The notes under the pieces: generated by a model | What the model was told of the DNA's origin: nothing | The model's database searches: none | Seen by the model: the letters and a program-made list of their open reading frames with translations, nothing else | Shown: positions 1-64,000 of the stretch, in pieces | Layout of the letters: every line of letters begins with the position of its first letter | Position numbering within the stretch: position 1 is the first letter of the stretch | Program-made: the position numbers and the translations under genes | Source: Anaerorudis cellulosivorans | Lineage (GTDB): Bacteria > Bacteroidota > Bacteroidia > Bacteroidales > Dysgonomonadaceae | DNA length: 64,000 nucleotides | Direction of reading: 5' to 3' | Assembly: GCF_025943985.1 (NCBI RefSeq) | Contig: NZ_JAPCWE010000007.1 | Coordinates: 1 to 64,000, forward strand

Positions 1-2
1 AT

Positions 3-95
3 AAAACTCATCTTAGAGACCTCTTTGACAAAACTAAATTTCAAAATGACAAAGAACGATTTAGACCTAATGGCCCAAGTTTATTTGATTATTAA
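3..95 (+). CDS. C-terminal end of an unidentified protein (partial at window edge)
   Basis: Reading frame 3 is open from the first bases to a TAA at 93-95, giving 30 codons that end in ..RPNGPSLFDY. The composition (charged, no rare-codon runs, finishing just before a hairpin) looks like a real protein tail rather than chance; frame 1 is also open here, so the call is not certain. Nothing in 30 residues identifies the family. It converges on the minus-strand cupin gene. Confidence 0.4.
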   Translation, partial: KTHLRDLFDKTKFQNDKERFRPNGPSLFDY

Positions 96-99
96 TAAA

Positions 100-118
100 G
101 TCCCAATTTTAATGGGAC
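100..118. terminator. small hairpin between convergent genes
   Basis: GTCCCA at 100-105 pairs with TGGGAC at 113-118 around a 7-nt loop. It sits between the plus-strand protein tail and the minus-strand cupin gene and overlaps the cupin stop codon. No strong T-run follows on either strand, so this is only a possible bidirectional terminator. Confidence 0.3.
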
Positions 119-451
119 ACTAGTGATCTATCTACTTGAATAAAAAATGTAGAATCAGCATATCCTTTATAAATCTTACCAAAATGTATAACATTGAAGG
201 GAATGTAATATATGTCACCTTTTCTAAAAGTCTTTAAGACGCCATCAATTATCAAATCGATCTTACTTTCGAGTACAATTCCCCATTGGCTTCCATGTGA
301 ATGTGGTAGCAAATCTTCATCCTCGCTAAATTCCATAAATATTATTTGATGCTCTGTCGCTTGTAAAAAAATATGCTTTAATACCATTTAATTGAATATC
401 TGCTTCAGGTAAATTTATTATATCATCAGGAAAAAATAGATAGCATATCAC
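109..451 (-). pseudogene. cupin-fold protein, frameshifted in a homopolymer
   Basis: The intact downstream frame (387 to 109) encodes a single-domain cupin: a conserved stretch with HSHGSQWG, a following G-D-x-Y-x-I-P turn and an HFGKI segment, the usual two cupin boxes with histidine metal ligands. The frame upstream of its ATG also reads sensibly: from a GTG at 451-449, two bases past the stop of the DinB-like gene, it gives ..DIINLPEADIQLNGIKAYF. The two halves join in one frame if the run of seven A at 365-371 (T7 on the coding strand) loses one base. I therefore read this as one cupin gene of about 113 residues with a +1 slip. A sequencing error or phase-variable slippage is possible. 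It forms an operon with the DinB-like gene. Substrate unknown. Confidence 0.65.
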
Positions 452-452
452 T

Positions 453-917
453 TTATTTATCAATCAATTCTTGAATCTCATTTAAATGTAACTCGATATG
501 TCCTAAATATCCTTCAATCATTTGTCGAAGTGTTACAGTAATATCCTCAAAGCTTTGCCATGAGTTATCAAGCTTAGTCTGGTCAACGGATTTAATTACT
601 TGAATCATATGCAGGTTATAATACTTCCAAAGTTGAATTATCGTAAACCAATCTTCATTTTGGTAATCTTGCAAAGCAATCCACAAATCATTATCCTGCT
701 GATAATCTGGAAAAACAAGTTTTGCATTATATTGCAATCTAATCATTCGTTGATGATTATTAGCAGCAGAATCAATCAAATGACCAAGAATCTGTTTAAT
801 AGTCCTGTTTTGCTTATTTCGCTTTTGGGTAATGGTCTCAACAGGTAAATTAATTAATTTTTGTTCCCATTTGTCAATGTACTGATTAATTCCGTTTGTT
901 ACATTTGAAAAATCCAT
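453..917 (-). CDS. DinB/YfiT-like four-helix-bundle protein
   Basis: 154 residues. Conserved pattern of the DinB superfamily: an N-terminal helix with a K-x-W-E-x-K-L motif, then LGHLIDSAANNH (about residues 45-56) and a late GHIELHLNEI (about 139-148), which supply the histidines that bind a divalent metal in this fold. Many members are thiol-S-transferases or of unknown activity, so no substrate is assigned. It is immediately followed (2 bp) by the disrupted cupin gene. Its start lies about 45 bp past an attC-like repeat, as a first gene of a cassette would. DinB-like and cupin genes are common cargo of mobile cassettes. Confidence 0.8.
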   Translation of the reverse strand: MDFSNVTNGINQYIDKWEQKLINLPVETITQKRNKQNRTIKQILGHLIDSAANNHQRMIRLQYNAKLVFPDYQQDNDLWIALQDYQNEDWFTIIQLWKYYNLHMIQVIKSVDQTKLDNSWQSFEDITVTLRQMIEGYLGHIELHLNEIQELIDK

Positions 918-964
918 AATTGTTCTTTAAAATTATTATTAAAAAAAATCACTCTTTTCATGTG

Positions 965-1095
965 GCACAACGGTTACGTGTATGAGTAGTGGCGAGCTTC
1001 GGAGCACTTTCCTGTCAAGTTACACCGAATTTGATGCGAGGCAGAATGTTCGAATACGCTACATCCCTTGCCATTACTTATACACGATGTTGTGC
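965..1095 (-). repeat. attC-like imperfect inverted repeat 1
   Basis: GCACAAC (965-971) and GTTGTGC (1089-1095) are perfect complements at the ends of a 131-bp element. The arms continue: CGTGTATGAGTAGTGGC on the left pairs with GCCATTACTTATACACG on the right with two mismatches and one three-base bulge next to the terminal boxes. The right end is 9 bp beyond the stop codon of the minus-strand membrane-protein gene. This architecture (short terminal boxes ending GTT/AAC, bulged arms, placement right behind a stop) is that of an integron attC recombination site read on the minus strand. The terminal box differs from consensus GTTRRRY at one base. No integrase is in the window, so the assignment rests on structure alone. 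Confidence 0.45.
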
Positions 1096-1104
1096 GTTCG
1101 TGCT

Positions 1105-1791
1105 TTATTTATGTTCTTGTTTTATTTTTTTTATAAATCTAATTGAAGAAATAGTTATTATAGTGAATCCAAGTCCAATACCCAAATTCATAAAAACAAA
1201 TGTTACTAAGTCTATTTGAAATAAATAGCCAATCCCCCCAAATATACATGAAATAGCACTTATTAATAACCCAAGTCTTATTCCTTTTGTCCCTGATTTA
1301 GGAATTAATCCTAAATACATAAAAAGACTAGATAGAGCTAAAAACAAAGTCCAGCCAAGCATATTTACAGAGGACAAAAACGAAGTTGGGTTTGATTGAA
1401 GAAAATGCTCTAATCCAGAATATTCATTTTCAGCAATTGCAAATTGAACGGAACTTATTTGTACAAAATAATGAATTGATGAAACCAGAGCAAACATGAT
1501 TGAAAATACAATTCCAATCTTTGCAAGTATTTTTCTTTCAGTTGTAGCGAATTCATAAAAGACTATTGTTAATATCATGTATGCCAAACTGAAAATAATC
1601 ATAAAGGATTTTGCTAAATATTGAAAGAATTGACTATTACTTTTATAGTAATCAATGTAATCTTCAATATTTGTCCAGTTAAAAAGAGGTGCCTGAATCG
1701 CAATTCCAATAAACGAAATAATCCAAACTATAAATGAGGTCAAACAAATTATAGCTGACCATAAGCCTATATTCAAAATATTTTTATTCAT
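1105..1791 (-). CDS. multi-pass membrane protein of unknown function (DUF4386-like?)
   Basis: 228 residues with about six hydrophobic segments (around residues 12-32, 60-80, 93-112, 140-160, 172-192, 198-218) and a lysine-rich C-terminus (IKKIKQEHK) that should be cytoplasmic. I do not recognise a catalytic motif; the general layout resembles DUF4386-type cassette proteins, but this is a weak guess. The stop codon is 9 bp from an attC-like repeat, and a small unknown gene lies 47 bp upstream on the same strand, so both may belong to one cassette. Base composition is markedly AT-rich compared with the dnaK region. Confidence 0.7.
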   Translation of the reverse strand: MNKNILNIGLWSAIICLTSFIVWIISFIGIAIQAPLFNWTNIEDYIDYYKSNSQFFQYLAKSFMIIFSLAYMILTIVFYEFATTERKILAKIGIVFSIMFALVSSIHYFVQISSVQFAIAENEYSGLEHFLQSNPTSFLSSVNMLGWTLFLALSSLFMYLGLIPKSGTKGIRLGLLISAISCIFGGIGYLFQIDLVTFVFMNLGIGLGFTIITISSIRFIKKIKQEHK

Positions 1792-1838
1792 GTTTTAAAA
1801 GTTTTAACAATATTAATAAATAGATGATATTGAATCTG

Positions 1839-2216
1839 TTAGACAAATAATCTTAATTCATATTCTGAATCATCTAAATATAATATATTAAAAAGGAATC
1901 TACTTATTAATAAAGTCTTAATGCCATTAACCTTGTGATTTTGAATAGTTAAGGATTGGATATTTATGTTGTTTGTAATTCTTACTATTAGTGTAAAATC
2001 CGGTCTGTTTTGTAAAAATATGGAAAGCTTCTTTTGCATTTCTTTTGCAGGTTTTACAAAATAGCAAATTCTTCCTCTTGATTCTAATCTCTGTTTTTCA
2101 GATACAATCTCCGTTTTTATTATTCGATCATTCCAAATGAAAATTTCAAATAACTTTCCGATTGGTAAGCTAATTGAAAATATTGAAAAGAGTAATATTT
2201 TATAAACTATGTTCAT
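1839..2216 (-). CDS. small hypothetical protein with N-terminal hydrophobic segment
   Basis: 125 residues. The first 25 (MNIVYKILLFSIFSISLPIG) form a signal anchor or signal peptide, followed by a basic soluble region. No family recognised. It precedes the membrane-protein gene on the same strand by 47 bp, and an attC-like boundary at 2264 lies 48 bp upstream, so the two genes may travel together. Confidence 0.5.
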   Translation of the reverse strand: MNIVYKILLFSIFSISLPIGKLFEIFIWNDRIIKTEIVSEKQRLESRGRICYFVKPAKEMQKKLSIFLQNRPDFTLIVRITNNINIQSLTIQNHKVNGIKTLLISRFLFNILYLDDSEYELRLFV

Positions 2217-2263
2217 TTAGTACTCAGTTGCTTATTGCTTAGTAAAGTGTCTTTTAGCATGAC

Positions 2264-2342
2264 GCACAACGTCTTATTTACGTAATAAATATATAACATG
2301 CGTAAATACAAAATTTAAAACTTGCGTAAACCACTGTCGCGC
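2264..2342 (-). repeat. attC-like imperfect inverted repeat 2 (degenerate)
   Basis: Left box GCACAAC (2264-2270) is identical to that of repeat 1. The right box GTCGCGC (2336-2342) pairs only partly. Inner arms TTTACGTAA and TTGCGTAAA are near complements, and a second perfect pair TATTTACG / CGTAAATA lies inside. The identical left box argues that it belongs to the same family as the 965-1095 element. Confidence 0.3.
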
Positions 2343-2508
2343 TTATGCTTGATATCGAATGATAAATTATTTGATATCAGTATGATAATTTTTTTAATAA
2401 AAATATTTGGATTTACGAATGTCTTGTCATTTTTTTACTTGTGGCGTCAGAAATCCGTTTACTCTTTATCCTCTTAAACAACCATTTTAAGTCCATTTCA
2501 TTACCTTG

Positions 2509-2580
2509 TTTCTTTCCATCAATTTTGGGTTTACTTTACCATAACCCCGACAAATTTATACAATAATTTCAATTATTCAA
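2509..2580. repeat. 72-bp perfect direct repeat, copy 1
   Basis: Bases 2509-2580 are identical to 4482-4553 (offset 1973). Flanking bases differ on both sides, so the identity ends sharply. The repeat brackets the TIR-like relic, the DUF6624-like gene and attC-like repeat 3. Confidence 0.95.
2551..2580 (-). promoter_or_regulatory. Bacteroidetes-type promoter inside repeat copy 1
   Basis: On the minus strand TTG (2580-2578) is followed after 19 nt by TAAATTTG (2558-2551), matching the -33 TTG / -7 TAnnTTTG consensus. Only a very short reading frame lies downstream. Confidence 0.5.
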
Positions 2581-3015
2581 AACAAATTAAAAAAATGATC
2601 ATTATCCCATAAAAAAGTAATCCGGAAATCAGCAAATCATAGATAACTATCTGGTTTACACATATTATTTTAAATCCCCTTGCTCTCTCCGATTTATAAT
2701 CAGTGGTTTGCTTGTCCAAACAATTCGGTTCAAATCACATTAGTAAATATCAAGTTCCCTTACTTTATTTTATGAAAACTTGAATTTTCTAAAAGCCTCA
2801 AATGGATCGTTATATTTTTAAATTCAAAAGGATTTTTCTGTGAATTTCAAAAACAACACTTAAAAATTTTTCGGATTGAAAATTCTCGCTGATAAGTTTG
2901 ATAGGAGTTCCGGCTTTCAAGCAGGGGGTTGTTTATCATTCCCTTAGTTCGGAGGTTGTTGACCTTCGGTTATGGAGATTATTACCTTTCAAAAAAAATC
3001 TGCTTCGACAAGTGA

Positions 3016-3954
3016 TTAATTGTTTTTCAGCATTTGCTCCTTTTTATATTCTTCCAGGTTCCATTCAATTCCCCAATTTTTCACATATTCCGAAATTGGA
3101 CCCAGCCCAACTTCCGCTCTTCTCTTGTCAACATTATCAGGATCTTCAATTGGACTGACAAAATATTTACCTTTCTTTTCATCATAATAGAGTTGACTGC
3201 CATAGATTTGTTTTCTACCTTCCCATATTGCAATTCTATCCTCGAGCAATGCTAAATTTGCAGCGTTGGCATTTCCTTTCTTAACTGCCTCTCTCATCAT
3301 GGGCAAGTATTTTTTCTGCGTTTCCAAATCGGAATGTTGAATAACCAGAAAGATCGTCATACTTGCCTGCTCACCAACAAGGTCTTTCCCTACCCATCCT
3401 TTTTTATCCAATATATTTTCGATTTTCTGTAAATTGATGCTGTCAATTTTTATCATTATTTGCGCTAAACTATCAGCAACACTACTTTTAAAACCATATT
3501 GTTTCTCTGCCTCAATAAACTGATGACGAATATTCTGATCATCATAAAAAATTTGGATAAGCTCTTTTTGCAATGATTTATCGTAATTAGCTTCCAAAAT
3601 ATCCAACTTTTTCTGAACTTTTTCCAATAATGCTTCCCATCTTTCATCTTTGTGCAAATTATTCAGATCCGGGTCTCTTTTTATTTGTTCCATATTTGTA
3701 AATCCTTTATCTACAGCAAGATTAAGCCATCTGAATGCGGTATCGGGATCATTGGCTAATGAAGCAGTGCAAGCAGCATTGTACAAGTGTTTTTCCTGAT
3801 TGATGGTAAAAGCCAATTTAAAATATTCCTCAGCCATTTTATAATTTTTTACCCAGTAGCAGGAATCAGCCTTGTGAATATAAGTATCATAATCCTGAGC
3901 CATTACAAGGCAAGGGAAAATACATACTGTTAAAATCATAATTTTTTGTTTCAT
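3016..3954 (-). CDS. secreted DUF6624-like protein with TPR-like N-terminal region
   Basis: 312 residues from the ATG at 3954; an upstream GTG start would add 16 residues that derive from the tail of the TIR-like relic, and the ATG directly precedes a good signal peptide (MKQKIMILTVCIFPCLVMAQ). Residues about 20-95 look like TPR/'end of group' helices (A-E-E-Y-F..YNAAC). The C-terminal half carries the DUF6624 signature (LEDRIAIWEGRKQIYGSQ and a Y-x-V-x-P-I-E-D region near residue 270). Such proteins are exported in Bacteroidetes; their role is unknown. The 5' end abuts a decayed TIR-like gene with no room for its own promoter outside that relic. Confidence 0.75.
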   Translation of the reverse strand: MKQKIMILTVCIFPCLVMAQDYDTYIHKADSCYWVKNYKMAEEYFKLAFTINQEKHLYNAACTASLANDPDTAFRWLNLAVDKGFTNMEQIKRDPDLNNLHKDERWEALLEKVQKKLDILEANYDKSLQKELIQIFYDDQNIRHQFIEAEKQYGFKSSVADSLAQIMIKIDSINLQKIENILDKKGWVGKDLVGEQASMTIFLVIQHSDLETQKKYLPMMREAVKKGNANAANLALLEDRIAIWEGRKQIYGSQLYYDEKKGKYFVSPIEDPDNVDKRRAEVGLGPISEYVKNWGIEWNLEEYKKEQMLKNN

Positions 3955-3967
3955 TTTTCTGTGTATT

Positions 3968-4239
3968 TTAATAAGTTGGAATATTTTTTTCTTCTTTAGC
4001 ACATTCTATTTTCCACTTCTGTCCACTTGAAGAAAGCGAATTTTTGCTAATCAATAAATAACACCGTCTGAACGTCTAATTCTAGTCCGCACCTTTTCTT
4101 TCCACTCTGAGCTTTATGGCTCTTTCACGGACATATCAATAAATTCATAGGGTACTCTTGGGTGCAATGATTGTCCTTTTAATAAATCTCTTTGTCTGAC
4201 ATCTTCAATTGCGAAGGCGATAAATAATACTTTACTCAT
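3968..4239 (-). pseudogene. decayed TIR-like domain protein
   Basis: From ATG 4239 the translation gives MSKVLFIAFAIEDVRQRD, then YEFIDMSVKEP and a TAA stop. The same frame continues as SSEWKEKVRTRIRRSDGVI. After a further stop a shift of one frame restores ISKNSLSSSGQKW and KIECAKEEKNIPTY to a stop at 3968-3970. These blocks are, in order, the conserved blocks of the MTH538/DUF1863-type TIR-like domain (F-I-D-M-S-V-K-x-P, DGVI..ISKN, W-x-I-x-C-A-x-E). TIR-like proteins of this kind act in NAD+- or signal-based phage defence (e.g. ThsB of Thoeris) or in toxin roles. One nonsense change and one frameshift make it inactive. It begins 45 bp beyond an attC-like repeat. Confidence 0.8.
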
Positions 4240-4283
4240 AAGCTGTATATTTTAAATTTTAGGGTGTCATTCTGTATGACATA

Positions 4284-4377
4284 TAACATCACGAGCGTAT
4301 CTAAAGTTCGCCGATAGGGCGAATTTGAGCGAAGGTGCGAAGCACTGAAGCCAGATAAGCTCTGTTAGGCGATGTTA
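4284..4377 (-). repeat. attC-like imperfect inverted repeat 3
   Basis: TAACATC (4284-4290) pairs with GATGTTA (4371-4377). An inner pair GAGCGTATCT / AGATAAGCTC follows, with unequal bulges (2 nt on one side, 8 nt on the other). The 8-nt bulge contains GTTAGGC (4364-4370), an exact match to the attC core GTTRRRY. Two further small hairpins (TTCGCCGATAGGGCGAA and GTGCGAAGCAC) lie in the centre. The right end is 6 bp past the stop of a short minus-strand reading frame, the same placement as repeat 1. Confidence 0.45.
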
Positions 4378-4383
4378 CCGCTA

Positions 4384-4446
4384 TTATTTGATCCTCCTCC
4401 CAATCTCTCTTGCTTTTTTGAGATGTTTTTCCGGTATATCTTTCAT
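4384..4446 (-). CDS. short basic reading frame, possible gene tail
   Basis: 20 codons ending ..KKAREIGRRIK before TAA at 4384-4386. The frame is open for a further 14 codons upstream to a TGA. The charged helical sequence and its position directly in front of an attC-like repeat suggest the 3' end of a lost cassette gene, now joined to the 72-bp repeat. Too short to identify. Confidence 0.25.
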   Translation of the reverse strand: MKDIPEKHLKKAREIGRRIK

Positions 4447-4481
4447 CGTTAATGTGCCTGGCAATATAAATGTGCTAATTA

Positions 4482-4553
4482 TTTCTTTCCATCAATTTTG
4501 GGTTTACTTTACCATAACCCCGACAAATTTATACAATAATTTCAATTATTCAA
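4482..4553. repeat. 72-bp perfect direct repeat, copy 2
   Basis: Identical to 2509-2580. In this copy the sequence runs directly into the short reading frame at 4384-4446 on the minus strand. Confidence 0.95.
4524..4553 (-). promoter_or_regulatory. Bacteroidetes-type promoter inside repeat copy 2
   Basis: TTG (4553-4551), 19 nt, then TAAATTTG (4531-4524) on the minus strand. It faces the short frame, the TIR-like relic and the DUF6624-like gene, and may be what still drives the latter. Confidence 0.5.
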
Positions 4554-4763
4554 TAGTGTGTTATATTTTTAGTTAGATAATTGTAAATCAATAAAATAAG
4601 TTATATTTTATTTGGGTAATTCCCTGACAATTAGTATCTTTATAGATTGCTCAACTACTTTATAAAGTATGATTTTCACGGGAGTTAACACCTTTAATTC
4701 AATTGTCAGTAACGCTTTGAAAAAACACCATATATAACCGAAAATAAGAAAAATATTTGCCAA

Positions 4764-4796
4764 CAAAAAAAGGTGCAACCTTTTGAGCTACACCTT
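4764..4796 (-). terminator. rho-independent terminator of dnaK
   Basis: On the minus strand, 36 bp after the dnaK stop, AAGGTGTAGC.. pairs with ..GGTTGCACCTT (stem about 10 bp including G-U pairs, loop near CAAAA), followed by seven T. Confidence 0.75.
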
Positions 4797-4831
4797 CTTA
4801 TCTATTTTTGACAGATGGTTATTTATCTATC

Positions 4832-6757
4832 TTACTTCACTTCCTCAAAATCGACATCCGTTACATCGTCGCTGCCTTTGTCGCTGCTACCTCCTTGAGA
4901 CTGACCGCCACCTTGAGAGCCTGCTTGCTGTCCTCCGGCAGCTCCTGCACCGGCATTAGCTGCGTTGTACATCTCTTGCGAAGCAGCCTGGAATGCAGCA
5001 TTCAACTCGTTTGTTGCTCTGTCGATTTCATCGAGATTCTGCGCTTTGTGAGCCTCTTTCAGCCTGTTGAGAGCAGCTTCAATCGGGCCTTTCTTATCGG
5101 CAGGTAACTTATCGCCCAGATCTTTCAATTGTTTCTCCGTCTGGAAAATCAAGGCATCGGCCTGATTCAGCTTGTCCACACGTTCTTTCTCTTTTCTGTC
5201 GGCTTCGGCATTGGCTGCAGCTTCCTCCTTCATCCGCTTGATTTCGTCTTCGGTGAGACCCGAAGAAGCTTCGATGCGGATATGCTGTTCTTTGCCCGTT
5301 GCCTTATCCTTTGCCGTAACATTCAGAATGCCGTTGGCATCGATATCGAAGGTAACTTCAATCTGAGGTACTCCGCGTGGTGCGGGTGGTATTCCGTCCA
5401 ACGTAAACACGCCGATCTGTTTATTGTCGCGCGCCATAGGCCGTTCACCCTGGAGCACATTGATCTGAACCGACGATTGATTATCGGCCGCAGTGGAGAA
5501 AATCTCGCTCTTGCGGGTAGGTATGGTCGTATTGGCTTCGATCAGTTTGGTCATCACGCCGCCCAATGTTTCGATACCCAGCGACAGCGGAGTAACGTCG
5601 AGCAGCAATACGTCTTTGATTTCGCCCGACAAAATGGCACCCTGAATGGCTGCACCTATGGCAACAACCTCATCGGGATTCACACTCTTGTTGGGAGCTT
5701 TGCCGAAAAATTTCTCTACCAAAGCCTGTACTGCCGGAATACGGGTCGATCCACCTACCAATATGACTTCATTTATTTCGGATGTACTCAAACCGGCATC
5801 GTTCAACGCCTGACGGCAAGGAGGAATGCATCGTTGCAGCAGATCGTCGATCAGTTGTTCGAATTTGGCTCGGGTAAGCGTTTTCACCAGGTGTTTGGGT
5901 ATTCCGTTTACCGGCATAATATACGGCAGATTGATTTCGGTAGTTGTAGTACTCGAGAGCTCTATTTTGGCTTTTTCTGCAGCCTCTTTCAACCGCTGCA
6001 ATGCCATGGGATCCTTACGCAGATCCACCCCTTCTTCTTTCTTAAATTCTTCTGCCAACCAGTCGATGATGCGTTGGTCAAAATCGTCACCTCCCAAATG
6101 GGTATCGCCATTGGTCGATTTTACTTCAAAAACGCCGTCACCAAGTTCCAAAATAGAGATATCGAACGTACCACCTCCCAGGTCGAACACGGCAATTTTG
6201 AGATCTTTGCTCTTTTTATCCAACCCATACGCCAATGCGGCAGCTGTAGGTTCGTTTACGATACGGCGCACATTCAATCCGGCAATTTCGCCTGCCTCTT
6301 TGGTGGCTTGACGTTGCGAATCGTTAAAATATGCAGGCACCGTAATCACGGCATCAGTCACCTTGGTTCCCAAATAATCCTCGGCCGTCTGTTTCATCTT
6401 CTGAAGAATCATGGCCGAAATTTCCTGCGGCGTATATAAATGTCCGTCGATATTTACACGAGGCGTATTGTTTTCACCCCTTTCTATTTTATAAGGCATT
6501 TGCGAAATTTCGTTCAACACCTCGTCATACTTGCGACCCATGAAACGTTTGATGGACGATACCGTTCTTGTCGGGTTTATGATAGCCTGACGTTTTGCAG
6601 GATCGCCAACTTTCCTTTCTCCGTTATCCAAAAAAGCCACTACCGATGGCGTGGTTCGTTTTCCTTCGTTGTTGGGGATAACTACAGGGTCGTTCCCTTC
6701 CATCACGGCAACACAGGAATTGGTTGTACCTAAGTCTATTCCGATTATCTTTCCCAT
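4832..6757 (-). CDS. dnaK: molecular chaperone DnaK (Hsp70)
   Basis: 641 residues, the normal length for bacterial DnaK. ATP-dependent chaperone of the cytoplasm that binds unfolded segments and works with a J-protein and GrpE. The N-terminal ATPase domain shows [11 protein letters not shown] (residue 4 on), the [10 protein letters not shown] segment, DLGGGTFD near residue 195 and [10 protein letters not shown] near 340. The substrate-binding domain follows, and the C-terminus is Gly/Gln-rich, ending in the acidic [11 protein letters not shown] tail. No grpE or dnaJ is adjacent; the J-protein CbpA is encoded 8.6 kb away. Its GC content is clearly higher than the accessory strip to the left, marking the start of core chromosome. 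A divergent promoter region of 270 bp separates it from the DUF4301 gene. Confidence 0.98.
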
Positions 6758-6904
6758 AATTCGTATTATTTTTATAAATTGATTTCATTTTTATTCCATT
6801 CTATCTTTTTCAAATGATATGCCAAACACGAAACATTCGGCTTTTTATGACATAATGTCGGATTTAAAGTTATTTTTAGTTTTTCACGACTTCCTTTTCC
6901 CAAA

Positions 6905-6938
6905 TTTGGTACTTTATTCGTAAAAATAAGTATCTTTG
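6905..6938 (+). promoter_or_regulatory. probable promoter of the DUF4301 gene
   Basis: TTTG at 6905-6908 and TATCTTTG at 6931-6938 with a 22-nt spacer, slightly longer than usual. The ATG at 7026 is 88 bp downstream. Confidence 0.45.
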
Positions 6939-7025
6939 AAACGATAAAATCGGTCAGCGTTGTGTTTACACCATGGCGCAAGACGTGTTTATGATGATGT
7001 TTTATTGATAAAAACGGTTAACATT

Positions 7026-8552
7026 ATGTTTACACCCGAAGATCGGATTCAATTAAAAGAAAGAGGACTCACTGAAGAGGATGTACTCACCCAGTTAACA
7101 TATTTCAAAGAAGGGTTTCCGCCATTGTCGGTTGTATCGGCAGCCGGCATGGGAAACGGCATCATGCGTATCGACGATGACGACCAAGCCGCGTATAGAG
7201 AGGAATGGGACCGATACCGCCGCCAACGGGATTGCTCCATCGTGAAATTTGTGCCGGCATCGGGTGCCGCCAGCCGCATGTTTAAAGACTTGTTTGCCTT
7301 TCTCGATGCCGATTACGATGAACCGCGCACGGATTTCGAGAAGAAGTTTTTTGCGGAAATCGAAAAATTTGCATTCTACGACGCATTGAATGCCCGCTGC
7401 CTCAGCACTTACGGAACGGATATTTCCCGACTCAAAACCGAGGGCAGATACAAAGCCATTGTGCGTACACTGCTCTTGCCCGAAGGGTTGAACTACGGCA
7501 GCCTGCCCAAAGGGTTACTTTTGTTCCACAAATACCTCGACGGCAACCGTACGCCAACCGAAGAACACATGGTTGAAAGTGCCTATTATGCCAAAGACGG
7601 CAACGGCCGGTCGGTGCTGCATTTCACGGTTTCGCCCGAGCACCAACGGCTGTTCGAAATACTGACCGCCGAAAAAAGTCCCCTGTACGGACAGCGCCTG
7701 AATACCCGATACGATATATCGTTCAGCATTCAGAAACCTTCTACCGACACCATAGCCGTCGATATGGATAACCGTCCTTTTCGCGACGAAAACGGCCGGT
7801 TGGTTTTCCGGCCCGGGGGGCACGGAGCACTCATCGAGAACCTCGACGCCATCGATGCCGACGTCATTTTTATCAAAAATATCGATAATGTTGTTCCCGA
7901 CCGGCTGAAAGATAACGAAGCCCGATACAAGAAACTGCTTGCCGGTGTGTTGGTGAAAATGCAGGAGCGTGCTTTTCGGTATATGGAAAAACTGGAATCG
8001 GGCGACGCAACGACTGCCGATTTGGCGGAAATGCTGCGCTTTACCGAAAACGAACTCTGCATCTGTCACGACGGCATTTCGCTCGATTCGGAGCACGAAC
8101 TGCGCAATTATCTCAAGCGCAAGCTCAACCGTCCTTTCCGCGTGTGCGGTATGGTAAAAAATCAAGGCGAACCGGGCGGTGGTCCCTTCATCGTCAAAAA
8201 TCCCGACGGTACAGCCTCACCGCAGATTTTGGAGAGTTCGCAAATCAACCCCGACGATCCCGTTGCCGTGAATGCTTTTCGCAACGGCACACATTTCAAT
8301 CCGGTAGATCTGGTTTGCAGCGTGAAAAATCATAAAGGCGAAAAATACCGCTTGCCCGACTATGTCGATCGCAACACGGGTTTCATCTCCATCAAGTCGA
8401 AAAACGGCCGCGAACTCAAAGCACTGGAACATCCCGGTCTCTGGAACGGCGGAATGAGCGACTGGAACACCATTTTCGTTGAAGTGCCTGTCAGCACGTT
8501 CAACCCCGTTAAAACGGTCAACGACCTCCTCCGCCCCGAACATCAGCCATAA
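7026..8552 (+). CDS. DUF4301 family protein
   Basis: 508 residues from ATG 7026 (MFTPEDRIQLKERGL); an upstream in-frame ATG at 6960 would add 22 residues unlike the family and sits too close to the promoter. The protein is a typical DUF4301 member, a Bacteroidetes family of unknown biochemical function. Visible conserved blocks are VPASGAASRMFKDL (about residues 78-91, nucleotide-sugar-transferase-like G-x-x-S-R), a PKGLLLFHKY block, RPGGHGALIENL, and GEPGGGPF with a downstream N-x-G-T-H-F-N-P-V-D. These glycine-rich motifs are reminiscent of nucleotidyltransferases, but no reaction is established to my knowledge. Cytoplasmic; transcribed alone, divergently from dnaK. Confidence 0.85.
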   Translation: MFTPEDRIQLKERGLTEEDVLTQLTYFKEGFPPLSVVSAAGMGNGIMRIDDDDQAAYREEWDRYRRQRDCSIVKFVPASGAASRMFKDLFAFLDADYDEPRTDFEKKFFAEIEKFAFYDALNARCLSTYGTDISRLKTEGRYKAIVRTLLLPEGLNYGSLPKGLLLFHKYLDGNRTPTEEHMVESAYYAKDGNGRSVLHFTVSPEHQRLFEILTAEKSPLYGQRLNTRYDISFSIQKPSTDTIAVDMDNRPFRDENGRLVFRPGGHGALIENLDAIDADVIFIKNIDNVVPDRLKDNEARYKKLLAGVLVKMQERAFRYMEKLESGDATTADLAEMLRFTENELCICHDGISLDSEHELRNYLKRKLNRPFRVCGMVKNQGEPGGGPFIVKNPDGTASPQILESSQINPDDPVAVNAFRNGTHFNPVDLVCSVKNHKGEKYRLPDYVDRNTGFISIKSKNGRELKALEHPGLWNGGMSDWNTIFVEVPVSTFNPVKTVNDLLRPEHQP

Positions 8553-8699
8553 ACCGGAAAAAAATGAAAAACAGGTGAGAGCATGCAATAACCGGATCAA
8601 AGTTTACCGGGAAATTGGTTCCGTACCTGTAAAGTTTCTCATCTTCCTATTCTATAAAACAAGGGCTGAAGCTTTAAAGGCATTAAAACAGTAAGCAAA

Positions 8700-10097
8700 A
8701 TGAAAAAAGTAAATCTATTGTTTCTAACCTGTCTGTTGGGATGGACAGCTTACGCACCCAAGCAGGAAACCCCTGTCAACCGGGTTCATATTTCGAGCAA
8801 GTCGGGAGGAATTGAAGCACCTGATAACGGTACTGACGTGTGGTATCGGCGTAACGATAAAGGCTGGGATAAATATATGGTCGAAAACGAAGCCATGTCG
8901 CCCGAAATGAATTGGCGCGAACCGGTGATTCCGCAGGGATTCGGCGTGAATATCCACTTCACGGATGCACGACCGGGAGAAATGGAGATGCTGGCTGCTG
9001 CAGGTGTAAAGTGGATTCGCATGGATTTCACCTGGGATGCAACGGAACGTGAAAGAGGAAATTACGACTTCTCGGCATACGAACGGCTTGTAGCCTCCAT
9101 GGAGAAGTACGGTATCCGTGGCCTCTTCATTCTGGACTACGGCAATCGCCTATATGACGACGGGTTGGCTCCTCACACGGATGAAGGCCGTGCAGCTTTT
9201 GCCCGTTGGGCAACAGCCGCAGCAAAACATTTCCAAGGTCACGATATTCTTTGGGAAATGTACAACGAACCAAATATCGGATTTTGGAAGCCAAAGCCCA
9301 ATGTAGAGGACTATATTAAGCTGGCCATCGAGGTAGGAAAGGCGATTCGAGAAGAAGCTCCCGGTGAGAGGTATATCGGACCGGCAACTTCTCAGATCGA
9401 CATGAAGTTTCTGGAAGCTTGTTTTCAAGGCGGATTATTGGAATACTGGGATGCCGTCTCTGTTCATCCCTATCGCCAAACTCCACCCGAAACTGTCCTT
9501 ACGGAATATGAAAAACTTACGGAACTCATCGCCAAATACGCACCAAAAGGGAAACAGATCCCAATCGTTTCGGGAGAGTGGGGCTATTCGGCTGCTTGGC
9601 AAAACTATGACGAGGCACGGCAAGGAAAGTATCTTCCCCGTCAATGGCTGACCAATATTGCAGCAGGCATCCCCATCTCGATCTGGTACGACTGGCATGA
9701 CGATGGCTCAGACCCGAAAGAACCGGAACACCATTTCGGTATGGTAGCTTATCCATACCATGAAGGACGAGACCCGGTTTATGATCTCAAGCCGGCCTAC
9801 ATGGCTGCTAAAACGCTAAGCCAATCGCTGAACGGTTACACGTTCGTTAAACACCTCTCCCTTTTGGCTAAAAATCCCGAAAACTGCTTTGTCCTTCGTT
9901 TCGAGAAAAACGGTAAAATCGCCATCGCTGCATGGTACAGCAAAGACGGACAAACCTACAAAATTGTGCTCCCGATCCCCCGCGGTTCCTACCGGCTAAT
10001 TGATTATTTAGGAACTGACTTAGGATCTCGCAGCGTGGGCAATGAGGGGTTGACCCTTGAACTGACCGACACCCCTGTGTACCTGATCGCCCGGTAA
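8700..10097 (+). CDS. secreted clan GH-A glycoside hydrolase (cellulase-like)
   Basis: 465 residues with a short hydrophobic signal sequence (MKKVNLLFLTCLLGW). The body is a TIM-barrel hydrolase of clan GH-A: G-x-N-I-H-F at the barrel start, acid/base glutamate E190 in MYNEPN, and nucleophile E293 in VSGEWG. The best resemblance is to the GH39/PslG-like or 'cellulase family' proteins. A small beta-sandwich domain follows from about residue 385. The substrate cannot be read from the sequence; PslG-like enzymes cut exopolysaccharide. There is no polysaccharide-utilisation partner next to it. The start is supported by the signal peptide and an AAGCAAA leader. Confidence 0.8.
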   Translation: MKKVNLLFLTCLLGWTAYAPKQETPVNRVHISSKSGGIEAPDNGTDVWYRRNDKGWDKYMVENEAMSPEMNWREPVIPQGFGVNIHFTDARPGEMEMLAAAGVKWIRMDFTWDATERERGNYDFSAYERLVASMEKYGIRGLFILDYGNRLYDDGLAPHTDEGRAAFARWATAAAKHFQGHDILWEMYNEPNIGFWKPKPNVEDYIKLAIEVGKAIREEAPGERYIGPATSQIDMKFLEACFQGGLLEYWDAVSVHPYRQTPPETVLTEYEKLTELIAKYAPKGKQIPIVSGEWGYSAAWQNYDEARQGKYLPRQWLTNIAAGIPISIWYDWHDDGSDPKEPEHHFGMVAYPYHEGRDPVYDLKPAYMAAKTLSQSLNGYTFVKHLSLLAKNPENCFVLRFEKNGKIAIAAWYSKDGQTYKIVLPIPRGSYRLIDYLGTDLGSRSVGNEGLTLELTDTPVYLIAR

Positions 10098-10204
10098 TGT
10101 TCCGATGAGAACACCACACGAGCCGACAATAAAGATAAACATGATTCTAACCGTCCGGTAATGTTTCGATGAAAACCGCATTCGTCTACAATGACTGGCA
10201 AATG
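10091..10204. repeat. ~64-bp degenerate tandem duplication overlapping the hydrolase stop codon
   Basis: CCGGTAATGTT-CGATGA-AAC occurs at 10091 and again at 10155, with ACAAT about 40 bp into each unit. The first copy contains the stop codon (CGG TAA) of the hydrolase gene. Confidence 0.6.
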
Positions 10205-10280
10205 GCTTTATTTGTCGATCGAAAATTCAATTTTTTATATTAAAAATGATTCCTATCTTTACACAATCAAATTTCAAAAG

Positions 10281-13200
10281 ATGCTGAACGAATACCTCAA
10301 CGCCATACAAGAAACCCGGGAACGGGGAGACGCAAGAGAAGAAAGTTATTATGGACATCTCAAAGATTTGATTCTCGCTTTTGCGAAACAAAACAACCTT
10401 CACCAAACAGATATCACCGTTCTACCAAAACAAACGGAAGCCGGCAATCCCGATTTTCGTGTGTGGGACGGCAAAAATCACATCACGGGATACATCGAAG
10501 CGAAAGACCCTTCTATTGCCAACCTCGACAGCATTGAGGAATCGGAACAGCTGAAACGATACCGCAACACGTTTCCTAACGTCATTCTTACCAATTTTTA
10601 CGAGTTCAGACTCTACCGTGACGGCGAGTTGATAAAACATGTTTCCATCGGCAGACCTTCTTTGGCCAAAGAACTGAAAACCGTTCTCCCCGCAGAAAAC
10701 GAAACGGAGTTTTTCGATTTGCTCGATACGTTCTTTTCCTTTTCACTTCCGCGGGTTTACAGCGCCAAAACGTTGGCTTCGGAACTGGCTAAGCGCACCC
10801 GATTTTTGCGCGACGAAGTTATCAGTATAGAAATGGCCGAAGAAGAGAAAAAAGGACAAAAAGCTATCCTCGGATTTTACGAGGCTTTCAAAACTTATCT
10901 GATTGCTACACTGACCAAACAAACCTTTGCCGACTTGTATGCGCAGACCATAACCTACGGATTGTTCGCAGCACGTACCCGTTCAAACGGTGAGTTCAAC
11001 AGGGAATTGGCTTTCAAATTCATTCCCAACACTATCGGTATTCTGCGCGATGTTTTTCGTTTCATTTCACTGGAAGATCCACCGAAACCGTTGCAAATCA
11101 TCGTTGACGATATTGCCGAAATACTGCAGGTTACCGACGTCAACAAAATATTGCAGGATTATTATCTCGAAGGAAAAGGCAGAGACCCCATCATTCACTT
11201 TTACGAAACTTTCCTTTCGGCTTACGATCCTTCAATCCGGGAAAAACGTGGCGTATATTATACTCCCGAACCGGTTGTGAAATATATCGTACACGCTATC
11301 AACAGTCTTCTCAAATCGCATTTCGATATCGCCGACGGTCTTGCAGGTAATAATGTTACGCTGCTCGACCCTGCTGCCGGCACACTCACATTTCCGGCCG
11401 AAGCCGTGAAAACGGCCGTGGATGAATTTACCCGAAAATACGGTTCTGCCGGTAAAACCAATTTTATCAAAACCCGGATTCTCGAGAACTTTTATGCTTT
11501 CGAACTCATGATGGCTCCTTACGCCATCGGTCATCTGAAAATGAGTTTTCTTTTCGAAGAACTCGGTTACAGGTTGAATGACAACGAACGGTTTAAGCTC
11601 TACCTTACCAACACGCTGGAAATGGAGGAGCTCCGCCAAATTTCCATACCCGGACTGAGTTCATTGAGCGAAGAAAGCCATTTGGCGGGCAAAGTAAAAA
11701 AAGAGAAAACCATTTTGGTTATCCTTGGCAATCCGCCCTACAGCGGACATTCTGAAAATCAAAACGATTGGACCGAAAAACTTCTGAAGGAAGACCTCGA
11801 TGGTGTTAAAAGCTACTATAAGGTGAACGGGAAGCCACTTGGAGAAAAAAATCCCAAATGGCTGCAGGATGATTACGTCAAATTTATCCGTTTTGCCCAA
11901 TGGAAAATCCACAAGGCCGGAGCAGGTATTGTCGGCATGATTACCAATCACAGCTATCTGGACAACCCCACTTTCAGGGGCATGCGACAAAGCCTGATGG
12001 ATACATTCAACGAAATGTATATTCTCGACCTACATGGCAACAGCCTGAAAAAAGAAACTTCGCCTGAAGGCGGAAAAGATGAAAATGTTTTCGATATCCG
12101 TCAAGGCGTAGCCATAACACTTTTCATCAAACAAAAAGACAAACAGGGCTGCCGGGTTTTTCACCGGGATCTTTATGGGTTAAGGGAGGAAAAATACGAC
12201 TGGCTCAGTAATAACGTGTTAAATAAGGACCATTATACCGAAATCGAACCGGCCTATCCCTGGTATTTTTTCGTTCCGCGACGTACCGAAAACATCCGCC
12301 ATTATTTACAGTGGAAACGCATCGATGAAATTTTCCCCGTCAACAGCGTCGGTGTCGTCACAGGGCGAGACAAATTTGTTATCGACACCGATAAAAACAG
12401 CCTCATCAATCGCATCAATCAACTCAGAAACAAAAATTTCCCGAACGAAATAATTTCTCAAGCGTACGACTTGAAAGATAAGCAAAATTGGAAATTATCG
12501 AAAGCAAGAGAAGAGTTGCAGCAAATCGATCATTGGCAGGAAGCCATCGTGAAAATTCTTTATCGCCCCTTTGATGTCAGGTATCTATTCTATCACGAAA
12601 CCTTTGTTGAAAGAACAAGAAGGGATGTCATGCGGCACATGCTTCATGACAATATCGGAATAGTTGCAAGGCGTCAGCAATTACCCGACAAACCATGCAA
12701 TTACTTTTTTATAAGTGAACTTATGATTGCCGATGGTTTAATTCGCTCCGATAATAAAGGAAGTGAGTCTATTTTTCCGCTGTATTTATATGACACTCCG
12801 GAAAATAAATCCAAACGCTCATCGCATCTCCAAACGGTATTGCTCTTCGAACCCAATGAGAAATATCATACCCGAAAACCCAATATCGACAAAAAATTGT
12901 GCGAAACGCTAAACGCAATATACCATAAAGAACTCACACCCGAAGAAATTTTATACTATATTTACGGCATATTTTACAGCAATGTCTATCGCGAAAAATA
13001 TGCAGAATTTTTGAGAATCGATTTTCCGCGCGTACCTTTCACAACCGATTATGCGATATTTCGCAAAATATCGGTCTTGGGCAACCGGTTGGCCGACTTA
13101 CACCTGATGAAAAGCAAAGAATTGGATAATCCGGTTGCAAAATATGAAGGAGACGGAGATAACGACAAAATAGAAAAGGCGTTTTACGATGAGCAAAAAA

Positions 13201-13448
13201 AGCGCATTTACATTAATGAAAACAAGTATTTTGACCACGTCATGCCCGAAGTATGGGCTTATTGCATAGGCGGTTACCAAGTATTGCAAAAATATTTGAA
13301 AGACAGAAAAGGCAAGTCAATGGACGATCCCCGTCATTTCTGCCGAATGATCACCGCTTTAGTCAAAACGCAGGAAATTCAGGAACAACTTGACGAAATA
13401 TATCCTGAAATCGAGAATTACCTTCTGCCGGAAGAGTTGCCTCAGTAA
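10281..13448 (+). CDS. single-chain restriction-modification enzyme (type IIG/ISP-like)
   Basis: 1055 residues from ATG 10281 (MLNEYLNAIQETRERGDA); an in-frame ATG at 10191 would add 30 non-conserved residues. Order of domains: an N-terminal PD-(D/E)XK nuclease (D58 in GNPDF, then E73-A-K75); a helical linker; an N6-adenine methyltransferase with the SAM motif DPAAGT (about residue 365) and catalytic NPPYSG (about 484); and a C-terminal target-recognition region related to that of type ISP enzymes (YRPFDVRYLFYHETFVERTRRD about 775-797). The SF2 helicase typical of type ISP proteins is missing, so this is a helicase-less, IIG-like solitary enzyme that should both modify and cut its site. No separate methylase or specificity gene is near. 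It sits alone between core genes. Confidence 0.88.
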   Translation: MLNEYLNAIQETRERGDAREESYYGHLKDLILAFAKQNNLHQTDITVLPKQTEAGNPDFRVWDGKNHITGYIEAKDPSIANLDSIEESEQLKRYRNTFPNVILTNFYEFRLYRDGELIKHVSIGRPSLAKELKTVLPAENETEFFDLLDTFFSFSLPRVYSAKTLASELAKRTRFLRDEVISIEMAEEEKKGQKAILGFYEAFKTYLIATLTKQTFADLYAQTITYGLFAARTRSNGEFNRELAFKFIPNTIGILRDVFRFISLEDPPKPLQIIVDDIAEILQVTDVNKILQDYYLEGKGRDPIIHFYETFLSAYDPSIREKRGVYYTPEPVVKYIVHAINSLLKSHFDIADGLAGNNVTLLDPAAGTLTFPAEAVKTAVDEFTRKYGSAGKTNFIKTRILENFYAFELMMAPYAIGHLKMSFLFEELGYRLNDNERFKLYLTNTLEMEELRQISIPGLSSLSEESHLAGKVKKEKTILVILGNPPYSGHSENQNDWTEKLLKEDLDGVKSYYKVNGKPLGEKNPKWLQDDYVKFIRFAQWKIHKAGAGIVGMITNHSYLDNPTFRGMRQSLMDTFNEMYILDLHGNSLKKETSPEGGKDENVFDIRQGVAITLFIKQKDKQGCRVFHRDLYGLREEKYDWLSNNVLNKDHYTEIEPAYPWYFFVPRRTENIRHYLQWKRIDEIFPVNSVGVVTGRDKFVIDTDKNSLINRINQLRNKNFPNEIISQAYDLKDKQNWKLSKAREELQQIDHWQEAIVKILYRPFDVRYLFYHETFVERTRRDVMRHMLHDNIGIVARRQQLPDKPCNYFFISELMIADGLIRSDNKGSESIFPLYLYDTPENKSKRSSHLQTVLLFEPNEKYHTRKPNIDKKLCETLNAIYHKELTPEEILYYIYGIFYSNVYREKYAEFLRIDFPRVPFTTDYAIFRKISVLGNRLADLHLMKSKELDNPVAKYEGDGDNDKIEKAFYDEQKKRIYINENKYFDHVMPEVWAYCIGGYQVLQKYLKDRKGKSMDDPRHFCRMITALVKTQEIQEQLDEIYPEIENYLLPEELPQ

Positions 13449-13493
13449 GGTGAAAATTTTTTTTCGTTCTCAATATTAATAATACCTGATTTT

Positions 13494-14054
13494 ATGAAAC
13501 ATCACTTCATTGCTACTTCCCAAGGATCGCTTATCAGAGGTATCATTGCCTTGATTATAGGCGGATTGGCTGTTTTTATGCCGGATATTACCTTACGGAG
13601 TTTCGTTATCTGCATCGGGATACTGATTTTGGTCAGCGGATTGGCATCTCTTGTTTTTGCCGTTCGCAGCCGGGAAAAAATCACCAAAAACATCCTCATG
13701 GCCGATGCCGTATTCAACCTCATTTTCGGATTGCTGTTCATCGCATTGCCTGACACCATGGTGAAAATTTTTGTCATTGCCATGGGCATCGGATTTCTGT
13801 TGATCGGCATATTTCAACTCATCGGCACATTGAGCATCCGACGCGAATACGGCTGGTCGTGGATTTATTTCGCTATTTCCGTACTGATGATCATTGCAGG
13901 AATCATCCTGTTTACCAACCCTTTCACCAGCGCCGAGACCATTCTCATCTTCATCGGCATATTTTTGCTGATCTATGGTGCCACGGAACTGTATATGGCA
14001 TGGAAATTAAGCAAAAAACCGACAATCTACACCGATGATGATTCCTTTCAATAA
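13494..14054 (+). CDS. HdeD family membrane protein (DUF308)
   Basis: 186 residues with six membrane segments arranged as three repeated hairpins (GIIALIIGGLAVF.., FNLIFGLLFIALPD.., YFAISVLMIIAGIILF..), the DUF308/HdeD pattern. Members are inner-membrane proteins linked to acid resistance in E. coli; elsewhere the role is unknown. It ends in an acidic cytoplasmic tail (TDDDSFQ). It lies 45 bp after the restriction-modification gene. Confidence 0.85.
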   Translation: MKHHFIATSQGSLIRGIIALIIGGLAVFMPDITLRSFVICIGILILVSGLASLVFAVRSREKITKNILMADAVFNLIFGLLFIALPDTMVKIFVIAMGIGFLLIGIFQLIGTLSIRREYGWSWIYFAISVLMIIAGIILFTNPFTSAETILIFIGIFLLIYGATELYMAWKLSKKPTIYTDDDSFQ

Positions 14055-14182
14055 GGCAACGCCGATGTTAATCTCGGGCAACGTGCCTGTTGCAATACGA
14101 CGGATGATCGCGTTCAACCAGGGGAGTACGACGATCCCGCTCATTTAAGGAAAGCAAAACGATAACGATAAAAATATGAACC

Positions 14183-14668
14183 ATGACAACAAAACCCATC
14201 TCCGGCATAATCGGAAAAAAAAGCATAGCCAGTTTGGTTAAAGCCGCATTCTTGCCGATTTTACTCGTCGGTATTTCCTTAACGGGCTGTAAAACGGTCA
14301 GAAAAGCCGAAAGCGCCGCACAGCAGCCGCCCCAAGTAAAACTGGTGAAAAACCAAGCCGAAGAAGAAGAAAAAGACTCAGTGGAATACGAACTGATCGT
14401 GCTCGATCCGAAATTCGAATCGTGGCTGGCTACCCAGCCTCCTGCCAATTTTTACTCGCAACAGTATTACGAAACGTGGAACCAACAGTACGTTACCGAA
14501 TGGAATCACCGCCACAATAACCCGTTGCGCTACGGTAGTTTCTACGAAACGTATATCGACTACGATCCTCACATCGATTACGGCCTGGAACTCAACTACC
14601 GGTTGTATTACTATTTCCGGTTTATCGAGGATGAATACGGCATCGTGCTCGTTCCGCGAGGTCGATAA
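14183..14668 (+). CDS. DUF6146-like lipoprotein
   Basis: 161 residues. A long n-region and hydrophobic core end in the lipobox LTGC (Cys35), so it is probably an outer-membrane-anchored lipoprotein. The mature part has a Lys/Glu linker, then a compact aromatic-rich domain (DPKFESWLATQPPANFYS, YYETWNQQYVTEWN, NYRLYYYFRF) matching the Bacteroidetes DUF6146 family. Function unknown. Monocistronic. Confidence 0.75.
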   Translation: MTTKPISGIIGKKSIASLVKAAFLPILLVGISLTGCKTVRKAESAAQQPPQVKLVKNQAEEEEKDSVEYELIVLDPKFESWLATQPPANFYSQQYYETWNQQYVTEWNHRHNNPLRYGSFYETYIDYDPHIDYGLELNYRLYYYFRFIEDEYGIVLVPRGR

Positions 14669-14812
14669 AATCCATTAGTTAGTAAGGGTAATTTTGCAGC
14701 TTCACGAGAGAAATGAGGCACGCCTGCCCACAGATATCGAAGCGGTACCGTTAATCTTTCGTCCTTTTCAAGATCGAAGTGCGACATACCGGCCGAATAC
14801 ATGAGGTATCAT

Positions 14813-14981
14813 CCCCGCTTCATCCTCGCTTCATGCTCGCTCTAAGGCAGGGACAAAAACATCGGATTCCGTAGATTTATCGTAAAAACAAGCTGCGTTT
14901 TTGCAGCGAAAACGGCAAAATCGTAGAGCGGACATGGAGCGGAGATGGTGCAGCCTTGGTACGGAGAAGGTGCAGCCTTGA
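14813..14981. repeat. dispersed intergenic element, copy A
   Basis: Pyrimidine-rich repeated left arm (CGCTTCATCCTCGCTTCATG..), then CTAAGGCAGGGACAA and CGGATTCCGTAG, a small hairpin (GCTGC..GCAGC), CATGGAGCGGAGATGG and a purine-rich right arm with GGTACGGAGAAGGTGC. The same blocks in the same order occur at 52990-53196. No protein is encoded. Confidence 0.7.
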
Positions 14982-15033
14982 TAAACCTCCGTTTTTGCCG
15001 ATAAATCGGGTTTCGACATTTGCGATCTACGGG

Positions 15034-15300
15034 CCGGCAGAAACTGCCAAAATCAGGAAGAACGAGAGTTGAAAATGCCGAGAAACAATACCTATGAACC
15101 GGCGGGCATCGCCAAAATCAGGCAGAACGAAACACAGCGAGACGATGTCGCCGTGCCGGCAAATGCTGCCAACATTATCCGAAACGAAAGTTACTAACAA
15201 AAAGGACAATACTGCCGTGTCATTACTTGCTGCCGAAAATCAGGCTAAACGATAATCACCAACGCAGCAAAACATACCCCGAGCCGGCAACGGCTGCCGA
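15034..15300. repeat. five degenerate tandem units of ~57-65 bp
   Basis: Units begin near 15034, 15099, 15156, 15219 and 15283. The common pattern is CCGGC, a short hairpin closing with TGCC or CGCC, AAAATCAGG, GAACGAAA, and a tail often ending GCCGTG. The hairpin is kept by paired changes: GGCAG/CTGCC, GGCG/CGCC, CGGCA/TGCCG. Not coding; no protein frame runs through it. Together with copy A of the dispersed element it fills the 718-bp gap between the DUF6146-like gene and cbpA. Confidence 0.65.
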
Positions 15301-15357
15301 AATATCATATCGACACGATATTCGATTCCAAAAAGATAAAAAAGGTATATTTTTTGC

Positions 15358-15365
15358 TATCTTTG
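15358..15365 (+). promoter_or_regulatory. -7 element of the cbpA promoter
   Basis: TATCTTTG matches TAnnTTTG exactly, 22 bp before the ATG. No clear TTG at -33. Confidence 0.45.
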
Positions 15366-15386
15366 TTGTAAAACAAGTGAGAGTGT

Positions 15387-16334
15387 ATGGCATATATCGA
15401 TTATTACAAGGTATTGGGTGTTCCCAAAAACGCAACACAGGAAGAGATTAAGAAGGCTTATCGGAAATTGGCCCGCAAAATGCATCCAGATCTCAACCCC
15501 AACGATAAGGATGCACACCGAAAATTTCAGGAAATCAACGAGGCTCACGAGGTGTTGAGCGACCCGGAAAAACGGGCAAAATACGATAAATACGGCGAAA
15601 ACTGGAAACATGCCGAGGAGTTTGAAAAAGCGCAGCAGCAATATCAGCGGCAATATCAACAGCAAGGTCAGTGGAGCGACTTCTTTGGCGGAGGCGGAGG
15701 AGAAGGCGGAAGCCGTACCTTCTACACGGAAGGCGATTTTTCGGACGACGATTTTTCGGACTTCTTCCATTCGATGTTCGGAAGAGGATTTACGCAACGC
15801 CAAAGCAGTCGGAAGTTCAAAGGACCCGACTATGAGGCCGAGTTGCACCTGACCCTGCGTGAAGCCATGCAGACGCATCCGCAAACCCTCAACGTAAACG
15901 GCAAAAACATCCGCATCACCGTTCCTGCCGGAGTGGCCAACGGTCAAAAAATCAAGCTGGCCGGCTACGGAGGTCCCGGCGTTAACGGAGGTCCCAACGG
16001 CGATTTGTACATTACCTTTGTGGTTGAAGACGACCCCAATTTCAAACGACTGGGCGACGACCTCTACACCGAGGCCGAAGTAGATCTCTACACGGCTGTG
16101 CTGGGCGGAGAAATCACCATCAACACCTTGGATGGCAGTCAGTTGAAACTCAAAATCAAACCCGGCACTCAACCGGGAACCAAACTAAGGGTGAAGGGTA
16201 AAGGATTTCCCGTTTACAAAAAGGAAGGGAAATTCGGCGACCTGTACGTTACCGTGAAAGTCAGGATTCCCGAAAATCTTTCTTCGAGAGAAAAAGAATT
16301 GTTTACCGAACTTGCTAAACTTAGAACACGATGA
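15387..16334 (+). CDS. cbpA: J-domain co-chaperone CbpA (DnaJ family, no zinc finger)
   Basis: 315 residues. The N-terminal J domain has the HPD motif (MHPDLNPN, about residue 32) that stimulates DnaK. A Gly/Phe-rich linker ([12 protein letters not shown]) and the two beta-barrel C-terminal substrate-binding domains follow, with no CxxCxGxG zinc repeats, so this is a type II J-protein of the CbpA class. Curved-DNA binding is known for the E. coli homologue. The stop codon overlaps the start of cbpM by four bases (ATGA), indicating translational coupling with its modulator. Confidence 0.93.
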
Positions 16335-16624
16335 GTACGAACAAATTATTATACAACGAATGCATCCGGATCTACAAGGTGGAAAGCGCGTTCATCGATT
16401 CGCTCAACGAGTCGGGGTTGATCCACATCGATTATCAGGACGAAGATAAATATATCGATTACGAAGAACTTCCGAAACTCGAGCAGTTCATGCGTTGGTA
16501 CTACGATATGGACATCAATATAGAAGGCATCGAGGCACTGAATTACTTGCTCGACAAGGTGAAAGCGCTTCAGGAAGAAATCATGCAGTTGAGAAACGAA
16601 TTGCGCTTCTATAAATCGTTGTAA
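16331..16624 (+). CDS. cbpM: chaperone modulator CbpM
   Basis: 97 residues, helical (MerR-like winged-helix fragment plus C-terminal coiled coil ending [20 protein letters not shown]). CbpM binds the J domain of CbpA and inhibits it. Assignment rests on size, the [23 protein letters not shown] pattern and the four-base overlap with cbpA. Confidence 0.85.
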
Positions 16625-16657
16625 AAATCGAAAGGATAATCCCTGACATTATTTCAT

Positions 16658-18322
16658 ATGCTCAAATCGCTCACCATCACCAACTATGCATTAATCGATT
16701 ATCTGGACATGGATTTCGGACCCGGCTTCTCGGTCATCACCGGAGAAACCGGAGCAGGGAAATCCATCATTTTGGGGGCGCTTTCGCTGGTACTTGGGCA
16801 ACGTGCCGAAAGTCGTCACATCAAGCAGGGGGAAACCAAATGTACGGTTGAAAGCGTTTTCGACATTTCGAAATACGACCTCAGGCCGTTTTTCGAAGCG
16901 CATGACTGGGTGTACGACGCGGACGAATTGATTTTGCGTCGCGAGGTATGGTCGAATGGCCGATCGCGGGCGTTTGTAAACGACTCGCCCGTCTATCTCA
17001 ACGATCTGAAAGAGTTGGGCGACCGCCTCATCGATATCCATTCGCAACATCAGAATCTTGCTCTCAACGACGAGCTTTTTCAATTGATGGTGATCGACTC
17101 GCTGGCACAAACGCAGGGGTTGCGCAACGCCTATGCCGAGGCTTATGCGGCATTCCGTTCTGCCGAAAAGCAGTTGAACGACCTGCGGGAGCTTTCCCGA
17201 AAAAACAAAGCGGAAGAAGATTACCTGCGGTTTCAGTTTCAGGCACTGGCAGATGCCGCATTACAGCCCGAAGAGCAGGAAACGCTCGAGGCAGAACTGG
17301 AAGCCATTACCCATGCCGAAGAGATCAAATCGGCACTGTTTGCACTCACGTCGCTGCTTTCGGGAAACGAACAAAACGTGGAATCCATGCTGAAATCGGC
17401 GTTGGAAAGCGCACGAAGCATACGGCATGTTTTCCCGAAAACGGAAGATATTGCCGCACGTATCGAGTCGGCCTACATCGACCTGAAAGATGTGCGACAG
17501 GAAGCCGAACAGCTTTTTGAAGAGGTGGATTTCAACCCCGAGCGTCAACAGTGGATCGAAGACCGGTTGAGTTTGATTTACAGTCTGGAGAAAAAACATG
17601 CCGTAACAGACGTGCAGGCACTGATCGACCTTCAACAGGAAATTGCCGCAAAGTTGAAAAATAGCGAGTCGCTCGACGAAAAAATAGCCGGGCTGGAGAA
17701 AGAAGAGAAGGAAAAACGCGAAGATATGCTCGAAAAAGCCCGTCGTTTGAGCGAAATGCGGCGCGCTGCCGTTCCTTCCATCGAACACGGAATTATCGAA
17801 AAGCTGGCTTACCTGGGCATACCCAACGCGCGCTTCGAAATCCGCATGGCGGAAAAGACTCAGCCCAACGAAACCGGAATCGACCGAATGCGGTTTTGGT
17901 TCTCGGCCAACAAAAACACCGATCTTCAGCCCTTGGAACAAATTGCCTCGGGCGGCGAAATTTCGCGCCTGATGCTTTGCATAAAAGCCTTGATTGCCGG
18001 CGCAACGGCACTGCCTACGATTATTTTCGACGAAATAGACACGGGTACTTCCGGCGAAATGGCCGACAAAATGGGCTCCATCATGCAACACATGGGCAGC
18101 GATATGCAGGTCATAGCCATCACCCACCTGCCCCAAATCGCTTCAAAGGGATCTGCCCACTATGTGGTTTACAAGGAAGAGAACGACGAGGGCACCCGTA
18201 CGTACATGAAAAAACTTTCGGATGAGGAGCGGGTACCGGAAATTGCCCGTATGCTCAGCGGTGCCGAAACAACGACAGAAGCCATTGAAAATGCAAAGGT
18301 TATGCTCGGTGTCAATGGTTGA
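16658..18322 (+). CDS. recN: DNA repair ATPase RecN
   Basis: 554 residues, full length for RecN, an SMC-like protein that helps double-strand-break repair. Walker A GETGAGKSIIL at about residues 29-39, a long coiled coil in the middle (LEAELEAITHAEEIK.., KIAGLEKEEKEKREDMLEKA), the ABC signature ASGGEISRLML near 430, and Walker B PTIIFDEIDTGTSG near 455, then ITHLPQIA. Starts 33 bp after cbpM and may share its transcript. Followed by rlmB after 27 bp. Confidence 0.96.
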   Translation: MLKSLTITNYALIDYLDMDFGPGFSVITGETGAGKSIILGALSLVLGQRAESRHIKQGETKCTVESVFDISKYDLRPFFEAHDWVYDADELILRREVWSNGRSRAFVNDSPVYLNDLKELGDRLIDIHSQHQNLALNDELFQLMVIDSLAQTQGLRNAYAEAYAAFRSAEKQLNDLRELSRKNKAEEDYLRFQFQALADAALQPEEQETLEAELEAITHAEEIKSALFALTSLLSGNEQNVESMLKSALESARSIRHVFPKTEDIAARIESAYIDLKDVRQEAEQLFEEVDFNPERQQWIEDRLSLIYSLEKKHAVTDVQALIDLQQEIAAKLKNSESLDEKIAGLEKEEKEKREDMLEKARRLSEMRRAAVPSIEHGIIEKLAYLGIPNARFEIRMAEKTQPNETGIDRMRFWFSANKNTDLQPLEQIASGGEISRLMLCIKALIAGATALPTIIFDEIDTGTSGEMADKMGSIMQHMGSDMQVIAITHLPQIASKGSAHYVVYKEENDEGTRTYMKKLSDEERVPEIARMLSGAETTTEAIENAKVMLGVNG

Positions 18323-18349
18323 TGCCGACAACCGTCAATACATAACGCA

Positions 18350-19105
18350 ATGAGAGAAAAAGAAATGATTTTCGGCATCCGTGCCGTCATAGAGGCTGCC
18401 GAAGCCGGAAAAGAGATCGATAAAGTGCTGGTAAAACAGGGCTTGCAGGGTGATCTGTTCAACGAATTGCAGGAGGTACTGCGTACACACGAAATCCCGA
18501 TGCAAAAAGTGCCGGTGGAACGCATCAACCGCATCACGCAAAAAAATCACCAAGGTGTCATTGCCTTTACCTCGCCAATCACCTATCAGCGACTGGATCA
18601 GCTGATTCCTCTGCTCTACGAACAGGGGAAAAATCCGTTTATCGTGGTGTTGGACGGCATAACCGACGTGCGCAATTTCGGCGCCATTGCCCGTACGTGT
18701 GAAGTGGCGGGGGTGGATGCCATCGTCATCCCTTCGCGCGGCAGTGTTTCGGTTACTGCCGATGCCGTAAAAACGTCGGCCGGAGCGTTGCACCGCATTC
18801 CGGTGTGCAGGGAAAAAAACCTGAAAGAAGCCGTTGTCTATCTGAAAAACAGCGGAATAAAAGTAGTTGCGGCCAGCGAAAAAGCGGCCAGAAATTATAC
18901 CGAATCCGATTTTTCGGTACCGACAGCCCTCGTGATGGGTGCGGAAGACAACGGGGTTTCGACCGAAATCCTGCGCATCAGCGACGAGTTGGTCAAGATT
19001 CCGCAATTTGGCACCATCGGATCGCTCAATGTGTCGGTTGCGGCAGGCATTCTGATTTATGAAGTAATCCGACAGCGACAGGAAAAAGCAAAAAAAGAAA
19101 GGTAA
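18350..19105 (+). CDS. rlmB: 23S rRNA 2'-O-ribose methyltransferase RlmB (SpoU/TrmH family)
   Basis: 251 residues. An L30e-like N-terminal substrate-binding domain (FGIRAVIEAAEAGKEIDKVL) precedes the SPOUT knot. Motif 1 DGITDVRNFGAIART (about 104-118), motif 2 VMGAEDNGVS (about 198-207) and motif 3 IPQFGTIGSLNVSVAAGI (about 221-238) are all intact. RlmB methylates G2251 of 23S rRNA; a different 2'-O-methyl target within the SpoU family cannot be excluded. In a run of co-directional genes recN-rlmB-ridA with 20-30 bp gaps. Confidence 0.9.
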   Translation: MREKEMIFGIRAVIEAAEAGKEIDKVLVKQGLQGDLFNELQEVLRTHEIPMQKVPVERINRITQKNHQGVIAFTSPITYQRLDQLIPLLYEQGKNPFIVVLDGITDVRNFGAIARTCEVAGVDAIVIPSRGSVSVTADAVKTSAGALHRIPVCREKNLKEAVVYLKNSGIKVVAASEKAARNYTESDFSVPTALVMGAEDNGVSTEILRISDELVKIPQFGTIGSLNVSVAAGILIYEVIRQRQEKAKKER

Positions 19106-19126
19106 AACGTATAAAACACTCTTCGC

Positions 19127-19510
19127 ATGAAAAAATCGATCGCTACTCAACAGGCTCCGGCAGCCATAGGTCCCTATTCACAGGCAATCGCAACCGAGGC
19201 ATTGGTTTTTGTTTCGGGTCAACTGCCCATTGATCCCGCAACGGGATCGATTGTGGCGGGGGGCATAAAAGAACAAACCGAACAGGTATTCAAAAACATC
19301 GAGGCTATTTTGGCCGAAGCCGGTTTGACGATGGATCATATTGTAAAAACCACCGTATTTTTGGCCGATATGTCGCTTTTCAACGAAATGAATGCAGTGT
19401 ATGCCGGACAATTCGCCGGAACATTTCCCGCCCGTTCGGCTGTTGCCGTGAAAGCGATTCCTAAAGATGCGCTGGTGGAGATTGAAGTTATTGCCGCAAA
19501 ATGTCCCTAA
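19127..19510 (+). CDS. ridA: RidA family reactive-intermediate (enamine/imine) deaminase
   Basis: 127 residues, the standard YjgF/YER057c/UK114 size. Signature GPYSQAI at residues 16-22, VSGQLPID near 28-35, the KTTVFLADM block, the NAVYAGQF block and the C-terminal PARSAVAVKAIPKDALVEIE with the conserved arginine that binds the carboxylate. It hydrolyses 2-aminoacrylate-type intermediates from PLP enzymes, protecting them. Last gene of the recN-rlmB-ridA run, converging on tatC. Confidence 0.95.
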   Translation: MKKSIATQQAPAAIGPYSQAIATEALVFVSGQLPIDPATGSIVAGGIKEQTEQVFKNIEAILAEAGLTMDHIVKTTVFLADMSLFNEMNAVYAGQFAGTFPARSAVAVKAIPKDALVEIEVIAAKCP

Positions 19511-19574
19511 CGATTACGCACACCTACGAGAGAGAAAATTGACATGGGAAGGTATTGTCGTTAAATGATGTTAT

Positions 19575-20402
19575 TTACTCGAACACTGTCGGCACGATTT
19601 CCTGCCCGGGTTCTTCCACGGGATCCTTCTTCACCACCAAAGCACTGATTTCCCACAACAAATAGAGCGGAACAGTTACCACAAAAAGGGAGAAGGGATC
19701 GCCCGAAGGAGTTATAAGAGCGGCGAGTAACAACGCTCCCACAATGGCGTGTCGGCGATATTTTTTGAAGAAAGAACGGTAAATAAGTCCGAGATTGGAC
19801 AGCAACCAACACAACAACGGAAGTTCGAAAACAACCCCCATAATCAGGATCAACGTGTAGAAATTGCTCATGTAGGAATCGAGCGAAATCATATTCTCAA
19901 TGGCTTCGCTTAATTCGAACGTAATCAAAAACCGGAAAATAAGGGGAAAAACAATAAAGTAGCCTACAAGACATCCCAAAACAAACATCACTCCGCCAAA
20001 AGCGAATGCCGTTTTGACACCTTTGATTTCATTTTCATAGAGAGCCGGACTGACAAATTTCCATATTTGGTATAAAATATAGGGGATGGATAAAAGAATG
20101 GCAAATGCAAAAGAAGTGGAAATATAGGTCATAAACTGCGTGGTCATGTTAATATTCAATATCTTGACATTGAAAGACTGCGCAGAAAAATCCGGCATAA
20201 AGGGGATGTACTTACTTGCGTTTTCCAGGAAACGATACGTAATAAAATCGGAGGAACGGGGAGCCAGAATAACGGAATCGAATATTTTCGGCATGATAAT
20301 CAGCCCCACAACGGTAAGAACGGCAATGCCAATAATAATTCGTATTAAAGTCCATCGGAATTCTTCAAGATGATCCCAAAAGGACATTTCTTTCTCACTC
20401 AT
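19575..20402 (-). CDS. tatC: Sec-independent translocase subunit TatC
   Basis: 275 residues, six membrane spans. The conserved N-terminal MSFWDHLEEFRWTLIR (the L-E-E-F/L-R box that reads the twin-arginine signal) and the later F-x-x-P-x-I-x-R-F loop are present. The C-terminal tail (PVEEPGQEIVPTVFE) is cytoplasmic. TatC with TatA exports folded proteins; a plausible client in this window is the GH5 enzyme at 39717-40868, which has a twin-arginine signal. Encoded 150 bp after tatA on the same strand. Confidence 0.95.
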   Translation of the reverse strand: MSEKEMSFWDHLEEFRWTLIRIIIGIAVLTVVGLIIMPKIFDSVILAPRSSDFITYRFLENASKYIPFMPDFSAQSFNVKILNINMTTQFMTYISTSFAFAILLSIPYILYQIWKFVSPALYENEIKGVKTAFAFGGVMFVLGCLVGYFIVFPLIFRFLITFELSEAIENMISLDSYMSNFYTLILIMGVVFELPLLCWLLSNLGLIYRSFFKKYRRHAIVGALLLAALITPSGDPFSLFVVTVPLYLLWEISALVVKKDPVEEPGQEIVPTVFE

Positions 20403-20469
20403 CGATCTCTGTTATCCCTATAATTTTTTTGTTCCGATAAAAAATATCCGAGCAACCCGCTCACCAACA

Positions 20470-20563
20470 CGTCCGTGCTTTTATATATCAATTGGAGGAA
20501 TCAATACGCATACATCGTATGGCGTGCATGCGTTACGTCCCTGCTTTGTATATCAATTGGCGG
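20470..20563. repeat. duplicated end of tatA (~67-bp spacing)
   Basis: CGTCC-TGCTTT-TATATCAATTGG-GG occurs at 20470-20498 and at 20536-20563. The second copy contains the last codons and stop of tatA; the first lies between tatA and tatC. Confidence 0.65.
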
Positions 20564-20753
20564 TGGTTTTATTATCTGTGGGATCCGATTTAATATCCTC
20601 TTCTATATCGTTTAAGCCTTTTTTGAAGCTGCGAATGCCCTTTCCCAACCCACTCATTAATTCGGGAATTTTTTTGCCTCCGAATAAAAGTAAAATAACC
20701 AACACGATAATAGGTATTTCCCAGCCGTTTAAATTAAAAAGTAATGGATTCAT
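20553..20753 (-). CDS. tatA: Sec-independent translocase subunit TatA
   Basis: 66 residues: a short periplasmic end, one membrane helix ([13 protein letters not shown], about 14-26), the [18 protein letters not shown] hinge/amphipathic helix, and an acidic C-terminal tail. This is the TatA/E type that forms the export pore. Forms the operon tatA-tatC. Confidence 0.93.
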
Positions 20754-20871
20754 ACGTCTGCTTTCGTTAAATTGTTTAATTTGTTAATTGCTATTGCACA
20801 CAAAAATAGAATTAATTCTTTAGATGGGCAATGAAATTAAGATAAAGTTTTAAAATGCGGGCAAAATAATT

Positions 20872-21921
20872 TTACTTGATGCGTAAATCGATATATATCG
20901 GCAAATGATCGCTGAAACCACCCTTATAGACAGGCCCCATGTAGGTGCGATAGGGTCGCTTCCGTCCGTTTTTATCTTCCTCCAACAAAAAATCGGCGTT
21001 GAAAACCGTTGCCTCGTGGTTTTTGAGCACAACGGAAGAGGTTGGCGACAACAAATCTCCGCTCACGATAAACTGATCCAACACCTCCCATCGCCCTTGA
21101 AATTTATAGGTACCGAAATCGATTTTTTTCATCCGATGAAAAAACAGGTTGTACAACCCCTTCGCGGTGACGGGATGGCTCAACTTTTGTGCACCGAGTA
21201 CACGCGAAAGACTTTTATCGTCGGGATGATCGTTGAAATCGCCCATGATGACAATATGGGAATGCCGACGTAAACGAAACAAACTGTCGGTTTTGTTGCG
21301 CAACAACAAGGCCGCATCACGGCGAGCCGGTTCACTTGCACGCTGCCCTCCCCTGCGCGAAGGGAAATGGCAAACAAACACGTCGAGCGTATCGCCGTTT
21401 ACCAGTTGCCCTGCGGCATGAAGAATATGGCGTGAGGGCCCGGTAGCAGGGTTGGAAAAATGAATGCGGTATTCGTTCTTTTCGAGAAGGTTGAACCGAT
21501 GGCGCTGATAAAGAAGCGCCACATCGATTCCCCGTTCGTCGGGCGAATCGGTAACGATATAATCGTAGCGCTGAGCACGCAGGGGCGACTTTGCCGTGAG
21601 ATCGGAAATCACCTTATCGTTCTCCACTTCGCACAATCCCACCAGTGCCGGCGACTGCATGCCGCCGACAGCGGTAATTACACGCGTAATGTTTTTCAAC
21701 TTTTTCCCATATTTCCATCCTGTCCAACGAAATTTTCCTTCGGGAAGAAAATCCTCATCGTTTTTTGCCGGGTCATCGTACACGTCAAAAAGATTCTCCA
21801 CATTATAAAACACGATCCTGAAATTTTCCTGAGCCAAAGACCTCACACTCAGAAGAATCGTCAACACGGTCAAAACCACGGCTTGGCCGGGTAAGCGGAA
21901 AATGGGTCGGCGGATGCTCAT
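20872..21921 (-). CDS. secreted endonuclease/exonuclease/phosphatase-fold protein
   Basis: 349 residues with an N-terminal signal sequence (VVLTVLTILLSVRSLAQ). The EEP (DNase I-like) fold is marked by YNVENLFD (about 37-44), LCEVEND, the VCHFPSRRGG strand, IMGDFNDHPDD (about 224-234) and the C-terminal SDHLPIYID with the catalytic histidine. Metal-dependent phosphodiester cleavage outside the cytoplasm is expected; the substrate (DNA, phospholipid or other) is not readable. Close relatives are common single genes in Bacteroidales. It begins 22 bp after pepD ends, possibly co-transcribed. Confidence 0.88.
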   Translation of the reverse strand: MSIRRPIFRLPGQAVVLTVLTILLSVRSLAQENFRIVFYNVENLFDVYDDPAKNDEDFLPEGKFRWTGWKYGKKLKNITRVITAVGGMQSPALVGLCEVENDKVISDLTAKSPLRAQRYDYIVTDSPDERGIDVALLYQRHRFNLLEKNEYRIHFSNPATGPSRHILHAAGQLVNGDTLDVFVCHFPSRRGGQRASEPARRDAALLLRNKTDSLFRLRRHSHIVIMGDFNDHPDDKSLSRVLGAQKLSHPVTAKGLYNLFFHRMKKIDFGTYKFQGRWEVLDQFIVSGDLLSPTSSVVLKNHEATVFNADFLLEEDKNGRKRPYRTYMGPVYKGGFSDHLPIYIDLRIK

Positions 21922-21943
21922 GTGTCGCTTTCGCTCAGCCGCT

Positions 21944-21988
21944 TTATGCCGAAATGTTTTCCAGCAATTTCACCAAGAAAGTCCATCA
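21944..21988 (-). other. conserved PepD C-terminal tail behind an in-frame TGA
   Basis: After the TGA at 21988-21986 the same frame continues WTFLVKLLENISA and then TAA at 21946-21944. This tail is what the PepD family normally has after H-I-x-S-V-x-K (an aromatic residue, W, then F-L-V-x-L-L-x-N-I). The gene therefore looks truncated by one nonsense codon, or the base is a sequence error. Confidence 0.7.
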
Positions 21989-23401
21989 TTTGGCAACGGA
22001 AGGAATATGCACTTTTTCGTTGGGCGAATGCACATCGGTCATGGTAGGGCCAATGGAAATCATGTCCAACTGCGGATATTTATCAAGAAAGAGACCACAC
22101 TCCAATCCGGCATGAATAGCCTTCACCTCCGGCATTTTGTTAAACAGATCTCGATAGATCTCCGTCGCTTTCTTCAATATTTCGGAATCGGGATTGGGCT
22201 TCCATCCGGGATAACCGTCACTGTGCGTTACTTCGGCACCGGCAAGGCGAAACACCGAGGTCACCATGTTTGCCGCGTCTTCCTTGCTCGATTCAACCGA
22301 ACTGCGCTGACTGGTAACCACTTCGATTACCTGATTATCGAGCATCTTTACCGCGGCAAGATTGGTTGACGTTTCCACAAGACCGGGAATGGCGCTACTC
22401 ATTCTCAACACGCCGTGGGGACAGGCATACAAAGCCAGAATCAAATGCTCTGCCGTGTTGCCGTCGATAATCGTTGAGGGTACCTCCACCGATTCGAGCA
22501 ACATATTCAAATTCGGCTCAACTGCTTGATATTCTTCTTGTATTTCGGCAAGAAACGTATTCAATTTCACGCGTACGTTTTCTTTGTACCTGTCTTTTAC
22601 GCCGGCTATGGCATACGCTTCACGCGGAATGGCATTATGCAGATTTCCCCCGCCAATTTCGACAAGCGCCGGTTTATATTTTTCATCGAGGAAAGCATAC
22701 AAAAAACGGGTCAGAATTTTATTGGCATTACCGAGTCCTTTATCGATATCGCTACCCGAGTGCCCTCCACGAAGTCCCTTCACCTGTACCTTAAACCAAA
22801 AATAACCTTCGGGTGCCGGTTTGGGTTTCCAGGTGAAACGCGCCACGGTATTTTTTCCTCCGGCACAACCGATATAAATTTGACCTTCCTCCTCGGTATC
22901 CAGGTTCAACAAGATATTTCCGGTAAGAAAATTATCTTCCAACAAATTGGCTCCCGTAAGCCCGGTCTCTTCGTCAACGGTGAAGAGAGCTTCGATTTTT
23001 CCGTGTGCAATGTCTTTCGATGCCAAAACAGCCAAAGCGGCAGCTATACCCATGCCGTTGTCGGCTCCCAGAGTGGTACCCTCGGCTCTCACCCAATCGC
23101 CATCGATAACCGTTTCAATGGGGTCGGTGTCGAAATCGTGAACAACCTCATTGTTTTTTTCGCACACCATATCCATGTGCGCCTGAAGAATAACGGTAGG
23201 CACGTGTTCCTTTCCGGGTACGGCAGGCTTGGTAATCAGTACGTTTCCCGCCCTATCCTGTTTAGCTTCGAGGTTGTTTTTCCGGGCAAAGTCGAGTAAA
23301 TAGGCTCTAATTTTTTCTTCTTTTTTGGAAGGTCTGGGGATTTGGGTAATCTCATGAAAATAGCCCCAAACTTCCTTGGGTTCCAATTCGTTGATCGTCA
23401 T
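21986..23401 (-). CDS. pepD: aminoacyl-histidine (cytosol nonspecific) dipeptidase PepD
   Basis: 471 residues to the first stop; the family usually has about 485. M20 family di-zinc peptidase that hydrolyses dipeptides such as Xaa-His in the cytoplasm. Visible metal and catalytic blocks: LQAHMDMVCEK (about 71-81), TLGADNGMGIA (about 112-122), FTVDEETGLTGA (about 141-152), and the lid-domain GLRGGHSGSD. The start MTINELEPKEVW is typical. The last 13 residues and the true stop lie behind an in-frame TGA (see 21944-21988), so the called product would lack the final C-terminal helix. Confidence 0.93.
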   Translation of the reverse strand: MTINELEPKEVWGYFHEITQIPRPSKKEEKIRAYLLDFARKNNLEAKQDRAGNVLITKPAVPGKEHVPTVILQAHMDMVCEKNNEVVHDFDTDPIETVIDGDWVRAEGTTLGADNGMGIAAALAVLASKDIAHGKIEALFTVDEETGLTGANLLEDNFLTGNILLNLDTEEEGQIYIGCAGGKNTVARFTWKPKPAPEGYFWFKVQVKGLRGGHSGSDIDKGLGNANKILTRFLYAFLDEKYKPALVEIGGGNLHNAIPREAYAIAGVKDRYKENVRVKLNTFLAEIQEEYQAVEPNLNMLLESVEVPSTIIDGNTAEHLILALYACPHGVLRMSSAIPGLVETSTNLAAVKMLDNQVIEVVTSQRSSVESSKEDAANMVTSVFRLAGAEVTHSDGYPGWKPNPDSEILKKATEIYRDLFNKMPEVKAIHAGLECGLFLDKYPQLDMISIGPTMTDVHSPNEKVHIPSVAK

Positions 23402-23548
23402 AATCGTTTATTTTTCGGTTAATTTGTATTTGCGCCAAATTCGCATTCTTGTTTGGTTTGATGTGCTAAAATTACAAGAAAACTTCCGTCCGACAAAAAA
23501 AATAGCTCTTTATGACCAAAAAAATATGGTTTAATTCTGTAATTAAAC

Positions 23549-23556
23549 TATCTTTG
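23549..23556 (+). promoter_or_regulatory. -7 element upstream of the small membrane protein
   Basis: TATCTTTG, exact TAnnTTTG match, 62 bp before the ATG at 23618. TGG rather than TTG at the expected -33 position. Confidence 0.4.
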
Positions 23557-23617
23557 CAGTGCAATTCGACTATAAACCGAAATCGCAATCGAGACTGATA
23601 ACTAAAAAATAGAAAGC

Positions 23618-23842
23618 ATGATAAAAACAATTCTTATTGGTGCCGTTTTACTTTTTATCGCTGTTTTGTTCATGGGAGTGAAAGTTTTCTTCACAAAAGA
23701 AGGGAAATTTCCCGATATTCACATTGGCGAAAATAAAGCTATGAAGGAAAGAGGAATAGGTTGTGCTACCTCGCAAGATGCACAAATGCGTGCTAAAGTA
23801 AGTCCTGTGGAACTCATGTTGAAATCGAACAACCCCAAATAA
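23618..23842 (+). CDS. small conserved membrane-anchored protein
   Basis: 74 residues: one N-terminal membrane helix (TILIGAVLLFIAVLFMGVKVFF), then a short soluble part with HIGENKAMKERGIGCATSQD. A similar small protein (K-x-F-P-x-x-H-I-x-x-N-x-A-x-x-x-x-G-I-x-C) occurs widely in Bacteroidales, to my recollection, with no known function. The single conserved cysteine might bind a cofactor or form a disulfide. It precedes the OmpH-like gene by 12 bp, so it is probably in its operon. Confidence 0.7.
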   Translation: MIKTILIGAVLLFIAVLFMGVKVFFTKEGKFPDIHIGENKAMKERGIGCATSQDAQMRAKVSPVELMLKSNNPK

Positions 23843-23854
23843 ATCGAAGAAATC

Positions 23855-24490
23855 ATGAAGCATTCGTATTTTTACATCGTTAATGGCGTGCTGGGCGTCG
23901 GACTTATTGCGCTTTATCTTTTGTTTTTTACTTCGCAGCCTTCGTCCGACCAAAAAATGCAAATCCGGTTTAATCCCGGCGACTCAACATTTATATTGCC
24001 CGTTGCTTATGTCAACGTAGATTCGCTCCTGACAAATTATAATTTCGCAAAGGATCTGAATGAAGCATTGATGCGGAAAGAAGAAAGTTCACGGGCAACG
24101 CTAAACCAAAAAGAAACCCAGTTGAATGCCGCAGCCCAGGAATTTCAACGCAAACTGCAAAACAATGCTTTTTTGAGCCAGGAAAGGGCTGAGCAAGAAC
24201 AACAGCGCATCCTGAAAATGCAACAGGAATATCAGCAAACGGCACAAAAACTCTCGCAAGAATTTGCATTGGAGCAACAAAAGCTGAACCTTCAATTGGC
24301 CGATACCATTAAGGCCAATCTTGTCGAATTCAATAAGGACAAGAATTACGAAATCATCTTCAGCAATACGGCATCCGACAATATTCTGTATGCCGATAAA
24401 AAATACGACATTACCCGAGAAGTCATTCGTTTTTTGAACAACAAATATGGGCCGGCCACCGTGGCTCCGGCAACAGAAAAAAAGAAATAA
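23855..24490 (+). CDS. OmpH/Skp-like periplasmic chaperone family protein
   Basis: 211 residues. An uncleaved or cleavable N-terminal hydrophobic segment (VNGVLGVGLIALYLLFF) is followed by AYVNVDSLLTNY, the usual first strand of the OmpH family. A long Gln/Glu-rich coiled coil (about residues 70-150) comes next, then the strand YEIIFSNTASDNILYADKKYDIT. Skp-like proteins hold unfolded outer-membrane proteins in the periplasm. The C-terminus is lysine-rich. Confidence 0.82.
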   Translation: MKHSYFYIVNGVLGVGLIALYLLFFTSQPSSDQKMQIRFNPGDSTFILPVAYVNVDSLLTNYNFAKDLNEALMRKEESSRATLNQKETQLNAAAQEFQRKLQNNAFLSQERAEQEQQRILKMQQEYQQTAQKLSQEFALEQQKLNLQLADTIKANLVEFNKDKNYEIIFSNTASDNILYADKKYDITREVIRFLNNKYGPATVAPATEKKK

Positions 24491-24555
24491 AAACAACTTC
24501 CAAATGCGATACGAAATGAGGTTCTTTACTGACAAAGAGCCTTATTTTTTATTCT

Positions 24556-24563
24556 TACCTTTG
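24556..24563 (+). promoter_or_regulatory. -7 element of the GT2-like gene
   Basis: TACCTTTG matches TAnnTTTG, 11 bp before the ATG at 24575, implying a very short leader. No TTG at -33. Confidence 0.35.
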
Positions 24564-24574
24564 TGTAATCATTT

Positions 24575-25765
24575 ATGAAACATTGGCCGGCATATCTCCA
24601 AAAACAGCGAAGCGAATATCTTCAACCGTCGCTTCCCGAGCAATTTATGGCCGATATGGCGGTGGTAATACCGTGTTACGACGAATATGAGCTGAACTTC
24701 ACCCTTACCGACCTTACCAGATGCGACCCACCCGAAACAAACACCATGGTTGTAGTGGTGATCAATTCAACGGTAAAATCGAACAAAGAGGCTGTGGATC
24801 AAAACAGAAAAACGTACCGTGAGGTGCAGCAATTTTCCCAAACCTTTTCGACCGACCGCCTGCTTTTTGTGCCGGTTATTGTTGAAAATCTTCCCAAAAA
24901 GCATGGCGGTGTGGGATTAGCCCGAAAAATAGGAATGGATTTGGCTGTCGATTATTTTCATAAAACGGGCAACCCAAAGGGAATCCTCGTTTCGTTGGAT
25001 GCCGATTGTGGCGTTTCGGAAAATTATCTCCGGGATATTTATCGGGCTTTTCAGGACAAAAAGGTGTGTTGCAGCATCCACAATTTTCGTCACCGGGTAC
25101 AAAACAACGACGAAATCCTCGAAAAAGCCATCCGCGAGTATGAGGGTTATCTCCGGTATTTCGAGAAAGCGTTGAAATTTACCGGCTTTCCGTATTACTA
25201 TCACACCATAGGGTCGGCCTTTGCAGTCACCGCCGATGCCTATGTACGTGCCGGCGGGATGGGAAGGCAGCAAGGAGGAGAAGATTTTTACTTCTTGCAA
25301 AAAATATTTCCGATGGGAAAAGTAGCCGTATTGGACGATGTATTTGTATATCCGATGGCACGTTTCTCGGAAAGGGTACCGTTTGGCACGGGTCCGGCGT
25401 TGCAAAAAATCATAGCCGAACCCGACGGCCGAATAAAGGTGTATGCGATGGACGCTTTTGTGGCGCTGAAAGAATTTTTCGACCGAATTGCACTGTTTTT
25501 CGAACAACCCGAAAATGAAGTTGAAGCACAGATTACGCAACTGCACCCGTCTTTGCACGAATTTATCCGGCGCAATCGGATGAAAGCCGATATTATGGAC
25601 TGCAAGGCCAACTGTGCCTCAATCGTTTCATTTCGCAAACGGTTTTTTCACCATTTCAATGCCTTTTTCATCATTAAATATCTTAATTTTGCCCATCAAG
25701 GCTATTTTAATCCGGAGACGTTGGATACCTGTAATAACAATTATTCAACATATATTGGAAATTAA
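24575..25765 (+). CDS. family 2-like glycosyltransferase
   Basis: 396 residues. GT-A fold indicators: VVIPCYDEYELNFTLTDL at the N-terminus, the donor/metal-binding SLDADCGVS (about residues 146-154), and the later acceptor-side GGEDFYFLQKIF (about 231-242) in place of the usual E/D-D motif. There are no strong membrane spans, so it is cytoplasmic or peripheral. Nothing identifies donor or acceptor sugar. Family assignment is from motifs; the long divergent C-terminal region (about 290-396) has no recognised domain. Confidence 0.72.
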   Translation: MKHWPAYLQKQRSEYLQPSLPEQFMADMAVVIPCYDEYELNFTLTDLTRCDPPETNTMVVVVINSTVKSNKEAVDQNRKTYREVQQFSQTFSTDRLLFVPVIVENLPKKHGGVGLARKIGMDLAVDYFHKTGNPKGILVSLDADCGVSENYLRDIYRAFQDKKVCCSIHNFRHRVQNNDEILEKAIREYEGYLRYFEKALKFTGFPYYYHTIGSAFAVTADAYVRAGGMGRQQGGEDFYFLQKIFPMGKVAVLDDVFVYPMARFSERVPFGTGPALQKIIAEPDGRIKVYAMDAFVALKEFFDRIALFFEQPENEVEAQITQLHPSLHEFIRRNRMKADIMDCKANCASIVSFRKRFFHHFNAFFIIKYLNFAHQGYFNPETLDTCNNNYSTYIGN

Positions 25766-25785
25766 GCCGTAAAAACGTATTTTTG
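25755..25785 (+). promoter_or_regulatory. promoter of marC
   Basis: TTG (25755-25757), 20 nt, TATTTTTG (25778-25785): a full match to the Bacteroidetes consensus. The first T of the pair overlaps the 3' end of the glycosyltransferase gene. ATG of marC is 53 bp downstream. Confidence 0.6.
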
Positions 25786-25838
25786 TATTCAATATGTAAT
25801 TGCCGGCTTTCTTTATTCCAAATTCAAAAATTGCCTAT

Positions 25839-26435
25839 ATGTTCGGATTAAACGGAGTAGAAATAGTGAGTGCCTTTTTGGTTCTGTTTGCCATTATCGA
25901 TGTAACGGGATCGGTGCCCATTTTTCTGAATTTGAAAAGCAAAAACAAGATTATTCATCCTACCAAATCGGCTCTTTATTCGTTTTTTATCTTACTTCTC
26001 TTTCTTTTTGTCGGTGATGGGATTCTGAACTTGTTTCAGGTCGATGTATCGTCGTTTGCCGTTGCCGGAGCATTGGTCATCCTCATTATTTCCATCGAGA
26101 TGATATTGGGGGTGGAAATCTTTAAAAACGATAATCCCGACGGCGATGGTTCTTCTACGCTGGTGCCTGTGGTTTTCCCGCTGATAGCCGGACCCGGCAC
26201 ATTTACCACCCTCATTTCCATGCGGGCAGAATACCATATCATCAACATCATTATCGCCGTTGCGCTCAATATGATACTGGTTTTTGCCGTATTGCGCTAC
26301 CTGGATGTGGTGAAAAAATTGATGGGAGCCAGCGGGGTTTACATCATTCGCAAATTTTTCGGCATCATCCTCATGGCCATTTCCATACGCTTGATCACGT
26401 CGAATATGAGTGCACTCATTGCTTCTTTTTCGTAG
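25839..26435 (+). CDS. MarC family integral membrane protein
   Basis: 198 residues from ATG 25839 (MFGLNGVEIV); an earlier TTG would add 13 residues before the first membrane span. Six membrane segments, the conserved FAIIDVTGSVPIFLNL near the N-terminus and VFPLIAGPGTFTTLIS in the middle. Despite the name, MarC proteins are not proven multidrug pumps; they are treated as putative transporters (UPF0056). Monocistronic, with its own promoter. Confidence 0.88.
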   Translation: MFGLNGVEIVSAFLVLFAIIDVTGSVPIFLNLKSKNKIIHPTKSALYSFFILLLFLFVGDGILNLFQVDVSSFAVAGALVILIISIEMILGVEIFKNDNPDGDGSSTLVPVVFPLIAGPGTFTTLISMRAEYHIINIIIAVALNMILVFAVLRYLDVVKKLMGASGVYIIRKFFGIILMAISIRLITSNMSALIASFS

Positions 26436-26454
26436 TTTTTCAACAAAAAATAAG

Positions 26455-26462
26455 TACATTTG
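26455..26462 (+). promoter_or_regulatory. -7 element of the eno promoter
   Basis: TACATTTG matches TAnnTTTG, 67 bp before the enolase ATG. The -33 region is T-rich without a clean TTG. Confidence 0.4.
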
Positions 26463-26516
26463 CGAAACAAAAAACAGATAAAGGATAGTTCATTAATTTA
26501 TAAAATCAAATTATAA

Positions 26517-27812
<1,296 letters not shown>

Positions 27813-27851
27813 GAAACGGGAGGGAATCCGTTTCCTTCTTAAAGACAAAAG

Positions 27852-27878
27852 ACCACCGGCAAAATCGGTGGTTTTTTG
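27852..27878 (+). terminator. rho-independent terminator of eno
   Basis: ACCACCG (27852-27858) pairs perfectly with CGGTGGT (27866-27872) around a 7-nt loop, followed by a run of T. Confidence 0.88.
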
Positions 27879-28022
27879 TTGTCCTGATCGAAAAATCGCG
27901 TTCTTTTAAAAAGTTGAATACTTTCGTATTTTTTCCAATGCGAACATTCCACTGGGGTAAGGCGTTTTCTAATTAACCGTCTCGATTTTTTTTAAATCGA
28001 CATCATAAAAAATACGACACAT

Positions 28023-30290
28023 ATGAAAATCAAAAAAACAAACGAAATGAAAATAGCATTTATCGGAACTTATCCTCCCCGCCGCTGCGGCATCGGGACA
28101 TTTACCCATAACCTCATAAAAGCAATTGTGCAAAATACCGCAAGCAGGAAAATTACCCAACATGCCATGGTAATTGCCCTCAACGAAGATGACGCAACAT
28201 ATGATTATCCCGAAGAGGTCAACTTCGTTATCCGTCAAAATCACCAACCCGATTACATCAATGCTGCCAAATTTATTAATTACAGCGACGCCGAAGTGTG
28301 TGTGCTTCAACACGAATTCGGTATTTTTGGCGGTGACGACGGCGTTTTTATACTCCCGCTGATACACCGACTCGAAATTCCCCTCATTGTGACCTTCCAT
28401 ACTGTTTTGAAAGAACCCTCCTACACGCAGCGGGCTATAGTTGAAGAAATCGGGAAACAGGCAGCACGTATTGTTGTAATGAGTAAACGCGCGGTTCGAT
28501 TTTTGGAAGAAATCTATCATATTCCCCGCGAAAAAATTGCCATCATCGAACACGGCGTTCCCGAATTTGAGCGGATGTCGCGCCAAACAGCCAAACACAA
28601 ACACAGACTTACGGGACGAAAAGTATTGCTGACATTCGGTCTGCTGAGCCGCAACAAAGGCATCGAAACGGTAATCAATGCTCTCCCGAAGGTGGTAGAA
28701 AAACACCCCGATGTGCTTTATCTGGTGTTGGGCGCAACGCATCCCAATGTGTTAAAATACTCGGGTGAAGAATATCGCGACTATCTGCTCAGGTTGGTAA
28801 AAAAACTCGGTCTCGAAAAAAATGTCTATTTCGACAACGAATTTGTCACCGAAGAGCAACTGTTTGAATATCTTCAAGCCTGCGATATCTACATTACCCC
28901 TTATTTGAATGAAGCCCAAATTACCAGCGGAACCCTTTCGTATGCCGTAGGAGCAGGATGTGCCGTAGTTTCCACACCCTATTGGCATGCACAGGAATTG
29001 CTCGATGAAGGAAGAGGACGATTGTTCGGATTTAAAAATTCGGACGAACTTGCCGACATATTGCTCGAATTGGTTGAGGACGAAAAAAAGCTTGAAGAGA
29101 TTCGCAGAAAAGCATACGAATACGGCAAAAAAATCCGATGGCCGAAAATCGGGAAAAAGTACCTGTCGCTTTGCGAATACGTAAAAAACAACCGGGAAAA
29201 GGAAGAAAAAATAAACGAAAAACAGACAATCGATATCCGCATGTTGCCCTCTTATACGCTGGAGCACATTCGCCGACTGACAGACGATACCGGAATTGTT
29301 CAACATGCCAAGTACGGGATTCCCAACCTGAAAGAAGGGTATTGTGTGGACGATAACTCGCGAGCGTTGCTGATGACAACGATGGCTTATCGGCAAACCA
29401 AAGACAGGGAAACGCTCTCCCTTATACCGGTTTATCTGAGTTTTATTCATTATATGCAACTTCCGGACGGAAATTTCAGAAATTTTCTCAGCTTCAGCAG
29501 ACAGTATCTCGATGAAAAAGGTTCGGAAGATTCATTCGGAAGAACAGTCTGGGCACTGGGATACCTGCTGAGATTTCCACCTCATGACGCTTTCCGGCAA
29601 CTCGGAAGGGAATTGTTTTTCCGCACCGTTCCCTATTTCGAAAAAATACGAAGCATACGTGGAGCAGCCAATACCATTATCGGCATCAGCCATTATCTGA
29701 AAGGGGCACCGGACGACGAAGCGATGGTAAACCGCATGGGCAACCTTGTTTCGGTGATCACGGAATCCTATAAAAATAACAGCGGCGAAGATTGGGAGTG
29801 GTTTGAAGATGTGGTTACCTACGACAACGCCATCATTCCGCTGGCGCTGTTTTCGGCATACGAAATTACCGGCAATCGCGAATGGTTCGATATCGGACTG
29901 AAAACTACCCGCTTTTTGGAGTCGTTAACCCTGAAAACCGATTATTTCATGCCGATCGGGAACAAAAGTTGGTATAGGAAAGGCGGTAGCGTATCGGAAT
30001 ATGCACAGCAATCGATTGACGTCATGGCAATGATATTGCTTTACTATCAACTGTTTCAAATCACAAAAGAGACCGAATATTTGGAGAAAATGTTTAAGTG
30101 TTATTTGTGGTTCCTGGGCGAAAACTCGCTCCGTTTGCCGTTGTACGACCACGAAACCAAGGGATGCTGCGACGGACTGGAAGAAACGGGAATAAACCGC
30201 AATCAGGGTGCCGAAAGTACGTTGGCCTATTGGATTTCGCACCTTACCATTCTTGCAGCCCAGGAAAATGAAGCCCTTTTGTCCAGATAA
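28023..30290 (+). CDS. two-domain glycosyltransferase: GT4 fused to an (alpha/alpha)6-type domain
   Basis: 755 residues. The N-terminal half (about 8-385) is a GT-B enzyme of family GT4: IAFIGTYPPRRCGIGTF, the acceptor-side LQHEFGIFGGDDG, GLLSRNKGIETVI, and the donor-side EAQITSGTLSYAVGAGCAVVSTP with the E-x7-E-type glutamate. The C-terminal half (about 410-750) has repeated helical pairs with VDDNSRALLMTTMAY, WEWFEDVVTYDNA and NQGAESTLAYW, like glycosidase-type helical barrels. The start could also be the ATG at 28047 (MKIAFIG). It converges on a GH130 gene, and this pairing suggests mannoside synthesis and turnover. The sugar specificity is inferred, not seen. Confidence 0.82.
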   Translation: MKIKKTNEMKIAFIGTYPPRRCGIGTFTHNLIKAIVQNTASRKITQHAMVIALNEDDATYDYPEEVNFVIRQNHQPDYINAAKFINYSDAEVCVLQHEFGIFGGDDGVFILPLIHRLEIPLIVTFHTVLKEPSYTQRAIVEEIGKQAARIVVMSKRAVRFLEEIYHIPREKIAIIEHGVPEFERMSRQTAKHKHRLTGRKVLLTFGLLSRNKGIETVINALPKVVEKHPDVLYLVLGATHPNVLKYSGEEYRDYLLRLVKKLGLEKNVYFDNEFVTEEQLFEYLQACDIYITPYLNEAQITSGTLSYAVGAGCAVVSTPYWHAQELLDEGRGRLFGFKNSDELADILLELVEDEKKLEEIRRKAYEYGKKIRWPKIGKKYLSLCEYVKNNREKEEKINEKQTIDIRMLPSYTLEHIRRLTDDTGIVQHAKYGIPNLKEGYCVDDNSRALLMTTMAYRQTKDRETLSLIPVYLSFIHYMQLPDGNFRNFLSFSRQYLDEKGSEDSFGRTVWALGYLLRFPPHDAFRQLGRELFFRTVPYFEKIRSIRGAANTIIGISHYLKGAPDDEAMVNRMGNLVSVITESYKNNSGEDWEWFEDVVTYDNAIIPLALFSAYEITGNREWFDIGLKTTRFLESLTLKTDYFMPIGNKSWYRKGGSVSEYAQQSIDVMAMILLYYQLFQITKETEYLEKMFKCYLWFLGENSLRLPLYDHETKGCCDGLEETGINRNQGAESTLAYWISHLTILAAQENEALLSR

Positions 30291-30576
30291 TCTTTTACTG
30301 AAAAATAATTGCTTATGACATTGATTATCCCGATTGATTAGGAAACCCGAACCCTGTCATTGAGAAGAAATAAAAAACGGTGCGGTAAAAATATACCGGG
30401 GCGGAGCCGATTTTGCCACCAAAAACTCACTCACGAAAGACTCGCTCACGAAAGGAAACTCAATGGCATCATCGAAAAAGGATACGGGAAGGATGAAGAA
30501 ATCGACCCCAAGGTTGTCGAATGTCTGCCTCATCGATCGTTCTTATTGCAGACGACGGGCAGAAGAAAATTTCAGC

Positions 30577-32034
30577 TTAACTCATGATCTCATCCAGCAA
30601 ATCATTCAGATTAACACCGGCAAAAGTAGTGGCGAAATCGCTCATGGCATAAGGAATGATCAGTTCGCCGTTATGAACATAACTTCCGCAGGAATAAACC
30701 ACGTTGGGCACATACCCTGCACGTTCGTTTTCGGCCGGTATAAGCAACGGTTCCTTGGTGCGCCCGATAACTTGCGTCGGATCATTCAGATCGAGCAGGC
30801 AAGCACCAAGACAATATTTCCGTACCGGACCCACACCGTGGGTAATCAACAACCATCCCCTGTCGGTTTCGATGGGCGAACCCGCATTGCCTATCTGCAC
30901 CAGTTCCCACGGATAAAGCGGTTGCTGCAAAATTTCGGCATGAGACCAAACCTGCAGATTATCGGAAAACATGATGTAATTGTTGATACCGTCAATACGG
31001 CTGATCATGGCATATTTGCCATTTATTTTGCGGGGAAACAGAGCCAAATTTTTATCCACGGCATACTTACCATGCAACGGCATAATCCGGAACGAATAAA
31101 AATCCTTGGTTTCGATCAGTTTCGGAAGAATATGGTAGCCATCGTAAGCGGTATAGGTTCCATAATACGTGAAATCGCCGTTATCTTTCGTAAATTTTAC
31201 GAAACGTGCATCTTCGATCCCGTTTTTTTCGTATTGCGAAATGGGAAAAATCACCCGCTCGCTCAAATCGGTGTCTAACGAAAATCGCACTTCGGTATGC
31301 GATTCGGCAAGCCAAAGAAATTCTTCCAAGACTTTTTGCTTTTCCATCGTCAAATGATTACCTTCCCTGACTTTGTTAACGACGCTGAAAAGCTGATCAT
31401 ACGTAAACTTGTCGGGAAGCCCTTTCAAAACAAGATTGTACAACTCTTCGGCAACTTCCATATCCTTCAATTTGCTGATGAATCGCCTTTTCTCGTATAA
31501 TTTATCTTTGATTACTTCAGCCGTTCCTATATGATTTGCCGGTTCTTGTACAAGCACATTATTATCGGCATCGATGACGGCACTACGAAAAACCAACGAG
31601 GAGATATGTCCCTCACCGGTTGCACGAAGACTCAGAATAACCCGTACTTCGCCTTTTTGCAGACCACTTTGATCGATATCTTTCACTATCGATGGATTAA
31701 AAAGGGCAGCCGACTCGACGGCATATTCCATGGTAAAATAGGAACCAATGAGCAATTTCCTGATTTCGGAAATATTTTTCCCGGTATTTACCCTGTCAAC
31801 AATATATTTAACCTTCTGAAAATGTCTTTTAAAAATGCCGGTGATGCTGCGGTGACGTTTCGAAAATTCCCGAAGGGTCTGCATCAGTAGAACATCGACT
31901 TGAGCATCCGGCATGGCAAGGATATTCTTTATCAACATCTCGGCACGCTCCTCGCCATTGAAAAAAAATCGTGCAAATACCCGATTAATATCCGGATAGA
32001 TAACCGTCTCTTTTCTGTTAACCCTTAAACTCAT
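30577..32034 (-). CDS. GH130 family beta-mannoside phosphorylase or hydrolase
   Basis: 485 residues, no signal peptide, so cytoplasmic. Five-bladed propeller of GH130: GIEDARFVKF (about 272-281) with the conserved acidic residue, TAYDGYHILPKL, SRIDGINNYI, NAGSPIETDRGWLLITHGVGP and VPNVVYSCGSYVHNGELIIPYAMSD. A helical N-terminal extension of about 230 residues is present, as in the longer GH130 subfamilies that include beta-1,2-mannosidases and mannan phosphorylases. Enzymes of this family split beta-mannosides by phosphorolysis or hydrolysis; which one cannot be decided here. The gene converges with the GT4 fusion gene. Confidence 0.87.
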   Translation of the reverse strand: MSLRVNRKETVIYPDINRVFARFFFNGEERAEMLIKNILAMPDAQVDVLLMQTLREFSKRHRSITGIFKRHFQKVKYIVDRVNTGKNISEIRKLLIGSYFTMEYAVESAALFNPSIVKDIDQSGLQKGEVRVILSLRATGEGHISSLVFRSAVIDADNNVLVQEPANHIGTAEVIKDKLYEKRRFISKLKDMEVAEELYNLVLKGLPDKFTYDQLFSVVNKVREGNHLTMEKQKVLEEFLWLAESHTEVRFSLDTDLSERVIFPISQYEKNGIEDARFVKFTKDNGDFTYYGTYTAYDGYHILPKLIETKDFYSFRIMPLHGKYAVDKNLALFPRKINGKYAMISRIDGINNYIMFSDNLQVWSHAEILQQPLYPWELVQIGNAGSPIETDRGWLLITHGVGPVRKYCLGACLLDLNDPTQVIGRTKEPLLIPAENERAGYVPNVVYSCGSYVHNGELIIPYAMSDFATTFAGVNLNDLLDEIMS

Positions 32035-32225
32035 CTTCTCTTTTTTGAAGGCAAAGTTAACCCTATTACGGGAAATAACCCTATAAATCGCTTCAAAAAC
32101 GCCTCAAAACCCTCTTCATGCCGTTTTTTCGAAAAAAATCAGGGAGTAATTGCATCTCAATATTTAAAAACAGAAGAAATAAAAGGCAACAAAAAATATC
32201 CGCTAAATTTCATTCATAACAGTAA

Positions 32226-32268
32226 AATCAGCTCAACGAAAATATTCTTCGATTTCGTTGAGCTGATT
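32226..32268 (-). terminator. long perfect hairpin after susD
   Basis: A 16-bp perfect stem (32226-32241 with 32253-32268; AATCAGCTCAACGAAA and its complement) with an 11-nt loop lies 57 bp beyond the susD stop. On the minus strand it runs into TTTTAC. It separates the SusCD genes from GH130. The rest of the 290-bp gap holds nothing I recognise except a TAACTTTG (32059-32052) that could be the -7 element of the GH130 gene. Confidence 0.75.
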
Positions 32269-32324
32269 GCCACATATCTAATCTATCATGAATTAACAAT
32301 AAATAGTCAATCCAATATTATATT

Positions 32325-34247
32325 TTATTCCCAGAATGGATTTTGTTTTAAATTGGGATTTTTATCCATCTCATCTTGTGGTACGGGGAACCAATACATT
32401 TGTTTTTCGAATACCCGTTTTTGATAAGGTTTACGAACAAAAAATGCCTTGGGATCACTCTCATCATCACTCAAATTCTCTCCCAAATAATTCATTCCAT
32501 AAAACCATCCGTCTAACGTTTCTTCGCCGAGTTTCCATCTGCGAATATCATTCCAACGAATAGATGTTTCACAGTTCAGTTCGACACGTCGTTCTCTGTG
32601 TATTGCTTCGCGCATGGCATCCTGTCCTTGTGGAACAGGAATCTGATTCGCGCCATTACCATAAGTCGGGATACCGGCTCTTTCACGAATCAAATTCACA
32701 TATTTAACTATATCCGGATTTCCGGGATCCGATTCATTAAGCGCCTCGGCATAATTCAAATAAGCTTCGCCCAAACGATAAAGAATACCGGGTCGATATG
32801 GAAAAATGTTCGTTCTGCAGTTATGATCCGGATGCACTAATTTTCTTAACAAATATCCGTTTTGAGGTGCGTCATGGGTTGGTCCCCCATCCCATTCTCC
32901 GATGAGAAAACGGGTTGTACGTCCTTCTTGACGATACCACGCCCGGTTATATAACACAGAAATATAAAATCGTGGTTCACGATGACAATACATATTGTAA
33001 GTGCCTGCTAACGTGACTTGCCCTTCTTTTCCCGGTTGGTCGCCTTGACATTCAATCCATTTTGTTTTTCGTACTTCCGGTTCTGTTGAAAATCCTTTTT
33101 CACTATATCCGGAAGCCGGATCTATAACGGGTTTTGATTTATTTCCTCCCTCATAACCTAAAATGGGAGGTAATCCGTTTTCCATAAAAAATGCATCGAC
33201 CAGCGATTGGGTTATTCCATAACCACCGTTACCCGCGCATCCTCTCGGGGTGGCATGCCTGTCAAGAGACGTATAATCACAACTTGGTCTCGGAAATAAG
33301 ATTTCAGGATTGACATCCCCTTTTTTAAACATCATGTTCTGATAAGACAAAAAAGGATCGATTGTTCCGTCATCATTATACTCATAATACAATTTATGGC
33401 CTGCTGCATGAGCTGCATCGATCAGTTCTTTACATGCTTGTGCGGCTCGATCCCATTTAGTAGGATCGTAAGTTGAATTGAATAATTCCTCATCCTTCCA
33501 ATTCTTGTGATCTTTATAATCGGGATTCCCATTCACTAACGGACTGGCCGCAAATAACAACATTCTTGCTCTTACGGCCAAACACATGATAGAAGTTGCA
33601 TGACCGTATTTTTGTCGCTGGGAATACGAAGCCGGCAATACTTTTGATAATTTCAATAATTCTTGATCAACCCAATTTACAATGGTGTCATAAGGAGCCT
33701 GACCCACAAATAATTCTTCCTGCGAAATATCTGTGGCTAATATTTTGTCAGGGTTAAAAGGAACCGGTCCGTACTTCTCGAGTAGAAGTGTATAAAAATA
33801 AGCAATCAAGAAACGCGCTTCATTTTTCATGTTTTCCACATCGGCTTCAGTAACCAATTGTTTTGCATTCGGCTTTACATTCTCAATAAAAATCAACGCG
33901 CTGCGGATTCGTTTCGGTAAATCAACCCACCTGTTATCTCCGTCATAGGAAGCCGGATTCCAATTTCCAATTTGTTTAGCCACTACATCCCATCCAAATT
34001 TTTGCCAACCGGTAGATGGTGCCAAATCATCCCCTAAAGGTCCAACACCTTGGTGTGCCATATCTCGCCAGTATGGATCGGGTATTGCCGTATAAACACC
34101 GGCCAGCCAATCCTCTGTACGCGTTTTATCGCTAAAAACCAGCTCTAATGTCAACATATCGTCCGGTTTTTTATCCAAAAAGTCGGAGCAAGCTGAAAAC
34201 AACAAAACAACTGTAAAAAACAGGATATTCTTTAAATATTTCATCAT
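32325..34247 (-). CDS. SusD/RagB family outer-membrane glycan-binding lipoprotein
   Basis: 640 residues from ATG 34247; a longer frame to 34352 only overlaps the 3' end of susC and lacks a signal sequence. Lipoprotein signal LFFTVVLLFSACSDF places the lipid on Cys after SA. Typical features are the N-terminal SDFLDKKPDDMLTLE, TPR-like helices, ARFLIAYFYTLLLEKYGPVPF (about 155-175) and the C-terminal YWFPVPQDEMDKNPNLKQNP. SusD proteins cap the SusC channel and capture oligosaccharides. Starts 21 bp after susC stops. Its glycan is unknown; neighbours (GH5, GH130) hint at a beta-mannan or beta-glucan. Confidence 0.95.
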   Translation of the reverse strand: MMKYLKNILFFTVVLLFSACSDFLDKKPDDMLTLELVFSDKTRTEDWLAGVYTAIPDPYWRDMAHQGVGPLGDDLAPSTGWQKFGWDVVAKQIGNWNPASYDGDNRWVDLPKRIRSALIFIENVKPNAKQLVTEADVENMKNEARFLIAYFYTLLLEKYGPVPFNPDKILATDISQEELFVGQAPYDTIVNWVDQELLKLSKVLPASYSQRQKYGHATSIMCLAVRARMLLFAASPLVNGNPDYKDHKNWKDEELFNSTYDPTKWDRAAQACKELIDAAHAAGHKLYYEYNDDGTIDPFLSYQNMMFKKGDVNPEILFPRPSCDYTSLDRHATPRGCAGNGGYGITQSLVDAFFMENGLPPILGYEGGNKSKPVIDPASGYSEKGFSTEPEVRKTKWIECQGDQPGKEGQVTLAGTYNMYCHREPRFYISVLYNRAWYRQEGRTTRFLIGEWDGGPTHDAPQNGYLLRKLVHPDHNCRTNIFPYRPGILYRLGEAYLNYAEALNESDPGNPDIVKYVNLIRERAGIPTYGNGANQIPVPQGQDAMREAIHRERRVELNCETSIRWNDIRRWKLGEETLDGWFYGMNYLGENLSDDESDPKAFFVRKPYQKRVFEKQMYWFPVPQDEMDKNPNLKQNPFWE

Positions 34248-34267
34248 TTTTCGATTTATGTTATGTA

Positions 34268-37200
34268 TTAAAAATCTATTTCTAAACCTATGGAAGCCGA
34301 TTTCATGATTGGATACCGTAAACCATTGGAAAAACCAATTTCCGGATCCCATAAGTTGAATTTGGAGAACTGCAGTAAATTAGACCCCGCCAAAAAAATT
34401 CGTGCGCTTTTAATATAATTCGGCAATACGGTTTGTTTGGGAAAACTATAACCGATTTCAATATTTTTTAAGCGCAACATGCTCATATCTTTTAACCACC
34501 AGGTAGAAGATTGGGTGTTATTGGCATGATTATAACTCGACAAACGTGGCCAAAATACATCTTGGGAAGGATTATCCACTGTCCATCGATCCTGATAATT
34601 GTCATAAATATTTCCCATCGAACCATCCCCACTACCGGGTATAAAATTATTTCCTCCAATGATGCGATAGGTTTTCCCGTTTCCCTGAAAAAAGAAACTG
34701 AAATCGATCTGTTTATACAACACACTGGCACCAAATCCATATACAATCTGCGGATCTACGGTTCCTCCAATAGGACATTCGTCCAGTGAATTTATCAATC
34801 CGTCTTCGTTGATGTCTTTATATTTGATATCACCCGGTCTTACCGGTGCGAACGTATGTTTGGGTATGCCGGGAACCAATTCCAATTCACCGCTTTCATT
34901 CGTAACGAAGTCGTCATCCGTAAAAAGCCCGTCATCGATCAATCCGAATATCTGACCTATCGAATGTCCTGTCCGAGCCCGGTTGGTGCCAATTACACCC
35001 AAGGGTTCATCCTGCTCTGTAATCTCATTTTTGGCATAGGTAAACGTACCTCTCATTACAAACTGAAAATCTTTTGTAACTTGTTTATTCGCTGTTAATG
35101 AAATGTCAACCCCTCGATTATCTACCTTTCCATAATTGGCAAACGGTGTTTGAATAAAGCCGGCCGAAGAAGGAATAGTCCTTCGCTGCATGAATATATC
35201 ATAACGGTGATCCTTAAAACCGTCAACCTGTAACTCGATGCTATTCCACAGACCTAATTCCAGTCCTATGTTTGCCTTTTTCACTTTTTCCCAGGTAAGA
35301 TTCTGCACTCCTACTTGTCCTTCCCAACGACCTGCACGCCAATAATCATTATCAACGCCCCAGGTGTAACCTCCTGTATCTCCAATCGTTGTCAAATAGG
35401 CAAAACGATAATCTCCCCTATTCTGCCCCAACTGATCATTTCCAACCAATCCATAGGAAGCTCTTAATTTTATTTTGGAAAAAGTATTTCTATAGGGTTC
35501 CATAAACGCTTCTTCAGACAAAAGCCATCCTACTGCAACTGAAGGGAAAAAGCCAAATCGATGTCCTTTGGCAAAATTCTCCGATCCATTATATCCAAAA
35601 TTAAATTCACCCACATATTTATTATTGAAGGTGTAGGATGCCCTAGCGGCAATTCCTTGATTTCTATAAGGTAAAGCACTCCCATCCTCAAAACTTCGTT
35701 GATTATATAAAAACATTAGTCCGATAGCGTGTTTTTCATTGAAAATTTGATCATAATTTAAAGAACCTTCCAAATAGGTGCTTTTATTCCCCCATTCAGC
35801 ACTGGTACTATGACCCAAAAACAATTGCCCATATCTATAAATAACAAGGTCTAAAGATCCGTCTTCTTTTCTTCCCACTGCAGGATTATAATAATCAGGA
35901 GTTTTGCTTCGCTGAACGCCATTCCCGGAATAACGATCGAAAGAAAACAAAACTCTGGCTTTTAAACCCGGTAACAAGAATTTGAAATCCTGTTCCATAG
36001 AAGCAGAAGATTCGATTTGATTATGACTGAAAGTTTCATATCCCAATTGAGTAGCCAGTGCCCATGGGTTCGCTCTTTCGGGAACAACCGGAATTTCACC
36101 CGAAGAATAAATTGGCGGATGAACAAAAGGCGGCGTATCAAAAGCCAAACCGAATAAATCATCCACACTTTGAGGAGATCTGACTCTTTCTTGTAGATAC
36201 CCTCCAATATTCACACGGAATAAAGTGGTAGGTGTAATATTTACATCGACATTTGAGCGGACATTGTACCGATTTAATCGCGATGAAGAGTCCCACTCTT
36301 GCCTTTTATCTCGAGTAATAATCCCTTTTTCTCCGTAGTAAGACGTGACTAACGAATAACGCAGTACATCGCTTCCTCCCGAAACGGTAAAATTTGCCCG
36401 GGTATTATAACCATAGTCATCCGTAATAGCATCAATCCAATTCACATTCGGATACAACTCCGGGTCCTCACCAGTCCTATACTTTTCAATAATATCTTCG
36501 GAATAACGAGGTAGTTTTCCTTCATCAATGGCAATTTCATTTAAAAGTGACAAATATTCGGGCGAACCGATAAAAGTGGGTAATTTTCCTAATGCAGTAG
36601 CTGCTTGCTCAACCCTAACATTTATAGCCGGTTTGCCGATTTGACCTCTTTTTGTAGTAATGATAATTACTCCATTTGCACCTCTGACACCATATACCGC
36701 ACTTGCAGCTGCATCTTTTAAAATGGAAAACGATTCAATCTCGGCGGGATCGATATTATTTAATGAACGCTCTATACCATCCACCAATATCAAAGGGTTA
36801 TTGTTACCAGCAAAAGATGAAATTCCCCGAATCCAAAATTGAGAATTATCGTAACCCGGTTCACCTGATCGTTGTACACCAATGATTCCGGCCAATTGCC
36901 CTGCCAGATTGTTACTTATGGATCGTGTAGTTCCTATTTGCAATTCTTCCGGTTTAATTGTCGTAATTGAACCCACAACAGAAACCTTTTTTTGCGTTCC
37001 ATGGCCAACTACTACCACTTCTTGCAATTCACTTATATCTTCTTCCAATTGCACATCCAATATATTTCCACCTCCCACAGGTACCTCTTTTTCTTTAAAG
37101 CCGATATAAGTAAATTTTAAAACAGGCTTAGGAGTAGTCACCGAAATGCGGTACGTACCATTTACATCGGTGACCGTACCGTTAGTGGTACCCACTTCAA

Positions 37201-37645
37201 CAACGTTAACCCCTATCAACAACTCTCCTTTCGTATCATATACGCGGCCGGTTATCGTTCTTTTATTTTGCTGTTGAACGCTATTTCCCTTTGCTGTTTT
37301 TTCGAGAAAAATATATTTTCCCGATATTTTATAGGAAAGGGATGTGTTAGTGACCAATTGATCAAGGATCTCTTTAATATCCTGATTTTTTAAATCGAGA
37401 TTAAAACGAAGAGAATTGTCGATATCTTCGTTCTGATAGAAAAAAGTGTAGTCCGACTGTTTCTCGATAACGGATATCACTTCTTTAAGGGTGGCATCGT
37501 TCGCTTTAACGGTTATTTTTTCGGTTTGTGCATATCCTGCGGCAAAAGCATTACACATGCTCACCAACAAAAAAATAATTATACATTTCATAGTCAAAAA
37601 TAAGCTCCCTGATGGAAACGGAAGTAAGATTCGTAATTTATTCAT
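34268..37645 (-). CDS. SusC/RagA family TonB-dependent transporter with STN domain
   Basis: 1125 residues. A signal peptide (to about AAGYAQ, residue 39) is followed by an STN/secretin-like domain (ITVKANDATLKEVISVIEKQ, about 43-110) that marks transporters signalling to a FecR/ECF-sigma pair. A carboxypeptidase-like beta-sandwich (ITGRVYDTKGELLIGVNV, about 130-205), the SusC-type plug (LILVDGIER, GVRGANGVIIITTKRG) and the 22-strand barrel ending in an aromatic F follow. It should import oligosaccharides across the outer membrane. Expression is probably controlled by the FecR and sigma factor encoded upstream on the same strand. Confidence 0.96.
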   Translation of the reverse strand: MNKLRILLPFPSGSLFLTMKCIIIFLLVSMCNAFAAGYAQTEKITVKANDATLKEVISVIEKQSDYTFFYQNEDIDNSLRFNLDLKNQDIKEILDQLVTNTSLSYKISGKYIFLEKTAKGNSVQQQNKRTITGRVYDTKGELLIGVNVVEVGTTNGTVTDVNGTYRISVTTPKPVLKFTYIGFKEKEVPVGGGNILDVQLEEDISELQEVVVVGHGTQKKVSVVGSITTIKPEELQIGTTRSISNNLAGQLAGIIGVQRSGEPGYDNSQFWIRGISSFAGNNNPLILVDGIERSLNNIDPAEIESFSILKDAAASAVYGVRGANGVIIITTKRGQIGKPAINVRVEQAATALGKLPTFIGSPEYLSLLNEIAIDEGKLPRYSEDIIEKYRTGEDPELYPNVNWIDAITDDYGYNTRANFTVSGGSDVLRYSLVTSYYGEKGIITRDKRQEWDSSSRLNRYNVRSNVDVNITPTTLFRVNIGGYLQERVRSPQSVDDLFGLAFDTPPFVHPPIYSSGEIPVVPERANPWALATQLGYETFSHNQIESSASMEQDFKFLLPGLKARVLFSFDRYSGNGVQRSKTPDYYNPAVGRKEDGSLDLVIYRYGQLFLGHSTSAEWGNKSTYLEGSLNYDQIFNEKHAIGLMFLYNQRSFEDGSALPYRNQGIAARASYTFNNKYVGEFNFGYNGSENFAKGHRFGFFPSVAVGWLLSEEAFMEPYRNTFSKIKLRASYGLVGNDQLGQNRGDYRFAYLTTIGDTGGYTWGVDNDYWRAGRWEGQVGVQNLTWEKVKKANIGLELGLWNSIELQVDGFKDHRYDIFMQRRTIPSSAGFIQTPFANYGKVDNRGVDISLTANKQVTKDFQFVMRGTFTYAKNEITEQDEPLGVIGTNRARTGHSIGQIFGLIDDGLFTDDDFVTNESGELELVPGIPKHTFAPVRPGDIKYKDINEDGLINSLDECPIGGTVDPQIVYGFGASVLYKQIDFSFFFQGNGKTYRIIGGNNFIPGSGDGSMGNIYDNYQDRWTVDNPSQDVFWPRLSSYNHANNTQSSTWWLKDMSMLRLKNIEIGYSFPKQTVLPNYIKSARIFLAGSNLLQFSKFNLWDPEIGFSNGLRYPIMKSASIGLEIDF

Positions 37646-37739
37646 ATATTTGCGTGTTTTTGATTGAGTTATATATAACCATTCCGATAGTTTGCAGACA
37701 TGGAGGAACGGTTATCGATTAATTGATTAAAAACGCTGA

Positions 37740-37772
37740 GAATCGGGTAATCAGCCTTGCTATTCCCGATTC
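37740..37772. repeat. 8-bp perfect inverted repeat in the fecR-susC gap
   Basis: GAATCGGG (37740-37747) and CCCGATTC (37765-37772) are separated by 17 nt, 68-100 bp after fecR and about 95 bp before susC. On the plus strand a T-run follows, but no plus-strand gene ends here. It may be an attenuator or an operator of the transporter genes. Confidence 0.45.
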
Positions 37773-37840
37773 TTTTTTCCTTATCATGTTTTTCCCATAG
37801 CAATTTGATTTTAAAATAATTCAACCATATCATTTCCCGG

Positions 37841-38857
37841 TCACCTTCTTTGCAAAACAATCGTATCATTTCGAAAACGATACTCGAATTGTCCTTTAAA
37901 ATTGATGATCTGTATAATTTCCTCTATCGTTTGTGATGAAGAAAATTTACCGGTGTATTTTTCTTTTCGACTTTTTTCGTCCGGAATAACAATGGTTACA
38001 TCGAACATCTTTTCCAGCCGCCCCGTAATTTGTTCTAACGGTACGTCTTCAAAAGAATACGTTCCCGTTGTCCAAGATAAGATATCATCCGGATTGACCT
38101 CTCTAAGCGTTATATAGCCGGTATTTTTATCCAACAGCACTTGTTGCTTCGGCGTTAATACCATGCGGTTTTTTACGGTATGCGATGCATCGAATGTTTT
38201 CAATTCAATCTTTCCTTTTATCAATGTTGTAGCGGCAAAAGCATCGACAGAATAATCCATCACGTTAAATTGCGTTCCCAACACCACGATTTGTTGTTTG
38301 TCGCTTTGCACCTCAAAAGACCTTCCGTCGTTTTTCACATCAAATATGGCCTCTCCATCAAGGTAAACTTGACGCTTTTTCCCTGTGAATCTTTTTGGAT
38401 ATTTCAGAAAAGAAGATACATTCAATTGCACTGTGGAACCGTCCGGCAGTTGAACAAGTTGAACTTGATCAGAAGAGGTTGTCCGCACTTCAACCCATAC
38501 GGAATTTTGTTTCATCCGGCCATAAAACAACGAAGCGCCGACAATCAATAACCCTGCAAAAATAGCGGCAACTGCTTGCCATCGATTCAATTTTACACGC
38601 TTATTTTTTATAGTTGTGGATTGAAAGATGTGTTGGGGATTATTCTCCAATTTATTCATGAGCCTGTTCCAACTTGCTTTCATTTCCTCGCTATCCGGCA
38701 TCAAACCACCCTTTCGGTGATCATATATATCTTTTAACTGAAAAAACAAATCTTTGTTTTCGGATGAAGAATGAAACCATTCGGAAAAAAAAGCCATTTC
38801 TTCTTCCGAAACATCATTTTGTAACACGTGGATAATAATTTGCTGTATATCTTTCAT
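37841..38857 (-). CDS. FecR family anti-sigma factor
   Basis: 338 residues. An N-terminal cytoplasmic anti-sigma region (about 1-90), one membrane span (WQAVAAIFAGLLIVGASLFYG, about 93-113), then the periplasmic FecR domain (VQLPDGSTVQLNVSSFLKYP, GEAIFDVKNDGRSFEV) and a C-terminal DUF4974 (YSFEDVPLEQITGRLEKMFD..) that contacts the STN domain of the cognate SusC. It holds the ECF sigma factor until the transporter senses its ligand. Located 122 bp after the sigma gene and 195 bp before susC. Confidence 0.95.
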   Translation of the reverse strand: MKDIQQIIIHVLQNDVSEEEMAFFSEWFHSSSENKDLFFQLKDIYDHRKGGLMPDSEEMKASWNRLMNKLENNPQHIFQSTTIKNKRVKLNRWQAVAAIFAGLLIVGASLFYGRMKQNSVWVEVRTTSSDQVQLVQLPDGSTVQLNVSSFLKYPKRFTGKKRQVYLDGEAIFDVKNDGRSFEVQSDKQQIVVLGTQFNVMDYSVDAFAATTLIKGKIELKTFDASHTVKNRMVLTPKQQVLLDKNTGYITLREVNPDDILSWTTGTYSFEDVPLEQITGRLEKMFDVTIVIPDEKSRKEKYTGKFSSSQTIEEIIQIINFKGQFEYRFRNDTIVLQRR

Positions 38858-38979
38858 TTAAATCGAAATATCTACTTACTCGTTTTAGTCGCATCCTTTA
38901 TCCGGATACCACCCGCTTTCAATATATACGATTATAAAAAAGAAATTACGTATTCTTTTTCAAAGAAATTTACAAAATA

Positions 38980-39543
38980 TTACCAAAAAAGGGAAAATAA
39001 TAAAACCAAAACCGGTATTAAATGGTCACGGATTATTTTTAAAGCCTTATAAACCTGTGTGTCTACCGTTCTTACAGAGATATTAAGTTGAGTAGCAATA
39101 TCGGAATGCTTTTGTTCTTCTAAATAAGCTTTTACAAAGATTTCTTTACATTTTGGCGGAAGCCGGTCAATAACAGTGTAAACAGCATTTATTTTCTCTT
39201 CTTGATCAAGAAAAGTTTCGTAAGAATCGTTCCACTCCAATTCTTCCATTTTCAATTCATTAAAAGCTTTGTCTACAAAACTTTCTTCCACCGCTTTATG
39301 TTTGAGAAAATCATAACAGGCATTCCGAACCATACGAAAAAGATACGGATTATCCTCTTCGCGAAAATCAATCTCAGGCTTTTCGTGCCAAAGTTTTAAA
39401 AATATATCGTGTACAATATCTTCGGCAACCACATCATCTACAAATTTTCGAGCATAAAAAATTAATTTTGGAGCTTGCTGTAAATAGAGTTTTTCAAATT
39501 GTTCAATAGTTATGATTCCCAATTTCTGATCCTTATCCCACAT
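38980..39543 (-). CDS. ECF RNA polymerase sigma factor (FecI/RpoE-like)
   Basis: 187 residues. Sigma region 2 (AEDIVHDIFLKLWHEKPEI with the -10-binding helix, about 40-60; FRMVRNACYDFLKH) and region 4 (RLPPKCKEIFVKAY.., HSDIATQLNISVRTVDTQVYKALKII helix-turn-helix, about 125-170) are complete. The last 12 residues are hydrophobic (VLVLLFSLFW), as often in Bacteroidetes ECF factors. It should drive the susCD genes when released by the FecR protein. Confidence 0.93.
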   Translation of the reverse strand: MWDKDQKLGIITIEQFEKLYLQQAPKLIFYARKFVDDVVAEDIVHDIFLKLWHEKPEIDFREEDNPYLFRMVRNACYDFLKHKAVEESFVDKAFNELKMEELEWNDSYETFLDQEEKINAVYTVIDRLPPKCKEIFVKAYLEEQKHSDIATQLNISVRTVDTQVYKALKIIRDHLIPVLVLLFSLFW

Positions 39544-39716
39544 TTTAGCACAATTAAAACCTCATTTTAGAGTTTTGTCTAAAAAGAATAATGTTACCCC
39601 TCAATTTATAAAAGTTTATCTACCTTGCTATATTTAGCACCTGATTTCTTAAGAATTTCTAAAGTAATTGAGGATAACAATATCATACAATGCAATAAAT
39701 AGCCCTTTTAACTATT

Positions 39717-40868
39717 CTAATACCTTTTTAGGAGAGTTAATAATTCGCGGTCAAGTTGATGTCCATACCAATCTTCATATTTCACATCTTTCCGACCGGA
39801 ATCGAGAATGCCGAAATCGCCCCGAAAATTCCAAAGCGCATAACCAATTCCATGCTGAGTAAGGATATCGAGCACATCTTCAAACCAAGCTAAAAATACT
39901 TCATGAGGTGTTTCTTTCCAACAACCACATTCACCACAATGCACGCCAACACCCTTATTCACGGCATCAATCCAAGGGGCATAAAACTCTTCAAGGGTTT
40001 TTCTATTGAAATATTTTCCGTCAATAGTGCCCGGCCATACCGGTTTAGGAGCCTCATCCGGATTTTTCCATACCCACGGAGCCCGATAATGTGAAATATA
40101 ATGAGGATAGTATCCCCGACAACTTTGTCCGATATCGAGGTCGAAAATCTCAGGGACAGGATCGTTTCCCACATTATTTCCATCGGCAATAACCAAATGC
40201 TGAGGATTATGCTGACGTATGGCATTTAAGGATTTTTGAGCCACTTCGCGATAAAGCTGACCGGGAACGGGACCTCTCTGTGAGTGTTGATCGTTCATAT
40301 CTTCACGTAGACAAGGCTCATTCACCAGATCAAAACTTATTTCTCGAGGCGAAAGGTCCTTAAATCGTTTGGCCCACATGCTCCAGTGTTCATAGAAAGC
40401 TTCCTGCGCTTCCTTATCCTTCCACAGATTATACGGTTCATTAAATCCCGCATTCACGCAAAAACCCGGGGCGCGGTGCAAATTTAAACTCACATGCAAT
40501 CCACAATCATTTGCTCTTTCTACCAGCGACCGAATATTGTCTATTTCCTTTTCGTCGAAATGAAGTACATCATCCGGCGTAATATCTTTCGACGGATCAA
40601 AAATAATGTATCGCGGATAGGCTATCGGAAGACGTACAAAATCGAAACCCCAGTCGGCCATCCATTTCAAATCCTGGTCAGTGGTTACCGAACCGCCGGC
40701 TTCGCGATAAGGAGAAAAATAGTCGAGCAAATTAAAACCGCGCCAACGAGGCAACTTGTTTTTGGTTGAGTAAAAAAGATTTTCGGCAGTTGCCGATCCT
40801 GTTACACCCACACCTGCAGCAATCATACCCATGCCAAGGGTTCGAATAAAATTTCTTCGCTTCATCAT
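39717..40868 (-). CDS. GH5-like cellulase/mannanase with twin-arginine signal
   Basis: 383 residues. The N-terminus MMKRRNFIRTLGMGMIAAG is a twin-arginine (Tat) signal (R-R-x-F-I-R) with the hydrophobic core to about residue 28 (SATA-EN). The mature TIM barrel is of clan GH-A, family GH5-like: GFDFVRLPIAYP, acid/base E184 in DLVNEP, HYRAPWVW and nucleophile E313 in HCGECGCW. It would be exported folded through TatAC. The start codon is 9 bp beyond the ftsE stop, so it may be co-transcribed with ftsE; the sigma gene of the polysaccharide locus lies 173 bp downstream. Substrate inferred as a beta-mannan/glucan; not proven. Confidence 0.88.
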   Translation of the reverse strand: MMKRRNFIRTLGMGMIAAGVGVTGSATAENLFYSTKNKLPRWRGFNLLDYFSPYREAGGSVTTDQDLKWMADWGFDFVRLPIAYPRYIIFDPSKDITPDDVLHFDEKEIDNIRSLVERANDCGLHVSLNLHRAPGFCVNAGFNEPYNLWKDKEAQEAFYEHWSMWAKRFKDLSPREISFDLVNEPCLREDMNDQHSQRGPVPGQLYREVAQKSLNAIRQHNPQHLVIADGNNVGNDPVPEIFDLDIGQSCRGYYPHYISHYRAPWVWKNPDEAPKPVWPGTIDGKYFNRKTLEEFYAPWIDAVNKGVGVHCGECGCWKETPHEVFLAWFEDVLDILTQHGIGYALWNFRGDFGILDSGRKDVKYEDWYGHQLDRELLTLLKRY

Positions 40869-40876
40869 TATAAGGT

Positions 40877-41560
40877 TTAAGGAGTTTGATTCAGGTCAAC
40901 AAGATGCATGTTTTCGCACCGCATGATTTTCCCGGGAAATGTCTGCACAATCGAATAATTATGGGTAGCCATTATCACCGCCGTACCTTTTCGTGAAATC
41001 GTATGCAACAACGCCACAATCTGCGATCCGGTTTCGGGATCTAAATTGCCCGTAGGTTCATCCGCCAAAATAAGAGGAGGCGAATTGAGCAATGCCCGTG
41101 CAATAACCACTCGTTGTTGCTCACCCCCCGAGAGTTCGTGCGGCATTTTATACGCTTTGTTCTGCATGCCCACCTGCACCAACACTTCGTGAATACGATC
41201 CTTAATCATGGATTTATTTTTCCATTCCGTGGCACGCAAAACAAATTCCAGATTTTTTTCTACCGATCGGTCGATGAGCAACTGAAAATCTTGAAAGACA
41301 ATGCCGATTTTTCGCCTCAAATAAGGAACATTTTTCCGTTTGATCTTCTGCAAACAATAATCGAAAACCTGTGCATCGCCCGACTCGATGGGGATTTCGG
41401 CATACATACTCTTCAGCAGGGTACTCTTCCCCGACCCTACTTTCCCGATTACATAAAGAAAATCACCCCGGTTGACCGTGAGATTCACCTCGCGCAAAAT
41501 CGTGTTTTCCTCTCTGTTGAGAACTACATCCGTATATTTTACAAGTAATTCTTCACTCAT
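40877..41560 (-). CDS. ftsE: FtsE-like ABC transporter ATPase
   Basis: 227 residues from ATG 41560 ([11 protein letters not shown]); two ATGs 6 and 9 bp upstream also lie in frame and overlap the preceding stop. Walker [10 protein letters not shown] (about 40-48), Q-loop IVFQDFQLL, signature [15 protein letters not shown] (about 142-156), Walker [18 protein letters not shown]-loop ATHN. The pattern, including the F-Q-D-F-x-L-L Q-loop, is that of the cell-division ATPase FtsE, which with FtsX controls wall hydrolases. No ftsX is adjacent. It overlaps or abuts the DUF4870 gene. Confidence 0.85.
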
Positions 41561-41565
41561 TATCA

Positions 41566-42036
41566 TCATTTAATAAATTCTATCGTCAACGGGTACTTCC
41601 AATCTTCGCCATTGTTGACTTTAACCGCTGCGATTATAACAAATACGATATAAAGAATACCTACCACTACGGCCAACGGAATACCGATGATGGTAATACA
41701 AAGGATGGCCGTATAAATAATAAAACTGATAATGAAATTCATGATGTTTTTTCCGTGCTTGTCCACCTTTGGATTTACCTCTTTATTGGCAATCCACATG
41801 ATAAGAGGAATAATAAACCCGATCAAAGGTGCCAGAAACCCCGCAAGCTGAGAAATGTGCATCAACGTAAGGTAGCTTTTTTCGTCCAATCCGAACAACG
41901 GCTTCTTAAACCCTCCCGAAGTATCGGATTTCTCCTCTTCGTTCAATATTTTTGCCTTTTCGCGTTCATATTCTTCCTCCGTAATGCTGCCTTTTTCTCT
42001 TAATTCGGCCAGAATTTTTAAATCTTCGTATTTCAT
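41566..42036 (-). CDS. SHOCT-like plus DUF4870 membrane protein
   Basis: 156 residues. An N-terminal short helical hairpin (LAELREKGSITEEEYEREKAKIL, about 9-31) is of the SHOCT type. It is followed by DUF4870: LTLMHISQLAGFLAPLIGFIIPLIMW, NPKVDKHGKNIMNFIISFIIY and a third hydrophobic segment (about 122-142). Tic20-like fold; function unknown. In the same transcript as ftsE. Confidence 0.85.
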   Translation of the reverse strand: MKYEDLKILAELREKGSITEEEYEREKAKILNEEEKSDTSGGFKKPLFGLDEKSYLTLMHISQLAGFLAPLIGFIIPLIMWIANKEVNPKVDKHGKNIMNFIISFIIYTAILCITIIGIPLAVVVGILYIVFVIIAAVKVNNGEDWKYPLTIEFIK

Positions 42037-42132
42037 AGCGACGTGTGTTTTAGGTTGTTAATTGTGAAATTTATTATTTGATATGCGGATTTTTTATTCA
42101 TCAGGATGCGTTTAATCTTATTTTACGTATCG

Positions 42133-42558
42133 TTACAAAGATAACGTTTTTTTGGGTTTATTTCGATAATTGAGAAAGTAAATTGCTCCGACGGTAGCTA
42201 TAAACGCACCCATTACATCGGCAACAAAATCACCCCATTCGGCACTACGTGAAGTAAACACAAATTGCTGCAGCAATTCGATCCCTGCCCCATAAATCAC
42301 AGGAATGAAGAAACACCAAAAAATCCATTTGTTCCGATTCACATTCCCATTAAAAAGGCGATAATAATCGTAATAACAAACGCCGGACAACACAAAAAAC
42401 ATACCGGCATGAACCAGCTTATCCCACGGAAGCAACGGCGGTAAGTCCGGCACCTGTTCTGAACCCAAAATGCACGTTCCCAGAAAAATAATCACTCCTA
42501 TCACTCCAGGAAGGAGCAAATGCCGCAAATATCGGTTTATTGACTGCCACTTTTTCAT
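42133..42558 (-). CDS. VanZ-like family membrane protein
   Basis: 141 residues, four membrane helices. Conserved WDKLVHAGMFFVLSGV (about 45-60), E-L-L-Q-Q-F-V-F-T-S-R-S-A-E-W-G-D-F-V-A-D (about 94-114), the VanZ pattern. Members are of uncertain biochemical role, first noted for teicoplanin resistance. Located 96 bp upstream of the DUF4870 gene, divergent from the S41 protease gene. Confidence 0.85.
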   Translation of the reverse strand: MKKWQSINRYLRHLLLPGVIGVIIFLGTCILGSEQVPDLPPLLPWDKLVHAGMFFVLSGVCYYDYYRLFNGNVNRNKWIFWCFFIPVIYGAGIELLQQFVFTSRSAEWGDFVADVMGAFIATVGAIYFLNYRNKPKKTLSL

Positions 42559-42735
42559 AAAACGCCGTAAAGATACAGAATATTCGAAGTCGTGAATACA
42601 TTTTTAAAAACATATAACGAAAACATTCCTCTAATTTCACAAAAAATTCGTTTCTTTGCCAATTAAGAAAAAACGATTTTTCAACAAAACACCATTAACA
42701 ATTCAAACGTGAAGCAAACCATTAAAATCAGGCAG

Positions 42736-44421
42736 ATGAAAAAAACTTTTTTTACGGTTCTTATTTCCTTTATCTGGCTGTACCTTCCGGCACAGACTAC
42801 ACTGCAACCGAATAAAAATCAACGCTATTTCGACATCAATAAAAATATCGACATCTTCAACTCCGTATTGAAAGAATTGGACATGTTTTATGTCGACAGC
42901 ATAAAAGTGGATAGTCTGATGCAGGGTACCATCCGAAACATGCTTTCCGGGCTCGATCCCTACACCGAATATTACTCCGAAGAAGATATGGACGATTTTC
43001 GATTCATGACTACCGGCGAATATGCAGGAATCGGAGCCGTAATCTCGTACAAAGACGGCCATGTAATCGTCAATGAACCCTACGAAGGACTACCTGCGGC
43101 AAAAGCCGGGTTGAAAGCCGGCGATATTATTCTGGAAATCGACGATAAAGATATGCGGAAAGCAACGGTTCAGGAGGTAAGCAATGCATTAAGAGGCATT
43201 CCGGGCACAACAGTCAAGGTGAAAATTCAGCGTCCCGGCGAAAAGAAGCCCCTCGTTGTGAAAATTGTTCGCGAAAAAATCACCATTCATCCCGTTACCT
43301 ATGCCCATGTCGTAAACGGAAATATCGGGTATTTCCATTTCGGAAGCTTCACCGAAAACAGCGCCAAAGAAGTGAGAAAAACTTTTCTCGATCTAAAAAA
43401 CAAGGGAGCCGAATCCCTTATCATCGACCTCAGAGGAAACGGCGGAGGCATTTTGGAAGAAGCCGTCAGCATCGTAAACATGTTTGTACCCAAAGGTCAG
43501 GAAGTGGTTTCCACCCGAGGAAAAGTTAAACAATGGGACCGCGTCTATCGCACCGACGAACAACCGCTCGATACACTGATCCCCATCACGGTGCTCATCG
43601 ATACCGGATCGGCATCGGCTTCGGAAATCGTTGCCGGATCGCTTCAGGATTTGGACAGAGCCGTCATCATCGGAAACCGTTCCTACGGAAAAGGGTTGGT
43701 GCAAACCACCCGTGGTCTTCCTTATGGAGGCAGCATCAAACTCACGACTTCAAAATACTACATCCCCAGCGGAAGATGCATCCAAACCGTCGATTATTCG
43801 CACCGCAATCCCGATGGCAGTGTGGCGCGGGTACCCGACAGCCTTGCACGTGTTTTTTATACAAAAAACGGTCGTGAAGTACGCGAAGGTGGCGGCATCA
43901 CACCCGACATCATTATCGAAGAAGAACAACTGGGGCGGATCTCCTACTACCTGGTAATGGGAAATATCATTTTCGACTATGTCACCGATTGGGCTTTAAA
44001 ACATCCGACGATTGCTCCCCCCGACAAGTTTGCGTTCACCGATGCCGATTATGAATCCTTCAAGCAATTCGTAAAATCGAAAGATTTCAAATACGATCAG
44101 ATGAGCGCAAAAACAATGCAGACCCTGAAAGAAGTCATGAAATTCGAGGGCTATATGGATGTAGCCGAAGAAGAATTTAAAGCGCTCGAAGCAAAGCTGG
44201 TTCCCGATTTGGATCGCGATCTCGAACTCTTCAAAGATGAGATCAAGGACTTGATCGCCAACGAAATCGTAAAACGGTATTACTATAAAAAAGGCGTACT
44301 CATCTACACCTTACAAAAAGATAATGTGTACCGCAAAGCCATCGAGGTACTCAGCGATGGCGATACCTATCGCCGTATTTTACAGCCGGCCAAGGATTCC
44401 TCATCCGGCAAAAAAGTGTAA
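42736..44421 (+). CDS. S41 family C-terminal processing peptidase
   Basis: 561 residues from ATG 42736 (MKKTFFTVLISFIWL), directly preceding a signal sequence; a GTG at 42709 is also in frame. Periplasmic serine protease of the CtpA/Prc type. A PDZ domain (about 95-170; YAGIGAVIS..GLKAGDIILEIDDKDM), the protease core with LIIDLRGNGGGILEEAV (about 228-244), the serine box GSASASEIVAGSLQD (from residue 291) and the lysine box RSYGKGLVQT (about 319-328). An extended C-terminal helical region follows. Such proteases trim envelope proteins. Starts an operon with the CapA-like gene 10 bp downstream. Confidence 0.92.
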   Translation: MKKTFFTVLISFIWLYLPAQTTLQPNKNQRYFDINKNIDIFNSVLKELDMFYVDSIKVDSLMQGTIRNMLSGLDPYTEYYSEEDMDDFRFMTTGEYAGIGAVISYKDGHVIVNEPYEGLPAAKAGLKAGDIILEIDDKDMRKATVQEVSNALRGIPGTTVKVKIQRPGEKKPLVVKIVREKITIHPVTYAHVVNGNIGYFHFGSFTENSAKEVRKTFLDLKNKGAESLIIDLRGNGGGILEEAVSIVNMFVPKGQEVVSTRGKVKQWDRVYRTDEQPLDTLIPITVLIDTGSASASEIVAGSLQDLDRAVIIGNRSYGKGLVQTTRGLPYGGSIKLTTSKYYIPSGRCIQTVDYSHRNPDGSVARVPDSLARVFYTKNGREVREGGGITPDIIIEEEQLGRISYYLVMGNIIFDYVTDWALKHPTIAPPDKFAFTDADYESFKQFVKSKDFKYDQMSAKTMQTLKEVMKFEGYMDVAEEEFKALEAKLVPDLDRDLELFKDEIKDLIANEIVKRYYYKKGVLIYTLQKDNVYRKAIEVLSDGDTYRRILQPAKDSSSGKKV

Positions 44422-44431
44422 TACAGCATAC

Positions 44432-45517
44432 ATGCAATGGTTGCCTGCTCTCCGGATCTTCGGTTGTCTCTTCCTCTTTTCTATCGGACAATTTGCTGTT
44501 TCACAGGAGAGAAAGGTGAGTCTTTTATTTGCCGGCGATGCTATGCAACACCTGCCTCAAGTATACAGCGCAAAAACAGAAAACGGATACAATTACGATG
44601 CGTGTTTCCATCTGATTAAAGACAACATCGCTTCGGCCGATATTGCATGTGTCAACTTCGAAACCGTATTGGGCGGGAAACCTTACACGGGATACCCCAC
44701 CTTCAGTTCTCCCGACGAGTTTGCATCCGCGTTGAAAAATGCGGGATTCGACATTTTCTTTCTAGCAAACAATCATGCAATGGATGGCGGACAAAAAGGT
44801 CTCGAGCGCACGATAAACGTGCTCGATTCGTTGCAGATAAAACATACGGGCACCTTCAAATCGCCGCACGAACGCACGTTTCGGTACCCGCTCATGCTGA
44901 TCAAAAACGGAATCCGCATTGCTCTGCTGAATTATACCTATAAAACCAACGGAATACCGGTAAAAAAACCAAGCATGGTAAATTTTGCCGACACGTTTCT
45001 CATCAAAAAAGATCTCGAGATAGCCCGACTATACAAGCCCGACATTATTATCGCCAACATGCACTGGGGAGAGGAATACCTCACCTACCCCACGACGGAA
45101 CAGCGAAAAATGGCTCAATTTCTGATCAATAACGGCGTACGGATTGTCGTCGGTCATCATCCCCACGTCGTGCAACCCGTATCCGTTTACCAGAAAGAAA
45201 ATGAGCCGGCAAACGTGGTATATTACTCCCTCGGAAATTTTATTTCAAATCAACAACACCCCCATGCCGACGGAGGCATGATGGCCGAAATCGTTATCCA
45301 TAAAACCTCGGATGAAGCTCCTGTCGAAATCCAATCGCATACCTATTCTTTTATTTGGGTACGGAAATACCGGGATGAGGAAAAAACGAACTATGTGCTC
45401 ATACCGACAACCTTTTCCCCTAAAGCGATTACTCCTCCGGTCAGTAAAGAAGAGAAAGAAACCATGGAAAAGTTTGTTGAGCATGCCGAAAAAACCGTCC
45501 GGAAAACGGTCCCTTAG
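44432..45517 (+). CDS. CapA-family (PgsA-like) metallophosphatase-fold protein
   Basis: 361 residues from ATG 44432, giving a signal sequence (LRIFGCLFLFSIGQFAVSQ). The calcineurin-like CapA fold is shown by FAGDAMQH (about 32-39), ANNHAMDGGQKGLE (about 110-123), NMHWGEEY, VVGHHPHVVQPV and YSLGNFISNQ. Members occur with poly-gamma-glutamate capsule synthesis but most, as here, have no pgsB/C neighbours and act on unknown envelope substrates. Ten bp after the S41 protease, so co-transcribed. Confidence 0.9.
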   Translation: MQWLPALRIFGCLFLFSIGQFAVSQERKVSLLFAGDAMQHLPQVYSAKTENGYNYDACFHLIKDNIASADIACVNFETVLGGKPYTGYPTFSSPDEFASALKNAGFDIFFLANNHAMDGGQKGLERTINVLDSLQIKHTGTFKSPHERTFRYPLMLIKNGIRIALLNYTYKTNGIPVKKPSMVNFADTFLIKKDLEIARLYKPDIIIANMHWGEEYLTYPTTEQRKMAQFLINNGVRIVVGHHPHVVQPVSVYQKENEPANVVYYSLGNFISNQQHPHADGGMMAEIVIHKTSDEAPVEIQSHTYSFIWVRKYRDEEKTNYVLIPTTFSPKAITPPVSKEEKETMEKFVEHAEKTVRKTVP

Positions 45518-45531
45518 CGATTAATGGAGTC

Positions 45532-46386
45532 TTAACGATCATTAACCTTAACGACCATGATTCCTGTACATGATTCTTGCGAATTGCAATAATCGGCAAG
45601 CGTTTTTTCGTCGATTACCACCTTCCCTTCCGTACTCGAAGCATGAATGAACGTCAGTTTGTCTCCCTGACGATAAGCAAACACCACATGCGAAACATCA
45701 AGCCCTTCTGTAGAAGTCGTAAAAGCAATAATAGACATGTGGGGAATTTGAGGAACGGCTTTTGCAATTTCCTTTTTGGGGAGATAATAAAACCCGCCAC
45801 GTTTGTTGATCGTATCCTCCATCGTTTTTATTTTCCACCACATGGCGTCATCGGTTTCCAACTGTCGGTAGGCATCGCGATGCGCAGACATAAAGTTGAT
45901 TTTCCTGGTTTCTTTCACACCTCCCAAACACGCACTGATATTTTTCACCAAACCGCGCTTTTCATTTTCGTAAAACCAATCGGTCGTATAATGCAAACGC
46001 GAAGCATAGTCATCGATATTACCGTTCCGGTAACGCATTTTGCGCAATTCATCCATGAACTTGTCAAACGAAAGTTCGCCGGATTTGGCCGTCAACGACA
46101 AAGCAATGACATTTTCCATAAAAGTGACGCAATCCATTTCCCGCAAATTGATGACGAACGTCTCTCCCGGCGTCATTTCCAAGGTATGTGCCACATAAGG
46201 CGTTCCAAGAAAAAATTCAGCCGTTTTCTCCATTACTTTTTCCATCGGCTGATCGCAAAACGGCTCGATATACGATGCATATTTATCGAAAATTGCCTTG
46301 TCGTCCTTTGTATAAAGGGTTCCCTGTTGGGCAAAAGACAATACCGTCACAAAAAAAGACGCAAAAGTTAAAACAATCGGTTTCAT
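45532..46386 (-). CDS. DUF1460 NlpC/P60-like amidase
   Basis: 284 residues with a signal peptide (LTFASFFVTVLSFAQQ). DUF1460 proteins have an NlpC/P60 cysteine-peptidase fold and a related enzyme cleaves peptidoglycan-type L-Ala amide bonds. The catalytic cysteine is in REMDCVTFMEN (about residue 86), the family LGTPYVAHTLE block is present, and the histidine is in GLDVSHVVFAYRQ. Convergent with the CapA-like gene (14 bp between stops). Confidence 0.88.
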   Translation of the reverse strand: MKPIVLTFASFFVTVLSFAQQGTLYTKDDKAIFDKYASYIEPFCDQPMEKVMEKTAEFFLGTPYVAHTLEMTPGETFVINLREMDCVTFMENVIALSLTAKSGELSFDKFMDELRKMRYRNGNIDDYASRLHYTTDWFYENEKRGLVKNISACLGGVKETRKINFMSAHRDAYRQLETDDAMWWKIKTMEDTINKRGGFYYLPKKEIAKAVPQIPHMSIIAFTTSTEGLDVSHVVFAYRQGDKLTFIHASSTEGKVVIDEKTLADYCNSQESCTGIMVVKVNDR

Positions 46387-46461
46387 TTTTTTATTGATTT
46401 TCAGGTGTTATAAAGTCAATTATCCGTTTATCCGTCATAAAAATCAATGCTCCGTTCCTGA

Positions 46462-48129
46462 TCAACTCAATCCTTCGATTTGTCCGTTCACAATATCGAT
46501 ACGTTTGGCCTGAGGATCGGCAGGCAACCCCGGCATGCGTACCATTTCGCCGGCAAGTGCCACAATAAATTCCGCACCTTGATTGATAATAATATCATTG
46601 ATTTTAAACCGGAAATTTTTGGCCACGCCATACGCTTTGGGATCGGCAGAGAAAGAAAATTGCGTTTTGGCAATACATACCGGCATTTTTTCAAGGTCAG
46701 TTCCTTCGATTTTTTTCAGTATTTTCATTGCTTTTTCTCCGAAAACCACATCGCGCGCACCATAAATGTTCACCGCAATTTTTTCGATTTTCTTATCGAT
46801 GGTATCCTCATCATCGTAGGTAAATTTCAATTCGTGTGAAGGTTCGTTTTCAATAGCATCTACCACCATTTCGGCCAATTCCACCGCACCTTCTCCCCCT
46901 TTGTAAAAAGCTTCGTTAACAGCAAAGCGCACCCCCTTTCTGTTGCAATATTGCCGCACAAGATCGATTTCTTCTTCGCGATCGAAATCGTACTTGTTGA
47001 AAGCCACCACCACGGTCTGCCCGAACATTGCCAAATTATCCAGATGTTTCTCCAAATTTTGCAACCCGCTAATCAGTCCCTCCCGATCGGGTTCCTTAAT
47101 TCTTGTTTCGGGAATCCCGCCGTGCATTTTCAATCCCTGAGAAGTAACCACGATAACAGTCAGTTTGGCTCGAATACCACTTTTACGGCATTTGATATTG
47201 AAAAATTTCTCGGCACCTAAATCCGCACCGAAACCAGCCTCCGTTACAACATAATCGCCATAGGTCATGGCCATTTTTGTTGCCAATACCGAATTGCAGC
47301 CGTGAGCGATATTGGCAAAAGGACCGCCGTGCACAAAAGCCGCCGTATTTTCGGTAGTCTGCACCAGATTGGGATGAATGGCATCTTTCATCAATACGGT
47401 TATCGCTCCGGCAACGCCCAAATCTTTCACGGTAAACGGATTACCGTCCATCGTGTAACCCAACAAAATATTTTCGATGCGACGGCGCAAGTCGCTCTCG
47501 TTCTCGGCCAGACAAAGAATAGCCATCAACTCCGATGCAGCCGTGATGTCGAATCCCGATTCCTGCGGAATGCCGTTGGCAGAACCGTTCAATCCGGTCA
47601 CGATATGGCGCAGACTCCTGTCATTGACATCCAGCACTCGCTTCCACAACACTTCTTTGAGTTGCTTACCCGAACCCTGTACACGGTAAATGTAATTATC
47701 CAGCAACGCCGAAATCGTATTGTGAGCCGTAGTTACGGCATGAAAATCGCCCGTGAAATGCAGGTTGATATTTTCCATCGGAAGCACTTGTGCACGACCC
47801 CCTCCCGCTGCACCTCCTTTCATGCCGAACACGGGACCGAGCGAGGGTTCCCGTAAGGCAACAATGGCTTTTTTGCCGATTTTGTTCAACCCTAACGATA
47901 AACCGATAGAGGTAGTGGTTTTACCTACTCCCGCCTTTGTGGGCGTGATGGCGGTTACCAGGATCAGATTGCTTTTATTCACCTGCTCACTATCGATAAG
48001 CTGAAGCGGTATTTTAGCCATAAAAGGACCGTAATTGTGAACCTCATCTCGTGGAATCCCGATGCTTTCGGCTACATCTTTTACCTTTTTCAGTGGTGTT
48101 TCGCGTGCAATTTCAATATCCGATTTCAT
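46462..48129 (-). CDS. fhs: formate-tetrahydrofolate ligase
   Basis: 555 residues, normal length. ATP-dependent synthesis of 10-formyl-tetrahydrofolate in one-carbon metabolism. P-loop [16 protein letters not shown] (about 68-83), [20 protein letters not shown] (about 97-116), [13 protein letters not shown], and [17 protein letters not shown] are all characteristic. Monocistronic between uvrB and the DUF1460 gene. Confidence 0.97.
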
Positions 48130-48298
48130 ATTTCGTTTATTTATCCATAGGGTTGGTCAGCAAAATTACCGACAGGTACGTTGCGTACCTCACTTCTATT
48201 TTATGTTTTCTGTCTTCTCCAAAGGTTGCTGTTGCTGTTGCTTCTTCCTCTTCCGAACGGGTGAGAAAGCGACAAAATCGATGCCGTTGCTCTTCAGA

Positions 48299-50323
48299 TT
48301 ACAGAGAAGACTTCTCCTTCAATTTCGACTCCAATGCGATCAATTGATCCCGCAATTGCGCGGCTTCCAAAAATTCCAATCGTTTAGCTGCCGCCATCAT
48401 GGCTTTGCGTGTCTTTTCGATGCGTTTTTCCAAATCCTCTCCCCCCTCATATTGAGCAGCCGGCTCAGCAGCAATCGCATAGTAATCCGGCTCAACATAA
48501 GCTTGAGCTTCGATTGTCGGCGCCATATGTTTGGCAAACGCCGACGATTTGGCTTTTTTGATTTGCTGCGGAGTGATACCGTGCTCTTCGTTATATTTCA
48601 ACTGCTTTTCCCTTCGGCGATTGGTTTCGTCAATGGTAGTCTGCATACTCTCGGTAATCTTGTCGGCATAAAAAATAACCTTCCCGTTTACATTGCGTGC
48701 CGCACGCCCTGCCGTTTGCGTGAGGGAACGATGCGAACGCAAAAACCCCTCTTTATCGGCATCGAGAACAGCCACCAACGATACTTCCGGCAAATCCAAT
48801 CCCTCACGAAGCAAATTCACCCCCACCAAAACATCGAAAACCCCGCTCCGCAAATCGTCCATAATTTTCACGCGCTCAAGCGTTTCCACATCCGAATGAA
48901 TATAACTGCACCGAATACCGTGCTCCGAAAGATAATCGGTCAATTCCTCCGCCATGCGTTTGGTCAGCGTGGTCACCAGTACCCGCTCATCCTTTTCCAC
49001 CCGCTGCTGAATCTCCTCCATGAGATCATCGATCTGGTTAAGACTGGGACGCACTTCGATCGGCGGATCGAGCAAGCCGGTAGGACGAATCAACTGATCC
49101 ACGATAACTCCCTCCGATTTTTCCAGCTCATAGTCGGCCGGCGTAGCGCTCACAAAAATAATCTGCGGCGTAAGCGATTCGAATTCTTCAAACGTAAGCG
49201 GACGATTATCGATGGCGGCAGGCAACCGGAAACCGTATTCCACCAGGTTGAGCTTGCGCGAATGATCACCACCGTACATGGCACGAATCTGCGGAATGGT
49301 AACGTGACTTTCATCGATCACAGTAAGGTAATCCTTCGGAAAAAAATCCAACAGACAGAAAGGCCGCGTACCCGGAAGTCGCCCGTCGAAATAACGGGAA
49401 TAATTTTCGATACCCGAACAGTAGCCGATCTCCTTAATCATTTCGATATCGTAGGTCACCCGCTCGTATAAACGTTTTGCTTCCAAGGGCTTACCAATGG
49501 AACGAAAGAACTCGACCTGCTTGCCGAGATCAATCTGTATTTCCTCTACAGCCCTGAAAATGCGTTCGCGTGTGGTTACAAACAGATTGGCAGGGAAAAT
49601 CCGATACGCATCCAATCGTTCAATCGTCATTCCCGTGACCGGATCGACCGATTCGATACTTTCGATCTCGTCTCCCCAGAAAATCACGCGAATAAGGATA
49701 TCGTCGTAGGCCAGAAAAACATCCACGGTATCGCCTTTCACCCGGAAATTACCCCGGCTGAATTCGGCTGTTTCGTTACGCGAGTACAAGATTTCCACCA
49801 GTTTGCGCAGAAACACATCGCGCACCAGTTTCTGTCCGACCTTAATATCGATGGTGGTTTTATTGAAATCCTCGGGATTACCGATGCCGTACAGGCACGA
49901 AACCGACGAAACCACAATCACATCCTTCCGGCCCGACAACAATGCCGACGTGGCCGACAGGCGCAGTTTTTCGATCTCGTCGTTGATGGAAAGATCCTTG
50001 GCTATATACGTATCGGTAGAAGGAATATAAGCTTCAGGCTGATAATAATCGTAATAGGAAACGTAATATTCGACCGCATTCTCGGGAAAAAAACTCTTAA
50101 ACTCGCTATACAATTGCGCCGCCAGCGTTTTGTTGTGACTGATCACCAACGTCGGTTTATTCACCTGCGCAATCACGTTGGCTATGGTAAACGTTTTCCC
50201 CGAACCGGTAACCCCCAACAAGGTCTGATAAGGCACATTGTCGCGAATTCCCTCTACCAGTGCCTTTATGGCTTCAGGTTGATCCCCTGTAGGTTTATAT
50301 TGTGAAGTTAACTTAAAATCCAT
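48299..50323 (-). CDS. uvrB: excinuclease ABC subunit UvrB
   Basis: 674 residues. DNA damage recognition in nucleotide excision repair. Walker [15 protein letters not shown] (about 39-52), the [12 protein letters not shown] beta-hairpin region (about 92-103), DEXH-type [12 protein letters not shown], helicase motif [17 protein letters not shown] and the C-terminal UVR domain ([30 protein letters not shown] region, UvrC-binding). Complete. The 170-bp gap to fhs holds no feature I recognise. Confidence 0.98.
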
Positions 50324-50428
50324 ACCCTTACAACAAATTCATCACGATAATAGTTCATGTTCTTCTCTTTCGACCGGTTTGAGCCTCTTGCCGTCAACGC
50401 AAATTCATCGCGTCCGTCGTTCAGCTTT

Positions 50429-51544
50429 TCACCTTTCCGCCCCATAAGGTTTCGTTTCGTATATGCTGACGACACGCCCCTCGCCGTCCATTTCGATATG
50501 TCCGATATATCCCGAAACCGTTCGGGTTGCCCCCTCTTCACCGCCATATTGCTTTACCAACGGTACATTTACCCGAACCCTGTCGTCCGGTGTTTTCTCA
50601 TATTGCAGCGCCTCGAGATTGGGAATAAATCGTACTGCGGAATCCGGATTTTTGGCTTTCGCCAATTGCAACCCCTTCAAGATATTGTCGCGAGAGTCTG
50701 TCCCTTTGTTGAAAAACCGATACACCTTGGGAGCCAAATATTCGGCCAACTTGTTGTAATCCTTATCCGATAATGCCCCATAAAAGCCTTCGATTACGCC
50801 CTTTATTTTATCCGACTCCTCGGTCAATACCGGATACGACTGGAACAGCATTTCGAATCGCTTCTGCGCTTCATGATAATAATTTCCCGGCAATTCGCCA
50901 CTCTCCACCGCCACCATGTACTCTGAATAACGCTGCGCCGTATTGGCCGTATAAGCATCAATCCACATTAACGAGTCTAAACGGTTGCTGACCAACGGCC
51001 GATAAGGACTGTCGGGGTATTGCCGAAGAAACTCGCGACAATCGGCAATGTCCTCCGAAGTTTTCACCTTTTCCCAAGCCGAGGCTTCACGGTCTTTCAG
51101 CGCCTTCATTTCCGCCTCGGCATTGGCAACATATTTCCCGTTGGGATAGGCATTCATATACGCCAGATAGGCATTGACGGTATGCGCACTTGCCGCTTCC
51201 TCCCACATCAGCTGTTCCCGGGTTTGCCGTTCAGCATATTGCTTATAAACAAAAGAAAAAGCAACCGAAACACCTATCGCGAAAACACATCCCAAAACAA
51301 TCCCCTTTCTTTTTCCGCGCTTGGGATGGCGCGAGAGAGAGTCGGCCTGAGTATTCGAAAAAGAAAGCGCTTCATCAACCTCGACAACCTCCTTTCCGGC
51401 AGCGGGTTGCGAGGCATTTTCCGCGAAATTCAGTTGCCCCGGCATTTCCACTTCATATTCGTTCCGGATCTTTTTTTCGCATTCATCGCAAAACAACGCC
51501 TCTTCCGATTTATTTTTGCCGCACAACGGACACAAACTCGACAT
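50429..51544 (-). CDS. zinc-ribbon membrane protein of unknown function
   Basis: 371 residues. An N-terminal zinc ribbon with two Cys pairs (CPLCGKN at 5-11, CDECEKK at 19-25), a low-complexity linker, a membrane helix after RGKRKG (GIVLGCVFAIGVSVAFSF, about 80-97), then an extracytoplasmic helical region with repeat-like motifs (YLAYMNAYPNGKYVANAEAEM, CREFLRQYPDSPYRPLV) and an NTF2-like C-terminal part (IKGVIEGFYGALSDKDYNKLAEYL). No family name is certain. Similar architectures are frequent in Bacteroidales. Confidence 0.75.
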   Translation of the reverse strand: MSSLCPLCGKNKSEEALFCDECEKKIRNEYEVEMPGQLNFAENASQPAAGKEVVEVDEALSFSNTQADSLSRHPKRGKRKGIVLGCVFAIGVSVAFSFVYKQYAERQTREQLMWEEAASAHTVNAYLAYMNAYPNGKYVANAEAEMKALKDREASAWEKVKTSEDIADCREFLRQYPDSPYRPLVSNRLDSLMWIDAYTANTAQRYSEYMVAVESGELPGNYYHEAQKRFEMLFQSYPVLTEESDKIKGVIEGFYGALSDKDYNKLAEYLAPKVYRFFNKGTDSRDNILKGLQLAKAKNPDSAVRFIPNLEALQYEKTPDDRVRVNVPLVKQYGGEEGATRTVSGYIGHIEMDGEGRVVSIYETKPYGAER

Positions 51545-51682
51545 AATCTCCCCTTTTTATATAAACTGCATCGCTATATACAAAGATAAAAAAAGTAACG
51601 CACAACAAGATAAATTCCCCATCGTTTTTGCGATAAAAAGCAAAATTCGTACTTTTGAACCTCGGATAAAACAAGACGCAAC

Positions 51683-52192
51683 ATGATTGAGATTATTCCT
51701 GCCACGACCGACAATATTCCCGATATTCAAAAAATTTCGGCAGTCGCATGGCCACACACGTTCAAAGACATCCTTTCCGAAAAGCAAATCGCCTATATGA
51801 TGCATTGGATGTACAGCGACGAAAGTTTGCGGGAACAAATGGAGAAACAACATCACCGGTATGTGTTGGCAAAAGAAGGCGAAGAATTTGCGGCTTACCT
51901 TTCGTATGAACCTAATTGCGAAAACACGGGAAAAACGAAGATTCATAAGATTTATATTCTCCCCTCACATCAGCGAAAAGGAATCGGAAAACGGCTGTTC
52001 GACTTTGTTTTGTCGCAAGCCCGCGAAAACGGAGAAAAAGCTGTTTACCTGAATGTCAACAAGAACAACCGGAATGCCATCGCCTTCTACCAACGGATGG
52101 GATTTTATCGCGCCGGAGAAGAAGTAAACGACATTGGCAACGGTTTCGTCATGGATGATTATGTTTACGAAAAACCGCTCGATCATGAATAG
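51683..52192 (+). CDS. GNAT family N-acetyltransferase
   Basis: 169 residues. Acetyl-CoA-binding motif A is IYILPSHQRKGIGKRLFDF (about 92-110; Q-x-x-G-I-G), followed by LNVNKNNRNAIAFYQRMGF (motif B, about 125-143). Similar to RimI/YkkB-type acetyltransferases; substrate unknown. Forms a plus-strand pair with dgkA 69 bp downstream. Confidence 0.9.
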   Translation: MIEIIPATTDNIPDIQKISAVAWPHTFKDILSEKQIAYMMHWMYSDESLREQMEKQHHRYVLAKEGEEFAAYLSYEPNCENTGKTKIHKIYILPSHQRKGIGKRLFDFVLSQARENGEKAVYLNVNKNNRNAIAFYQRMGFYRAGEEVNDIGNGFVMDDYVYEKPLDHE

Positions 52193-52261
52193 GCGTATCG
52201 ACAGAAAAGGGCGTCTCGCAACACGAACAGGCATCGTTCACTATAACTAACCGTATCAAAC

Positions 52262-52633
52262 ATGAACAGGTATTTTCACGGCCGAATCCAATCTTTTCGC
52301 TTCGCTTTCAGGGGATTGCGCACGCTGTTTAGAGAAACGCCAAATGCACGCATTGAGTTGGTCATGGCCCTGTTGGCCGTTGCATTGGGTTTTTTGTTGC
52401 ATATTTCCGCGACGGAATGGTTGGCCATTTGCATCGTAATCGGGATGGTGCCGGCGTGTGAAGCCTTGAACACCGCCATCGAAAGGCTGTCGGATTATGT
52501 ATCTCAACATCAAAAACATCCGATAATCAGGAAAGTGAAAGACGTGGCAGCCGCAGGAGTTTTAATAGCCGCCATAGCCGCGCTGGCAGTCGGAATATTG
52601 ATTTTCCTCCCCAAACTCGTCGCCCTACTGTAA
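52262..52633 (+). CDS. dgkA: diacylglycerol/undecaprenol kinase family membrane protein
   Basis: 123 residues with three membrane helices. N-terminal SFRFAFRGL and the conserved active-site block CEALNTAIERLSDYVSQ (about 66-82) with the E-x-x-N-T-A-I-E motif, then HPIIRKVKDVAAAGVLIAAI. Gram-negative DgkA phosphorylates diacylglycerol; the soluble-loop motif resembles the Gram-positive undecaprenol kinases as well, so the lipid substrate is not certain. Confidence 0.9.
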   Translation: MNRYFHGRIQSFRFAFRGLRTLFRETPNARIELVMALLAVALGFLLHISATEWLAICIVIGMVPACEALNTAIERLSDYVSQHQKHPIIRKVKDVAAAGVLIAAIAALAVGILIFLPKLVALL

Positions 52634-52989
52634 CCGCCGCTCGTCATCCTTGCTGAAACGGTGCCGGACTCCCATATCTGCCTTCGTTTTCGTTCATATA
52701 TTCTTCCCCTGTCCTTGCTTAAACGAATCCGAACATCCGAATTTGACCGGGACATATGAGGTAAAAACCCTTAAAATAACGCCCTTACACCTGCAGCATA
52801 CTCATTCCATACGCTCGATGCACAAGATTTTTTATTCGAATTAAAGATACTTATAACAGCAGCAAGTTTACTTCATGCGTTTTCCGCGTACCCGATTCGT
52901 GTATCTTTTCGAACGTAAAACAGCAGCCTGTCCGCTTCAGGCATTTTCTGCATCTTTTCGCACGTAAAAACCGGAGAATATTCGCACTT

Positions 52990-53196
52990 TGTTCGCTTCT
53001 TCTTCGCTTCTTCTTCGCTATTTGTTCGCTCCAAGGCAGGGACAACAGCTCCGGATTCCGCAGCTTGATGATACGTGAAACCCGCATCCTCACTACATAA
53101 ACCGCACGATTGTCATGCGGACTCGGCGCAACCCTGATGCAAGCATGGAGCGAGGATGGTACGGAGAAGGTACGGAGAAGGTGCGGAGAAGGTGGG
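52990..53196. repeat. dispersed intergenic element, copy B
   Basis: Left arm of TTCGCTTCTTC-type repeats (period ~11-12), then CCAAGGCAGGGACAAC and CCGGATTCCGCAG, a hairpin (CCGCA..TGCGG), AGCATGGAGCGAGGATGG, and a right arm of three ~11-bp units (GGTACGGAGAA). Same order of blocks as 14813-14981. It fills most of the 660-bp gap between dgkA and the tRNA; a second direct repeat (TCTTTTCG-ACGTAAAA, near 52906 and 52952) lies just before it. No gene is supported there. Confidence 0.7.
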
Positions 53197-53249
53197 GTTT
53201 GTTTTGCACTTGCCGGTTGACTCTACCGAAAAATCATTCCGTAAAAATA

Positions 53250-53281
53250 TTTGTTTTAAAATACGAAATTTTTTACCTTTG
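53250..53281 (+). promoter_or_regulatory. promoter of tRNA-Gln
   Basis: TTTG at 53250-53253, 20 nt, TACCTTTG at 53274-53281; the tRNA begins 14 bp later. Textbook Bacteroidetes spacing. Confidence 0.65.
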
Positions 53282-53294
53282 CACTTCGAAAAAT

Positions 53295-53365
53295 TGTCCT
53301 ATGGTGTAATGGTAGCACAACAGATTCTGGATCTGTTTGTCTTGGTTCGAATCCAGGTAGGACAG
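53295..53365 (+). tRNA. tRNA-Gln (CTG anticodon)
   Basis: Complete cloverleaf of 71 nt: acceptor TGTCCTA / TAGGACA, D stem GTGT/GCAC with loop AATGGTA, anticodon stem ACAGA/TCTGT with loop TTCTGGA (anticodon CTG, reading CAG), four-base variable loop, T arm CTTGG-TTCGAAT-CCAGG, discriminator G. CCA is not encoded. The sequence after it is AT-rich and defence-related, so the gene marks the left border of an island. Confidence 0.97.
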
Positions 53366-53376
53366 CAACCCTTACA

Positions 53377-53411
53377 AATAACTGCTTAATATTTAGGCAG
53401 TTATTTTTTTA
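53377..53411 (+). terminator. rho-independent terminator of tRNA-Gln
   Basis: AATAACTGC (53377-53385) pairs perfectly with GCAGTTATT (53397-53405); seven T follow from the end of the stem. Confidence 0.9.
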
Positions 53412-53458
53412 TAAAAGACAATTAAGTTATTGTGGCCTTGATTTTTATTTTCGCTCGC

Positions 53459-53489
53459 TTGGAAATACTTTAATTTTCGTGTACTTTTG
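53459..53489 (+). promoter_or_regulatory. promoter of the DUF488 gene
   Basis: TTG (53459-53461), 20 nt, TACTTTTG (53482-53489). The ATG at 53494 would lie at or next to the transcription start, so the message may be leaderless. Confidence 0.5.
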
Positions 53490-53493
53490 TTGT

Positions 53494-54378
53494 ATGTATT
53501 ACAGACGTAAAGTTATATTGGCTTTATTACAGCTTTTTGATGGAGAGTTAAATAAAATCAGTCTTCAGAAATTGCTTTTCCTGTTCTCGCATCGGCAAGT
53601 GAAAGCAGAATATGATTTTGTTCCCTATAAGTATGGATGTTATTCTTTTTCGGCAAACGCCGATTTGTCGGTAATGGTAAAAGGAGGAATATTATCGGAA
53701 ACCCCTACTTCCTTTGTAATAAATGAACGTGCTGATTATGTGCAAGCATTGAAGAAAGATGACCGGAAACTGATGCAGGAAATAAAACAACAGTTTGGGA
53801 AAATGAACGTAAATGCGCTGATGAGGTATACTTACCTTCATTTTCCTTATTGGGCGATAAACAGTAAAAAAGCAAAGGAAATATTATCGGCGGAAGAGAT
53901 CCAAAAAGTTAACGAGAGTGAACCCAGTAGTAAAAAAATTGCCCTTTTTACCATTGGTTATCAAGGGATTTCTTTGGAAAAATATTTGAATCGTTTGATC
54001 AAAAACAACATTAAGGTATTAGTGGATGTGCGATACAATCCCGTAAGTATGAAGTATGGTTTTAGCAAAAGTCAGTTACACTATTATTGCGAAAATCTGG
54101 ATATCCGATATGTTCATTTTCCCGAAGTAGGTATTGCGTCGGCGCAACGCAGAACGTTAAATACCCAGGAAGATTATGACAAGTTGTTTGCTTCCTACAA
54201 GCAGAACAATTTAACCAAAACCGTAACCACACAAATGCAAATATTCAACTTGCTAAAACAGTACAAACGCATTGCATTGACCTGTTTTGAAGCCAATATT
54301 TGGCAATGTCACCGTAAATATTTGGCAGAAGCCATTGAAAAATTACCCGGTTTTGAATACGAAATCAAACATTTGTAA
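53494..54378 (+). CDS. DUF488 protein with an N-terminal DUF4065/SocA-like domain
   Basis: 294 residues from ATG 53494 (MYYRRKVILALLQLF); a GTG 15 bp upstream is within the promoter. Residues about 1-130 (ISLQKLLFLFS.., DFVPYKYGCYS) resemble the Panacea/DUF4065 domain found in toxin-antitoxin and phage-related proteins. Residues about 150-294 are DUF488: LFTIGYQGISLEKYL, VLVDVRYNPVSMKYGFS and the late ALTCFEANIWQCHRKYLAEAI with conserved Cys/His. Activity unknown. Its usual partner gene, directly downstream, is broken. First gene of the tRNA-linked island; lower GC than dgkA. Confidence 0.8.
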   Translation: MYYRRKVILALLQLFDGELNKISLQKLLFLFSHRQVKAEYDFVPYKYGCYSFSANADLSVMVKGGILSETPTSFVINERADYVQALKKDDRKLMQEIKQQFGKMNVNALMRYTYLHFPYWAINSKKAKEILSAEEIQKVNESEPSSKKIALFTIGYQGISLEKYLNRLIKNNIKVLVDVRYNPVSMKYGFSKSQLHYYCENLDIRYVHFPEVGIASAQRRTLNTQEDYDKLFASYKQNNLTKTVTTQMQIFNLLKQYKRIALTCFEANIWQCHRKYLAEAIEKLPGFEYEIKHL

Positions 54379-54380
54379 AG

Positions 54381-54699
54381 ATGGCCCTGACAAAAGTTTT
54401 AGTTACCGTGAAAACATACCCTACCCTTTCCTGCAAATATGAAGAATTGGTTTGTACTGCCGGATTTCGCGAAGACGGCTCTTGGGTTAGAATTTATCCG
54501 ATTCAGTTTCGCAAAAAATCATACGACCAACAATACAAAAAATACGATTGGATAGAAATTGATCTTAGATTTTGCAAAGAAAAAAGATTTGTATTTTTAT
54601 TTAGGAACGTCTCAGATCTATCATTTCAATTCATATAATCCATTTATGATTATTGGAACATTTCACCCTCCCTTCGATAGTCAACTATCTTTTTTCTGA
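54381..54699 (+). pseudogene. DUF488-partner protein, broken by internal deletion and frameshift
   Basis: The start MALTKVLVTVKTYPTLS, CTAGFREDGSWVRIYPI and YDWIEIDL are the conserved N-terminal part of the ~220-residue protein often encoded next to DUF488. After that the frame runs to a stop at 54638, but another frame continues KKDLYFYLGTSQ, YHFNSYNPFMIIGTFHPP and ends with TGA at 54697-54699. These are, as I recall them, the family's C-terminal blocks. About half the middle is missing. Starts 2 bp after the DUF488 stop. Confidence 0.65.
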
Positions 54700-54739
54700 T
54701 TCTGATTTAAGGATATCCCAATCGGCTTGTAACTCTTCG

Positions 54740-54964
54740 GTTGAGGGTAAATTACAGGAAAATGCAACTTGTAAGGATTTCTTACAAGTTCAAACCGAAG
54801 GCTCCCGTAAAGTCGAAAAACTATTATCCAATGCAGGAAGCGTCAGTCATCGGCAAGTTATAGACAAAGCTAAAGACGAATTTCGCAAATACCGGCTCAA
54901 AACGTTGTCTCCGGTAGAAAAAGCCAATTTTGAAAGTATCAAAGCTGTTCTGAAAAAAAATTGA
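54740..54964 (+). pseudogene. fragment of a RhuM family protein
   Basis: The frame reads VEGKLQENATCKDFLQVQ.. TEGSR, which matches the N-terminal part of RhuM (virulence RhuM/COG3943) proteins. It then jumps to KVEKLLSNAGSVSHRQVIDK and YRLKTLSPVEKANFESIK, which are the C-terminal blocks (G-x-x-S-H..A..E-x-x-x-Y..). The ~200-residue middle is absent. RhuM genes typically sit inside type I restriction loci, and an HsdS relic follows at once. Confidence 0.65.
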
Positions 54965-54981
54965 GAAGGGAGAAAAAGAAA

Positions 54982-55044
54982 ATGAGTAAAATCGATGAAC
55001 TGATCGCGCAATATTAACCCAATGGCGTGGAATACATGCCCTGA
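54982..55044 (+). pseudogene. N-terminal relic of a type I restriction specificity subunit (HsdS)
   Basis: ATG 54982 gives MSKIDELIAQY, then TAA in place of the usual Cys codon, then PNGVEYMP and TGA. M-S-K-I-D-E-L-I-x-x-Y-C-P-N-G-V-E-Y is the common start of HsdS proteins. Everything after is lost. It lies 17 bp after the RhuM fragment, the normal gene order of such loci. Confidence 0.6.
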
Positions 55045-55129
55045 TACCCGTATGAAAGCATTTGGAACACCCGAAAATAAATAAAAACAATAAAATTGAA
55101 GTCAACAACTATTTAAGTGGACTCAAAAA

Positions 55130-55160
55130 TTGGAAATCAAAATATAATTATATATTTTTG
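55130..55160 (+). promoter_or_regulatory. promoter of the SusD-like chimeric lipoprotein gene
   Basis: TTG (55130-55132), 20 nt, TATTTTTG (55153-55160); ATG 75 bp downstream. Confidence 0.55.
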
Positions 55161-55234
55161 TGAATCATGTAATTTTTTTCAATTGGTGTAAAAACATACA
55201 AATAAAATATAATTCTTTTTACTCTGCAAAAGAC

Positions 55235-57445
55235 ATGAAAAAATTCACTCTTTTTTTAACGTTGATCTCTTTTCTTTTTGTGGCTTCCTGCTCCGATAAA
55301 GAAGATGAGGAATTGATTACACCGAAATCTTCCGTTGAAATTAAAGGGAAAGTGGAGAAGGGTCCTTTCGTTAAAGGATCGGAAGTCAAACTCTACGAGC
55401 TCGACAACTCGCTCAAACAGACGGGTGTAAATTACACGACACGAATAATAAGCGATGGAGGCGATTTCGATTTTGGCGAATTGGAGGTATCTTCTTCTTA
55501 TGTTTTGTTGACTGCCGACGGATACTATTTTAACGAAGTGAGAGGTGAGCTCTCTGAAGGACAACTCTCGCTCGATGCACTCGTGGATGTGTCGAAGCAG
55601 CAGGATATCAATGTAAATATTTTGACACACCTTAAAAAAGAGCGTATTCTCACGTTGATCAAAGAGGGAAAATCTTTCAAGGATGCAAACAGACAGGCTC
55701 AGCAGGAGTTACTCACCTGCTTTGCTTTACAAGAGTATGCCGATAAAGATGCGAGTACCTATTCGATAACGGCCGGCACCGATGAGGCAGCTGCGTTAAT
55801 TGTAATTTCATCAATTGTATTGGAGGACAGATCGGATGCGGAGGTTACGGAATATCTTATGAGGTTGAGTGAAGAATTTAAAAACACCGGAACTTTTTCC
55901 GATGAAGTCAAGGCTGAAATACGGGAAAAGAGCATGCAATTATCTTTTGAATCGATTGAAGATCATATCATCGAACGATATAGCGAGCTTGGTAAAACCA
56001 TAGAAGTAAAAGACTTGAGTTATTATGTGGACTGGGATGGCGATGGCATTGCCGGCAATGAATTGGGCGATCCTGATCAGGAAAGAATATTGCGTTTCGA
56101 AACCGATACGCTGCATGTAGCTGCTGCCGGAGGAAGATATGAAGTGAAGATAGAGACCAATATTCCTTTTTCAGACCACCTTCCTCCCACTCTCAGAATA
56201 CCGGGAACTATTATTGTAGATAGTAGAGATTTATTTAAAATCGGGAATATTAAATGTACCGCATCTATTGAGAGCGACCGTCTTATATTGAATGTTGAAC
56301 CGGCAGAATCAAGAATAATGAACGATACCACTTTCACTATTTACAGTATGGATGGCAAAACTTCTTCCCAACTGGTTCTTGTGCAGGAGGGAGATCCCAA
56401 TAAACCGTTGGAACTGACTCAACGGGGAGAAGATATTTTGGCAACTTTCTGTTCTAAAGGAAGGGATGCAATGAATGATTTTCATATTCTCGATGCTTTA
56501 TACACCCAACTTTTTTCCTATGGTTCGAAAACTGATTGGAAACCGATATATGAACATCAAGTAAACGGAACTAATTTTCTAGTTTCCGCTACTTGGGCAA
56601 AAAGTTATCAAGCAATTGCAGCATTACGTCAGTTGAAAAATGCTTTTCAGTCTGAACCGTTATTGTATACTTCTTTTGCCGTACTGGAATCGATGTTTTA
56701 TTACGAAATGGCCGTTTGGTGGGGTAATGTGGTATATGTAAGTCCTGAGGTGAGTGATGATATAACTATTTCCCTTCCTCAGATGAAGATAGATGAACTT
56801 TTTGCCCTTTTGGAAAGTGATCTTCGAAAAGGAATTCAATTGTTACCTGCCGACAATATATCTTTTGACGCCATGCAGGCTTCCTCTTACTTATTTTATT
56901 CGAACACTGTACCCAAGACAATTTTGGCAAAAATGTACATGTATCTTGGAAAATACGACAAGGCATATCCTTTGTTGACGCAAATTATTCAAAGCGGCAA
57001 GTATACCCTCAGCAATTCGAGAACGAATGCCTTATCTTTAACGAGTAAAGAAATTATCTATGCATTCAAACAAGATCCGCAAAGCGATTATAGTCGCTAT
57101 ATCGAATCGACGGATATTGTTCCGACTCTTTTATATTCCGAGGTCGTCATGTTGGCCGCAGAATGTGCTTATCGTCTTGGCAATAATGGCAAAGCAGTAA
57201 ATTATTACAATAAGATGGCTGAAAGCAGAGGAGCTGCCACCATCTCCTCCACAACGGATTTCATGTCCGCCATGTTATCGTTGTGGAAAAACGAATTAAA
57301 AGGGACGGGCACTTATTTTGCTTTTCTCAAACGCAATAATTTGGCCGAAGAAGTATTGAATATTCCTGCTTACAAACAGTTGTTGCCGATTCCGGAAAGT
57401 GAATTGATGCGGAATCCTTATTTGGTACAAAATCCGGAATATTAA
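55235..57445 (+). CDS. chimeric lipoprotein with BACON-like and SusD-like regions
   Basis: 736 residues from ATG 55235 (MKKFTLFLTLISFLFVASC), the only start giving a lipobox (V-A-S-C). Residues about 30-100 form a beta-rich domain (VEIKGKVEKGPFVKGSEVKL), about 100-270 are helical, and about 290-390 look like a BACON/immunoglobulin-type domain (LHVAAAGGRYEVKIETNIPF). From about 415 to the end the sequence behaves as the TPR-like half of a SusD: WAKSYQAIAALRQLKNAF, TILAKMYMYLGKYDKAYPL, VVMLAAECAYRLGN and the terminal LLPIPESELMRNPYLVQNP. There is no SusC partner. Surface-exposed binding protein is inferred. Own promoter present. Confidence 0.75.
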   Translation: MKKFTLFLTLISFLFVASCSDKEDEELITPKSSVEIKGKVEKGPFVKGSEVKLYELDNSLKQTGVNYTTRIISDGGDFDFGELEVSSSYVLLTADGYYFNEVRGELSEGQLSLDALVDVSKQQDINVNILTHLKKERILTLIKEGKSFKDANRQAQQELLTCFALQEYADKDASTYSITAGTDEAAALIVISSIVLEDRSDAEVTEYLMRLSEEFKNTGTFSDEVKAEIREKSMQLSFESIEDHIIERYSELGKTIEVKDLSYYVDWDGDGIAGNELGDPDQERILRFETDTLHVAAAGGRYEVKIETNIPFSDHLPPTLRIPGTIIVDSRDLFKIGNIKCTASIESDRLILNVEPAESRIMNDTTFTIYSMDGKTSSQLVLVQEGDPNKPLELTQRGEDILATFCSKGRDAMNDFHILDALYTQLFSYGSKTDWKPIYEHQVNGTNFLVSATWAKSYQAIAALRQLKNAFQSEPLLYTSFAVLESMFYYEMAVWWGNVVYVSPEVSDDITISLPQMKIDELFALLESDLRKGIQLLPADNISFDAMQASSYLFYSNTVPKTILAKMYMYLGKYDKAYPLLTQIIQSGKYTLSNSRTNALSLTSKEIIYAFKQDPQSDYSRYIESTDIVPTLLYSEVVMLAAECAYRLGNNGKAVNYYNKMAESRGAATISSTTDFMSAMLSLWKNELKGTGTYFAFLKRNNLAEEVLNIPAYKQLLPIPESELMRNPYLVQNPEY

Positions 57446-57924
57446 CGGGAGAAGTAAATGCAGCATCGGCAAAGTACAGATGTGCTCACTACCGAAAAGG
57501 TGAGCATATGCGATTATGATCCATTGGAAGCCATAATGAAGATAATGATGACAAAATACATTGTGACAATGGACGAGGTAATTTTTTGTGTTTATCTTAT
57601 ACTCAAAGAAGAATAATCAAATCGATAGAACCCAAATAAAACGGTTATATTTCAAAATGGAATGTTCTTTCTACCTGACAAGCAGCTATATTACTTCTCC
57701 AGCAAACGTGATGGATATCTCCAAAATTTTCCCAAAAGGGAACTTGCATGATAAAGCAATAACCAATAAAACAAAATATAATCAAATTGCAAATTATACC
57801 TAACAAAACCCTTTTAGCAGATATTTTTTCGTCTGACATATCTCATTTTGGGTAATAAAAAAATTAACTATGGTTTGGAATAAAGACACAAAACAAATAC
57901 ATAACATGCAATTATTGAAAATTA
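57446..57924. other. AT-rich spacer between the lipoprotein gene and vsr
   Basis: A 7-bp hairpin (TGCTCAC 57483-57489 with GTGAGCA 57500-57506) without a T-run lies soon after the lipoprotein stop and may end its transcript. Apart from a possible small minus-strand gene (57645-57839) nothing else is recognisable. Confidence 0.4.
57645..57839 (-). CDS. possible small membrane protein
   Basis: 64 codons starting MSDEKISAKRVLLGIICNL with one hydrophobic span (about 11-32), then a soluble tail. Composition is protein-like and the N-terminus fits a small single-span protein, but no relative is recognised and no clear ribosome site is seen. Confidence 0.25.
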   Translation of the reverse strand: MSDEKISAKRVLLGIICNLIIFCFIGYCFIMQVPFWENFGDIHHVCWRSNIAACQVERTFHFEI

Positions 57925-58365
57925 ATGGATATTTGGGATAAGAAAAAACGATCAGAAGTAATGTCGAAGATTCGCTCAAAGAATACCAAGCCAGAGATGA
58001 CATTACGCAAAGCACTCTTTGCTAGGGGGTTCCGTTTTCGTGTGAATGATAAAAGATTTCCCGGAAAACCCGATATAGTTTTGCCAAAATATAAAACGGT
58101 GATTTTTGTGCATGGATGTTTCTGGCATAGACATGAAGATTGTCAATATGCCTATATTCCAAAAACTAATACTGATTTTTGGGTTGACAAAATAAATTCA
58201 AATGTCGAAAGGGATAAAAAGAATGCTGAAAAATTAAGTGTACTTGGCTGGAATGTCTTGACAGTTTGGGAATGTGATATACGACACACATACAAAAATG
58301 ATATATCACCACTAATCGATTCAATTGTAAATAAGATACTTGAAAACCATTCGAGAGAAACTTAA
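57925..58365 (+). CDS. vsr: very-short-patch repair endonuclease Vsr
   Basis: 146 residues, full length. Vsr nicks DNA at T:G mismatches arising from deaminated 5-methylcytosine. The N-terminal MDIWDKKKRSEVMSKIRSKN with T-K-P-E, catalytic-region FPGKPDIVLPKYKTVIFVHG (about 47-66), CFWHRHEDC zinc-binding block and WNVLTVWECD are present. Vsr genes accompany cytosine methyltransferases, none of which is in the window; one is expected beyond the right edge. Convergent with the AIPR gene (68 bp between stops). Confidence 0.95.
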   Translation: MDIWDKKKRSEVMSKIRSKNTKPEMTLRKALFARGFRFRVNDKRFPGKPDIVLPKYKTVIFVHGCFWHRHEDCQYAYIPKTNTDFWVDKINSNVERDKKNAEKLSVLGWNVLTVWECDIRHTYKNDISPLIDSIVNKILENHSRET

Positions 58366-58433
58366 ATGAAGTTTTGAGTGGATCAGGAAAATGAAAAATC
58401 GAAGGATTCGGATGTTCTTATATATATAAGATT

Positions 58434-60770
58434 TTAATCAATCGTAAAACCGTGTTTTTTCAATATTTCAAGATTCTTCCTGCAACCCCATGCATATCTG
58501 TCGTTTAGCGGGTATTTACCGTTAACAATATCATTCATCACTTTCCATTGCCAGTCTTTAAGAATACGCCGGCGTTTATCCCATTCAACCATTTTCTTTA
58601 CCAATTCAATGGTAATTCCATGATCGGAGTCCGCTTTTTCAGCATCTGTATCTGGCTCTTTTGTTGAATCCGTGAGTTCATCAGCCTCAGAAAGCAAATC
58701 AATATTGTGTTCACAAACTATTTCATAAATAATCATTGCTTTTTTGCGATTAATATCTGAAATTTCCCGATTGTATTTTACAGCGTTTGCCATATCAAAG
58801 CTTGCGAATGACTGCTGATTTATAGAAAGAAATCCACTATCCTTACCCCATTGTTCTATTTTTTTCCAAAGTGCATAAGGTATTGAGCGTAATAATGAAA
58901 TTTCATAGTTCTTTTGTAAGGTATTCTCGTCAATATCATCGGCAATAGATTTTCTTTTCAGCAATTGTTCTTCCGTCGCGAAATCAGCTTTTATACTTTC
59001 ACTATCCAAAATCCAACTTTGTTTTTTTACAGTTTCCCAGCATTCTTCCTTTTTTGCCCATTCAATATAATGTGAACTTGGTGAATTCTGCAAAATAAAA
59101 TCATTTAGCTGTTTCATCAACGAGTAAAGAACAGCAGCCAATTCTTCAGAAATGCTCTGATTTTTCCAGATTTTTTCCAAACTCAATTTGTAATCAGTTA
59201 GATACCCTAATAATGCGATAGCATATGGAACGACAGCATTACGCATTTCGCCAATATTATTTGGCTTTATACCATACAATCTTTCCGCTTCACGAAATAA
59301 TATGAATTTTGCAATTACATCTTCAAAATATACACCTGTAACTTTCTTTGGAAGGTTTTTGGCAATAAATTGTGCATAATTTTTTTCATTACCACGCACA
59401 ACCACGTTCGGGCCAATCACCAATTTTTTACCTTCGTAGACTTCGTTATAGGAATTGACAAATTTAGCCAGATCCGTCTTCTTAAACATTTGTTTCCTTG
59501 GGTATTTTAAATCAAATTGTTTTTGACGGGCTTTTGTAAAACCATCGCGTAAACGCAAATTTCTATACTGCCCGTTAGCCCGTTCAAAGAACCAAATTGT
59601 AGGAATAGGATTTTTTACTGAAACAGGTGAAAATGACCGTCGGGAAATTTTTTCCAATTCAATGAGGATTTCATTATTTGCTGAAAAGTCAGCATCATTT
59701 ACTTTATTTTGAGTGTTGGCATATTTTGAAATCTCTGATACAATTGTATTGTATGATTCGATTTTTTTTATAACTGATATTTTCATCTGGACGAAAATAT
59801 TCGAAATGTCAGCTTTATCCTTATCCCATGTATGATAGATTGAAGCAGTTGTTTGACCTCCATTCACAATTTGCAGGTTGCTGATTTTATTTATATAACG
59901 TCCCGTTTCATCCAATTCAATATAATCTGCTGTTGCAGCAATACCGTTGTTGTACGCCAGAAACATATGAGGCAATTCATTGATGGTTCTACGGATACCT
60001 TTATTTATTTTTCCGGTAAATTGGAGAAATGACCTTACGTTTTGCTCCAATAACCGTGATCCAAATTGTTTATACAGCATAGCCAATCCTTGCCCCGGCA
60101 TTATAGCAATATAAGATTCGTAATCTATATTTTCCATCGGCGCTTTCAAACAGGGAATCAGGATGTTCATTTCTTCAAAATCCAATTCGATAGGTATATG
60201 GGACTTTTCAGATATAGTATAAAGCCGGTTTATATCAAAAACGTTATAGTAAATATCCTGGCCTGCTACTTTTCCCTGTTTGGGAATCTCTCCATTGTAA
60301 ATTCCATTTGTCAAGATAATTGCCTTAACACGCACAAGCATTTCTCTTAATTCGGATAGCTGAGCCAAATCATGAGCAAACTGAAAAACCGGCGAGGTTT
60401 CTTCTATTTCTTTCGAATAGTCATTGTAAAACGCTTTGCGAAAAAAATTAGTAACGCGCTTTGCAGCACGATCTATTTCATCCTTTGAAATACGACCTGG
60501 AGTGTCGCTGTTTTGAAAAATAGAAATGAACAAACATACTTCCTCATAATTGTCTGAAATGCTATACCCGTTAATTTTATGCTGTTTTTTTGTACCCAGC
60601 TCTTTTTCATCATAAGCTGGCGTTGCGTTTTCGGTTTCCCCCGCTTCCGCAAGTATTTCAATAGCTATTTGTGTAAAAAGCTGTTCTTGTGTTTCTCCTT
60701 CTTCCGAGGTGCTTTGCATTGCACGAATATCCTGCAATAGCAAGGTGTAATATTTTTCTATTTCATTCAT
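58434..60770 (-). CDS. AIPR family (abortive infection phage resistance) protein
   Basis: 778 residues, cytoplasmic. The AIPR core lies around residues 180-560. It contains NVFDINRLYTISEKSHIPIE, the family-typical NVRSFLQFTGKINKGIRRT, FLAYNNGIAATADYIEL and the ISNLQIVNGGQTTASIYHT block (about 285-305), then VKISVIKK-like IFVQMKISVI. The C-terminal 200 residues have no recognised domain. AIPR proteins occur in phage-defence operons; the mechanism is not established for this group. The ATG overlaps the stop of the PD-(D/E)XK gene by four bases (ATGA), so the two are translationally coupled. Last gene of the operon. Confidence 0.9.
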   Translation of the reverse strand: MNEIEKYYTLLLQDIRAMQSTSEEGETQEQLFTQIAIEILAEAGETENATPAYDEKELGTKKQHKINGYSISDNYEEVCLFISIFQNSDTPGRISKDEIDRAAKRVTNFFRKAFYNDYSKEIEETSPVFQFAHDLAQLSELREMLVRVKAIILTNGIYNGEIPKQGKVAGQDIYYNVFDINRLYTISEKSHIPIELDFEEMNILIPCLKAPMENIDYESYIAIMPGQGLAMLYKQFGSRLLEQNVRSFLQFTGKINKGIRRTINELPHMFLAYNNGIAATADYIELDETGRYINKISNLQIVNGGQTTASIYHTWDKDKADISNIFVQMKISVIKKIESYNTIVSEISKYANTQNKVNDADFSANNEILIELEKISRRSFSPVSVKNPIPTIWFFERANGQYRNLRLRDGFTKARQKQFDLKYPRKQMFKKTDLAKFVNSYNEVYEGKKLVIGPNVVVRGNEKNYAQFIAKNLPKKVTGVYFEDVIAKFILFREAERLYGIKPNNIGEMRNAVVPYAIALLGYLTDYKLSLEKIWKNQSISEELAAVLYSLMKQLNDFILQNSPSSHYIEWAKKEECWETVKKQSWILDSESIKADFATEEQLLKRKSIADDIDENTLQKNYEISLLRSIPYALWKKIEQWGKDSGFLSINQQSFASFDMANAVKYNREISDINRKKAMIIYEIVCEHNIDLLSEADELTDSTKEPDTDAEKADSDHGITIELVKKMVEWDKRRRILKDWQWKVMNDIVNGKYPLNDRYAWGCRKNLEILKKHGFTID

Positions 60771-61762
60771 ATAGATTCAATTGTATTCAAAACTGACATT
60801 TCATCAACTAAATAGTCATTGCAATGAGAAAGGATAATAGAATACCTTACATCGCCCACTCCGTTACGAATTTCTTTTTCCTTGATACGAGGAAATTCAC
60901 CATCTATTCTGTAATAATTTTCATTACGAATTTGATAACATCTTTCATCGTACAAATAGGCATGTTTTTCAAAATAGCCGGCTTCTAAAAGTTTTTTATT
61001 GAAAATATTTAAAAACATAATATCATTTTTCAGTGACTCACGAATTAAATTTATCTTGAAATTCAAATTTTCTCCGTTTTTCTTTGCTACTTCAACAGAT
61101 AAGTGAAACAAAAACAGGTTTTTCAGCATTGTTTCATCCAATTGTCTTTCGTTGTTTATATTAACTTTCTGGTGGTTATTCCCTGAGGTAGTTTTAACTT
61201 CTACAGCCCAATCATTATACTGAAAATCCCTTATCCCTTTTTCTGTACCTACCCATGAATTGAGGGCAAGAATAATATTCTGTTTGGCGATAAGCTTCTG
61301 TAAAAAATGCAATTCTCCATAAAGTCCCTGCTGTTCATAAAAGGTCAGTCCATCTCCTTTCATTTTTTCGAAAAGACTTTGCCACTTTTCGAGTTGATTT
61401 AAAATTGTTTGCACAACTTGTTTTTCTGAATGTAAAGTTATTACGGACTGCACCATATTTTCGCACATTACCGCAAAAACGTCACGGTTTTCATATTGCA
61501 AAAGTTTAATTATAAGCATATTATTTTTGAAGAAGGAAGTGTCAGGCTGCAGTGATACTTGTAAATCTCGTAAATTGGAAAATGATAAAATATCTACGTA
61601 AATATCTTTACTGAACGATAGAGCAATTCCACAGTATTTTTCAGGATTTTGAAAAATTCCATAAATATGTAATTCAGTTTCACTTGTATAAAGTCGCTTC
61701 AATAATCCTGTTTCATTTGTTTGCTCTATATTCGACCATATATCCAATATATTATTCATCAT
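60767..61762 (-). CDS. PD-(D/E)XK motif protein (DUF4420)
   Basis: 331 residues from ATG 61762 (MMNNILDIWSNIEQTNE); a longer frame to 61816 lies inside the Z1 gene. DUF4420 features: FYEQQGLYGELHFLQKLI (about 140-157, with the conserved G-x-x-G-E-L), NSWVGTEKGIRDFQYNDWAVEVKTTS (about 170-195), where D-F...E-V-K is the nuclease-like PD-(D/E)XK core. The core looks complete (acidic D, E-x-K). A DNA-cutting role is inferred from the motif. Overlaps the Z1 stop by several bases at its 5' end and the AIPR start at its 3' end, so all three are one coupled unit. Confidence 0.88.
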   Translation of the reverse strand: MMNNILDIWSNIEQTNETGLLKRLYTSETELHIYGIFQNPEKYCGIALSFSKDIYVDILSFSNLRDLQVSLQPDTSFFKNNMLIIKLLQYENRDVFAVMCENMVQSVITLHSEKQVVQTILNQLEKWQSLFEKMKGDGLTFYEQQGLYGELHFLQKLIAKQNIILALNSWVGTEKGIRDFQYNDWAVEVKTTSGNNHQKVNINNERQLDETMLKNLFLFHLSVEVAKKNGENLNFKINLIRESLKNDIMFLNIFNKKLLEAGYFEKHAYLYDERCYQIRNENYYRIDGEFPRIKEKEIRNGVGDVRYSIILSHCNDYLVDEMSVLNTIESI

Positions 61763-64000
61763 CTTCCAAATTATCGTTATTTTCCTCAAAATCAACTTCA
61801 GATTGATAATATTCATTTGTCAATGCTGTATTGATTGCATATTCAACTGTATGTTCCAAATTACTTTTAGGAAAAACGATAGCGAGGCCAATTATCACAT
61901 CATCTTCAGCATTGAAAATTATTTTTTCAGGAATTGGTTCGCTTGTTTTGCCTTTTTTCGGGTTTGCTCCAAGTGGATCCAATGGATAAATAATCAATAA
62001 GGGATTGTTCACACCTCTGAATTTTTCTCTTACAATCTTTGGCTTGGGATATGGTTTTTCCCAATCCTTATCTTGTAAAGATATTTGCAAAGCCTTTTTC
62101 AAATCGTCTGGATCAATATCAATTAATTCATCGGTCGGACTAACTATATGATTTTTTTTGATAATATATGTATCTGTATCTCCTGCTGTATTACGAGTAA
62201 AACATCCAACTGCAATCTGACTTGATAATTCAAATCTTTTTACAGCAGTGGTTTTGTTCATTAATGCAACCCGCCACGATTGAAGTTCATTATTTTGATT
62301 AAGTTTGCGAATGTAATTGCTGATTAAAGTTAAATTAACTTTATTTAGTTCAGGAGCAACTTTAAATTCAGAAAAGAATTTGAAAATATCTCCAGGCGAA
62401 ACATCTACCCAAAGATAATTCATGTTTAACTTTGTAAAGGAATTGCCTAATTTTGATAAAAATGTTTTTGTAGTATTCAAATTTTTGTGAATGATATCTT
62501 TATCTGTAGGCAATTTATATGTTTCGACTAAACTTCCAGACCATGAAACTTTAATTTTGTCTACATTACGCATTTTTGTTATTGCTGTAACTTGCAATTG
62601 CCCCGGATGTGTACGAACTTTTAAGGCATATTTTTCGGGTGTGGCTTTAGCAGTCCACATTAAATCAAATTCTTCACGCAAATCCTCACTTGCCATTGAA
62701 ATATGCCTAAACCACTCGTTCAACTCGCTGCTTGTGAATAAACGGCATAAATCAACATATCCAGGCCTATATCCAAACCAGCGTCCCATTTGCATCAATG
62801 TATCATACATCTTTGAAGCGCGTAAAAAGTAACTTACAGATAATCCTTCCAAGGTTAATCCTCGTGAAAGTTTGTCTCCTCCAATAGCTATTACTGAAAT
62901 ACCATTTTTATCATTTTCATAATATTCCAAAGCATCATCAGACATACCATTTATAGACATCACTTTTATTTTCTGAACAGCTCCGTACAAACATGGTTTT
63001 ATCTCTTCCCATGAATGTATTTCCATTTTGTTGTCTATATCTTTAAATGAAGAATTAAGAATATTTTTGGTTGTTGTACAATATGAGATATAATCGTTGG
63101 TATCTATTTCAAAAACATTCCTAAATTGTTCAAGGATATCTCTGTCTTCTTGTTCAATACCACGTTTATAATAATTGAATAATTTTTCAACCAAATCTTT
63201 CAGTGAATTTTGCCACTTCAAATAACGCGTAACATGTATAAGCATTGAATTGTGCTTGTTTCCCTGCCCACGTGCAATTCGGATAGCACAAGTAACGATA
63301 AAACACTTTATAGCAGTTTTTAACGATTCAGGCAATTCTGTTGGAGTTGGATCATTCTTTTTATGTCTATCAGGAAAATATTTACCGTAATCATCAATTT
63401 TTCGAACAACAGGTAACAAATCATCATTATTTTCATCAGCTTCAAATGAAATACCAAAAATTTTTTCTGGACCTATATAATTACTAGGTGCAGGCAAGTT
63501 TATTATAAAATCTCTTGGAAATAAATCATCCTTTTCAAGTGGAATAAATATATTTGCAAATGGCGTAGCAGTATAACCAACATATGCAAAACGATAAAAA
63601 TGATTGGTAATTTTCCGAATCCAGCCATTTATCGCAGTTGGTGATTCATTAGCTTTATTTGTATTGATCGAAGCAATATCTGCTTCATCATCAATTATTA
63701 AAAGTGATTTGTTTATAATTTTCTTTTCACCATTAATTTCTCGACATTGTGAGAGAAGCCAAGTGTTAAGTCGTCTCAGAACAGTAGAATTTTTCTTTAC
63801 TACTAGTAATAAAGGATTTTCTATGTCAAAACTAATACCCAAACTGTCTGCTAAAGATTTTTTAAAATCAGACTTAATCGTTGTAATTGAAATGGCAGTG
63901 TTATTATTATCCATCACTCCAACACCAATTCTGTTTGTCCCATTTGTTTGCCAAGCCCGCTCGTGTTGTGTATCAAAGCCTAAAAAATCCTCGTCAAGAC
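61752..64000 (-). CDS. Z1 domain ATPase/helicase-like protein (5' end outside window)
   Basis: The frame is open from the right edge (..LDEDFLGFDTQHERAW) through to the TAA at 61754-61752; a GTG at 63917 is not the true start because the upstream frame continues in the same style. About 749 residues are visible. SF2-helicase features: Walker B SLLIIDDEADIASINT, motif III-like VGYTATPFANIF, and the Z1 domain with GGDKLSRGLTLEGLSVSYFLR and MGRWFGYRPGYVDLCRL (arginine finger region). The Walker A part should lie in the missing N-terminal ~150-200 residues. Z1 ATPases are found in MZA-type and MutL/MORC-linked restriction-like defence loci. Confidence 0.92.
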   Translation of the reverse strand, partial: LDEDFLGFDTQHERAWQTNGTNRIGVGVMDNNNTAISITTIKSDFKKSLADSLGISFDIENPLLLVVKKNSTVLRRLNTWLLSQCREINGEKKIINKSLLIIDDEADIASINTNKANESPTAINGWIRKITNHFYRFAYVGYTATPFANIFIPLEKDDLFPRDFIINLPAPSNYIGPEKIFGISFEADENNDDLLPVVRKIDDYGKYFPDRHKKNDPTPTELPESLKTAIKCFIVTCAIRIARGQGNKHNSMLIHVTRYLKWQNSLKDLVEKLFNYYKRGIEQEDRDILEQFRNVFEIDTNDYISYCTTTKNILNSSFKDIDNKMEIHSWEEIKPCLYGAVQKIKVMSINGMSDDALEYYENDKNGISVIAIGGDKLSRGLTLEGLSVSYFLRASKMYDTLMQMGRWFGYRPGYVDLCRLFTSSELNEWFRHISMASEDLREEFDLMWTAKATPEKYALKVRTHPGQLQVTAITKMRNVDKIKVSWSGSLVETYKLPTDKDIIHKNLNTTKTFLSKLGNSFTKLNMNYLWVDVSPGDIFKFFSEFKVAPELNKVNLTLISNYIRKLNQNNELQSWRVALMNKTTAVKRFELSSQIAVGCFTRNTAGDTDTYIIKKNHIVSPTDELIDIDPDDLKKALQISLQDKDWEKPYPKPKIVREKFRGVNNPLLIIYPLDPLGANPKKGKTSEPIPEKIIFNAEDDVIIGLAIVFPKSNLEHTVEYAINTALTNEYYQSEVDFEENNDNLEDDE

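Follow-up and report, generated by a model that had tools for sequence, protein, structure and literature searches.

A methylase-bearing, MZA-like (MORC-Z1) candidate restriction-modification cassette of Anaerorudis cellulosivorans

Introduction

Which system is encoded at the right edge of the analysed stretch of Anaerorudis cellulosivorans DNA, and how might it act? The window, i.e., the whole stretch of 64,000 nucleotides, comprises positions 1-64,000 of a 141,728-bp contig, and its right edge cuts an operon that continues beyond it. A preliminary description of the window recognized a vsr gene and genes for AIPR, DUF4420 and Z1 proteins, assigned them to an MZA-type defence operon, and predicted a MutL/MORC-type GHKL ATPase and a cytosine-C5 methyltransferase (C5-MTase) just past position 64000.

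Results and Discussion

Organization of the locus

The locus contains the following genes:

57925-58365, plus strand: vsr, very-short-patch mismatch nicking endonuclease, 146 aa
58434-60770, minus strand: AIPR protein (MzaE-like), 778 aa
60767-61816, minus strand: DUF4420 PD-(D/E)XK protein (MzaD-like), 349 aa as called
61752-64541, minus strand, crossing the window edge at 64000: Z1 SF2 ATPase/translocase (MzaC-like), 929 aa
64534-66006, minus strand, past the window: MORC-family GHKL ATPase (MzaB-like), 490 aa
66010-67323, minus strand, past the window: C5-cytosine methyltransferase, 437 aa

The four genes named in the window are all open frames at the positions given for them, and HMM searches of the extended contig revealed the two predicted genes upstream of the Z1 gene, where neither their absence nor an unrelated operon, named beforehand as contrary evidence, was encountered. 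The minus-strand operon runs in the order C5-MTase, MORC/MutL-type GHKL ATPase, Z1, DUF4420, AIPR. The MTase stop codon lies 3 bp from the MORC start, the DUF4420 and Z1 genes overlap, and the AIPR/DUF4420 junction is a 4-base ATGA, in agreement with the tight coupling described for the three genes within the window. The vsr gene converges on the 3' end of the operon, as also described, with 68 bp separating it from the AIPR gene. Homologues indicate that the true start of the DUF4420 protein is probably the internal MMNNI near 61760.

Genomic site

The G+C content of the cassette is 33.5%, compared to a mean of 43.7% (sd 2.1, minimum 39.3%) for 27 windows of equal size. The cassette is part of a 15.5-kb insertion that is missing from the congener G002, where the matching flanks lie ∼93 bp apart, and it is located between two direct repeats:

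53295-53366, plus strand: tRNA-Gln, left edge of the 15.5-kb insertion
56859-57548, plus strand: left direct repeat, covering the 3' end of the SusD-like gene at 55160-57445, which is intact, and a further 103 bp
67635-68197, past the window: right direct repeat, a decayed 3' fragment of the same SusD-like gene, frame broken, ∼126 bp shorter
from ∼68914, past the window: right edge of the insertion, on the groEL side

The SusD-like repeats match at 92% over 365 bp and at 96% over 215 bp. No att-like repeats were found at the tRNA-Gln edge, the longest exact word common to 53280-53480 and 67000-69200 being 10 bases. The sequence shows a foreign base composition of the cassette and, by comparison with the congener, its insertion at a variable site; it was apparently acquired. 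On inspection of its open frames, no integrase was apparent in the island.

Identity of the encoded proteins

Vsr matches the Pfam Vsr family (1.2e-36) and TIGR00632 (150.6 bits, cut-off 97.85), and aligns with E. coli Vsr (1cw0; 1.4e-35) with PD...VHGCFWHRH against PD...THGCFWHHH. The MTase matches the Pfam C5 DNA methylase family (2.3e-64) and TIGR00675 (184 bits, cut-off 100.65), its best PADLOC match being DrmMII of DISARM class 2. The ATPase (HATPase_c_3, 1.3e-31; PADLOC MzaB, 4e-110) is indeed of the GHKL class, and within the MutL/MORC alternative it is MORC-type, because it carries the MORC S5 motif and because human MORC3 (1.5e-9) ranks above the first MutL (4.1e-5) among solved structures. 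The S5 motif, GFYVYRGKRLM, strictly fits GhXhhpXXRhl at 10 of 11 positions, with M where L/I/V is asked; Asn39, the DxGxG motif and the S5-motif residues (Gly277, Tyr279, Tyr281, Arg282 and Arg285) are unchanged in 14 aligned sequences.

The Z1 protein (Pfam Z1, 3e-82; PADLOC MzaC, 1.9e-176) contains the motifs GQVQSGKT, DDEAD and DTLMQMGRWFG, with Asp580, Leu582 and Gln584-Arg592 unchanged among 14 aligned sequences. Likewise, Glu168, Asp197 and Glu206-x-Lys208 of the DUF4420 protein (Pfam, 1.8e-78; PADLOC MzaD, 3.1e-25) are unchanged in 14/14 aligned sequences. By sequence, the MTase, MORC, Z1 and DUF4420 proteins all retain intact catalytic motifs. Profiles of the Z1, DUF4420 and AIPR proteins gave no significant match to solved structures when compared with PDB sequences.

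The AIPR protein (Pfam AIPR, 1.5e-90, and AIPR_N, 3.3e-41; PADLOC MzaE, 3e-81) was modelled with AlphaFold2 (pLDDT 85.8 and 89.2). Residues 1-190 are predicted to adopt a restriction-endonuclease-like fold with, by motif counts, a degenerate active site, and residues ∼207-367 a ParB/sulfiredoxin-like fold, followed by a helical C-terminus. These assignments all come from VIA-align, which is blind to folds that Foldseek missed, and the ParB-like match is middling (Z 6.4); Foldseek gave no match at E ≤0.001 with AIPR or with its core. The first 11 VIA structural neighbours of the core all belong to the ParB/Srx/DUF262 group, among them SspE and BrxU (both Z 4.3), and the AIPR motif NGGQTT is similar to the DGQQR/DGQHR motif of the ParB/Srx superfamily. 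SspE requires an arginine that AIPR does not have. One paper calls AIPR proteins HEPN ribonucleases.

Comparison with known systems

The mzaABCDE (MZA) system, reportedly described by Gao et al. in 2020, includes a sigma-like MzaA. PADLOC protein models, which here count as model matches and not as system-level rule calls, match MzaB, MzaC, MzaD, MzaE and Vsr in the extended region, and the MzaB-E homologues form a single operon in which the C5-MTase occupies the position of MzaA. That part of the MZA assignment stands. However, no MzaA is present at the locus: the sole match in the genome lies on another contig (C17:30730-31491), in a frame of 290 aa that covers positions 411-667 of 683. Moreover, the NCBIfam equivalog scores all lie below their cut-offs (in bits, MzaB 413/850, MzaC 711/1500, MzaD 136.5/420, MzaE 346/1050). 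Because MzaA is missing and the cut-offs are not reached, membership of canonical MZA was rejected. The best match seen to canonical MZA, and itself of the canonical form, is the Enterobacter locus L145 (PADLOC MzaB 1200 and MzaC 2309 bits), whose MzaA found nothing in L002 by tblastn. DISARM is defined by the partners DrmA, DrmB and DrmC; none of these was detected with PADLOC models among the nine site proteins scanned, which rules out DISARM class 2.

A closer counterpart is the third type of MORC operon, which the consulted part of Iyer, Abhiman and Aravind 2008 (PMC2292703) predicts from gene neighbourhoods, without experiment, as a Z1-type SF2 helicase with an RE-fold protein, often accompanied by DCM, VSR and AIPR. 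Its helicase motif DThhQXuRhFG corresponds to DTLMQMGRWFG in Z1, its RE-fold neighbour with E-D-ExK to DUF4420, and its MORC S5 motif to that found here; its frequent cytosine methylase and VSR are both present, and no essential difference from the present locus is seen in the consulted text. Similarly, the putative Type II defence system, with sub-types II-A and II-B, in the sections consulted of Miller et al. 2022 (PMC9523054) shares the core of Z1, PD-(D/E)XK and C5-MTase, the AIPR protein and the associated MORC. Its Z1 protein is 925 aa long, compared to 929 aa here, and it has mzaA in only a few cases. An associated putative transcriptional regulator is part of that system; none was noticed on inspection of the present locus.

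According to the consulted part of PMC4267653, CglI/NgoAVII also combines a Z1-containing SF2 ATPase with a C5-MTase; the CglI Z1 protein dimerises through Z1, and its ATPase, which works on unmethylated sites together with the R-protein, is coupled to cleavage. The CglI/NgoAVII nuclease, however, is PLD-B3, whereas DUF4420 PD-(D/E)XK plus MORC and AIPR proteins are found here. Since no PLD-B3 Pfam domain was detected in the six proteins at E ≤0.001, this type was ruled out. The locus is MZA-like, of the methylase-bearing kind, which has been published before.

Survey of related loci

Among 80 related loci fetched, the complete core of four genes is found in 65, one pair of which is identical; all 65 share the order MORC-Z1-DUF4420-AIPR on a common strand, which is more than chance. 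Five related loci (L108, L116, L120, L128 and L137) lack a recognisable DUF4420 or AIPR. MzaA is confined to one proteobacterial clade of 7 among the 97 loci examined. Vsr, which had been taken as a sign of cytosine methylation in the system, occurs in 29 of 47 comparable loci and in 5 of 20 control MTases (Fisher p 0.008; 0.007 with one of the two identical loci dropped) and never without an MTase among the 47, in line with that suggestion; as 18/47 lack it, Vsr is optional.

A target-recognition module that changes with the MTase was sought by comparing 30-residue windows of the core proteins between 29 MTase-swapped (identity <40%) and 97 MTase-conserved (≥50%) pairs, out of 136 with Z1 identity ≥50%, one duplicate locus being kept and 10 pairs with intermediate MTase identity omitted. 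None clearly stood out: the biggest relative drops were 0.10 (AIPR 151-180) and 0.08 (MORC and DUF4420), with a spread of ∼0.03-0.04, and this comparison identified no site-specificity domain in the core genes.

Proposed mechanism and alternative explanations

The identity of the system is practically beyond doubt, and its family has been described before. We consider it likely that the locus holds a methylase-bearing MZA-like (MORC-Z1) restriction-modification defence cassette, complete and intact as well as apparently acquired, which acts as outlined below; by analogy, an anti-phage role is highly probable. Its five defence genes and one repair gene probably serve to methylate the cell's own DNA and to attack unmarked phage DNA. 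Relatives and family knowledge suggest that the C5-MTase would mark host sites, while Vsr would repair T:G mismatches from deaminated 5-methylcytosine made by the MTase. The MORC ATPase may engage incoming unmarked DNA as a clamp or by looping, and the Z1 ATPase by translocation, as proposed for CglI/NgoAVII Z1 proteins. DUF4420 would be the cutter, and AIPR, instead of being the main nuclease, would be a part that binds DNA or a regulator that binds nucleotides. This division of labour, drawn by analogy, has roughly even chances of being right. Counted against this reading were the missed NCBIfam cut-offs, the lack of a site-specificity domain, the optional Vsr, the weak MTase-core co-variation, the middling AIPR fold matches, the absence of PDB matches for Z1, DUF4420 and AIPR, and the related loci without DUF4420 or AIPR.

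The MTase and Vsr might instead be an independent solo Dcm-Vsr neighbour of a self-sufficient MORC-Z1-DUF4420-AIPR MZA that senses a non-methylation cue, perhaps causing abortive infection through AIPR. The identities of the core genes co-vary strongly among 40 loci (rho 0.86-0.93; 0.85-0.93 with the duplicate locus kept), whereas the MTase-core correlation is weak (0.24-0.36; 0.23-0.35 with the duplicate), which favours such independence; the canonical L145 has no MTase match in its 21 kb, and in the 47 comparable loci the MTase varies in position and strand, lying directly upstream in 27. The weak correlation is nevertheless above chance, being reached in 0 to 2 of 300 permutations, and the MTase is kept in 46/47 loci, besides its close junction with MORC here. 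Although sometimes replaced under a conserved core, the MTase mostly tracks the core in close core pairs (median identity 0.62 and 0.68), and in the kin L033 it is 81% and Vsr 75% identical to the present locus, though MORC is 62% identical. An independent Dcm-Vsr pair appears improbable. Even less probable is a modification-dependent (Type IV-like) system, in which the core attacks foreign-modified DNA, the ParB/Srx-like domain of AIPR acts like GmrS/SspE, and the MTase is unrelated or a counter-signal. The VIA neighbours and the NGGQTT motif of AIPR agree with it, but the arginine essential in SspE is missing, the structural Z scores are <8, and an MTase is nearly always present, although Type IV systems are not known to require a cognate one.

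A wider, rather speculative reading treats MORC-Z1-DUF4420-AIPR as restriction machinery with no set target sequence, to which exchangeable C5-MTases would give the self mark. Sigma-bearing MZA would be a single branch, marked by a one-time gain of MzaA and able to lose the MTase, and AIPR would be a ParB/sulfiredoxin-type switch, gated by nucleotide and fused with an inactive nuclease fold, rather than a HEPN ribonuclease.

Significance

The literature searched, a partial coverage outside which the primary MZA paper falls, yielded no mechanistic study of this kind of system. To the published descriptions the present comparison adds that the MTase is a near-constant partner, exchangeable under a conserved core, and that, among the loci examined, MZA in the named sense forms a single proteobacterial branch within a larger family that carries the methylase. 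The predicted two-part architecture would link AIPR to nucleotide-gated restriction proteins. As bacterial MORC proteins are related to eukaryotic MORC proteins, according to the consulted part of PMC2292703, a defence system that combines MORC with methylation would, if functional, be useful as a model.

Organization of the locus

The genome comprises 2.82 Mb in 38 contigs, and contig C7, which carries the locus and whose bases 1-64000 are the window, measures 141,728 bp. From Z1, DUF4420, AIPR and vsr genes within the window, the preliminary description had predicted a GHKL ATPase and a C5-cytosine methyltransferase (MTase) past base 64000. All four genes are open frames in their places, and both predicted genes are found beyond the edge.

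Genes of the locus
67323-66010, minus strand: C5-cytosine methyltransferase, 437 aa, beyond the window
66006-64534, minus strand: GHKL ATPase, 490 aa, beyond the window
64541-61752, minus strand: Z1 protein, 929 aa, spanning the window edge
61816-60767, minus strand: DUF4420 protein, open frame, real start probably near 61760
60770-58434, minus strand: AIPR protein, 778 aa, open frame
57925-58365, plus strand: vsr, converging with the minus-strand operon

Each of the six frames is open end to end; a 3-bp gap separates the MTase and MORC genes, and the remaining junctions overlap. The MTase translation contains GGPPCQ, ENV and QHRQR. Motifs whose conservation was checked in alignments comprise GQVQSGKT and DDEAD in Z1, E-D-ExK in DUF4420, and the GHKL motifs of the MORC protein. 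Motif names follow Iyer et al. 2008 where that paper supplies them and common usage otherwise.

Classification

The PADLOC models for MzaB (4e-110), MzaC (1.9e-176), MzaD (3.1e-25) and MzaE (3e-81) match the locus, as does the Vsr model, and the MTase matches DrmMII and MTase_II. The NCBIfam MZA equivalog models also match, each scoring less than half its curated cut-off. The sigma-like MzaA is absent from the locus, and a model search of the genome matched a single frame, of 290 aa on contig C17, which covers model positions 411-667 of 683 and is probably an ordinary sigma factor. The proposed MZA type is upheld in its MzaB-E components, but not in MzaA or by the NCBIfam cut-offs. Because the GHKL protein has an S5 motif, and its profile ranks human MORC3 first among solved structures (1.5e-9) with MutL lower (4.1e-5), it is classed as MORC-like. 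The locus shows the sequence features listed for the third MORC operon type in the relevant passages of Iyer et al. 2008 (PMC2292703), and carries the genes named for the Type II putative system in the corresponding part of Miller et al. 2022 (PMC9523054).

Distribution and the MzaA branch

Within the family, 5 of 101 genomes yielded the MORC protein, as did 13 of 393 sampled from the order; both counts include the own genome. Scanning named genomes with a profile gave at least 563 confirmed loci. The best 80 were kept, and they represent Bacteroidota, Pseudomonadota, Actinomycetota, Cyanobacteriota, Chloroflexota, archaea and others. By models built on the order-level set, all four core genes (MORC, Z1, DUF4420, AIPR) are present in 65 of the best 80, with the same order on a single strand in all 65. 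Neighbourhoods were compared in 47 of the best 80 having the four core genes, at least 3 kb upstream and at least 2.5 kb downstream (15 others lack the full set and 18 have short flanks); L148 and L149, both among the 47, are identical. A C5-MTase occurs in 46 of these 47, and in 27 it is the immediate upstream neighbour in the same orientation. Speaking against universality of the core quartet, DUF4420 or AIPR was not recognised in five loci (L108, L116, L120, L128, L137) despite several kb of downstream DNA. In L120 and L128, where neither was recognised, MORC and Z1 are spaced by ~2.1 kb and ~0.5 kb, and the effector genes may have been replaced.

The one comparable locus lacking an MTase is the Enterobacter locus L145, which scores 1200 bits to PADLOC MzaB and 2309 bits to MzaC and encodes a 697-aa sigma-like protein directly upstream. 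Searches with this protein (tblastn) found relatives in 7 of 97 loci (L145, L146, L150, L152, L155, L156, and L157 with 40 residues at a contig edge). A quick MORC+Z1 tree with 82 rows groups exactly these seven, all from Pseudomonadota, in one clade (SH-aLRT 100), so that MzaA appears to have been gained once, on a single branch, within the loci examined; the derived status of this branch depends on midpoint rooting and on one kind of support value. Six of the seven have an MTase (weak in L156, 57 bits) and six have Vsr.

Vsr and probable exchange of the methyltransferase

Vsr is present in 29 of the 47 comparable loci from the best 80, never without an MTase (0/47), versus 5 of 20 control stretches around C5-MTases of the same order, one fused to the MTase (Fisher's exact p 0.008, or 0.007 minus the duplicate locus, kinship ignored). 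The controls represent a single order, were hand-picked, chiefly at the high-scoring end and with known MZA loci excluded, out of 62 matches that came from 29 of 60 genomes, and reach ~8 kb per side compared with 10 kb for the loci, five being shorter than 13 kb. This difference agrees with the earlier view of vsr as a sign of cytosine methylation in the system, Vsr being a frequent yet optional MTase partner. Two control stretches, L195 and L201, have an AIPR or Z1 match nearby, and neither has Vsr. L195 is a simpler AIPR-MTase arrangement, in which an AIPR gene (634 bits) adjoins a C5-MTase on the opposite strand and MORC, Z1 and DUF4420 give no match within 17.5 kb. Elsewhere in the own genome, a single 566-aa frame on contig C13 (L189:1544-3241) is matched by the Vsr model (108 bits) and also by models for C5-MTases, and looks like a fused Vsr-methyltransferase.

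The clade of the own locus has ten tree rows; eight others have DNA past AIPR, and the sequence of L078, the closest relative, is truncated. Vsr converges, as here, in L033, L081 and L082, lies on the same strand in L079, L089 and, weakly, L088, and was not found in L084 and L086. The three converging loci resemble the own locus more closely in MTase (75-81% identity) and Vsr (75-76%) than in MORC (60-62%).

Co-variation was analysed in 41 loci (40 minus one duplicate) that encode all five proteins and have the MTase as the immediate upstream gene. Pairwise identities correlate strongly between core proteins (rho 0.86-0.93 in 40 loci, 0.85-0.93 in 41) and much less between MTase and core (0.24-0.36 and 0.23-0.35). 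Among 300 permutations none reached the core-core values and 0 to 2 reached the MTase-core values; therefore the MTase tracks the core, weakly. The weakness is partly due to saturation at low identity. In close pairs (MORC identity at least 60%; 59 pairs, 55 minus the duplicate) the MTase mostly tracks the core, with median identities of 0.62 and 0.68 in two bands. Ten close pairs have MTase identity below 40%, stemming from L093, L102, L147 and L041/L129, or about four events, and no local core region changing along with the MTase was found. We read these sequences as an MTase occasionally swapped under a conserved core.

Predicted structure of AIPR

AlphaFold2 models of whole AIPR (pLDDT 85.8, pTM 0.62) and of residues 196-600 (pLDDT 89.2, pTM 0.82) gave no Foldseek match at E ≤0.001. 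On a second look using VIA, residues 1-190 of the predicted model match restriction-endonuclease folds.

VIA matches of AIPR residues 1-190
AF1548: Z 9.6, 114 residues, 3.1 Å
FokI: Z 9.2, 149 residues, 3.9 Å
MspJI: Z 8.6, 126 residues, 3.2 Å
HamA: Z 7.9, 154 residues, 4.2 Å

The AF1548 entry bears the title of a protein of unknown function; its fold belongs to the restriction-endonuclease class. The customary D...ExK is missing from this nuclease-like domain. In 37 sequences, position 67 holds N (32) or S (5), position 79 holds D in 34, with C in the own protein, and position 81 holds F in 35.

With the model of residues 196-600, each of the top 11 VIA rows is a ParB, PadC, sulfiredoxin, BrxU or SspE protein, and the best match has Z 6.4 across 99 residues (3.3 Å; model residues ~12-172, AIPR ~207-367). 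A Z below 8 makes this ParB/Srx match no more than suggestive; the agreement among the listed structures carries more weight. The nearly invariant NGGQTT motif (N303, G304, Q306 and T307 in 37/37) resembles DGQQR/DGQHR of the ParB/Srx superfamily and lacks the arginine required in SspE, as these are given in the pertinent parts of the literature; the DndB link fits the same reading. The HEPN assignment that one paper gives to AIPR proteins is not supported for this AIPR by the predicted model, which has strands in that domain.

Insertion site and mobility

The cassette of MTase, core quartet and vsr (57549-67634, 10,086 bp) has a copy of a SusD-like gene's 3′ end on either side, the left intact and the right decayed, the two sharing 92% identity over 365 bp and 96% over 215 bp. 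The cassette's G+C content, 33.5%, lies below the minimum of 39.3% among 27 windows (mean 43.7%, sd 2.1). In the congener (G002) the tRNA-Gln and groEL flanks lie ~93 bp apart, so that 15.5 kb is inserted in the own genome; there the SusD-like orthologue, on another contig, has two in-frame stops, and no MORC match was found in the genome. A further genome (G001) holds ~11.6 kb of other DNA in the interval, part of which resembles an istA/istB transposase pair, judging by the translations alone. The tRNA-Gln-groEL interval (window 53295 to contig 68914; compared in L073, L074, L075 and L076) looks like a variable site. Genomes G091 and G092 have ~5.3 kb between groEL and a tRNA-Gln of other anticodon (ttg, not ctg), which may be a different site. 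MORC relatives occur in 31 plasmid and 3 phage records (E up to 1e-20), all below 60% identity.

A second, broken candidate defence locus lies beside tRNA-Gln (window 53479-54964). It comprises an open DUF488 gene matching PADLOC PDC-M19A (3.3e-125), a PDC-M19B gene matching over its first 63 residues only, and a RhuM (PDC-S05) remnant. Decayed RhuM-family pieces in the same orientation lie at both ends of the 15.5-kb insertion (window 54653-54964 and, beyond it, contig C7 68379-68825).

Proposed mechanism

For each functional step we infer the following roles. The MTase would mark self DNA, and Vsr would mend deamination damage at the marked sites. The MORC and Z1 ATPases would engage unmarked DNA; the pertinent section of Iyer et al. 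(PMC2292703) proposes DNA looping by MORC. In the corresponding part of the CglI study (PMC4267653), the Z1 protein dimerises through Z1, and the rates of its ATP hydrolysis on unmethylated sites, in company with the R-protein, were judged by the authors consistent with translocation. DUF4420 is the likeliest nuclease, and AIPR would be a nucleotide-controlled part. The system type is already described and the locus adds one member to it; the results that merit follow-up are the comparative ones, on MzaA, on MTase exchange and on the architecture of AIPR.
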